Below are positions 1 through 32,074 of a DNA stretch of 32,074 nucleotides, one piece after another. Source of the stretch: Ferrovibrio sp. (lineage in GTDB: Bacteria > Pseudomonadota > Alphaproteobacteria > Ferrovibrionales > Ferrovibrionaceae); assembly GCF_029255545.1 (NCBI RefSeq), contig NZ_JANLJJ010000048.1, forward strand, positions 16,213-48,286, given 5' to 3'. The position numbers and the translations under genes were made by a program. How positions within the stretch are numbered: position 1 is the first letter of the stretch; each line of letters begins with the position of its first letter. The notes under the pieces were generated by a model. It was not told the origin of the DNA, did not search any database, and worked only from the letters and a program-made list of their open reading frames with translations.

Positions 1-721
1 CAACGATGTCGATACCATCGTCCGCCATGCCGGGCTGATGCGCGAGGCCGATGCCCGAGGTGCCGATTCGGATGGTCGCAGCCTGACCACCGCCTCGCGG
101 GCCGACAAGTTTCGCGCCGTCACCGAATTCACCCTGTATGCGCCGGACCATCCGGGCCTGTTCGCGCGCGCCGCCGGCGCGATGGCGGCGGCCGGCGCCA
201 ATATCGTCGACGCAAAGATCTTCACCACCAATGACGGCATGGCGCTCGACAGCTTTTATATCCAGGACATCGAGGGCAAGGCCTTCGACAAGCCGGAGCA
301 GCTCAGGAAGCTCAACACCGCGCTGGAGCGCGCGCTGTCTGGCGACCTCAAATTGCGCTCGGCCATCGCGCCTGAGCGGCCCGGCCTGCCGAGCCGCACC
401 CGCGTGTTCAAGGTCGAGCCCCGCGTGCTGGTCGATAATGCGGCGTCCAACCGCTACACGGTGATCGAGGTGAATGGCCGTGACCGGCCGGGTTTCCTCT
501 ACGATGTCACGCGGGGCCTGTATGATCTGAACCTGAGCATCGGCTCGGCCCATATCGCCACCTATGGTGAGCGCGCGGTGGACGTATTCTACGTGCAGGA
601 CCTGACCGGCATGAAGCTGACCGACAAGCGCCGGCTGCAGCAGATCGAAAAGCATCTGCTGAAGAAGATTTCGCCGGTCGACGACAAGCCATCCGCCAAG
701 GCGGCGGCGAAAGCAGCCTGA
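1..721 (+). CDS. glnD: Bifunctional uridylyltransferase/uridylyl-removing enzyme GlnD, C-terminal part (5' truncated)
   Basis: The open frame runs in from the left edge (first whole codon at base 2) to a TGA at 719-721, so only the last ~239 residues are present. Two ACT domains are visible. The first begins near VTEFTLYAPDHPGLFARAAG and the second near YTVIEVNGRDRPGFLYDVTR; the DHPGLF and DRPGFL turns are the usual ligand-binding loops. In GlnD the tandem ACT domains sense glutamine and control uridylylation and deuridylylation of PII proteins, the entry point of nitrogen regulation. The nucleotidyltransferase and HD domains would lie outside the window. The tail after ACT2 is Lys/Ala-rich and low in complexity. 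The murJ gene follows 68 bases later on the same strand, an order common in Rhodospirillales. Lone ACT proteins exist, but two ACT copies at the C-terminus plus murJ next door make GlnD the clear choice. Confidence 0.93.
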   Translation, partial: NDVDTIVRHAGLMREADARGADSDGRSLTTASRADKFRAVTEFTLYAPDHPGLFARAAGAMAAAGANIVDAKIFTTNDGMALDSFYIQDIEGKAFDKPEQLRKLNTALERALSGDLKLRSAIAPERPGLPSRTRVFKVEPRVLVDNAASNRYTVIEVNGRDRPGFLYDVTRGLYDLNLSIGSAHIATYGERAVDVFYVQDLTGMKLTDKRRLQQIEKHLLKKISPVDDKPSAKAAAKAA

Positions 722-789
722 CGACGGTGGCGGCCATAGCGTCATCTGCCTATACTCCCGCCGCCCCGTTTGCCTGGAAGTCAGCGTAG

Positions 790-2334
790 ATGTCCCTGTT
801 TCGCGCTATTGCCACCGTCGGCGGCCTCACCATGGTCAGCCGCATCGCCGGCTTTGTCCGCGATCTGCTAATCGCACGCTATCTCGGCGCCGGCCCGGTG
901 GCGGATGCCTTCTTCGTCAGCCTGCGCCTGCCGAATTTCTTCCGTTCGCTGTTTGCCGAAGGCGCCTTCACGGCGGGTTTCCTGCCGCTGTTCAGCCATA
1001 TCCAAGCCAAGGAGGGCCACGCCGCCGCGCAGCTGTTTGCCGAGCGCGCGCTGTCTGTCCTGCTGCTGGCCACCTTCGGTTTCACGCTGGTCGCGCAGAT
1101 CGCCATGCCGGCGGTGATCATCCTGCTGGCGCCCGGTTTCGTCGATGATCCGCAGCGGTTCGACCTGTCGGTGACGCTCACCATCATCACCTTCCCCTAT
1201 CTGCTGTTCGTGAGCCTCGCCTCGCTGTATGGCGCGGTGCTGAACTGCCTCGGCCGCTTCTTCGCCATGGCGGCGACGCCGGTGCTGCTCAATCTGGTGA
1301 TGATCGCCGGCATGCTGCTGCTCACGCCGCATGTTCCCAATGCCGGCTACGCGCTGGCCTGGTCGGTGCTGGTCGGCGGCATCCTGCAGTTTCTCTGGCT
1401 GGCCTTGGATGCCCGGCGCAGTGGCGTCGACCTGCGGCTGCGGCGGCCGCGCCTGAACGACAAGCTGCGTCGCCTGTTCAAACTGATCCTGCCCGCAGCG
1501 CTGGGCGCCGGCGCCACCCAGGTCAACCTCGTGGTCGGGCTGATCCTCGCATCATTGCTGCCCGCCGGCGCGGTGTCGTATCTGTTCTATGCCGACCGCA
1601 TCAACCAGCTCACCGTTGGCGTGGTGGGCGCGGCGATCGCCACCGCCCTGCTGCCCACCTTGTCGGCCCAGCTGGCCCGCGACGATCATGCCGGCGCGCT
1701 GGTGACGCAGAACCGCGCGCTGGAATTCGGCCTGCTGCTGGCGTTGCCCTCCTGCGCCGCCCTGCTGACGATTCCGTTCCCGATCATCTCGATCCTGTTC
1801 CAGCGCGGCGAATTCGACCTGGAAACCGCGCGGCAGACGGCGGCCACGCTGCTGGCCTACGCGGTCGGATTGCCCGGCTTCGTGATCTCGCGCACCCTGA
1901 TTCCGGGCTTCCATGCACGGCAGGACACCCGCATGCCGGTCAAGCTGGCGCTGGTCAGCATAGCGGTGAATATCGGTCTCAGCCTGGCCCTGATGCCGCG
2001 GTTCGGCCATGTCGGGCTGGCGCTGGCCACGGCGCTGGCGGCCAGCGTCAACACCCTGCTGCTGCTCTACGTGCTGCGCCGGCGCGGCCACTGGCATGCC
2101 GATGCCCGGCTGAAAGGCCGCACCTGGCGCATCCTGGCTGCCTCCGTGGTGATGGCTCTGGCCCTGTTCGCGCTCGACCGTTACCTGCTGCCGGGCTGGT
2201 ATGCCGGCGGCTTCAGCCTGCGGGTTGCCGCCCTGGTGGTCCTGGTCGGCGGCGGCCTGCTGGTCTTCCTGCTGGCGGCGCTGGCGCTGGGCGCCACCCG
2301 GCCGGCGGAATGGCGCACCGCCCTGCGCCGGTGA
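790..2334 (+). CDS. murJ: Lipid II flippase MurJ (MviN)
   Basis: This 514-residue, very hydrophobic protein has about 14 predicted membrane helices, the usual size and topology of the MOP-superfamily flippase MurJ. MurJ moves lipid-linked peptidoglycan precursors across the inner membrane and is essential in most rod-shaped bacteria. The N-terminus is diagnostic: GFVRDLLIARYLG, then ADAFFVSLRLPNFFRSLFAE and GAFTAGFLPLFS. Basic residues after helix 1 (Arg in VSRIAGFVRD) and the Arg cluster around RLPNFFR match positions known to matter for MurJ. The chosen ATG begins MSLFRAIATVGGLTM, typical for the family. Its ribosome-binding site is weak (GGAAG 14 bases upstream). It lies between glnD and trpS on the same strand. 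No truncation or unusual residue was seen. Confidence 0.96.
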   Translation: MSLFRAIATVGGLTMVSRIAGFVRDLLIARYLGAGPVADAFFVSLRLPNFFRSLFAEGAFTAGFLPLFSHIQAKEGHAAAQLFAERALSVLLLATFGFTLVAQIAMPAVIILLAPGFVDDPQRFDLSVTLTIITFPYLLFVSLASLYGAVLNCLGRFFAMAATPVLLNLVMIAGMLLLTPHVPNAGYALAWSVLVGGILQFLWLALDARRSGVDLRLRRPRLNDKLRRLFKLILPAALGAGATQVNLVVGLILASLLPAGAVSYLFYADRINQLTVGVVGAAIATALLPTLSAQLARDDHAGALVTQNRALEFGLLLALPSCAALLTIPFPIISILFQRGEFDLETARQTAATLLAYAVGLPGFVISRTLIPGFHARQDTRMPVKLALVSIAVNIGLSLALMPRFGHVGLALATALAASVNTLLLLYVLRRRGHWHADARLKGRTWRILAASVVMALALFALDRYLLPGWYAGGFSLRVAALVVLVGGGLLVFLLAALALGATRPAEWRTALRR

Positions 2335-2363
2335 TGATGGTTGCAGGGGTTGACGGCGCCACG

Positions 2364-2410
2364 GACCCCGGCGATAACCGCGCGCTCACGTTTTTCCCAT
2401 CACCGGGGTC
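2364..2410 (+). promoter_or_regulatory. Dyad in the trpS leader
   Basis: In the 106-base gap between murJ and trpS, GACCCCGGCGAT (2364-2375) is matched by ATCACCGGGGTC (2399-2410). The arms pair at 11 of 12 positions around a 23-base loop that contains TTTTT near its 3' side. No T tract follows the second arm, so it is not a standard intrinsic terminator. It ends 30 bases before the trpS start. It could be a leader hairpin of the trpS transcript or an operator. The function is not known. Confidence 0.35.
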
Positions 2411-2440
2411 TTCCACCGCCCCATCCTGCAAGGGACGTCC

Positions 2441-3448
2441 ATGGCCTTCCAACGGCGCATCTTCTCGGGCATCCAGCCCTCCGGCAATCTCCATCTCGGC
2501 AACTATCTCGGCGCGGTGCGCAACTGGGTCGCGCTGCAGAACGAGTTCGAATGCATCTTCTGCATGGTCGACATGCATGCCATCACGGTATGGCAGGACC
2601 CGGCCGAACTGACGCGCAACACGCGCGAGCTGGCGGCGGCGATGATCGCTTCCGGCATCGATCCGCAGAAGAACATCCTGTTCAACCAGTCGCAGAATCC
2701 CGATCACGCCACGCTGGCCTGGATTTTCAACTGCGTCGCCCGCATGGGCTGGATGAACCGCATGACGCAGTTCAAGGAGAAGGCCGGCAAGGACCGCGAG
2801 AATGTCTCGCTTGGCCTGTTCGCATATCCTGCGCTGATGGCCGCCGACATTCTTGCCTACAAGGCGACCCATGTGCCGGTCGGCGAGGACCAGAAGCAGC
2901 ATCTGGAGCTGACCCGCGACATCGCGCAGAAGTTCAACCATGATTACGGCCGCGAGCTGTTCCCGCTGACCGAGCCGCAGATCTTCGGCACGGCGACGCG
3001 GGTGATGAGCCTGCGCGACGGCGCGAAGAAGATGTCGAAATCGGATGCCTCCGACCAGTCGCGCATCAACCTGACCGACACGGCCGATGCCATCGCCGAC
3101 AAGATCAAGCGCGCCAAGACCGATCCCGAGGCCCTGCCCGACACGGTGGAAGGGCTGGAGGGCCGGCCGGAGGCGCAGAACCTGATGGGCATCTATGCCG
3201 CGCTCAGCGGCCTGACGCTGGAGCAGGCGGTGGCCGACTGCGCCGGCAAGGGATTCGCCGAGTTCAAGAAGATGCTGACCGAGGTGTCGGTCGGCGTGCT
3301 CGGGCCGATCACGGCCGAGATGCGCCGCCTGATGGCCGATCCGGGTTATGTCGACGGCATCCTGCGCCAGGGTGGCGAAAAGGCCCGCGCGCTGTCGGCG
3401 CCGATCCTGGCCGAAGTCTATGATGCGGTGGGTTTCCTGCGGCCATAA
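2441..3448 (+). CDS. trpS: Tryptophanyl-tRNA synthetase
   Basis: This class Ic aminoacyl-tRNA synthetase charges tRNA(Trp) with tryptophan in the cytoplasm. At 335 residues it has the standard bacterial length. The class I HIGH signature appears as H18-L-G-N21 within [16 protein letters not shown], and the KMSKS loop is intact at residues 197-201. The tryptophan-binding stretch CMVDMHAIT and the ADILAY and [10 protein letters not shown] segments are as expected for TrpS. The ATG has a good ribosome-binding site (AAGGGA, five bases of spacing). It follows murJ after 106 bases that hold a long-looped dyad and is closed by a strong intrinsic terminator at 3474-3512. It probably forms its own transcript or ends the murJ one. 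Confidence 0.97.
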
Positions 3449-3473
3449 GCCGCCGGCACCTTGAAGCCTGATC

Positions 3474-3512
3474 GGGGCGGGCCCACATTAGCGGGGCCTG
3501 CCCTTTTCTTTT
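3474..3512 (+). terminator. Intrinsic terminator after trpS
   Basis: GGGCGGGCCC (3475-3484) pairs with GGGCCTGCCC (3494-3503) over 10 base pairs including one G-U pair, with a nine-base loop. TTTTCTTTT follows at once. It begins 26 bases after the trpS stop and ends 12 bases before the next start codon, so it fits a Rho-independent terminator that separates trpS from the DUF2333 gene. Confidence 0.75.
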
Positions 3513-3524
3513 CCGGCACATCCC

Positions 3525-4499
3525 ATGACCGATGATCCCATGACCGACAGCACTGATTCCCTTGTCTCCCGCCTGCGCGCCCGCTGGCTGACGCTGGCCG
3601 TGGTGATCGTCGCGCTGGTCTTCGGCCTGTATTACCCCATCGGCATGCTGATCGCCCACAAGATCGACGACAATCCCGATTATCAGGTCGCCAGTCCCGA
3701 CCCGGCCGCAACGGCGGCCAGCAGCCGCGCGGTTGCGATGGCGGCAGGCCTGATTGATCGCGAGGTCAACCGCAATGGCTGGGTGGCCAACGATCCGTTC
3801 TTCATGCCTGGTTCGATGCTCGATAACATGCCGAACTATCAGCTCGGCATGATCCACGCGCTCGGCCGCTTCGCCTTCCAGATGGTCGACCAGATCGGCC
3901 GCACGCGCGGCTCCAGCCAGACCGACCGCGATCTGCAGGAAGCCGCCGGCCTGCTGCAATATTCCGGCACGAAATGGATTTTCGATTTCTCCACCTCGCT
4001 GCTGCCGACGGCGAAATCGGAAGACCAGTATCGCAAGGCGCGCAGCGCGCTGCTCAGCTATAATCAGCGCCTCAGCCAGGGGCAGGCGGTGTTCGAGCGG
4101 CGCGGCGACAACCTGCAGGCGACGCTGGAGCGCATTGCGCTCGATATCGGGTCGGCCTCGGCGGCGATCGACCGCCGCATCAGCGAAGGCAGCAGCCTGT
4201 GGATCGATACCGAAAGCGATGACGTGTTCTACAGCGTCAAGGGCCAGCTTTATGCCTATTACATGGTGCTGCGCGAACTGCGGCAGGATTATGCCAATGT
4301 GATCCGCGACCGTGAACTGGGCGGCACCTGGGACCAGATGCTGGCGTCTTTCGCAGCCGGCGCCGGCCTGAGGCCGCTGGTGGTCAGCAATGCCAAGCCC
4401 GACGCGGTGATCCTGCCCAATCATCTTGGTTCGATGGGCTTTTATGTCGAACGCGCGCGCACGCAGGTCTACGAAGTCGTCAATATTCTGCAGAAATGA
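3525..4499 (+). CDS. DUF2333 family membrane-anchored protein
   Basis: This is a 324-residue protein of unknown function. A short cytoplasmic N-terminus is followed by one membrane helix at about residues 22-44 (LTLAVVIVALVFGLYYPIGM), so the remaining ~280 residues are probably periplasmic. The segment PFFMPGSMLDNMPNYQ, the later KWIFDFSTSLLPTAKSE and the QVYEVVNILQK end are what I recall as conserved in the DUF2333 (PF10095) family, which is found in many proteobacteria. The middle part is helical and may form coiled coils. A second in-frame ATG at 3540 is an equally possible start, and neither has a clear ribosome-binding site. Transcription must begin after the trpS terminator just upstream, leaving very little room for a promoter unless the terminator leaks. 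Confidence 0.8.
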   Translation: MTDDPMTDSTDSLVSRLRARWLTLAVVIVALVFGLYYPIGMLIAHKIDDNPDYQVASPDPAATAASSRAVAMAAGLIDREVNRNGWVANDPFFMPGSMLDNMPNYQLGMIHALGRFAFQMVDQIGRTRGSSQTDRDLQEAAGLLQYSGTKWIFDFSTSLLPTAKSEDQYRKARSALLSYNQRLSQGQAVFERRGDNLQATLERIALDIGSASAAIDRRISEGSSLWIDTESDDVFYSVKGQLYAYYMVLRELRQDYANVIRDRELGGTWDQMLASFAAGAGLRPLVVSNAKPDAVILPNHLGSMGFYVERARTQVYEVVNILQK

Positions 4500-4534
4500 T
4501 GGCGGCGCGATACCAGGGATAACCGCCCGGGAGC

Positions 4535-4547
4535 AACCCCTGGGGTT
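4535..4547. promoter_or_regulatory. Palindrome upstream of the usp gene (distal)
   Basis: AACCCC-T-GGGGTT is a perfect inverted repeat with a single central base, 42 bases before the usp start codon and overlapping the palindromic octamer GGTTAACC (4544-4551). The one-base centre rules out a full RNA hairpin, so a DNA-binding site is more likely. No regulator is assigned. Confidence 0.35.
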
Positions 4548-4560
4548 AACCATTGCCTTT

Positions 4561-4579
4561 TTGCCATTGGCAATGGCAA
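4561..4579. promoter_or_regulatory. Palindrome upstream of the usp gene (proximal)
   Basis: TTGCCATTG-G-CAATGGCAA is a perfect 9+9 inverted repeat around one base, ending 10 bases before the usp ATG. It sits where a ribosome-binding site would be expected, and no purine-rich site is seen there. It may be a repressor operator or act on translation. The motif is AT-richer than the surroundings. Confidence 0.45.
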
Positions 4580-4589
4580 CCTGCGCTCC

Positions 4590-5090
4590 ATGAGCGACAA
4601 AGACGCCGCAAAACGGACCGACGCCAAGCGTCGCAGCAAATTCCTCGTCGTGGTCGACGATACGCCGGAAGTGCGCGTGGCCGTTCGCTATGCCACCAAG
4701 CGCGCGCGCAATATCCGCTGCGGCGTGGTGATGCTGCGCGTGGTCGAGCCGATCGATTTCCAGCAATGGGCCGGCGTGGCCGAGATCATGCGTTCGGAAG
4801 CGCATGAGGCGGCCGAAGACCTGTTGCATAAGCTGGCCGAGCAGGTGAATCAGGATTCCGGCATCCTGCCGGAGCTGGTGATCCGCGAGGGCCTTGCGCG
4901 CGACGAGATTCTCAAGCTGGTCGATCAGGATCCGGCCATCCGCATGCTGGTTCTGGCCGCCGCGCCGGGCGGCGAGGGGCCCGGCCCGCTGGTGGCGGCT
5001 TTGGCCGGCCAGATGTCGGGCAATCTCGGTTTCCCGATCACAGTGATCCCCGGCAGCCTGACCGACGAGCAGATCGACCATCTGACCTGA
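4590..5090 (+). CDS. Universal stress protein, UspA family
   Basis: This is a 166-residue single UspA domain (about residues 15-155), a Rossmann-like alpha/beta fold usually acting as a cytoplasmic dimer in stress responses. The first strand KFLVVVDDTPEVRVAVRYA carries the conserved Asp of UspA proteins. The ATP-binding signature G-x2-G-x9-G-[S/T] is present as GGEG, nine residues, then GQ, so the last Ser/Thr is replaced by Gln. The C-terminal strand FPITVIPG matches the family end. The gene sits downstream of DUF2333 after 90 bases containing two palindromes, and no Shine-Dalgarno sequence is evident. UspA genes are often found between trpS and nfu in Rhodospirillales, so the context is ordinary. 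Nucleotide binding is uncertain because of the Gln. Confidence 0.9.
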   Translation: MSDKDAAKRTDAKRRSKFLVVVDDTPEVRVAVRYATKRARNIRCGVVMLRVVEPIDFQQWAGVAEIMRSEAHEAAEDLLHKLAEQVNQDSGILPELVIREGLARDEILKLVDQDPAIRMLVLAAAPGGEGPGPLVAALAGQMSGNLGFPITVIPGSLTDEQIDHLT

Positions 5091-5108
5091 AGCCGCCGGC
5101 CGCGTTCG

Positions 5109-5654
5109 CTACAGCTCGATTGTCTGGGCAGACAGCGTTGTTATGGAAACCGGATCGTTGAGATGATCGACCGGCTTGCCGAGGCTGCCATCGAGCCGGT
5201 CATACAGGGCAAAGCCGAAGATGCCGTTGATATGGCCGCGGTCGGCGGCCAGCGGCAGCAGCAGGCGCCGGAACTCCATCACCGGCCTGTCGCGCTGCAG
5301 CCAGTGCTGCACGGCGTAATGTCCGTGGCCGGTGATGACAAGGCGATAATATGCCTCGGCCCGCGCCAGTTGCTCGCCGCTGAAGAGATCGTCGAGAAAG
5401 CGCTGGCTCAGTTCGAAGCCGAGATTCTCGCGCACGGTCTGGCCGGCCAGGATAAAGCGGAAGCGGCGCCCGCCATCGATGCTTTCCAGCAGGAACAGGT
5501 TCGGCAGCAGGCGTTTGAGGTCGAGCGGATCGATATCCTCGCGCGCCGGCCAGGCATGGCCCTCGCGCCAGCGCTGCCAGCAGGACAGCACATAACTGAG
5601 CTTGGCGTCATCCACCAAGGAAGGGGGATTGGCGGTCACGTCGCAAGTCTGCAC
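5109..5654 (-). CDS. PAS_5-type sensor-like protein
   Basis: This 181-residue protein looks like the PAS_5 (PF07310) family, a PAS-like domain found almost only in alphaproteobacteria. Diagnostic stretches are LKRLLPNLFLLESIDGGRRF, then FRFILAGQTVRENLGFELSQ and a late FRRLLLPLAADRGHINGIFG. There is no attached output domain, signal peptide or membrane segment. The start is a GTG at 5654, the only reasonable in-frame start, with GAGG close before it. It lies 48 bases downstream of the nucleotide cyclase on the same strand and may share its transcript. It could feed a signal to the cyclase or another regulator, but that is inferred only from proximity. The ligand is unknown. Confidence 0.75.
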   Translation of the reverse strand: MQTCDVTANPPSLVDDAKLSYVLSCWQRWREGHAWPAREDIDPLDLKRLLPNLFLLESIDGGRRFRFILAGQTVRENLGFELSQRFLDDLFSGEQLARAEAYYRLVITGHGHYAVQHWLQRDRPVMEFRRLLLPLAADRGHINGIFGFALYDRLDGSLGKPVDHLNDPVSITTLSAQTIEL

Positions 5655-5702
5655 CTGCCTCGCGGGCGTGACAAATGAAGACTGCTCTGACCGTATACGG
5701 CG

Positions 5703-7013
5703 CTATTCGTAGCCGGCCAGGCATTCGCTGGTCAGGGCGAACAGCTCCTGGGCCTGCTGTACGCCGCGCAGGGCATGGAAGCCAACGGATTGCAGCGGGC
5801 AGTCGGTGACTTCCTGGGCAAAGGCGGCCGAGGCCAGCAACGGCCGGTCCAGAATCTTGGTCTGGCTTTCCACCCTGGCCACTTCGTTGACGGCGCGGCC
5901 GATCACGGTGAAATCCAGCCGGTCGCGGGCGCCGATATTGCCGAACACCACCTTGCCCACATGCAGGCCAATCCCCACCCGCACCGGCGGCGCGCCTTCG
6001 ATGGCGCGGCCCTGGTTGAGTTCATACAGGCCGCTGAAGGCCTCGCGGGCGGCGGCCAGGGCGCGCCGGCAGGCTTCGGCCCGGCCGCCGGTCTCGTCAT
6101 CGACCCGGAAGATCGCCAGCAGGCCATCGCCGATGAATTTCAGCACCTCGCCGTCATGGGCCTGGATCGGCGCCGCCATGGCATCGAAATAGCTGTCCAG
6201 CATGGCCACCACTTCCTGGGGCGGGTGGCGGTCGGAAAACGCCGTGAAGCCGCGCAGGTCGGACAGCCAGATCGCCGCCTCGACCTCATAGCCGCGGCCG
6301 CGCATGAAATTGCCCTTCAGCACCCGCTTGGCCGGGCCGCGCCCCAGATAGGTGGTCAGCAGGTCGCGGGTCATGCGCCGGCCGGCCTCCAGTTCCAGCC
6401 GCAGGGCGACCAGCGGCATCAGCTCCTCCAGATAGCTCAGCTCCTCCGGCCGGAAGCCGCCCGGCCGATCAGTGGCGAAGCTCATGAAGGAGATGTTCTG
6501 CCCCTCAACGCCACCCATGCCCGGTCCCTGGGTGAAACGCATCGGCAGCACCAGGTAGTCGGTGGCCCCCATGACCTTCAGATCGTGCAGGATGCCGAAA
6601 TCCATCGGCGTATCGGCCAGATCGAGCCGGCGACGGATGGCGGCGGCGCCCTGGTGGATCACCGCAATCGGGCTGTTGAGGTATTCGGCGGTCCGCACCA
6701 CGCCATGGCCGCGTTCGGTCATGGTCACGCCGGCGTCGCGCTGCCAGGTATAGCCACGCGTATAGGTCAGGGGATGCATCGAGGGCTGCCCGGTGGTGAC
6801 GCGGAACAGCGGAATGCCTTCGGCGATCAGAAGGCGGCAGAATCCGTCGATCAGATCGGCCATCGGCATGATTTTACCGTCATGCTCGATCAGCCAGCGG
6901 GCGGCCGGGGTAAGAACGAGCCGCGAATCGGGCCAGCTCGGCAGACGTTCGACACCCTTCACGGCGCCGCTCATCGCTCCACAGCCTTGGGGAAAACCCG
7001 CGATTCTATCCAC
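5703..7013 (-). CDS. Class III adenylate/guanylate cyclase with N-terminal sensory region
   Basis: The protein (436 residues from a GTG start) ends in a class III cyclase domain at about residues 244-430, which makes cyclic nucleotide from ATP or GTP. All key residues are visible: metal ligands D252 (SDLRGFTAFSD) and D296 (FIGDGLLAIF), the purine-selecting K292 in EVLKFIGD with T369 in DFTVIG, and the transition-state N376 and R380 in AVNEVARVES. The Lys/Thr pair favours adenylate cyclase of class IIIb. Residues 40-215 form an N-terminal region seen in rhizobial soluble cyclases (LIEHDGKIMPMADLIDGFCR, GIPLFRV); it lacks membrane helices. Another start is the ATG at 6974 (M14), with GGAG very close. 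It is divergent from nfu and heads the PAS_5 gene, which may share its transcript. Confidence 0.9.
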   Translation of the reverse strand: MDRIAGFPQGCGAMSGAVKGVERLPSWPDSRLVLTPAARWLIEHDGKIMPMADLIDGFCRLLIAEGIPLFRVTTGQPSMHPLTYTRGYTWQRDAGVTMTERGHGVVRTAEYLNSPIAVIHQGAAAIRRRLDLADTPMDFGILHDLKVMGATDYLVLPMRFTQGPGMGGVEGQNISFMSFATDRPGGFRPEELSYLEELMPLVALRLELEAGRRMTRDLLTTYLGRGPAKRVLKGNFMRGRGYEVEAAIWLSDLRGFTAFSDRHPPQEVVAMLDSYFDAMAAPIQAHDGEVLKFIGDGLLAIFRVDDETGGRAEACRRALAAAREAFSGLYELNQGRAIEGAPPVRVGIGLHVGKVVFGNIGARDRLDFTVIGRAVNEVARVESQTKILDRPLLASAAFAQEVTDCPLQSVGFHALRGVQQAQELFALTSECLAGYE

Positions 7014-7146
7014 ATCGGTTAAAAATCTTCCAAACAGAGGCCTCTAATCAGCAACAATCTTGCTTCGCCATGGTTTTGCCTTTGTCTTTAGCCTTGATAT
7101 TTGCGGACCCCCCAACCAATTTCCAGTCACCTTTTACGGACCCATG

Positions 7147-7716
7147 ATGTTTATCCAGACTGAAACCACGCCCAATCCGGCGACCCTGAAATTCCTGCCC
7201 GGCCGCGATGTGCTGCCGGCGGACTTCACTGCCGGGTCGGCTGCCTTCACCGACGCCGAAGCCGCCAAGGTTTCGCCGCTGGCGGTGCGGCTGTTTGCCG
7301 TTGATGGCGTCGAGGGGGTTTTCCTCGGCAGTGATTTCGTCACCGTGACCAAGGCCCCGGCGCAGGACTGGACCGCGCTGAAGCCGGCCCTGCTGGGCGC
7401 CATCATGGAACACTTCATGGCGGGCCTGCCGGTTATCAATGCCGGCGCCGATGGCGCTGGCGCCGATGAGCGATTCGACCCGGCCGATGGCCAGATCGTA
7501 CTCCAGATCAAAGAATTGATCGACACGCGGGTGCGTCCCGCGGTTGCCCAGGATGGCGGCGATATTGTGTTCCGCGGTTTCGAGCGCGGCGTCGTTTACC
7601 TGCATATGCAGGGCTCCTGTGCCGGTTGCCCCAGTTCGACGGCAACCTTGCGCTACGGCATCGAGAACATGCTGAAGCATTACGTGCCCGAGGTTTCCGA
7701 GGTTCGGGCAGTTTAG
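7147..7716 (+). CDS. NifU/Nfu-type Fe-S cluster scaffold protein
   Basis: Translation is placed at the ATG that gives MFIQTETTPNPATLKFLPG, the almost invariant start of this family; the ATG one codon earlier (7144) is equally usable. The 189-residue product has an N-terminal Nfu_N domain (about 1-90) and a C-terminal NifU-like domain (about 110-185). The latter bears the C158-x2-C161 pair (GSCAGCPSS) that holds a bridging [4Fe-4S] cluster between two subunits for delivery to client proteins. It lacks the IscU-like part of nitrogenase NifU, so a housekeeping role is likely. The gene is divergent from the cyclase. A frame open from 7060 would add 29 residues without family support. A hairpin follows the stop. 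Confidence 0.93.
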   Translation: MFIQTETTPNPATLKFLPGRDVLPADFTAGSAAFTDAEAAKVSPLAVRLFAVDGVEGVFLGSDFVTVTKAPAQDWTALKPALLGAIMEHFMAGLPVINAGADGAGADERFDPADGQIVLQIKELIDTRVRPAVAQDGGDIVFRGFERGVVYLHMQGSCAGCPSSTATLRYGIENMLKHYVPEVSEVRAV

Positions 7717-7723
7717 TAGCCCT

Positions 7724-7746
7724 CCGGTTCCGGGTTGCGGAACCGG
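7724..7746 (+). terminator. Hairpin after nfu, possible terminator
   Basis: CCGGTTCC (7724-7731) and GGAACCGG (7739-7746) form a perfect eight-pair stem with a seven-base loop, starting eight bases after the nfu stop. There is no T tract, so it could be a weak terminator or an mRNA-stabilising hairpin. Confidence 0.4.
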
Positions 7747-7865
7747 GCGGGTATTCACGCGTTTCCTGGTGGGGGATCGCACAAGGGCAGCGCCCGGCGC
7801 TACTGACGATGTTCTGTCGGTTGTGTCGAAGGGATCTGGCGCTGAGAACTGTGGAGGTTTGACCC

Positions 7866-9077
7866 ATGACGGCTAATCGCGATCGGCGGTTGCTTGCCAT
7901 CGGCTCTGATGTGCGTCTGATTTTTGCCGGCTTTGGCCTGCTTCTGGCCGTCGGCCTGGTTTCCGGTATCGGTGTCGGTCTGCTGTCGAGCCGTCAGCTC
8001 GCCCGCGTTCCCGACGTGCAGGTGCAGCAGGCTTCGCTGGGCGAGGGCGTGCATGAGGCCTGGGACCGTCTGCGCCAGATCGCCCAGCTTGACTGGCGCG
8101 TCGTGGTCGAGCCGCGCGCCGTGGCCGATGCGGGCAAGGCAGCCAAGAAGAGTCCTGAGACTCAGAATGACACCGCTGCGGTCAGCGCCGAGGAAGCCTC
8201 GCGCCGCATTGCCGAAGTGCGCCAGCTTTCGCCTTATCGCACGGCCCTGCGGGCGCAGACCGATCGCACGGTTGACGCCATGCTGCGCAAGTTCGAGCAG
8301 CAGGGCTTTGATCTTGCCGATCTGCGCGGTGCCAGCGGACAGTATGAAGTGCCGCGCATTTTCCTGGCCTCGCTGCCGATCGACATCGCGGATGTCAGCC
8401 TGACCGAAAAGCGCAAGCGCGCCTTCATCAAGGTGATGCTGCCGCATATCCTGCGCGAGAACGAGCGTATTGCCACCAATCGCGAGCGCGTCGCGCGCCT
8501 GCATGATCGCCTGCAGCGTGGCGCGACGCTTGCGGCGCGCGATGAAGCCTGGCTGCAGCAGACCGCCGAGCAGTATGGCCTGGACGAGGTCGACACGGCC
8601 GAGCTGCTCAACCGCATCGACGTGGTTCCTCCGGGTCTGGCGCTGGCGCAGGCGGTGGAGGAATCCGGCTGGGGCACCTCGCGTTTCGCCCTGATGGGCA
8701 ACGCGGTGTTCGGCCAGTGGACCTGGAATCCGGGCAGCGGCATCGTGCCGGAAAACCGGCCCGACGGTGAGACCTACGAGGTCCAGCGCTTCAAAAGCCT
8801 GGAGCAGTCGGTTGCCGCCTATATGCGCAATCTCAACAGCAAGTCGAGCTATCGCGAATTCCGCGACAAGCGCGCCACCATGCGCGACCGCGGCGAAACG
8901 CTCGACAGTTATCAGCTGGCCGGTCAGCTGCACCGTTATTCGGTGCGCGGCGCCGATTACATCCGCACCATCCGCTCGATCATGAAATCGAACGGCCTGG
9001 AGATGTTTGACGCCTCCCGCCTGGCCGACGAATCCTCGCCGTTGTTCAGCAATATCGACTTCTTTAACAAATCCTAG
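7866..9077 (+). CDS. Bax-like membrane-anchored glucosaminidase domain protein
   Basis: This 403-residue protein starts with a short basic segment and one membrane helix at about 17-40 (VRLIFAGFGLLLAVGLVSGI), which places the rest in the periplasm. Residues ~245-385 resemble the glucosaminidase (PF01832) domain of Bax proteins, which cleave N-acetylglucosaminyl bonds in peptidoglycan. The typical block is PPGLALAQAVEESGWGTSRF, with the probable catalytic Glu at E265 or E266, followed by NAVFGQWTWN. The 110-240 segment is helical with a LSPYRTALRAQTDRTVDAML-like coiled stretch. A good ribosome-binding site (GGAGG, eight bases of spacing) supports this ATG. Its place ahead of a glycine-zipper lipoprotein, Sel1 protein and amidase fits a role in cell-wall upkeep. 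The substrate is inferred from the family. Confidence 0.82.
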   Translation: MTANRDRRLLAIGSDVRLIFAGFGLLLAVGLVSGIGVGLLSSRQLARVPDVQVQQASLGEGVHEAWDRLRQIAQLDWRVVVEPRAVADAGKAAKKSPETQNDTAAVSAEEASRRIAEVRQLSPYRTALRAQTDRTVDAMLRKFEQQGFDLADLRGASGQYEVPRIFLASLPIDIADVSLTEKRKRAFIKVMLPHILRENERIATNRERVARLHDRLQRGATLAARDEAWLQQTAEQYGLDEVDTAELLNRIDVVPPGLALAQAVEESGWGTSRFALMGNAVFGQWTWNPGSGIVPENRPDGETYEVQRFKSLEQSVAAYMRNLNSKSSYREFRDKRATMRDRGETLDSYQLAGQLHRYSVRGADYIRTIRSIMKSNGLEMFDASRLADESSPLFSNIDFFNKS

Positions 9078-9102
9078 GCCATCCGGCCGGTCTGGCCGTG
9101 GC

Positions 9103-9127
9103 GGATCGCGGTTTTCCGTGACGATCC
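9103..9127 (+). terminator. Hairpin after the Bax-like gene
   Basis: GGATCG-CGG (9103-9111), a TTTT loop, CCG (9116-9118), a three-base bulge and CGATCC (9122-9127) form a nine-pair hairpin starting 26 bases after the stop codon. A C-rich stretch rather than a T tract follows, so termination is uncertain. Confidence 0.35.
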
Positions 9128-9142
9128 CCCGCGCCCCCCTCC

Positions 9143-9172
9143 TTGCAGCGGCGTTAACCCGACCAATATACT
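9143..9172 (+). promoter_or_regulatory. Predicted sigma-70-type promoter for the lipoprotein gene
   Basis: TTGCAG (9143-9148) and TATACT (9167-9172) are spaced by 18 bases, giving a start of transcription near 9180 and a leader of about 47 bases before the ATG at 9227. The -10 match is strong and the region lies in a true intergenic gap. Confidence 0.5.
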
Positions 9173-9226
9173 AGGGCGTCTGATTCGGCGGCCCTGCTTG
9201 CCGCCATTGCTGTGAGGACGACCCCG

Positions 9227-9751
9227 ATGTCTGCCACCCCGAGCGTTTTGGCCAAACCGGTCCGCTTTTCGCGTTTTTTCCTGTTTCCTGTCCTGCTGGC
9301 CGGCCTTGCCGTGGCCGGCTGCCAGAATAACGGCCAGGGACCCGAGCTGAACAAGGAGAATGTCGGCACCGTGCTGGGCGCCGTCGGCGGCGCCGTCCTC
9401 GGCGCCCAGTTCGGCAAGGGCACGGGGCAGCTGGTTGGTGTTGCCGCCGGTGCGCTCGCCGGCGCCTGGCTCGGCAACCAGATCGGTTCCTCGCTCGACA
9501 AAGCCGACAAGGCGGAAATGGAAAAGGCCAGCAACCGCGCAACCACCGCGCCGGTGGGCCAGACGATTTCCTGGCGTAATCCCGACAGCGGCAATTCCGG
9601 CACCGTGACCCCGACCCGCGAGGGGACGGCGGCGAATGGCGATTACTGCCGCGAGTTCCAGCAGACCGTGACCGTCGGCGGCAAGACCGAAAAGGCCTTC
9701 GGCACGGCCTGCCGTCAGCCGGACGGCAGCTGGAAGATCGTCAACGGGTGA
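9227..9751 (+). CDS. Glycine-zipper outer-membrane lipoprotein (17 kDa surface antigen-like)
   Basis: From the ATG at 9227 (GAGGA eight bases upstream) the product is 174 residues. It begins with a lipoprotein signal peptide ending in the lipobox V29-A-G-C32, so it should be lipidated on C32 and carried to the outer membrane. Residues ~45-85 form glycine zippers (VGTVLGAVGGAVLGAQFG and LVGVAAGALAGAWLGNQIG), the pattern of the Gly-zipper_2TM/17 kDa surface antigen family. The C-terminal half holds GTVTPTREG and CREFQQTVTVGGKTEKAFGT, the usual end of these antigens. A GTG at 9212 would add five residues and is less likely. Its TGA overlaps the GTG start of the Sel1 gene, suggesting coupled translation. 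The family's role is structural and otherwise poorly known. Confidence 0.9.
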   Translation: MSATPSVLAKPVRFSRFFLFPVLLAGLAVAGCQNNGQGPELNKENVGTVLGAVGGAVLGAQFGKGTGQLVGVAAGALAGAWLGNQIGSSLDKADKAEMEKASNRATTAPVGQTISWRNPDSGNSGTVTPTREGTAANGDYCREFQQTVTVGGKTEKAFGTACRQPDGSWKIVNG

Positions 9752-10731
9752 TCCGCACCGCCATGGCCGGGGCCAAAGCTGCGATACGCCAGGTCGCGGC
9801 GGCAGGTATCTGCGCTGCCGCGTTGCTGCTTGCGCCGCTTCCGGCCTGGGCGGGGTTTGCCGATGGCGTGAAGGCTTATGAGGCCGGTGATCATGCCGGC
9901 GCCTATGCCGCCTGGGCGCCGCTGGCCGAGCGCGGCGATGTCGCTGCGATGCGCAACCTGGGTCATCTCTATCGCTGGGGCCAGGGCGTCGAACGCGACA
10001 TCCAGCAGGCGCTGCACTGGTATCGCCGCGCCGCCGAGACCGGCTTCGCGCGGGCCCAGGCCAATCTGGCGGCGATCTACCTGCAGGGCGACGAAGGTGT
10101 CGCCATCGATTACGCCGAAGCGCGCAAATGGTTCGAGGCTGCCGCGAAACAGGGCCATGCCGTCGCGCAGTACAATCTCGGGCTGATGTACGAGCTCGGC
10201 TTTGGTGTCGAGAAGAACGAGGCCATCGCACTCGGCTGGTATAACAACGCGGCCAAGGCCGGTCAGCCCGATGCGCTGGAGCGGCTGTCGCTGCTGGTGA
10301 TGCGCCGTGATGGCGGTGCTGCCAAACCGGCTGTCGACGCTGCCGCCCCGAAGGCAGCCACCGGCGACGAGAAGACCGAAAGCAGCGCGGCCGACCCGAT
10401 CGACGCGCCGCCCGCCGCGCCAGCCGATACGCCGGCGCAAACAGCCATTGTGCCGCCTGCAGCCCAGCCCGCGCCACCCGTTGAGGCTTCGCCCGCCGAG
10501 GTGCCATCGGCGGAGATTCCGCCCGCTGAGGCTGCGCCCACTGAGACTCCGGCGGTCACTGAAGCGGCGCCGGCCGAGGAAGACCGGCCCGGTCTTCTCA
10601 GCCGGTTCTATTCGGCTCTCCAGTCCGGCGGCGGTGTTTCCATCCCCGACCTGTTCACCAGCGGCGAAAACCGCGATGATGCCAACCGGCTGGAATCGGA
10701 AGCCAGGCCGGGCGGGGAGTCGCAGCCATGA
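9748..10731 (+). CDS. Exported Sel1-like repeat protein with Pro/Ala-rich tail
   Basis: The protein (327 residues) has a signal peptide ending near residue 36 (LLLAPLPAWA-GF). Residues ~38-190 carry about four Sel1-like repeats, helical hairpins with signatures such as AMRNLGHLYRWGQGVERDI, AQANLAAIYLQGDEGV and AQYNLGLMYELGFGVEKN. These scaffolds bind partner proteins in the periplasm. The tail from ~200 to ~285 is rich in Pro, Ala and Glu with repeating PAE and PTE units and is probably disordered. A short hydrophobic motif (LLSRFYSALQSG) lies near the end. The GTG start overlaps the preceding stop (GTGA); an ATG at 9763 is an alternative that would still keep the signal peptide. The DnaJ-like gene follows after 24 bases. 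The partner is unknown. Confidence 0.87.
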   Translation: MIRTAMAGAKAAIRQVAAAGICAAALLLAPLPAWAGFADGVKAYEAGDHAGAYAAWAPLAERGDVAAMRNLGHLYRWGQGVERDIQQALHWYRRAAETGFARAQANLAAIYLQGDEGVAIDYAEARKWFEAAAKQGHAVAQYNLGLMYELGFGVEKNEAIALGWYNNAAKAGQPDALERLSLLVMRRDGGAAKPAVDAAAPKAATGDEKTESSAADPIDAPPAAPADTPAQTAIVPPAAQPAPPVEASPAEVPSAEIPPAEAAPTETPAVTEAAPAEEDRPGLLSRFYSALQSGGGVSIPDLFTSGENRDDANRLESEARPGGESQP

Positions 10732-10755
10732 ACCGGATGCAGGGGGGCGGCCGTC

Positions 10756-11721
10756 ATGCGTGATCCCTACGAGGTGCTGGGGGTGGCGCGCGGCATCAGC
10801 CAGGACGATCTGCGCAAGGCCTATCGCAAGCTGGCCAAGGAACTGCATCCCGACCGCAATCCCGACAACGCCAAGGCGGCCGAGCGGTTCAAGGAAGTCT
10901 CGGCGGCCTACGACATTCTTGGTGACGCGGAAAAGCGCGGCAAATACGACCGCGGCGAGATCGATGCCGCCGGCCAGCCGCGTGCCCGCGGCTTTGGCGG
11001 CGGTTTTCGCGGCGGCCCGGGTGCTGGCGCGCGCGGTGGCGCGCGGGGCCCGTTCGGCGGCGGCGATCACGGTTTCGGCGGTTTCGAGAATGGCGGCGAG
11101 GATATCTTCGACGAGATTTTCGGCCAGATGCGGCGCACCCGTGGCGGTGCCGGCGCGCGGACCAACCGACCGATGCGCGGCGCCGACCGCCATTTCAACC
11201 TCAAGATCGGCTTTCTCGATGCTGCGCGCGGCTGCAAGCGCCGGCTCACCATGCCCGACGGCAAGCAGCTCGATGTCGCCATCCCGGCCGGCCTGGCCGA
11301 TGGCCAGCAGATCCGCCTGCGGCACCAGGGCGATGCCGGCCGCAATGGCGGCGAGGCCGGCGACGCGCTGATCGAGGTGACGGTCGAGCCGCATCCCTTT
11401 TTCATCCGCCAGGGCGAGGATATCCAGCTCGAGCTGCCCGTCACGCTGGACGAGGCCGTTCTGGGCGCCAAGATCGCGGTGCCCACCATCGACGGCATGG
11501 TGGCCGTCGCCGTGCCCAAGGGCGCCAGCTCCGACACCACCCTGAGGCTGAAGGGCCGCGGTTTTCCGCTCAAGGGCGGGGCATCTGACCAGCGCGGCGA
11601 CCAGTATGTGAAGCTGAAGATCGTGCTGCCCGAGAAGCCCAATTCGGCGCTGGAAAAGCTGATCGAGGGCTGGGTGAAGTCGCACAAATACGACGTGCGG
11701 GCCAAATACACCCTCGACTAG
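10756..11721 (+). CDS. DnaJ-class co-chaperone (CbpA-like, no zinc finger)
   Basis: This 321-residue J-domain protein stimulates an Hsp70 ATPase and passes it unfolded clients. The J domain is residues 3-68 with the HPD tripeptide at H31-P32-D33 (KELHPDRNPDN). A Gly/Phe-rich linker spans about 74-135 (FGGGFRGGPGAGARGG and FGGFENGGEDIFDEIFGQ). The C-terminal substrate-binding domains run from ~145 to 305 (GADRHFNLKIGFLDAARGCK, LDVAIPAGLADGQQIRLRHQ, TLDEAVLGAKIAVPTIDG). The four CxxCxGxG zinc repeats of true DnaJ are absent, so this is a type B/CbpA protein rather than the main chaperone. GGGGGG eight bases before the ATG acts as ribosome-binding site. It is probably co-transcribed with the two envelope genes before it, an unusual pairing of exported and cytoplasmic products. 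Confidence 0.92.
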   Translation: MRDPYEVLGVARGISQDDLRKAYRKLAKELHPDRNPDNAKAAERFKEVSAAYDILGDAEKRGKYDRGEIDAAGQPRARGFGGGFRGGPGAGARGGARGPFGGGDHGFGGFENGGEDIFDEIFGQMRRTRGGAGARTNRPMRGADRHFNLKIGFLDAARGCKRRLTMPDGKQLDVAIPAGLADGQQIRLRHQGDAGRNGGEAGDALIEVTVEPHPFFIRQGEDIQLELPVTLDEAVLGAKIAVPTIDGMVAVAVPKGASSDTTLRLKGRGFPLKGGASDQRGDQYVKLKIVLPEKPNSALEKLIEGWVKSHKYDVRAKYTLD

Positions 11722-11727
11722 GCCATT

Positions 11728-11743
11728 TTAACCAAGCATTCAC
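11728..11743 (+). promoter_or_regulatory. CtrA-like binding site upstream of the amidase gene
   Basis: TTAA (11728-11731), seven bases, then TTCAC (11739-11743) matches the CtrA consensus TTAA-N7-TTAAC at eight of nine fixed positions. It lies in the gap after the dnaJ-like gene, about 115 bases upstream of the amidase ATG. CtrA is the cell-cycle response regulator of alphaproteobacteria. One near match is weak evidence by itself. Confidence 0.35.
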
Positions 11744-11789
11744 CATCTCTTGGCAGCCTGAAGACGGACTGTCCTTGCCGGCGAGTCCA

Positions 11790-11808
11790 GCAGACGTCTA
11801 TCGTCTGC
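11790..11808. promoter_or_regulatory. Inverted repeat in the amidase upstream region
   Basis: GCAGACG (11790-11796) and CGTCTGC (11802-11808) form a perfect seven-base inverted repeat around five bases, 50 bases upstream of the amidase ATG at 11858. It could be an operator or a leader hairpin; no regulator is evident. Confidence 0.35.
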
Positions 11809-11857
11809 CCCACAGATGCCGATTCGCGCCAGATTCGATTCGGTCGATGGAAACCGC

Positions 11858-12709
11858 ATGTATACGCGACGCTTGGTGATCTCTTCCCTGCTTGGGCTGC
11901 TCGGCAGCGCCGCCTTGCCGGCGCTGGGGCAGGCGGCGACGCGTAATGGCGCCGTGCCGCTGCCCGGCCGCAAGCCGCCCCAGAAATCACCGGCGGGCGG
12001 GGCGAAGCCGCTGCCGAAGCGGCCGCCGGCCATCGTCGTGCTCGATCCGGGCCATGGCGGCCGCGACCCCGGCGCCATCGGCGTGACCGGCACCGAGGAG
12101 AAGGACGTCACGCTCTCGATCTGCCAGAGCATCCGCCAGATGCTGGCCGGCAACCCCGATATCAAAGTGTTCATGACCCGCGACCGCGACAGCTATATCC
12201 CGCTGCCCAGCCGGGTCGCCTTCGCGCATGAGAAAAACGCCGACCTGTTCATCTCGATCCATGCCGACGCGGCGCCGAACCGCGGCGCGCGTGGCCTGTC
12301 GGCCTACAGCCGCGCCGACAAGGCCTCCGATGATTTCGCGCGCCGCCTGGCCGACCGCGAAAACCAGGTGGATGCCATCTATGGCTTCGATGCCGGCGCC
12401 ACCGACAAGCAGACGGCGGCGATCCTGATCGACCTGGCCCGCCGCCACAGCCATAACGCATCGCTCAGCGCCAAGCGCCGCATCGTCACCGGCGTCGGCC
12501 GCCGCGTGCACCTGCTGGAAAACCCGATGCGGCAGGCCAATTTCGCCGTGCTGCGCTCGCCCGCTATTCCCTCGGTGCTGATTGAGACCGGCTTCCTGTC
12601 CAACCTGCAGGATGAACGGGTGCTGCGCAGCCCGAAAAGCCGCGCCGAACTGGCGCGGTTCCTGGCCGAGCAGATCGGCCCGGTTGCCGCCGACCTGCGC
12701 GAGGCGTGA
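11858..12709 (+). CDS. N-acetylmuramoyl-L-alanine amidase, AmiC type
   Basis: This is an Amidase_3 zinc hydrolase that cuts the bond between N-acetylmuramic acid and L-Ala in peptidoglycan, usually to split daughter cells. From the ATG at 11858 it has 283 residues. The N-terminus MYTRRLVISSLLGLL followed by ALPALGQA looks like an export signal, with paired Arg residues hinting at Tat as in other AmiC proteins. The catalytic domain carries the zinc ligands in VVLDPGHGGRDPG (His), the Glu of EEKDVTL, the His of SIHADA and the general-base Glu of ETGFLSN. There is no AMIN domain. An ATG at 11816 would add 14 residues before the signal and is unlikely. The last 24 bases of the gap before tarD hold only a short dyad. 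Confidence 0.92.
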   Translation: MYTRRLVISSLLGLLGSAALPALGQAATRNGAVPLPGRKPPQKSPAGGAKPLPKRPPAIVVLDPGHGGRDPGAIGVTGTEEKDVTLSICQSIRQMLAGNPDIKVFMTRDRDSYIPLPSRVAFAHEKNADLFISIHADAAPNRGARGLSAYSRADKASDDFARRLADRENQVDAIYGFDAGATDKQTAAILIDLARRHSHNASLSAKRRIVTGVGRRVHLLENPMRQANFAVLRSPAIPSVLIETGFLSNLQDERVLRSPKSRAELARFLAEQIGPVAADLREA

Positions 12710-12722
12710 TCCGGCCTGCGCC

Positions 12723-12742
12723 GGCCTGAATGATTCCAGGCC
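12723..12742 (+). terminator. Short hairpin after the amidase gene
   Basis: GGCCTG (12723-12728) and CAGGCC (12737-12742) pair around eight bases, 14 bases past the stop, followed by TGTTTAAG. It is a weak terminator candidate because the stem is short and the T tract poor. Confidence 0.35.
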
Positions 12743-12796
12743 TGTTTAAGCGCGACTGATCTTTCTATGCTGCATCCCGCAATTCAGGGGTGTCGC

Positions 12797-13963
12797 ATGC
12801 GTATCACCGAAATCCGCGAAAAGACCGTCTCGATCGCCTCGCCGATCGCCAATGCCTATATCGATTTCTCGAAAATGACCTGCTCGGTGGTCGCCGTGAT
12901 CACCGACCAGGTGCGCGAGGGCAGGCCGGTGGTTGGCTTTGGCTTCAACTCCAATGGCCGCTATGGCCAGGGCGCGTTGATGCGCGAACGCTTCCTGCCG
13001 CGCCTGATGGAGGCTAATCCCGATACGCTGATCGATACGGCCAACAACAACCTCGATCCCTTCGCCATCTGGAAAACCCTGATGACCAACGAGAAGCCGG
13101 GCGGGCATGGCGAACGCTCGGTGGCGGTTGGCACGCTCGACATGGCGGTATGGGATGCGGTGGCCAAGATCGAAGGCAAGCCGCTATGGCGCCTGCTGGC
13201 CGATCGTTACCGCAGCGGCGTGGCGGACCAGAAGGTCTGGGTCTATGCTGCCGGGGGCTATTATTATCCCGGCAAGGACCTGACCGCCCTGCAGGACGAG
13301 ATGAAAAGCTATCGCGACCGTGGCTATCGCGTCGTGAAGATGAAAATCGGCGGCGCCACGCTGGCCGAGGATCTGCGCCGCATCGAGGCGGTGATCAGGA
13401 TCGTGGGTGAGGGGCGCAATCTCTGCGTCGACGTCAATGGCCGCTTCGACCTGCCAACGGCGATTGAATATGGCAAGGCGCTGCTGCCCTACGACCTGTT
13501 CTGGTACGAGGAGGTCGGCGATCCGCTCGATTACGCCCTGCAGGCAGAGCTCGGCAAACATTACGACAAGCCGATGGCCACCGGCGAGAACCTGTTTTCG
13601 ATGCAGGATGCGCGCAACCTGATCCGTTTCGGTGGCATGCGGCCGGATCGCGACTGGCTGCAATTCGACTGCGCGCTCTCCTATGGCCTGGCTGAATACC
13701 TGCGCACGCTGGAGATGCTGCAGCAGCATGGCTGGTCGACGCGCCGCGTGGTGCCCCATGGCGGCCACCAGATGTCGCTGAATATCGCCGCCGGCCTGCA
13801 TCTGGGCGGCAACGAAAGTTATCCCGACGTGTTCAAGCCTTTTGGTGGCTTCGCCGATGGCATCGCGGTGGAAGACGGTTATGTCGGCCTGCCGCAGAAT
13901 CCCGGCGTCGGGTTCGAGGCGAAATCCGAACTCTATGCGGCGATGAAATCGCTGCTCGATTAG
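12797..13963 (+). CDS. D(-)-tartrate dehydratase-like enolase-superfamily enzyme
   Basis: This 388-residue protein belongs to the mandelate racemase/muconate lactonising group and matches, as I recall it, the Bradyrhizobium D(-)-tartrate dehydratase TarD almost end to end. That enzyme dehydrates D-tartrate to oxaloacetate. The acid/base residues are K183 in VVKMKIGG and H321 in VPHGGHQ. The metal ligands are D212 (CVDVNGRFD), E238 (WYEEVGDP) and E264 (ATGENLF). Substrate-loop blocks SPIANAYIDFSKM and GFGFNSNGRYGQG are as in TarD. The ATG at 12797 has AGGGG six bases before it and gives TarD length; a frame open from 12767 lacks this. No tartrate transporter or regulator is adjacent. Its stop codon overlaps the rsmB stop codon on the other strand. 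A related acid sugar could be the true substrate. Confidence 0.88.
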   Translation: MRITEIREKTVSIASPIANAYIDFSKMTCSVVAVITDQVREGRPVVGFGFNSNGRYGQGALMRERFLPRLMEANPDTLIDTANNNLDPFAIWKTLMTNEKPGGHGERSVAVGTLDMAVWDAVAKIEGKPLWRLLADRYRSGVADQKVWVYAAGGYYYPGKDLTALQDEMKSYRDRGYRVVKMKIGGATLAEDLRRIEAVIRIVGEGRNLCVDVNGRFDLPTAIEYGKALLPYDLFWYEEVGDPLDYALQAELGKHYDKPMATGENLFSMQDARNLIRFGGMRPDRDWLQFDCALSYGLAEYLRTLEMLQQHGWSTRRVVPHGGHQMSLNIAAGLHLGGNESYPDVFKPFGGFADGIAVEDGYVGLPQNPGVGFEAKSELYAAMKSLLD

Positions 13964-15279
13964 GCCGCGGATTTTTCCAGGCAGACGGCGAAGAAGCCGT
14001 CCATGCCGCCGCGCTCGGCCCAGTGGCAGGGCAGGCTGCGCAGCGCGCCGTCGGCCGTGACCGCATCTTCCGGCACGCCGAGCGTGGCCGCGTCGGCGGC
14101 GACGATCCTGGCGCCGGGCAGGGCACGCAGCGCCGCCATCTGATTTTCGCCTTCCTCGGGCTGCAGCGAACAGACGCAATAGACCAGCCGGCCGCCGGGC
14201 TTCAGCATCGTCCAGGCCGCGGCAATCAGCCGGCGCTGCAGGGCGGCCAGCTTCATCACGTCGGTTTCGTCTTTCAGATACGGCAGGTCGGGATGGCGGC
14301 GGATCGTGCCGGTGGCCGAGCAGGGCGCGTCCAGCAGCACGCCATCGAAAGGCTGCGGCGGCTGCCATTGCTCGATCTCGGCGACCACCACCTCGGCTTT
14401 CAGATCCAGTCGCGCCAGATTCTGCTCCAGGCGCCTCAGCCGCTGCGCCGAACGGTCGACCGCAGTGACGATCGCGCCACTGACGGCAAGCTGCGCGGTC
14501 TTGCCGCCGGGTGCGGCGCAGAGGTCAGCTATCGTTTTGCCGGCCACGTCGCCCAGCAGTTTCGCTGGCAGCGCAGCCGCGGCATCCTGCACCCACCAGG
14601 CGCTCCCCTTGCCATCTTGGGGGGCATAACCCGGCAGGTTCTCCACCGCGCCCGGCGCCATGCGGCGCAGGCTGCCGCTGGGCAGCAATTCGGCCTGCAG
14701 CTTGTCCGCCCACAGCGCGGCATCGCCTTTCACGCTGATATCCAGCGGCGCTTCCTGCAGATGCGCCAGCGCGATGTCGCGCGCCAGATCGGGGCCATAG
14801 GCGCGCTCCCAGCTCTGCCACAGCCAGTCCGGCGTGTTCTGCTTCGCCGCATCCTGCTGCGCCACGATGGTCGCGCCCTCGGTGGCCACCTTGCGCAGCA
14901 CGGCGTTGATCAGGCCGCGCGGCTTTTTCTGCTCGGGGTGCATCAGGTCCACGGCGGAATCCACCGCGGCATGGGGCGGCGCGTCGAGGAACAGCAATTC
15001 GGCCGCGCCAAGCCGCATCGCCTCGCGTGGCAGGCCCTTGGGCCACAGGGTAAGGAACTTGCGTAATGTGCCGTCGATCTGGCCGCGCCGGCGCAAGGCG
15101 GTGGCCACCAGGCGGCGCACGAAGGCGCGGTCACGGTCGGCCAGGTCGCGGAAGCCGCTTTTGGGGTCGGCCAGCATGTCGTCCAGGGCGCGGCCCTTGC
15201 CCAGCACGCCGTCCAGCAGGCTGGCGGCGACGCGGCGGGGATTCGGCGGAACGGGTATCGGGCTGGCGGGGGCTGACAT
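13960..15279 (-). CDS. rsmB: 16S rRNA m5C967 methyltransferase RsmB
   Basis: This 439-residue protein has an N-terminal NusB-like RNA-binding domain (about 12-135, with RRVAASLLDGVLGKG and GLINAVLRKVA) and a C-terminal NOL1/NOP2/Sun methyltransferase domain. The SAM-binding motif is IADLCAAPGGKTAQLA. The two reactive cysteines are C320 in LLDAPCSATG and C370 in LVYCVCSLQPEEGENQ. It methylates cytosine 967 of 16S rRNA using S-adenosylmethionine. In related genomes rsmB is usually followed by rpe; here rpe lies elsewhere on the other strand, with a patatin operon between. It converges with tarD, the two stop codons overlapping, and diverges from the thioesterase gene with 56 bases between. Confidence 0.93.
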   Translation of the reverse strand: MSAPASPIPVPPNPRRVAASLLDGVLGKGRALDDMLADPKSGFRDLADRDRAFVRRLVATALRRRGQIDGTLRKFLTLWPKGLPREAMRLGAAELLFLDAPPHAAVDSAVDLMHPEQKKPRGLINAVLRKVATEGATIVAQQDAAKQNTPDWLWQSWERAYGPDLARDIALAHLQEAPLDISVKGDAALWADKLQAELLPSGSLRRMAPGAVENLPGYAPQDGKGSAWWVQDAAAALPAKLLGDVAGKTIADLCAAPGGKTAQLAVSGAIVTAVDRSAQRLRRLEQNLARLDLKAEVVVAEIEQWQPPQPFDGVLLDAPCSATGTIRRHPDLPYLKDETDVMKLAALQRRLIAAAWTMLKPGGRLVYCVCSLQPEEGENQMAALRALPGARIVAADAATLGVPEDAVTADGALRSLPCHWAERGGMDGFFAVCLEKSAA

Positions 15280-15306
15280 GGCCGCTGTTCTAGCCCCCGT
15301 CTGGGG

Positions 15307-15312
15307 TATAGT
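15307..15312 (+). promoter_or_regulatory. -10-like element for the thioesterase gene
   Basis: TATAGT lies 23 bases before the thioesterase ATG in the 56-base divergent gap with rsmB; a start point near 15319 would leave a short leader containing GGGAGG (15326-15331). The -35 region is poor, so this is tentative. Confidence 0.3.
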
Positions 15313-15335
15313 CGAGGCATTGACCGGGAGGCAGC

Positions 15336-15761
15336 ATGACCCAGCTTACCCCAGCCGACGCCCAGGCCATCCTGGCCGAGAATTTCCCGCCCTGGATCCG
15401 CGACCTGCATCTGCGTTTCGAGACGATCGAGCCCGGCCGCGTCGTGCTGCGCCTGCCCAACAACCCGAAACTGGCCCGGGTCGGCGGCATTCTCTGTGGC
15501 CAGGCCATCATGGCGGTGGCCGATACCGCCATGGTGTTCGCTGTCACCAGCGCGCTGAAGCGCTTCGTCAACATGGCGACCGTAACCCAGACCACCAGTT
15601 TCTTCCGCGCCGTCGCCGACATGGACGTGCTGTGCGACACCCGGGTGATCCGGCTGGGCCAGAGCCTGGCTTTTGGCGAGGCCGTGTTCCGCAGCGTCGA
15701 GCGCGAGGAACCCTTCGCTCAGGCCAGCCTGACCTATGCGCTGCTGACCGGCGCGCGCTGA
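15336..15761 (+). CDS. PaaI-type hotdog-fold thioesterase
   Basis: This 141-residue protein has the size and pattern of a PaaI/YbgC-like hotdog thioesterase, which hydrolyses acyl-CoA esters in the cytoplasm, generally as a tetramer. The central helix segment GGILCGQAIMAVADTAM corresponds to the HGG...DxA motif of PaaI, with Gly-Gly kept, the His replaced by Val, and the Asp of VADTA as probable catalytic acid. The strand NMATVTQTTSFFRAV and the closing AQASLTYALL are as expected. The ribosome-binding site GGGAGG is four bases from the ATG. It is divergent from rsmB and ends three bases before the membrane-protein stop on the other strand. The acyl-CoA substrate cannot be told. Confidence 0.83.
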   Translation: MTQLTPADAQAILAENFPPWIRDLHLRFETIEPGRVVLRLPNNPKLARVGGILCGQAIMAVADTAMVFAVTSALKRFVNMATVTQTTSFFRAVADMDVLCDTRVIRLGQSLAFGEAVFRSVEREEPFAQASLTYALLTGAR

Positions 15762-15764
15762 GGG

Positions 15765-16811
15765 TTATTTCTGTGCTGGCGCGGGTGTCGGATTTTCCGG
15801 TTTCCGGCCGGCGGCGCGCAGGCCCACGATCTTGCCCAGCGTGTCGAACCAGAACTGCGCGCCCAGAGAGATTGCCAGCGCCGTCATGATCCAGCCGATC
15901 CACGCGGCGGCGGTGACGGGTGCGTGTTCCGGCTTTCCCGCCGGGGAATACAGGACGCGTTCCGACGGCTGGGCGCCCTGGCATGGCATTCCCGGCAGTT
16001 TGCGCATCCAGCCCGGCGCCGGCAGGCTGGTCAAGCCGAATGCGCCCATCGCGATCGAGCAGAACCCGGTGCTGCTCCAGCCCATCGGCAGCTGCATGGC
16101 CTGCACGCTTTTCAGCAGGGCGGCGAAATCCTGCTCCGTGGATTGTTGTGGCGGCTGCTTCGGGCCGTCCGGGCTGGCTTTGACATAGGCGGTGGCCTGG
16201 GCGGTGATTTCGGCGGCACGGGTGGCGTTGCCGCCGTTCCACAGCGCGCGCGCGATCTGCAGGGTATCGACATTGAGCATGACGGCCAGCGCCAGACCAT
16301 AGAAGAACAGCCAGCGCTGGGCGCTGCGTTTGTAGATGCCGCTCTGCCGGTCGGTGCCCGCCCTGTACCAGTCGAGCAGCCTGGCGCGGAACGTGGCCTC
16401 GTCGCCCTTCGCGTCGGCCCAGAGCGCGGCCAGCGCCGGCTGCATGTTGCCGGAGACAAAAGCGCCGGCACGCCGCAGGATGTCGGTCAGCGCATCGGCG
16501 AAAATCTCCGGCTCTATATAGGAGGGCTGCCGCGCGCGCAGGAACGGCAGCAGCCAGGCCAGCCAGCGCAGGCTGGGATAATCCAGGCCTGGCCGGATCA
16601 GGCCGGCAATCAGCGGGTGGGCGTAAAGCCGGCCGGCCAGTCCGGCCAGCCGTGGATCGCCAAGCAGATGGCCAATCGTCTGGCGCAGGCCCTGGCCACG
16701 GCTGTTCCAGGCGCCGGCGATAATCTCTTCGAGCACCGATGCCATCATGCTGAGCAGCAGATAGAGGAAGACCAGACTGACGACGACATTCAGGACAATG
16801 CCAATATCCAT
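15765..16811 (-). CDS. Three-helix membrane protein of unknown function, operon partner of patatin-like protein
   Basis: I cannot assign a function. The 348-residue product begins MDIGIVLNVVVSLVFLYLLL. It has three likely membrane helices, at about 4-26, 168-190 and 302-324, with soluble stretches of about 140 and 110 residues between them. Motifs that I recall from a widespread unnamed family of such proteins are LLDWYRAGTDRQSGIYKRSA, NVDTLQIARALW and SLGAQFWFDTLGKIVGLR. Residues 270-296 contain one Cys and a Pro-rich loop; the tail is polar. The start is the ATG 10 bases after the patatin stop, so the two are almost certainly co-translated. The frame is open upstream for another 127 codons, but that part lies antisense to nothing useful and inside the patatin gene. 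A membrane receptor or anchor for the lipase is possible. Confidence 0.8.
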   Translation of the reverse strand: MDIGIVLNVVVSLVFLYLLLSMMASVLEEIIAGAWNSRGQGLRQTIGHLLGDPRLAGLAGRLYAHPLIAGLIRPGLDYPSLRWLAWLLPFLRARQPSYIEPEIFADALTDILRRAGAFVSGNMQPALAALWADAKGDEATFRARLLDWYRAGTDRQSGIYKRSAQRWLFFYGLALAVMLNVDTLQIARALWNGGNATRAAEITAQATAYVKASPDGPKQPPQQSTEQDFAALLKSVQAMQLPMGWSSTGFCSIAMGAFGLTSLPAPGWMRKLPGMPCQGAQPSERVLYSPAGKPEHAPVTAAAWIGWIMTALAISLGAQFWFDTLGKIVGLRAAGRKPENPTPAPAQK

Positions 16812-16821
16812 GATCGTATCC

Positions 16822-18936
16822 TCAGTCGATGACAGGTTTGCCCGAGACGATCCATTCGTCGACCTGCTTGATGCCGGGCAACTGGCTGAACCAGCCCGGC
16901 TTGCGCTCCTGCAGGGTATAGGTGCGGTCGCCATTTGCCGTCTTCGGGCCGTGGGCGAGCAGCGTGGCAAGGGCCGGATCGTTGAGGGCGCGATCGATCT
17001 GCGTCGCGGTGCGGCCGAATTGCCGCGCGATGCCGCCGACCGTGCGGTAATCATAGGCGGGATTGGCAAGGCCGGCGGCAACGAGCCGGATATCCTCGAC
17101 CTGGCCCGCCGTCGGCCCGGCAATCTGGTCGCGGCGATACAGGTCCTGCAGCACGGCCCAGCGTATGAAATCCTCGACCTTGCTTTTGCCATAGGCCCAC
17201 CAGACCAGGCCGGCGATCCAGCGTCCGAGGCGTGACGCGAAACCCGATTTCAGCCGGCCGAACACCGCATCGGCGCGCCCCTTGGCCCGCCGCACCATGG
17301 TATCGACATCCGCCCGCGTAACGCGGGGCCAGACCGGCGCCGTTGGCTGGGCGACATGCGGCCGCGACGGGTCCGCGGGGTCTGGCGGCACCAGCGGGAT
17401 GATCTGGTAGAAGGGCCCTGGCAGGCCGCCGCTCGGCGCGGTCTGGAAGGCCGGTAGTTTTGCGGCCGGGCCATGGGGCGGGCCATAGCCGGCGGCGATC
17501 ACCGTGTTGGTGGCTGGCAGGGCAAAGCAGTCCTTGAGAAAGAGATAGCAGTTCAATCGGCCGAGCTGGTAATCGTGGGCGCGGAATTCCTTGGCCAGGA
17601 AGCCGCCGAAACCGCCGAGCAGGCCGCAGGCAATGGCATGCGGCTCCAGCGGCGCCGGAGCCGGCGCGCTGCGGCGGCGCGGCGCGATCAGGAAGCGGCT
17701 GAACACGGATTCATCCAGGGCGTCGGCTATGTCATCGGGCTTGAACCGCGCCTGATCCTTCAGGGTCGGGAACAGGCTCTTGATCACGGTCATCAGGCTG
17801 GCATCCAGCTTTCCCGTCATGTCGTAGCTGGGCGGTTCGGGGAACGGATCGATCATCAGCACGGCACGCTCGGCTTTTTCGGCTTCACGCGGATTGTTCT
17901 GCGGTGGCTGTTCCATCAGCGCCCAGCGCGCCAGCTCGAAGGGCTCGTTGTCGATCACGCCGCCATCGACGGTGACGTAGTCGGCGCGGTTCCCCACCAG
18001 CGACGGCGGAAAACTCGGCATCAGGTCGAATTTCGGCGCCTGGTTGCCGCCGGCCTGATAGCTGCGCCGGATTGGCCATTGCCTGGCCTTGTAATCCTCG
18101 ATGGCGACGTTGCGGATCACGCGCGCCGACAGGCCGGCCGGAAAGGCGGATGTGCCCAGCGCCGCCTCGGCATAATCGAACCAGGGACCTTCCACGGCAT
18201 TCAGGCCGGACAGGGTGGCCACGTCGATCGATCTGGCGGGGTCCGGAGCGAGCCAGGGGCTGGAGAAATTCATGTGGCTGCCGATGCCGCTGACGACGTA
18301 ATGCACCCGGTCGGCGTGGCAGAGCATGTCATAGCCCTCGTCCATCGCACCGGTATTGAGGAAGCGGATCGCATAAGGCACGCCACGCAGGTTGGTGTGG
18401 GTCAGCAGCAGGTCGACATGCGCGGACAGATAGGGGCGCGGCGGATGCAGCGCCGTAAAGCCGAGCAGCGAGGCGTCGACGATGCGGCGCAGGATCGTGG
18501 TGTCGAGCAGGGCGGAGACCGCGTCGTCCGGGCCCAGGGCCTGGATGTCTTCGTCGCCGAGCAGATCGCTGCCGCCGGCGGGATCGACGAAGCAGGGCAG
18601 CTCAACCCAGGCCTGGTATAGCCGCGGCAGCCGGGTGGTGACCGTGCCGACCATCGGAATGCTGTGGTGCACGACGCGGTCTTCCGCGTCGGCCAGCGCC
18701 AGAAGGCCCAGCGCGCCGGTGATGCCGCCGGCCGAAGCCCCCGACATCACGGGGATCACCACGTCATGGCTCGGCACATCCCAGCCGGCTTCCGGGATGC
18801 CGGCGGCGCGCAGCGCCTTCTTGCGCTGTTCCCAGGCTTCGAGGGCCTCCATCAGGAAATCGAAAACGCCGCCGGTATAGGCGCCGGCCGAAATCGCGCC
18901 GGCCATGGTCAGGCCAACGTAGAATCTCCCGCTCAT
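16822..18936 (-). CDS. Large patatin-like phospholipase
   Basis: This 704-residue protein has an N-terminal patatin (acyl hydrolase) fold with a Ser-Asp dyad. The oxyanion glycines are in TMAGAISAGAYTGGVFDFLM (10-29), the nucleophile is S68 in SGASAGG, and the partner is D324 in TVDGGVIDNEPFE. Such enzymes cut acyl chains from membrane lipids. The part after ~400 is not a known catalytic domain; it includes AHDYQLGRLNCYLFLKDCFA, a Pro-rich linker (PLVPPDPADPSRPHVAQPTA) and an Arg/Lys-rich segment with one weak hydrophobic stretch (WIAGLVWWAYG). The ATG at 18936 has GGGGGG eight bases upstream. A frame open for 577 more codons upstream is antisense to rpe and the next gene and is rejected. It heads an operon with the membrane protein. 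Confidence 0.9.
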   Translation of the reverse strand: MSGRFYVGLTMAGAISAGAYTGGVFDFLMEALEAWEQRKKALRAAGIPEAGWDVPSHDVVIPVMSGASAGGITGALGLLALADAEDRVVHHSIPMVGTVTTRLPRLYQAWVELPCFVDPAGGSDLLGDEDIQALGPDDAVSALLDTTILRRIVDASLLGFTALHPPRPYLSAHVDLLLTHTNLRGVPYAIRFLNTGAMDEGYDMLCHADRVHYVVSGIGSHMNFSSPWLAPDPARSIDVATLSGLNAVEGPWFDYAEAALGTSAFPAGLSARVIRNVAIEDYKARQWPIRRSYQAGGNQAPKFDLMPSFPPSLVGNRADYVTVDGGVIDNEPFELARWALMEQPPQNNPREAEKAERAVLMIDPFPEPPSYDMTGKLDASLMTVIKSLFPTLKDQARFKPDDIADALDESVFSRFLIAPRRRSAPAPAPLEPHAIACGLLGGFGGFLAKEFRAHDYQLGRLNCYLFLKDCFALPATNTVIAAGYGPPHGPAAKLPAFQTAPSGGLPGPFYQIIPLVPPDPADPSRPHVAQPTAPVWPRVTRADVDTMVRRAKGRADAVFGRLKSGFASRLGRWIAGLVWWAYGKSKVEDFIRWAVLQDLYRRDQIAGPTAGQVEDIRLVAAGLANPAYDYRTVGGIARQFGRTATQIDRALNDPALATLLAHGPKTANGDRTYTLQERKPGWFSQLPGIKQVDEWIVSGKPVID

Positions 18937-19005
18937 CGATTTTTCCCCCCCAGCTGCCCCAGTTGATTCTCTCCACAGCTTATGGGGGCAAGTAAAGCGG
19001 AATAA

Positions 19006-19021
19006 CTTCTTAAAGTAGAAG
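19006..19021. promoter_or_regulatory. Dyad in the patatin-rpe divergent gap
   Basis: CTTCT (19006-19010) and AGAAG (19017-19021) flank six bases in the AT-richest part of the 174-base gap between the divergent patatin and rpe genes. It is a possible operator serving either gene; arms are short. Confidence 0.25.
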
Positions 19022-19110
19022 AACCGGACAGGTCCACGACCTGCTTTGCATGATCCGTCCGGCCGGATAAGCCCTTGGCGAGGCTGGGCGGAAGCTGCTA
19101 AGCCTGCCCC

Positions 19111-19785
19111 ATGCCGCAGCTTTCCACCCGAATCGCCCCTTCGATCCTGTCCGCCGATTTCGCCCAGCTGGGCGCGGAGGTCGCCGCTATCGACACGGCC
19201 GGCGCCGACTATATCCACATCGACGTGATGGACGGCCATTTCGTGCCCAACCTGACCATCGGTCCGAGCGTGGTGGCGGCCCTGCGCAAGCACACGAAAA
19301 AGCCTTTCGACGTGCATCTGATGATCTCGCCGGTCGATGCCTTCGTGCCGCTTTTCGCCGAGGCCGGAGCCGACATCATCACCGTGCACCCGGAAGCCGG
19401 GCCGCATGTGCATCGCACGCTGCAGCTGATCCGCAGCCTGGGCAAAAAGGCCGGCCTGTCGCTCAATCCCGGCACGCCGGTGGAAACCGCGCTGGCCGTG
19501 CTCGACATGGTCGACCTCGTGCTGGTGATGAGCGTCAATCCCGGTTTCGGCGGGCAGAAATTCATTGCCAGCCAGCTCGACAAGATCCGCATCCTGCGCG
19601 CGGCCATCGACAAGTCGGGCCGCGCCATCGACCTGGAAGTCGATGGCGGCATCAATGCCGAGACCGCGCAGCTGGCCGTGGATGCCGGCGCCGATGTGCT
19701 GGTGGCCGGTACCGCCAGCTTCCAGGGCGGCCCGTCGGCCTATGCCGACAACATCGCGCGGGTGCGCGCCAAACGCGCGGCGTGA
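19111..19785 (+). CDS. rpe: Ribulose-5-phosphate 3-epimerase
   Basis: This 224-residue TIM-barrel enzyme interconverts D-ribulose 5-phosphate and D-xylulose 5-phosphate in the pentose phosphate or Calvin pathways. The metal and catalytic residues are all in place: H36 and D38 ([13 protein letters not shown]), H69 (FDVHLM) and D178 (EVDGGIN). The phosphate-binding loops [12 protein letters not shown] and [11 protein letters not shown] are typical. No Shine-Dalgarno sequence is seen before the ATG. The heparinase-like gene begins six bases after the stop, so the two, with hutD after them, are likely one transcript. rpe is normally next to rsmB in relatives. Confidence 0.97.
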
Positions 19786-19791
19786 GCTGAC

Positions 19792-21459
19792 GTGGCTGCG
19801 GCCAGTCTGCAGGAAACTTTCGGACAGAAACTGCTGCGGCGCGCCAGCGCCGCCTGGTATGCCACGCGCCTTTACGCGCTGACCCTGCCGCGCCAGGCAC
19901 CGCTTGAGCTGCCGGTGCTGCCCGACGAGGCATGGCCGGGTTCCGTGGCCAATGCCGACCGCCTGTTCCAGGGCCGTTTCGTCTTCGCCGGCGTCGAGGT
20001 TGTCTCGCCCCGGGCCGCGCCCTGGGGCATGACTGCGGCCGAGCTGAAACTCGATGCGATCAGCCATGCCGCCTGGGCCGCCGAACTGCACGGGTTCCGC
20101 TGGCTGCGCGATTTCGTTACCCAGGGCGGCGACATGGCGCGCCGCATGGCGCGCGCGCTGGTTGGTTCCTGGCTCGAAAAGCACGCGATGCAGATCCAGG
20201 GATTGCCCTGGCGCGCCGACGTGGCCGGGCGGCGGCTGGCGCACTGGGTCAACGCGGCGCATTTCCTGCTGGATGGCGCCGACGACAAATTCGCCCACGA
20301 CTTCCTGCTCGCCATCGCGCGACATACCGCGCATCTGAACCATGCCGCGAAACGCGCACAGCCCGGCCTGCCGCGTTTTGCCGCGCTGCTGGGCCTGGTG
20401 TATGGCACCGAGGCCCTGGGGCAGCCGCAGCAGGCGGTCATGCAGGCTCTCTGCGGCGCGCTCGAAACCCAGATTCTCGCCGATGGCGGCCATGTCAGCC
20501 GCAATCCGTCGCAGCTCTATCGCCTGCTGCGCGAGATCGTGGCGTTGTGGCGTTTCCTGCTGGCGCTCGACCCCGGACGCGCCGCCCTGCTGCAGGTCTT
20601 TCTCGATCGCATGGCGCCGATGCTGCGCTTTTTCCGCCATGGCGATGGCGGCCTGGCGCTGTTTCATGGCGGGCAGGAGGAAGTGCCTGCGCAGATCGAC
20701 CAGCTGCTCGACCTGTCGGACGCCAAGGGCAAGCCGCTCAATTCAGCGACGCTCAGCGGGTACGAGCGCGCGCTCGCGCGGCGTGGCCTGCTGCTGATTG
20801 ATACAGGCGCGATGCCGCCGATGCTGCCCGATGCGCCGCCGCCGCATCGTGGCCTGCTGTCGTTTGAATTCAGCCATGGCAAGGACCGCCTGATCGTCAA
20901 TTGTGGCGCCTCGCGCCGCGTCAGCGGCGGTTGGTCGGATGCCCTGAGCGGCAGCGCGGCCCACAGCACCATCACGCTGGGCCAGGCCGAACCGGCCGCT
21001 GCGGCGCGGATCAGCGCAACGCGCAATGAACAGGACGGTGCCATCTGGTTCGACCTGGAGCATGATGGCTGGTGGCGCAGTCACAACCGCCTGCATCGCC
21101 GGCGGCTGTTCCTCGCTGCCGGCGGCGAGGACCTGCGCGGCGAGGAAACCATCACCGAATCCCCGCCCTCCGCGAATGGCGGCATGCCGGTGGAAGCCGT
21201 GCTGCGGCTGCATCTGCATCCAGGGGTACATGCGTCCCTGATCGGCAGCGGCGACACGGTGATCCTGAAAAGCGCCAGCGGCCAGGGCTGGCGCTGGCGC
21301 GGCGCCGGCGGCGTGGTGCGGCTGGAAGACAGCGTCTATTTCGGCCATACCGACAATGGCGGTGCCGATGCGCCGCGTCGCACGCAGCAGATCGTGATGA
21401 CCGGCTCGGCCGGCGAAACCCCGCTGGTATTCAAATGGGCGCTCAGCAAAATCGGCTGA
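19792..21459 (+). CDS. Heparinase II/III-like protein
   Basis: The 555-residue product, starting at GTG six bases after rpe, resembles the heparinase II/III-like family of alphaproteobacteria. These proteins have an alpha/alpha toroid N-terminal domain and a beta-sheet C-terminal domain (PF07940, about 325-540). Supporting segments are FRWLRDFVTQGGD, LAHWVNAAHFLL, DGGHVSRNPSQLYRLLREIV with the likely substrate-cleft His/Asn, and RLIVNCGASRRVSGGWSDAL then AAHSTITLG. There is no signal peptide, so the protein seems cytoplasmic, which is odd for a polysaccharide lyase but usual for this subgroup next to rpe and purH. Its true substrate is not established. The last 25 bases overlap the hutD start. 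Confidence 0.87.
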   Translation: MAAASLQETFGQKLLRRASAAWYATRLYALTLPRQAPLELPVLPDEAWPGSVANADRLFQGRFVFAGVEVVSPRAAPWGMTAAELKLDAISHAAWAAELHGFRWLRDFVTQGGDMARRMARALVGSWLEKHAMQIQGLPWRADVAGRRLAHWVNAAHFLLDGADDKFAHDFLLAIARHTAHLNHAAKRAQPGLPRFAALLGLVYGTEALGQPQQAVMQALCGALETQILADGGHVSRNPSQLYRLLREIVALWRFLLALDPGRAALLQVFLDRMAPMLRFFRHGDGGLALFHGGQEEVPAQIDQLLDLSDAKGKPLNSATLSGYERALARRGLLLIDTGAMPPMLPDAPPPHRGLLSFEFSHGKDRLIVNCGASRRVSGGWSDALSGSAAHSTITLGQAEPAAAARISATRNEQDGAIWFDLEHDGWWRSHNRLHRRRLFLAAGGEDLRGEETITESPPSANGGMPVEAVLRLHLHPGVHASLIGSGDTVILKSASGQGWRWRGAGGVVRLEDSVYFGHTDNGGADAPRRTQQIVMTGSAGETPLVFKWALSKIG

Positions 21460-21932
21460 TCCATATCGCCAGCCTGCCGGCGCAGCCCTGGAAGAATGGT
21501 GGTGGCCTCACCACCGAGATCGCCATTGATCCGCCCGGTGCCGCGATGGAAGATTTCCGCTGGCGCGTCAGCATGGCGAAGATCGATCGCGACGGGCCGT
21601 TCTCGGCTTTTCCCGGCGTCACGCGCTGGATCACGCTGGTTGAAGGCAACGGGTTTATTCTCGACTTCAGCGACGGTTCGACGCTGGAAGTGACAAAGCC
21701 GTTTGAGCCGCACCAGTTCGATGGCGGCCTTGCCGCGCAATGCCGCCTGATCGACGGTCCCTGCCGCGACCTCAACGTGATGGCGCGCCACGGCGAGATC
21801 ATGCGCGTTGCCGTCGCCCGGTCGCGGGCGCCGCTGCCGTCAATGGGCCATGCCGTGGTGTCGGGTCATGGCGTCTCGGTCCGCCTCGACGACCGGCATG
21901 TCCTCAACGCCTTTGTCGACCGGCCGTTTTGA
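21435..21932 (+). CDS. HutD/Ves family protein
   Basis: This 165-residue protein starts at an ATG inside the end of the heparinase-like gene (25-base overlap, different frame). The start of the domain, AQPWKNGGGLTTEIAIDPPG, is the hallmark of the HutD/Ves (PF05962) bicupin-like family. FRWRVSMAKIDRDGPFSAFP, then LVEGNGFILDF and FDGGLAAQCRLIDGPCRDLN also match. HutD proteins are linked to histidine utilisation; Ves is a cold-shock-related protein in enterics; the biochemical activity is unknown. No hut gene is nearby, so a role in histidine use cannot be assumed. At 165 residues it is a little shorter than the usual ~190. A terminator follows. Confidence 0.88.
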   Translation: MGAQQNRLIHIASLPAQPWKNGGGLTTEIAIDPPGAAMEDFRWRVSMAKIDRDGPFSAFPGVTRWITLVEGNGFILDFSDGSTLEVTKPFEPHQFDGGLAAQCRLIDGPCRDLNVMARHGEIMRVAVARSRAPLPSMGHAVVSGHGVSVRLDDRHVLNAFVDRPF

Positions 21933-21943
21933 CCCATTTCACG

Positions 21944-21976
21944 AAAAAATGGGCGGCAGTACAAAGCCTGCCGCCC
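21944..21976 (-). terminator. Intrinsic terminator for the minus-strand lipoprotein gene
   Basis: CTGCCGCCC (21968-21976) and GGGCGGCAG (21951-21959) form a perfect nine-pair stem with an eight-base loop; read on the minus strand it is followed by ATTTTTT. The plus strand has a competing shorter hairpin (CCCATTT 21933-21939 with AAATGGG 21947-21953), so the element may end transcription of the convergent hutD gene as well. Confidence 0.75.
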
Positions 21977-22001
21977 GCGCAGATCATGGTTTGGCGGTCG
22001 T

Positions 22002-22430
22002 TTAGCTGCCAGTCTTGGCAACTTCCTTGGCGCCATTGATCGGGATCAGCGTGAGATTGACGGCGCTGTCGTATTTGTTGTCGGCACCATTGGCGGAATC
22101 GACAATCGATGAAATTCCGGCGGTCAACAGAATGTCCACGACCACATTGGCGGCGATGGTGCCCGATACGCCTGAGTTATTGAGATAGGACGCTTCATGG
22201 TAGCCGTCCTTGTTACACTTGATGGTGATGTCGTGCTTGCTTTTGCGCACGGTCAGGATGCCTGGCGTCTGGACGGTCCCGATCGACTGACCTTCCCGGA
22301 TGAAAGAGCAGGTCGCGCCAGCGGGATTGGTTCCCACTGAAATATCCTGGGATGTGCCCTCGAAGACGCTGACGCAGCCAGAGATGGCGACACTCATGCC
22401 GAGTGCCGCAGCAAGATGCATAATTTTCAT
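22002..22430 (-). CDS. Small lipoprotein with PEGA-like domain
   Basis: A 142-residue protein begins with a lipoprotein signal peptide (MKIMHLAAALGMSVAISGC) whose lipobox ends at C19. The body has SVGTNPAGATCSFIREG, then TPGILTVRKSKHDITIKC and KDGYHEASY. This resembles the small beta-sandwich of PEGA-type lipoproteins, where two Cys (in GATCSF and TIKCNK) could form a disulphide in the periplasm. A glycine- and valine-rich stretch follows (SGVSGTIAANVVVDILL) and could insert in a membrane. Base composition is clearly lower in GC than the neighbours: I counted 53-55% in two 60-base blocks (22081-22200). It has its own promoter-like sequence, a hairpin leader and a strong terminator, so it seems an independent unit. 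Function unknown. Confidence 0.85.
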   Translation of the reverse strand: MKIMHLAAALGMSVAISGCVSVFEGTSQDISVGTNPAGATCSFIREGQSIGTVQTPGILTVRKSKHDITIKCNKDGYHEASYLNNSGVSGTIAANVVVDILLTAGISSIVDSANGADNKYDSAVNLTLIPINGAKEVAKTGS

Positions 22431-22454
22431 AATTCCCCCGGTTAGAAATATTAG

Positions 22455-22472
22455 CGCGGGTTTTTACCCGCG
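22455..22472 (-). promoter_or_regulatory. Leader hairpin before the PEGA-like lipoprotein gene
   Basis: CGCGGGT (22455-22461) and ACCCGCG (22466-22472) form a perfect seven-pair stem with a four-base loop (AAAA on the minus-strand RNA), 25 bases upstream of the start codon. It would lie at the very 5' end of the transcript from the predicted promoter, and could stabilise the mRNA. Confidence 0.45.
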
Positions 22473-22482
22473 TCAGGGGAAA

Positions 22483-22510
22483 CCTATAGGTATCTTTGCA
22501 CGTCTTTCAA
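22483..22510 (-). promoter_or_regulatory. Predicted promoter of the PEGA-like lipoprotein gene
   Basis: On the minus strand TTGAAA (22505-22510) and TATAGG (22483-22488) are spaced by 16 bases, placing the start of transcription near 22476. The -35 is good and the -10 moderate. Confidence 0.4.
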
Positions 22511-22551
22511 GTCATTTTCGCCCAGCGATCATGACTGAAAGGCGCATTTCG

Positions 22552-23547
22552 TCATTCACCCTTGCTTTGGGCGATGAACGGCTTCAGCGACGCCTGCGGG
22601 CGCGGCCCGATATGGCTGATCACCTCGGCGGCGCAGAGCGAGCCGAGCCGGCCGGCGGCATGCAGGTCGAAGCCATGGGTGAAGCCATAGAGGAAGCCGG
22701 CCGCGTAGAGGTCGCCGGCGCCGGTGGTATCCACCACGTTCACGCCGCGCACCGCGTCGATGATATGCAGTTCCTCGCCCGAGATGATCACCGAGCCTTT
22801 TTCGGAGCGGGTCAGGGCTGCGACATCGACATGGCCGCGCACATGCTGCAGCGCGCCGTCGAAGTCATGCGTCTCGTAGAGCGCGGTGATCTCGGCCTCG
22901 TTGGCGAATACGATATCGACATGGTGTTCGATCAGATGGCGGAATTCGGCGCGGTGGCGGTCGACGCAGAAGCTGTCGGACAGCGACATCGCCACCTTGC
23001 GGCCGGCGTCATGGGCGAGCCGGATCGCCTTGCGCATGCCGTCCTTGGCCATCGGCTGGTCCCACAGATAGCCTTCCAGATAGGTGATCTCGGCCTGCGC
23101 CACGGCGGCGGCTTCGATATCGTCGGGGGTCAGGTCGATCGAGGCGCCCAGATAGGTGTTCATGGTGCGCTGCGCATCCGGTGTCACCAGGATCAGGCAG
23201 CGCGCCGTCGAAGGGCCTTCGGTGGCGGGCGTGGTGTCGTAATGCACGCCCAGGCCCCGGATGTCGCGGGCGAACACCTCGCCCAGCGTGTCGCTGCGCA
23301 CCCGGCCGATGAACTGCACCTTGCCGCCGAGCGCCGCGATGCCGGCCGCCGTGTTGGCCGCCGAGCCGCCCGAACATTCCACCGTTTCGCCCATGGCGGC
23401 ATAAAGCGCCTCGGCGCGGCCGCCGTCGATCAGGGTCATGCCGCCCTTGGGCATGCCATGGGCGTCGAGGAAGTCGTTATCCACGCGGGCCAGCACGTCG
23501 ACGATGGCGTTGCCGATGGCGAGCACGTTGTTCTGGGCCTTGGTCAT
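22552..23547 (-). CDS. Adenosine kinase, PfkB family
   Basis: This 331-residue ribokinase-fold enzyme most resembles the adenosine kinases of alphaproteobacteria, which convert adenosine and ATP to AMP and ADP. The substrate-side motif is ECSGGSAANTAAGIAALGG. The ATP-side signature is DTTGAGD at residues 273-279, with D279 as catalytic base, followed by LYAAGFLYG. NEAEITALY is the usual purine-kinase NxxE magnesium motif. A good ribosome-binding site (AGGAAA, six bases of spacing) precedes the ATG. The gene diverges from the amidase gene over 64 bases that contain a small dyad. No other purine-salvage gene is adjacent. Other sugar kinases of the same family cannot be fully excluded. Confidence 0.88.
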   Translation of the reverse strand: MTKAQNNVLAIGNAIVDVLARVDNDFLDAHGMPKGGMTLIDGGRAEALYAAMGETVECSGGSAANTAAGIAALGGKVQFIGRVRSDTLGEVFARDIRGLGVHYDTTPATEGPSTARCLILVTPDAQRTMNTYLGASIDLTPDDIEAAAVAQAEITYLEGYLWDQPMAKDGMRKAIRLAHDAGRKVAMSLSDSFCVDRHRAEFRHLIEHHVDIVFANEAEITALYETHDFDGALQHVRGHVDVAALTRSEKGSVIISGEELHIIDAVRGVNVVDTTGAGDLYAAGFLYGFTHGFDLHAAGRLGSLCAAEVISHIGPRPQASLKPFIAQSKGE

Positions 23548-23564
23548 CGAAGCTTTCCTGCTGG

Positions 23565-23576
23565 CGGTATTTACCG
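23565..23576. promoter_or_regulatory. Dyad in the adenosine kinase-amidase gap
   Basis: CGGTA-TT-TACCG is a perfect five-base inverted repeat with a two-base centre, placed between the two divergent genes. It is short and its role is unknown. Confidence 0.25.
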
Positions 23577-23611
23577 TTACTCTGTAGCCAATCGAGGCAA
23601 GGAAGGCAAAT

Positions 23612-25060
23612 ATGGACGCGTTGATAAAGATGACCGCCCGTCAGGCCGTGGCGGCGCTGAAAGCCCGCGATGTCAGTCCGGGCGAGCTGATCGATGCCGC
23701 CGAGGCGCGCATCGCCGAAGTGGAACCCAAGGTCAACGCCCTGCCGATCCTGTGCCTGGACCGCGCCCGCGCCATGGCCGAAAAGCTGGAGCGTCCCGAC
23801 GATCCGCCGCCGGGCTATCTCTACGGCCTGCCGGTGGCGATCAAGGATCTGGTGGATGTGGCCGGCGTGCGCTGTGTCCAGGGCAGCCGTGCCTTCGCCG
23901 ACCGCATCGCCCATCGCTCGGATTATTCGGTGGAGCGGCTGGAAGGCAACGGCGCGCTGGTGATCGCCAAGGCCAATACCCCGGAATTCGGCGCCGGCGC
24001 GCAGACCTTCAACGACGTGTTCGGCACCACCACCAACCCCTGGAACACGGCGATGACGCCGGCCGGCTCCTCGGGTGGCTCGGCCGCCGCGCTGGCGGCC
24101 GGCGAGGTCTGGCTGGCCGATGGCTCTGACCTGGGCGGGTCCTTGCGCATTCCGGCCAGCTTCACCGGCGTGGTCGGCCTGCGCCCGTCGCCCGGCCGGG
24201 TTGCCTGGGGCCCGCGCGCGCTGCCTTTCGACACGCTCTCGGTGCTGGGCCCGATGGGGCGCAATGTCGGCGACTGCGCGCTGATGCTGGATGCCCAGGC
24301 CGGGCTGGATACGCGCGATCCGCTCAGCCTGCCGGCGCCTGAGCGCAGCTTCGTTGACTCCGTCGACCATGCCCTGGGTTTCGGCCGGCTGCCCTCGCGC
24401 TTTGCCGGCGGCTGCCGCGTCGGCTGGACCCCCGATCTCGGCCTGTCGCCGGTCGATCCGGAGGTGCTGGCGATCTGCGAGGCGGCCGTGCGGCGGCTGG
24501 AAAAGCTGGGCGCGCAGGTCGGCACCGATACGCCGGATTTCAGCGGCGCGGAAGAGTGTTTCCAGGTTTTGCGCGCGGCCAATTTCGCCGCCTCAGTTTG
24601 GCCAAAAATCCAGGGCAAAACCGACCTGGTGAAACCGGAAGTGATCTGGAACGCCGAAAAGGGTCTCAAGCTGGCCGGACCCGAGCAGGCCGAGGCGCGC
24701 CGCGTGCAGGGCGAGATCTACAATCGCGTCGCCGCTTTCTTCGAACGCCATGATTTCCTGGTGCTGCCCACCTGTGTCTCGCCGCCCTTCGATCATCGCA
24801 AGCGGTATCTGGAAGAGGTCGCCGGCCGCAAGTTCGACACCTACATCTCCTGGCTGGTGCTCACCTTCGCCATCACGCTGACCGGCACGCCCGCCATCTC
24901 GATCCCCTGCGGCTTCACCAAATCCGGCCTGCCGGTCGGGCTGCAGATCGTGGCACGGCCGCGCGGCGAGGCGGAATTGCTGGCATTCTGCGCGATCCTG
25001 GAAGCCGAGCTGGGCCTGAGCGGCCGCGTGCCGGTCGATCCCATAACCGGCCAGCCGTGA
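23612..25060 (+). CDS. Amidase-signature family amidase
   Basis: The 482-residue product is an amidase-signature hydrolase, which cuts C-N amide bonds with a Ser-cisSer-Lys triad. These are visible as K78 (PVAIKDLVD), S153 in AGSSGGSAAALAAG and S177 in DLGGSLRIPA, with the spacing of GatA (75 and 24 residues). It is not likely to be GatA itself, because gatB and gatC are absent and the C-terminal part (SIPCGFTKSGLPVGLQIVAR) is common to many amidases. GGAAGG lies just upstream of the ATG. EI24 follows after 27 bases, and the run of amidase, EI24, bactofilin and lipoprotein genes may be one transcript. The amide substrate is unknown. Confidence 0.9.
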   Translation: MDALIKMTARQAVAALKARDVSPGELIDAAEARIAEVEPKVNALPILCLDRARAMAEKLERPDDPPPGYLYGLPVAIKDLVDVAGVRCVQGSRAFADRIAHRSDYSVERLEGNGALVIAKANTPEFGAGAQTFNDVFGTTTNPWNTAMTPAGSSGGSAAALAAGEVWLADGSDLGGSLRIPASFTGVVGLRPSPGRVAWGPRALPFDTLSVLGPMGRNVGDCALMLDAQAGLDTRDPLSLPAPERSFVDSVDHALGFGRLPSRFAGGCRVGWTPDLGLSPVDPEVLAICEAAVRRLEKLGAQVGTDTPDFSGAEECFQVLRAANFAASVWPKIQGKTDLVKPEVIWNAEKGLKLAGPEQAEARRVQGEIYNRVAAFFERHDFLVLPTCVSPPFDHRKRYLEEVAGRKFDTYISWLVLTFAITLTGTPAISIPCGFTKSGLPVGLQIVARPRGEAELLAFCAILEAELGLSGRVPVDPITGQP

Positions 25061-25087
25061 CCGGTCCGTCATGATCGGGGAGACGCC

Positions 25088-25765
25088 ATGATCGGCCGCG
25101 CCTTAAGCCTCGCCGTCGCCCAGCTGCCCGACCCGGCCTTCCGCCGGGTGCTGGTGAAGTCGCTGCTGATCAGCATGGTCGTGTTCGGCCTGCTGGCGCT
25201 GGCGCTGTGGTTCGGCCTGCTGCTGCTGCCTGAAACCGAGCAGACCTGGCTCGACTGGGTGGTCGGCTTCCTGTCCGGCCTGGGGTTTTTCGTTGGCACG
25301 ATGCTGCTGTTCCCCGCCGTGATGACGGCGGCGCTCGGCCTGTTCATCGACGATATCGCCGATGCGGTGGAGCAGAAGCATTATCCGCAGGAATCCCGTG
25401 GCCAGCCGGTGGCTTTCTGGCCGGCGCTCTGGGGTTCGCTGCGCTTCCTTGGCATCGTTCTTGTGGTCAATATCCTGCTGCTGCCGGTTTATGGCATCCT
25501 GCTGTTCTTCCCGCCGCTGCTTTACGTGCTGTCGCTGGCGGTGAACGGGTATCTGGTCGGAAGGGAGTATTTCGAGGCCGTGGCCTGGCGCTATCTGCCA
25601 CGACCGGAGGCTGACCGCCTGCGTCAGCGCCGGCGTGGCGATGTCTGGCTCTGCGGCGTGCTCATTGTGCTTCTGTTAACCATTCCGATCGTAAATTTCC
25701 TTGTCCCGATTGTAGCTACCGCATTCATGGTTCACGTCTACAAGCGGTTGCGGGCGACGGGCTGA
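25088..25765 (+). CDS. EI24/CysZ-like membrane protein
   Basis: This 225-residue protein has about five membrane helices. It fits the EI24 domain family (PF07264), which includes the sulfate permease CysZ. The pattern includes FLSGLGFFVGTMLLFPAVMT, then GLFIDDIADAVEQKHYP on the cytoplasmic side, and LYVLSLAVNGYLVGREYFEA. In many alphaproteobacteria the family member is only annotated as EI24 protein. No cysteine or sulfate genes are near, so sulfate transport is not supported by context. A GGGGAGA ribosome-binding site lies four bases before the ATG. It is followed by the bactofilin gene after 67 bases. Confidence 0.85.
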   Translation: MIGRALSLAVAQLPDPAFRRVLVKSLLISMVVFGLLALALWFGLLLLPETEQTWLDWVVGFLSGLGFFVGTMLLFPAVMTAALGLFIDDIADAVEQKHYPQESRGQPVAFWPALWGSLRFLGIVLVVNILLLPVYGILLFFPPLLYVLSLAVNGYLVGREYFEAVAWRYLPRPEADRLRQRRRGDVWLCGVLIVLLLTIPIVNFLVPIVATAFMVHVYKRLRATG

Positions 25766-25832
25766 CTGATGCGGCCTGGCAATAGGTCGGTTGCCGGCTG
25801 AATCACCTTGGGGGATCAGAGGAGAACCGTCT

Positions 25833-26540
25833 ATGTTTGGTCGCAAGAAGCCGAGCGCCGATACCGCTGCCACCCTGCCGCCGGCACCGCCCGCCGAAGC
25901 GAAGCCTGCCGGAGCGAAGCTGGCCGAGGCGAAGCAGCCTGAACCGGCGATGGTCGTGCCAGCGGCCAAAGCCGATGACGATCTGCCACCGATGCCCAGC
26001 CATCTGCGGGCCGTTGGCAAACCCGTGCTTCCCACTGCCCCCGCCACCGTTACCGCCGGAGCCGCCATGACCGATACCCCGACCACCCCGACCTTCCGCC
26101 CCGAAATCGCCAAGCGCCCCGGCGTCGAGCTGGCCCCCAAAGCCGTGGTGCAGGCCGGCGCCGTTGCCTCGTCGTCATCGCAGGGCGCCGAGCCGAAAGT
26201 ACTGCTGATCGGCCGCGAGATCAGCCTGACCGGCCAGATCACCGCCTGCGACAAGGTGATCGTCGAAGGCCGCGTCGAGGCCCAGCTCACCGAAAGCCGT
26301 TTTGTCGAGATCACCGAAAGCGGCCAGTTCAAGGGCTCGGCCGAGGTCGAGGAAGCCGAGGTCCGCGGCCGTTTCGAAGGCCGGCTCAGCGTGCGCGGCC
26401 GTCTGCTGATCCGCGGCAGCGGCAAGGTCTCGGGCGAGATCGCCTATGGCCAGCTCGAAATCGAATGCGGCGGCGAGATTTCCGGCACGGTGCAGACCGT
26501 GGCCGCGGGCAGCCGCACCTCCTCGGCTGCTGCCGAATAA
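25833..26540 (+). CDS. Bactofilin
   Basis: From the ATG at 25833 (GAGGAG eight bases upstream) the product is 235 residues. Residues ~1-115 are a Pro/Ala/Lys-rich, probably unstructured head (MFGRKKPSADTAATLPP). The bactofilin domain (PF04519) runs from about 120 to 222: KVLLIGREISLTGQITAC, VIVEGRVEAQLTES, GQFKGSAEVEEAEVRGRFEG, GKVSGEIAYGQLEIECGG. These short repeats fold as a right-handed beta-helix that polymerises without nucleotide and helps set cell shape or polarity. The head is longer than in most bactofilins, where it is 20-40 residues and carries the membrane-targeting motif. The M23 peptidase that often accompanies bactofilins (LmdC) is missing; the neighbours are EI24 and a small lipoprotein. 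An in-frame ATG at 25791 has no ribosome-binding site. Confidence 0.92.
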   Translation: MFGRKKPSADTAATLPPAPPAEAKPAGAKLAEAKQPEPAMVVPAAKADDDLPPMPSHLRAVGKPVLPTAPATVTAGAAMTDTPTTPTFRPEIAKRPGVELAPKAVVQAGAVASSSSQGAEPKVLLIGREISLTGQITACDKVIVEGRVEAQLTESRFVEITESGQFKGSAEVEEAEVRGRFEGRLSVRGRLLIRGSGKVSGEIAYGQLEIECGGEISGTVQTVAAGSRTSSAAAE

Positions 26541-26546
26541 CCTGCC

Positions 26547-27017
26547 GTGATTCTGCGTAGCGTTCCGCGCGGGGCGTCTGCCCCGCGCATTCTGTTTGCG
26601 GTGCTGATGCTGGTGGTGCTGGCCGGCTGCGGCGCGCGGCCTTCGGGCAGCGTGGCTGCCGATTCCGAGGAACCGCTCGATCTCGCCCTGGTGCCGGCCC
26701 CGGCCCGGCCCGACGAGGCGCCGCGCCGCCCGCTCAGCGCCGATGTGGTGCGCAAGACCGAGGCCGAGGCCCGCGCCCTGTTTGGCGCGCCGACCACGCT
26801 GCGGCGCGAGCCGCCAGGCGAGGTCTGGCAGTATCAGTCGGAGAATCCGCGCTGCACCCTGCTGCTGTTCTTCTATCCCGATGCCGGGCCGCGCCTGCGC
26901 GTCACCCATGCCCAGGTCTTAAGCCGCGTGCGTGGCCAGACGGTGGATGATTCCGACTGCCTCGCCGCCCTGCTGAAGACGCAGCCGCCGATGGCGCAGC
27001 CCAGGCCGATGTCCTAG
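26547..27017 (+). CDS. Small lipoprotein, BamE/SmpA-like
   Basis: The 156-residue product starts at GTG six bases after the bactofilin stop. Its lipoprotein signal peptide ends in VVLAGC, with C28 as lipidation site. The mature part has KTEAEARALFGAPTTLRREP and GEVWQYQSENPRCTLLLFFY, a pattern that I associate with SmpA/BamE-like folds (LFGxP...WxY) though the match is weak and the family is not certain. Two cysteines (C111, C134) may pair. The C-terminus is Pro/Gln-rich. It probably shares a transcript with bactofilin, and its stop overlaps the stop of the convergent PIN gene, with a plus-strand terminator starting six bases later. Confidence 0.75.
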   Translation: MILRSVPRGASAPRILFAVLMLVVLAGCGARPSGSVAADSEEPLDLALVPAPARPDEAPRRPLSADVVRKTEAEARALFGAPTTLRREPPGEVWQYQSENPRCTLLLFFYPDAGPRLRVTHAQVLSRVRGQTVDDSDCLAALLKTQPPMAQPRPMS

Positions 27018-27376
27018 GCCAGAAATTCCTTCCGGAATTTTTTATAAGTCAGCACGCGCAAGTCTGGTGCCGTTTTAGCAAGTTGTGCGGTCAGCAGCTT
27101 GTCGTCGGTGACCAGTATGTCTGCATGCCTCGCGGCTGTTGCGCCGATAATGAGGTCGCGGGAGGCGTCCCACGGCATTTCAGGGGCTACAACAGGCTGT
27201 CCCAACATAAAAAGCGACATCAGTTGGTTTCGCTTAAAAACGTCACGAATCTGCGCAACCTCATCCTCCTGTGCGTCAGTCCTGACCACTTCCAGACGGG
27301 AAGCCTTGATGCGCTCTGAGTCCTGATGTTTCAGAATGCCGTCGAGCGCGTTGCTGTCGAACATCACGCGCGTCAT
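27014..27376 (-). CDS. Orphan PIN-domain protein (putative RNase toxin)
   Basis: From the ATG at 27376 (AAGGA five bases upstream) the product is 120 residues, MTRVMFDSNALDGIL at its start. The fold pattern is that of a PIN domain, a metal-dependent RNase fold common in VapC-type toxins. The acidic residues are D7 (MFDSNAL), E37 or E39 in QEDEVA, D74 in RDLIIGATAARHADILVTDD and D91/D92. The ATG overlaps the stop of the AraC gene (ATGA), so the two are translationally coupled. There is no small antitoxin gene next to it. GC content is low: I counted 45% in 27181-27240, so it may be a late acquisition. A frame open from 27403 adds nine residues and is less likely. Toxin activity is inferred from fold only. 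Confidence 0.72.
   Translation of the reverse strand: MTRVMFDSNALDGILKHQDSERIKASRLEVVRTDAQEDEVAQIRDVFKRNQLMSLFMLGQPVVAPEMPWDASRDLIIGATAARHADILVTDDKLLTAQLAKTAPDLRVLTYKKFRKEFLA
27023..27043 (+). terminator. Intrinsic terminator after the BamE-like lipoprotein gene
   Basis: AAATTCC (27023-27029), four bases, GGAATTT (27034-27040) followed by TTT (27041-27043) forms a seven-pair hairpin with a T run, beginning six bases after the stop. It is inside the last codons of the convergent PIN gene, so both functions share the same bases. Confidence 0.5.
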
Positions 27377-28452
27377 GCCTGTCCTTGCCCAGTGTCCCGC
27401 CATTGCGCCGGCGTCGCGCCGGTCCAGGCCTTGAAGGCGCGATGGAAATTGGCCACATCGGCAAAGCCCAGCCGCGCGGCTACCGTTGCCATGCTGCGGT
27501 CCGGATCGCGCAGCAGCTCCTTCGCCATCGCGCAGCGCAGGGCCGCCACTTCGTCCTGGAAGCCGGTGCCGCGTTCGGCCAGCCGGCGCTGCAGCGTGCG
27601 CGGCGTCATCCCCAGATCCGCTGCTGCCGCATCGATGCTCGGCGCGTTGCCATTGGCCAGCAGGCCGCGGATGCAGTCGGCCAGCCGGCTGCGCAATGCG
27701 TCTTCATCGACAGTGTCGCTCAGGCGCGCCAGGGCGCGGCCGGCATAATCGGCCAGCATGCCTTTCAGCGCCGGGCTGGCCTGACGTACCGGCAGGGCGA
27801 GGATGTCGTCCGGCAGCAGCATGGAATCATCTTCCGCCTCGAACTGCACGGGGGCGGCGAAGATGCGGCGGTATTCGGCCAGGCTGTCGGGCGCGGCATG
27901 GCGGAAACGTACGCTGTGCGGCGCGATGCGCCGGCCGCAGAGCCAGCGGGTGAAGGTCAGGGTCGCCGTCAGCACCGCCTCGACGCGCTGGCGCCGGCAT
28001 GGCCAGTCCGGATCGAAGGGCATGTAGAGCAGGCGGATGGCATCGCTCTCGGTCCGCGCCGCGAAGCGGCCGCCGCCGCCGACCAGCGGCGCGAAGCGGT
28101 CGGCCTGTGCGGCAGCCTCGCGCAGGGTCTCGCAGCTCATCAGCAGATGACCCAGCGCATCGAAGGAGCCGGGCCGCACCTGCTCGCCGACATGCAGGCC
28201 GAGATGGCTGTCGCCGGTCAGCCGCTGGGCGGCCTGCCAGATCGCCGACACCGCGTCATGCGGCAGCCGGCCTTCCGCGGTGTCGAGCAGGGCCGGCGGC
28301 AGGCCGGCCTCGGCCAGCACCTGGTCCGGCGCCGCCGGCCGCGCGGTGCCGTCGCGCACCGCGTCCAGCAGGGTGCGCACATAGCCGGCCGCCACGCTGC
28401 GCGGAATCCGGCCTCTGGTGCTGTGGCCCCTGGTGCTGTCGGCGCGCGTCAT
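27373..28452 (-). CDS. AraC-family transcriptional regulator (Arabinose_bd type)
   Basis: The 359-residue protein begins MTRADSTRGHSTRGRIP and has an N-terminal Arabinose_bd/OruR-like domain (PF12625, about 20-240), with VLAEAGLPPALLDTAEGRLP, SHLGLHVGEQVRPGSFDALG and FRHAAPDSLAEYRRIF. The C-terminal HTH_18 domain (about 265-355) has DLGMTPRTLQRRLAERGTGF and MATVAARLGFADVANFHRAF. Such regulators generally activate nearby catabolic operons in response to a metabolite. The start was put at ATG 28452, with AGGAGG 12 bases upstream; a frame open from 28623 would overlap the divergent transporter gene. It stands divergent from the transporter-SDR-FMO operon, the obvious target. Its stop overlaps the PIN start. 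Confidence 0.9.
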   Translation of the reverse strand: MTRADSTRGHSTRGRIPRSVAAGYVRTLLDAVRDGTARPAAPDQVLAEAGLPPALLDTAEGRLPHDAVSAIWQAAQRLTGDSHLGLHVGEQVRPGSFDALGHLLMSCETLREAAAQADRFAPLVGGGGRFAARTESDAIRLLYMPFDPDWPCRRQRVEAVLTATLTFTRWLCGRRIAPHSVRFRHAAPDSLAEYRRIFAAPVQFEAEDDSMLLPDDILALPVRQASPALKGMLADYAGRALARLSDTVDEDALRSRLADCIRGLLANGNAPSIDAAAADLGMTPRTLQRRLAERGTGFQDEVAALRCAMAKELLRDPDRSMATVAARLGFADVANFHRAFKAWTGATPAQWRDTGQGQA

Positions 28453-28606
28453 GCCGCCCGGTTTCCTCCTGATTTTGGCGCCTGGCGACAAGCCGGTGGC
28501 GTATCCGGCCATCGCCCTGGCGCCCTTGCTGCGCCAGAATGCCGCAGCAGGCTGGCCGCGACAACCCGACATCAGAACGCAAAGCGGCCGGCGAGGGAGG
28601 AAAACC

Positions 28607-29533
28607 ATGACGGATGCGTCCATCGACGCGGTCCTGATCCAGATCGATTCGACCGGTCAACTGATTCTCGGCCTCGTGCTGGCCCTGATCATGTTCGGCG
28701 TCGCGCTGGATCTGCGCCTGAGCGATTTCGTCGCCGTGCTGCGTAAGCCGCTGGCGCCGCTGACCGGCCTGGCGGCGCAGACCCTGCTGCTGCCGGCGCT
28801 CACCTGGGCGATGACCATGGTGCTGCAGCCGCAGCCCAGCGTCGCGCTCGGCATGATCATCGTGGGCGCCTGCCCGGGCGGCAACCTGTCGAACCTGATC
28901 ACGCATATGGGGCGCGGCAACACGGCGTTGTCGGTCTGCATGACCGGCCTGTCCAGCGTGGTGGCGATCATCGCCACGCCGCTCAACATCCTGCTCTGGG
29001 CCTCGCTCAATCCGGCCACGGCGGCTTTGCTGCGGCAGGTCGATATCCAGGCCGGGCCGTTCCTGGCCCAGACCGTGCTGATCCTCGGCCTGCCGATGGC
29101 GCTAGGCATGGCGCTGGCGCGCTGGGCGCCGCGGCTGGCGGCGCGGCTGCGCCGGCCGTTCCAGATCCTGTCCTTCCTGTTTCTGATCCTGTTCATCCTC
29201 GCCACCACGGTGGCGAATGGCCGGCATCTGCTGGCCTTCACCGCGCAGATCATGCCGCTGGTGGTGGTGCATAACGCGGCGGCCCTGCTGCTTGGTTGGC
29301 TGGCGGCGAAAGCCATCCGCATGAATGAAGCCGACGGTCGCGCCGTCACCATCGAGATCGGCATGCAGAATTCCGGCCTCGGCCTGGCGCTGATCCTCAA
29401 CCAGTTCGACGCGCTGGGCGGCGCCGCGCTGATCGCCGCCGGCTGGGGCATCTGGCATATCGTGTCGGGCTGGACGCTGGCGACGCTGTGGAAACGCGGC
29501 GATGCGCGGCGCATGCGGGAACGGTCGGCATGA
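28607..29533 (+). CDS. BASS-family (bile acid:sodium symporter-like) transporter
   Basis: The 308-residue product has about 9-10 membrane helices and fits the BASS family (SBF, PF01758), which takes up organic acids such as bile acids, pantoate or pyruvate with Na+. The typical motif IIVGACPGGNLSNLITHMGR (about 85-105) contains the conserved Asn of the crossover region, with the second in TIEIGMQNSGLGLALILN. The start at ATG 28607 has GGGAGG six bases upstream and is preferred over a frame open from 28418. It heads an operon: its stop overlaps the SDR start as ATGA. The AraC-type regulator is divergent. Substrate specificity cannot be read from the sequence. Confidence 0.88.
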   Translation: MTDASIDAVLIQIDSTGQLILGLVLALIMFGVALDLRLSDFVAVLRKPLAPLTGLAAQTLLLPALTWAMTMVLQPQPSVALGMIIVGACPGGNLSNLITHMGRGNTALSVCMTGLSSVVAIIATPLNILLWASLNPATAALLRQVDIQAGPFLAQTVLILGLPMALGMALARWAPRLAARLRRPFQILSFLFLILFILATTVANGRHLLAFTAQIMPLVVVHNAAALLLGWLAAKAIRMNEADGRAVTIEIGMQNSGLGLALILNQFDALGGAALIAAGWGIWHIVSGWTLATLWKRGDARRMRERSA

Positions 29534-30480
29534 GCAACAGGGGCGTCCTGGTGACGGGTGCGGCCGGCTTCATCGGCCGCAACCTGATTGAGGCGCTGGC
29601 AAACCAGCCGGCTGCGCAGCCAGTGTTTGCCTTCGACCTGCGCGAGGTGCCGGCGCCTGAGCGGCTGCCCGGGGTGACCTATATCGCTGGCGATATCCGC
29701 GATCCGGCACTGGCAAACCATGTGCAGCAGCATCGGCCGCGCTGCGTGGTGCATCTTGCCTCCGTGGTGGCGGCCGGCGGCGACGAGCAGCGTGATTACG
29801 AGATCGACGTGAAGGGCACCGAGAATGTGCTGCAGGCCTGCCTCGCTGCCGGTGTGGCGCATCTGGTGGTCACCTCCAGCGGCGCGGCCTATGGCTATCA
29901 CGCCGACAATCCGGTGCCGCTGTGCGAAAGCGACGCCCTGCGTGGCAACGAGGACTTCGCCTATGCGAGGCACAAAAGGCTGGTCGAGGAATTGCTGGCC
30001 GACTGGCGCGCGAAGCATCCCGAACTGAAGCAGACCGTGTTCCGGCCCTGCACCGTGCTGGGGCCGGGCACGGCCAACCAGATCACCGCGATGTTCCAGC
30101 GCCCGCTGGTGCTGGGCCTCACCGGCACGACGACGGCATTTTCCCTGGTGGCCGACAGCGACGTGGTGGCGGCGCTGATCCGTGCGGCCTGCGGCGGCCC
30201 GGCTGGCGTCTACAATCTCGCGGGCGACGGCACGCTCAGCCTGGCGCAGATCGCGGGCAAGCTCGGCAAACCCTATCTGGCGATTCCGCCGGCATTGCTG
30301 AAAGGCGCGTTGTGGCTGCTCAACCGGCTTGGGCTGACAAAGCTCGGGCCGCAGCATGTCAAATTCATCCAGTATCGTCCGGTGCTGGATAACGCGCTGC
30401 TGAAAAGCGGCTTCGGCTATGTGCCGCAGCTGGACGCGGCCGCCGTATTCGAACGCTACAGGAAGGCAACGCAGGCATGA
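29530..30480 (+). CDS. NAD(P)-dependent extended SDR (epimerase/dehydratase-like)
   Basis: This 316-residue protein has an extended short-chain dehydrogenase fold. The nucleotide-binding motif is G10-A-A-G13-F-I-G16, and the catalytic residues are S116/S117 (VVTSSGAAYGY) and Y145-x3-K149 (FAYARHKR). HLASVVAAGGDE and FRPCTVLGPGTANQI suit sugar epimerases or 3-beta-hydroxysteroid dehydrogenase-like enzymes. The ATG overlaps the transporter stop, and its own stop overlaps the FMO start, both as ATGA. With a transporter and a monooxygenase beside it, a role in oxidising or reducing a hydroxyl group on an imported compound is more likely than one in sugar metabolism, but this is inferred. The pocket cannot be assigned. 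Confidence 0.85.
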   Translation: MSNRGVLVTGAAGFIGRNLIEALANQPAAQPVFAFDLREVPAPERLPGVTYIAGDIRDPALANHVQQHRPRCVVHLASVVAAGGDEQRDYEIDVKGTENVLQACLAAGVAHLVVTSSGAAYGYHADNPVPLCESDALRGNEDFAYARHKRLVEELLADWRAKHPELKQTVFRPCTVLGPGTANQITAMFQRPLVLGLTGTTTAFSLVADSDVVAALIRAACGGPAGVYNLAGDGTLSLAQIAGKLGKPYLAIPPALLKGALWLLNRLGLTKLGPQHVKFIQYRPVLDNALLKSGFGYVPQLDAAAVFERYRKATQA

Positions 30481-31751
30481 CCTATCTGGTGATCGGCGCC
30501 GGCCCGGCCGGGTTGGCGGCCCTGAAAAGCTTCAAACAGGCCGGCCTGCCGGTGGAAGCCGTGGAACGGCACGCCGCTATCGGCGGGCAGTGGCTCTATG
30601 GCGCGGAGTCCAGCGCGGTCTATGCCTCCACCCATCTGATCTCGTCGAAGCGCACCACGGCCTTCGCCGATTTCCCGATGCCCGAGGACTGGCCAGCCTA
30701 TCCCGGCCATGCCCAGGTGCTGCAATACCTGCGTGATTACGCCGATCATTTTGGCCTCACGCCGCTGATCCGCTTCAATACGTCGCTGCAGGCGCTGACG
30801 CGGCAGGACGATGGCTGGCGCGCGACCTTCAGCGACGGCGGCGTGAAGGATTATGCCGGCGTGGTGATCGCCAACGGCCATCTCACCGATCCGTTGCTGC
30901 CGCAGATTCCGGGCCAGTTCAGCGGCCGGTTGATGCATGCCAAGGATTACAAGACGGCTGACATCTTCGACGGCAAGACCGTGCTGGTGGTTGGCATGGG
31001 CAATACCGGCTGCGACATCGTGGTGGATGCCATCCATCGCGCCGGCCGCGTGTTGTGGAGCGTGCGCGGCGGCAATCATTTTGTGCCGAAATTCCTCGCC
31101 GGCAAACCGGCCGATGAGGGCAACCACAAGCCGAAGCGTTTCATCCTGCCCAAAGGTCTGCGCGCCATGCTGCACGAGCCCCTGTTGCGCCTGCTGGTCG
31201 GACCGCCGGAACGGTTCGGCCTGCCCCGGCCCAGGCATCGCCTTTATGACCGCACGCCCATCGTCAATTCCCTGGTGCTGCAGCATCTGGGGCAGGGTGA
31301 TGTGGAGCTGCGCAAGCCGATCCGCGAATTCAGGGGCGACGCCGTCGTTTTCAGCGATGGCCGCGAGGACAGGGTCGATCTGGTGCTGCTGGCCACCGGC
31401 TATCGCATCACCTTCCCCTTCCTAAACGACCTGCGCTCGCTGAACTGGCAGGGCGCGCGCGCCGCGCCGCAGCTCTATCTGAATATTTTTCCGCCGCAGG
31501 ATAACGGGCTCTTCGTGGCCGGCCTGCTGGAAGGCGCTGGCGTTGGCTGGGCCGGCCGTGCCCTGCAGACCGACCTGATCGCGGCCTATCTGAAGGCGCG
31601 CGAAAAGAATCCGGCTGCCGCGGAAGCCTTCCGTCGCCGCATCGCGGCGGGCTGCGCGCAAAGCACGGATGAACGCGGCGAGCACGGCATCTTCGTCGAC
31701 TTCCTGCAATACAAGCGCGACCTGCAGGCCGCGATCGCGTCGCTGAGCTAG
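30477..31751 (+). CDS. Flavin-containing monooxygenase (FMO/BVMO-like)
   Basis: The 424-residue protein is a class B flavin monooxygenase, which adds one oxygen from O2 to a substrate using FAD and NADPH. FAD binds at G7-A-G9-P-A-G12. The FMO fingerprint FxGxxxHxxxY is present as F148-S-G150-R-L-M-H154-A-K-D-Y158. The NADPH site is G173-M-G175-N-T-G178. LLATGYRITFPFL is the second conserved ATGY motif. At 424 residues it is in the range of N-/S-hydroxylating FMOs, shorter than most Baeyer-Villiger enzymes. It is the last gene in the BASS-SDR-FMO operon, linked by ATGA overlaps, and ends nine bases before the nth stop. The substrate is unknown. Confidence 0.91.
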   Translation: MTYLVIGAGPAGLAALKSFKQAGLPVEAVERHAAIGGQWLYGAESSAVYASTHLISSKRTTAFADFPMPEDWPAYPGHAQVLQYLRDYADHFGLTPLIRFNTSLQALTRQDDGWRATFSDGGVKDYAGVVIANGHLTDPLLPQIPGQFSGRLMHAKDYKTADIFDGKTVLVVGMGNTGCDIVVDAIHRAGRVLWSVRGGNHFVPKFLAGKPADEGNHKPKRFILPKGLRAMLHEPLLRLLVGPPERFGLPRPRHRLYDRTPIVNSLVLQHLGQGDVELRKPIREFRGDAVVFSDGREDRVDLVLLATGYRITFPFLNDLRSLNWQGARAAPQLYLNIFPPQDNGLFVAGLLEGAGVGWAGRALQTDLIAAYLKAREKNPAAAEAFRRRIAAGCAQSTDERGEHGIFVDFLQYKRDLQAAIASLS

Positions 31752-31760
31752 TGGGCTGGG

Positions 31761-32074
31761 CTAATCGTCCTTTTTCGTTTTCGGTCTGAAGGCGCAGAGG
31801 TCGGCGACGATGCAGCGCCAGCAATCGGGCTTGCGCGCCTTGCAGATATAGCGGCCATGCAGGATCAGCCAGTGATGGGCGTGCTGGACGAACTGCTTCG
31901 GCACTGCCTTTTCCAGCGCCAGCTCCACCGCCAGCGGCGTCTTGCCTTTCGCCAGGCCGGTGCGGTTGGCGACGCGGAAGATATGGGTGTCGACCGCAAT
32001 GGTTGGCTCGCCCCATAAGACATTCAGCACCACGTTGGCCGTCTTGCGGCCCACGCCGGGCAGGGCCTGCAGCG
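31761..32074 (-). CDS. nth: Endonuclease III (5' truncated)
   Basis: The frame is open to the right edge, so only the last ~104 residues are present. They carry the helix-hairpin-helix [14 protein letters not shown] with the catalytic Lys, the catalytic Asp in [12 protein letters not shown] and the [4Fe-4S] ligands C-x6-C-x2-C-x5-C in [17 protein letters not shown]. This is endonuclease III, a DNA glycosylase/AP lyase that starts base excision repair of oxidised pyrimidines. The C-terminal Lys-rich tail (RPKTKKDD) is ordinary. It converges with the FMO gene. The missing part is the N-terminus of the glycosylase domain. Confidence 0.96.

What the first reader, a model, noticed from the sequence alone, without database searches (positions are those of the whole stretch)
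15765..18936. Two-gene operon of a large patatin-like phospholipase and an unknown three-helix membrane protein
The phospholipase keeps its Ser68-Asp324 dyad and has some 300 extra C-terminal residues with no recognised domain. The partner begins 10 bases after it and has motifs (SGIYKRSAQ, NVDTLQIARALW, LGAQFWFDTLGK) that I recall only from unnamed proteins. The pair lies between rsmB/thioesterase and rpe, which are neighbours in related genomes, so it looks inserted. A lipase whose activity is tied to a membrane sensor could serve in defence, in killing, or in lipid turnover.
Basis: partly seen in the sequence, partly recalled or inferred. Interest (0 to 1): 0.65.

Follow-up and report, generated by a model that had tools for sequence, protein, structure and literature searches.

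The report
Shared membrane partner for swappable enzymes
A bacterial gene pair, a lipid-cutting enzyme and a membrane protein, turns out to be one case of a widespread, unnamed membrane-protein family that pairs with many unrelated degrading enzymes (fat-, protein- and cell-wall-cutting) and often carries a tail matched to its partner, which suggests an exchangeable-weapon module that still has to be tested.

Summary
With a thioesterase they fill about 3.8 kb between rsmB and rpe, which adjoin in 4 of 8 sister genomes. Patatin and M mostly occur apart. M belongs to a large family without a Pfam, NCBIfam or PADLOC model and without a clear fold match. In 34 of 105 M loci a recognised degrading enzyme is directly joined or fused to M: patatins, amidases, subtilases, trypsin-like peptidases, lipases, M15 peptidases, a muramidase, GH46, a sedolisin, a metallophosphoesterase. 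Trypsin-like and lipase domains occur both fused to M and as neighbours. M's C-terminus goes with the partner: DGC...LPxAxGGV with amidases (8 of 8; 1 of 98 others), VG/KG ends with enzymes sharing an SH3-like N-terminal domain (9 of 9; 2 of 97 others), GAQFWFD for GAPFWFD with the window's patatin type (3 of 3). Best reading: M is an inner-membrane dock or gate for exchangeable hydrolases that attack envelope or protein, probably a lysis or conflict device. Docking is inferred; trigger and purpose are unknown. T6SS cargo and phage holin are disfavoured.

The parts
16822..18936 (-). large patatin-like phospholipase, 704 aa (P0001)
   Evidence: ORF and translation; Pfam Patatin 26.1 bits, just under the 27.7 cut-off, TIGR03607 sub-threshold; 7 homologues 27-41% identical
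18733..18735 (-). codon of catalytic Ser68 (GASAG)
   Evidence: invariant in the 8 sequences aligned
17965..17967 (-). codon of catalytic Asp324 (DGG)
   Evidence: invariant in the 8 sequences aligned
16825..17124 (-). last 100 residues of the patatin (605-704), a C-terminal extension of a subset of the family
   Evidence: found in L019, L020, L030, L031 and L160 besides the window, not in the other 8 patatins scanned (L026, L027, L028, L043, L058, L070, L161, L168). Helix-turn-helix-wing-like pattern noted by eye only; no Pfam or PDB support
16812..16821 (-). 10-base gap between the two genes; ribosome-site-like GAGG overlaps the patatin stop
15765..16811 (-). M, three-helix membrane protein, 348 aa (P0002)
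   Evidence: no family in Pfam, NCBIfam, PADLOC for this protein
16728..16805 (-). M transmembrane helix 1 (about residues 3-28), N-terminus outside by charge
16254..16322 (-). M transmembrane helix 2 (about residues 164-186)
   Evidence: hydropathy 1.58, family median 2.11; long helix 138-178 in the model
15837..15917 (-). M transmembrane helix 3 (about residues 299-325) with LGAQFWFD; 99 of 106 family rows have GAPFWFD
15768..15836 (-). M C-terminal tail (residues 326-348), predicted cytoplasmic; in relatives the place of partner-specific tails and enzyme fusions
15306..19095 (.). stretch absent from the rsmB-rpe junction of four sister genomes: thioesterase, M, patatin
15336..15761 (+). thioesterase-like gene inside the extra stretch; 62-67% identical relatives lie elsewhere in three sister genomes

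Best explanation
M is a constant inner-membrane component that docks one exchangeable hydrolase, usually made without a signal peptide, on its cytoplasmic face through its C-terminal part, and either tethers it to the membrane or lets it through when triggered. In the window the enzyme is a patatin-type phospholipase, so the expected effect is hydrolysis of the cell's own membrane lipids; in relatives the enzyme is of a kind that attacks peptidoglycan or protein. The likely use is controlled self-damage or lysis (suicide against an invader, or release of enzymes onto neighbours). Shown by sequence: close gene pairing, exchange of enzymes, fusions, tails that go with the partner, lack of signal-like starts in the enzymes tested. 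Inferred: physical docking, side of the membrane, gating, catalytic activity. Unknown: trigger and biological purpose.
For: 34 of 105 M loci have a recognised degrading enzyme directly joined (same strand, about 31 bases or less) or fused. All 8 amidases of this family found in the loci, and all 9 enzymes with the SH3-like N-terminal domain (6 subtilase, 2 trypsin-like, 1 GH46), are directly joined to M and none was found elsewhere in these loci; 4 and 5 of them were the seeds of the profiles. Fusions: a trypsin-like domain on M in L032 and L077, homologous to the free partner in L068 (E 5e-24 and 7e-15); Lipase_3 on M in L155 (1e-23), homologous to the free partner in L157. Tails: 8 of 8 versus 1 of 98, and 9 of 9 versus 2 of 97; the one amidase-tail exception, L062, has an amidase-like start directly downstream in a broken gene (by eye). 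Partner labels cluster on the M tree (18 changes, shuffled mean 29.1, as low in 0 of 200) yet differ between sister rows, e.g. L068 trypsin with L050 patatin and L149 M15 with L107 muramidase. 29 partner or nearby enzymes lack a strongly hydrophobic start (best 12-mer of the first 45 residues at most 1.78), while three exported neighbours score 2.46-2.78; five more enzymes score at most 1.66. Positive charge after helix 1, before helix 2 and after helix 3 puts the tail inside.
Against: 71 of 105 loci show no recognised enzyme directly joined, and some M genes lie among housekeeping genes (L153, L165), so M may have a role of its own. The patatin-paired M proteins have short tails without a long motif, so docking by the tail is not shown for this pair; three of six patatins with the window's C-terminal extension have no M beside them (L020, L030, L160). 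Wall-cutting partners have no substrate in the cytoplasm, and one relative carries a PG_binding_1 domain on M's predicted-inside tail (L108), which sits badly with a C-in topology; charge after helix 2, predicted outside, is also fairly positive (13.9 K+R per 100). A GDSL lipase next to the fused M of L032 does have a hydrophobic start (2.84). Ends in VG/KG partly coincide with a possible ribosome site of the next gene. Amidase-paired M proteins form one group on the tree, so their tail may have arisen once, and one deletion could remove tail and amidase together. Several enzyme types also occur in the loci away from M: subtilase 4, small patatin 2, Tle1-like 2, GH46-like 1, trypsin-like 1. 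No complex could be predicted; the patatin model failed (pLDDT 34.5).
Confidence: 0.5

Rival explanations
1. M is an export gate or holin-like channel by which signal-less hydrolases reach the periplasm or the outside, for killing or feeding rather than suicide.
For: Amidase, muramidase, M15 and PG_binding partners have no target in the cytoplasm and lack a hydrophobic start where tested; in the two-gene units M is the membrane protein (inference).
Against: Trypsin-like and lipase domains are fused to M itself and could not leave through it. M is rare in phage data: no match in the phage collection with one M relative as query, none in viral contigs with P0002, one relative with the alignment.
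Confidence: 0.2
2. M is a restraint or antidote that keeps a toxic enzyme inactive at the membrane until needed.
For: Overlapping gene ends fit a toxin-restraint pair; tails go with the partner.
Against: One antidote family for unrelated folds would be unusual (general knowledge); M also occurs without a recognised enzyme, and patatins of this kind occur without M.
Confidence: 0.15
3. Ordinary lipid or envelope turnover: the pair is a metabolic operon and the neighbourhoods reflect a general enrichment of hydrolases.
For: Patatins without M sit beside oxidoreductase genes; some enzyme types occur near M without being joined to it.
Against: The amidases and SH3-type enzymes found in the loci are all directly joined to M, and fusions exist.
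Confidence: 0.1
4. Cargo of a type VI or extracellular contractile injection system with M as immunity protein.
For: The list of enzymes resembles T6SS effectors (recalled); L081's partner matches the Tle1-like model.
Against: TssC in 4 of 19 M-bearing genomes and a contractile sheath over the cut-off in 2 of 19; neither found in the window's genome.
Confidence: 0.03

Closest known systems
System 4 of Kaur et al. 2020 (EACC1 membrane component plus a variable-effector gene; PMC7159879, section 33 read)
   Same: Two-gene, membrane-associated, one constant component and many exchangeable effector domains; proposed conflict role
   Different: EACC1 has one membrane helix with alpha+beta extensions and its partner usually a caspase; M has three helices and an all-helical model, and the window's partner shows no caspase match
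System 3 of Kaur et al. 2020 (trypsin-like peptidases with NucA nuclease; section 32 read)
   Same: Trypsin-like and subtilase peptidases, some fused to membrane segments, plus wall-cutting effectors
   Different: NucA is the core there; here a DNA/RNA nuclease gene was noted near L021 and not searched for elsewhere
TIGR03607 patatin-like proteins
   Same: Patatin domain in a long protein; weak match with best stretch 51-394
   Different: Score 53.8 against a cut-off of 262.45
CapV-like patatin effectors (recalled)
   Same: Patatin phospholipase acting on the own membrane; L050 has a DGGG/GTSTGG protein, in two pieces, beside M (resemblance by eye)
   Different: The window's patatin is a different, larger type; nucleotide cyclases were not searched for
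Holin-endolysin or type 10 secretion (recalled)
   Same: Membrane protein next to signal-less wall hydrolases
   Different: Lipases and proteases as partners, enzyme fusions, bacterial rather than phage distribution

Membership tests
Patatin-like phospholipase | GxSxG serine and DGG/DGA aspartate | tested here: met
   S68 in GASAG, D324 in DGG, invariant in the 8 sequences aligned
Patatin-like phospholipase | Score over the Pfam cut-off | tested here: not met
   26.1 against 27.7 bits, E 1.2e-5: a divergent relative by sequence, with the dyad kept
TIGR03607 subfamily | Score over the NCBIfam cut-off | tested here: not met
   53.8 against 262.45 bits
EACC1 two-gene system | Single conserved membrane helix with alpha+beta flanks | tested here: not met
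   Three helices and an all-helical model
EACC1 two-gene system | Partner with an N-terminal caspase or cyclase | tested here: not met
   For the window's patatin Pfam gives only Patatin and DUF3376. For other M loci only partly seen: the bulk scan showed 25 of 113 families
Known anti-phage system (PADLOC) | Match to a PADLOC model | tested here: not met
   None for P0001 or P0002 at E up to 1; among 68 M proteins one match each to MTase_II (0.0016) and ZorA (0.002)
Phage holin | Occurs in phage lysis cassettes | tested here: not met
   No match in the phage collection with one M relative as query; one relative in viral contigs, its surroundings not examined
T6SS effector-immunity pair | Genome encodes a T6SS | tested here: not met
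   TssC not found in the window's genome nor in 14 others of the 19
Known membrane fold | Clear structural match | tested here: inconclusive
   Best Foldseek E 0.48, best VIA-align Z 4.4 with rmsd 4.6 over 91 residues

The most novel reading that the evidence does not exclude
A so far unnamed class of polymorphic system: a three-helix membrane chassis with a partner-coded C-terminal end onto which cells plug unrelated hydrolases (lipase, amidase, protease, glycosidase), in places through a constant SH3-like N-terminal adaptor on the enzyme, used to dismantle the cell's own envelope or a neighbour's.
Probability: 0.3. Interest if true: 0.82.

Novelty: new variant of a known kind. Interest (0 to 1): 0.62.

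Why it matters
If true, one testable rule (tail type predicts enzyme type) would help explain hundreds of unassigned membrane genes across several phyla (558 or more relatives) and give a handle on unassigned lipases, amidases and proteases without signal peptides. It would add a membrane-docked, enzyme-swapping design to the known conflict and lysis devices of bacteria.

Tried and rejected
Structure of the patatin: alignment of four, model unusable. Winged-helix reading of the patatin's last 100 residues: by eye only, no support from Pfam or PDB profiles. Known fold for M: Foldseek and VIA-align gave nothing clear; PDB sequence profiles gave nothing for either protein below E 0.1. T6SS or contractile injection: disfavoured. 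Phage origin: disfavoured (in the annotated phage collection only one M relative was used as query, not the patatin). Patatin plus oxidoreductase clusters as oxylipin pathways: a passing idea, one literature search without a paper on such clusters in its four listings. Literature: ten searches; no title or abstract listed describes the M family. This covers only the held open-access library without preprints, and the family has no name to search by. Papers: of PMC7159879 I saw passages and sections 32-33; all others only as search listings.

Limits. Genes in the loci come from my own simple ORF caller; over-extended starts were seen (L019, L100, L101, L149). 'No recognised enzyme' means that none was recognised: not every neighbour was scanned. 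Of 118 same-strand neighbours found, 70 went into the bulk Pfam call, which showed 25 of 113 families and no names per member; more were scanned; the metallophosphoesterase of L071 rests on the bulk count and its sequence, the subtilase of L061 on a profile from its own cluster. Below the Pfam cut-off: the L050 patatin and the L095 trypsin-like domain. The 80 genome-contig loci are the best-scoring of 558 or more, not a random sample. The 105 loci are not deduplicated and leave out the window. One search counted only patatins with E up to 1e-30. In one search the value printed for the L079 amidase is from a wrong frame and is not used. Signal peptides were judged by hydropathy only.
Full report
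What is in the window. The minus strand carries a 704-aa patatin (16822-18936) and, ten bases later, a 348-aa membrane protein, here called M (15765-16811). The patatin keeps Ser68 and Asp324, invariant in the eight sequences aligned, and is divergent: Pfam Patatin 26.1 bits against a cut-off of 27.7, TIGR03607 53.8 against 262.45. Its last 100 residues recur in five of the 13 other patatins scanned (L019, L020, L030, L031, L160) and not in the other eight. M has no match in Pfam, NCBIfam or PADLOC. Scanning 68 family members at E up to 0.01 gave seven Pfam families, each in one or two members (best 5.7e-5), four NCBIfam families in one member each (best 0.0014) and two PADLOC families in one member each (0.0016, 0.002); they have nothing in common and I read them as chance.

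The extra stretch. Of ten genomes of the genus (own included) nine gave an rpe match; in four of the eight others rsmB directly adjoins rpe, and in the remaining four rsmB was not seen within the 1.5 kb fetched. Flank comparison places the extra DNA at about 15306-19095, holding the thioesterase, M and the patatin. The patatin has no match (E up to 0.001) in the nine other genus genomes and eight other family genomes searched. Base composition is like the surroundings, so composition does not point to a recent foreign origin.

Does the pair stay together? Only partly. It recurs in Rhizobium sp. NXC14 (L019) and Rhizobium sp. BK316 (L031); a second patatin type, without the C-terminal extension, sits beside M in L043, L058 and L070. 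In samples not chosen by M it is mostly apart: nine plasmid records hold the patatin, five of them from Sinorhizobium at 37.1-37.5% identity; I opened six records, and only NXC14 has M beside it, so 1 of 5 distinct kinds. Among genomes it is 1 of 4 (own; not G034, G473, G501).

M's other partners. I examined 105 M loci: 80, 7 from plasmids, 18 from genome samples. Thirty-four have a recognised degrading enzyme directly joined (same strand, about 31 bases or less) or fused: 7 patatins (one, L050, below the Pfam cut-off and in two pieces), 8 amidases, 6 subtilases, 2 free trypsin-like (one below the cut-off) and 2 fused, 2 class-3 lipases (one fused), 2 M15 peptidases, and one each of Tle1-like phospholipase, muramidase, GH46, sedolisin and metallophosphoesterase. 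In the 18 genome-sample loci, 5 have such an enzyme: M15 (L149), class-3 lipase free (L157) and fused (L155), patatin (L159), sedolisin (L163). Looser neighbours, not counted: papain at 110-116 bases (L033, L040), vanadium haloperoxidase at 35-63 (L023, L029), a phage-lysozyme gene upstream of M in L101. Against the reading: 71 of 105 have no recognised enzyme directly joined, and some M genes lie among housekeeping genes (L153, L165).

Control. With a profile of the amidase domain, 8 members were found in the loci, all joined to M (L079). The SH3-like N-terminal domain was found nine times, each time directly joined to M, on three unrelated catalytic folds (6 subtilase, 2 trypsin-like, 1 GH46). 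Four of the eight and five of the nine were the seeds of the profiles, and the loci reach at most about 10 kb from M. Other types are less exclusive: subtilase domains 6 joined and 4 elsewhere; small patatins 1 and 2, Tle1-like 1 and 2, GH46-like 1 and 1, and one trypsin-like gene elsewhere (L104) (1,735 called genes in the 105 loci).

Fusions. In L032 and L077 M continues into a domain with trypsin-like His and GDSG motifs (by eye). Pfam does not call it, but it is homologous to the free partner of L068 (E 5e-24 and 7e-15), which Pfam calls Trypsin_2. In L155 M continues into Lipase_3 (E 1e-23), homologous to the free lipase beside M in L157. L108 carries a PG_binding_1 domain on the tail.

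Signal-like starts. Of 29 partner or nearby enzymes tested by hydropathy none exceeds 1.78, against 2.46-2.78 for three exported neighbours; five more score at most 1.66. The exception is a GDSL lipase directly behind the fused M of L032 (2.84).

Tails. M's C-terminus after LGAPFWFD differs by partner. A DGC...LPxAxGGV end is present in 8 of 8 amidase-paired M proteins and 1 of 98 others, that one (L062) with an amidase-like start directly behind it in a broken gene; ends in VG or KG occur in 9 of 9 M proteins paired with SH3-type enzymes and 2 of 97 others (L064, L169). The regular expressions were written after seeing the tails, so the p-values (3e-11, 2e-11) are descriptive, and relatedness is not corrected for. 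GAQFWFD was found only in the window, L019 and L031, the three M proteins paired with the window's patatin type; 99 of 106 have GAPFWFD. The two M15-paired tails look alike (W[AK]AG...) though the two proteins are not sisters on the tree; this is by eye.

Tree. On a quick tree of 106 rows (43 of 103 inner branches open) the 18 partner labels need 18 changes, shuffled mean 29.1, none of 200 as low. Sister rows with different partners have starred support (L068/L050, L149/L107). The amidase-paired rows need one change; the window's M is not placed firmly, and one origin of its patatin type is not ruled out.

Topology and structure. K+R per 100: 0 before helix 1, 18.8 after it, 18.8 before helix 2, 13.9 just after it, 10.6 in loop 2 as a whole, 20.9 after helix 3; this suggests N-out, C-in, without being clear-cut. 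The model of M is confident (pLDDT 86.7, pTM 0.79) and shows no clear match to a solved structure. The patatin model failed.

Mechanism. One constant membrane protein, exchangeable enzymes, tails that go with the partner, and fusions are best explained by M docking the enzyme at the inner membrane. For phospholipase and protease partners action at the inner face is enough; for wall hydrolases M would also have to let them pass or break the membrane, which is not shown. I therefore leave dock-and-tether and dock-and-gate side by side. Rivals and their tests are listed in their sections. T6SS cargo is disfavoured because TssC was not found in 15 of 19 M-bearing genomes, the window's included.

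Comparison with the known. The nearest described design I found is System 4 of Kaur et al. 2020 (PMC7159879, section 33 read): a constant membrane component and variable effectors. The window's pair fails its two defining features, so it may work like such a system without being a member.

Noticed in passing
L020 5977-8058, L026 5914-7665: Patatins of this family without M lie near catalase and di-heme cytochrome c peroxidase genes (S. fredii NGR234) or a peroxidase-family and a GMC oxidoreductase gene (Calothrix).
   Followed up: no
L044, L057, L061, L068, L077, L083, L094: In seven loci a related gene of 308-899 aa follows M and its protease (or the fused M); the two whose starts I read (L068, L077) look exported, and the two scanned (L061, L068) have no Pfam family over its cut-off.
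   Followed up: partly
L062 11131-12600: Amidase-like start behind an amidase-type M, then broken frames with hydrolase-like stretches: a decayed or exchanged partner (by eye).
   Followed up: partly
L050 8952-9975: CapV-like patatin (DGGG, GTSTGG) in two overlapping frames directly before M.
   Followed up: partly
L167 5904-8993: M lies between a TIR-domain gene and a DUF4062 gene, a defence-like setting.
   Followed up: partly
L043 8923-9996, L070 8945-9979: A PG_binding_1 protein gene precedes M and patatin, giving a three-gene unit.
   Followed up: partly
L160 6555-8633: A patatin with the window's C-terminal extension but no M beside it, so the extension is not tied to M.
   Followed up: partly
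window 15336-15761: The thioesterase gene lies in the same extra stretch as the pair; relatives at 62-67% lie elsewhere in three sister genomes.
   Followed up: partly
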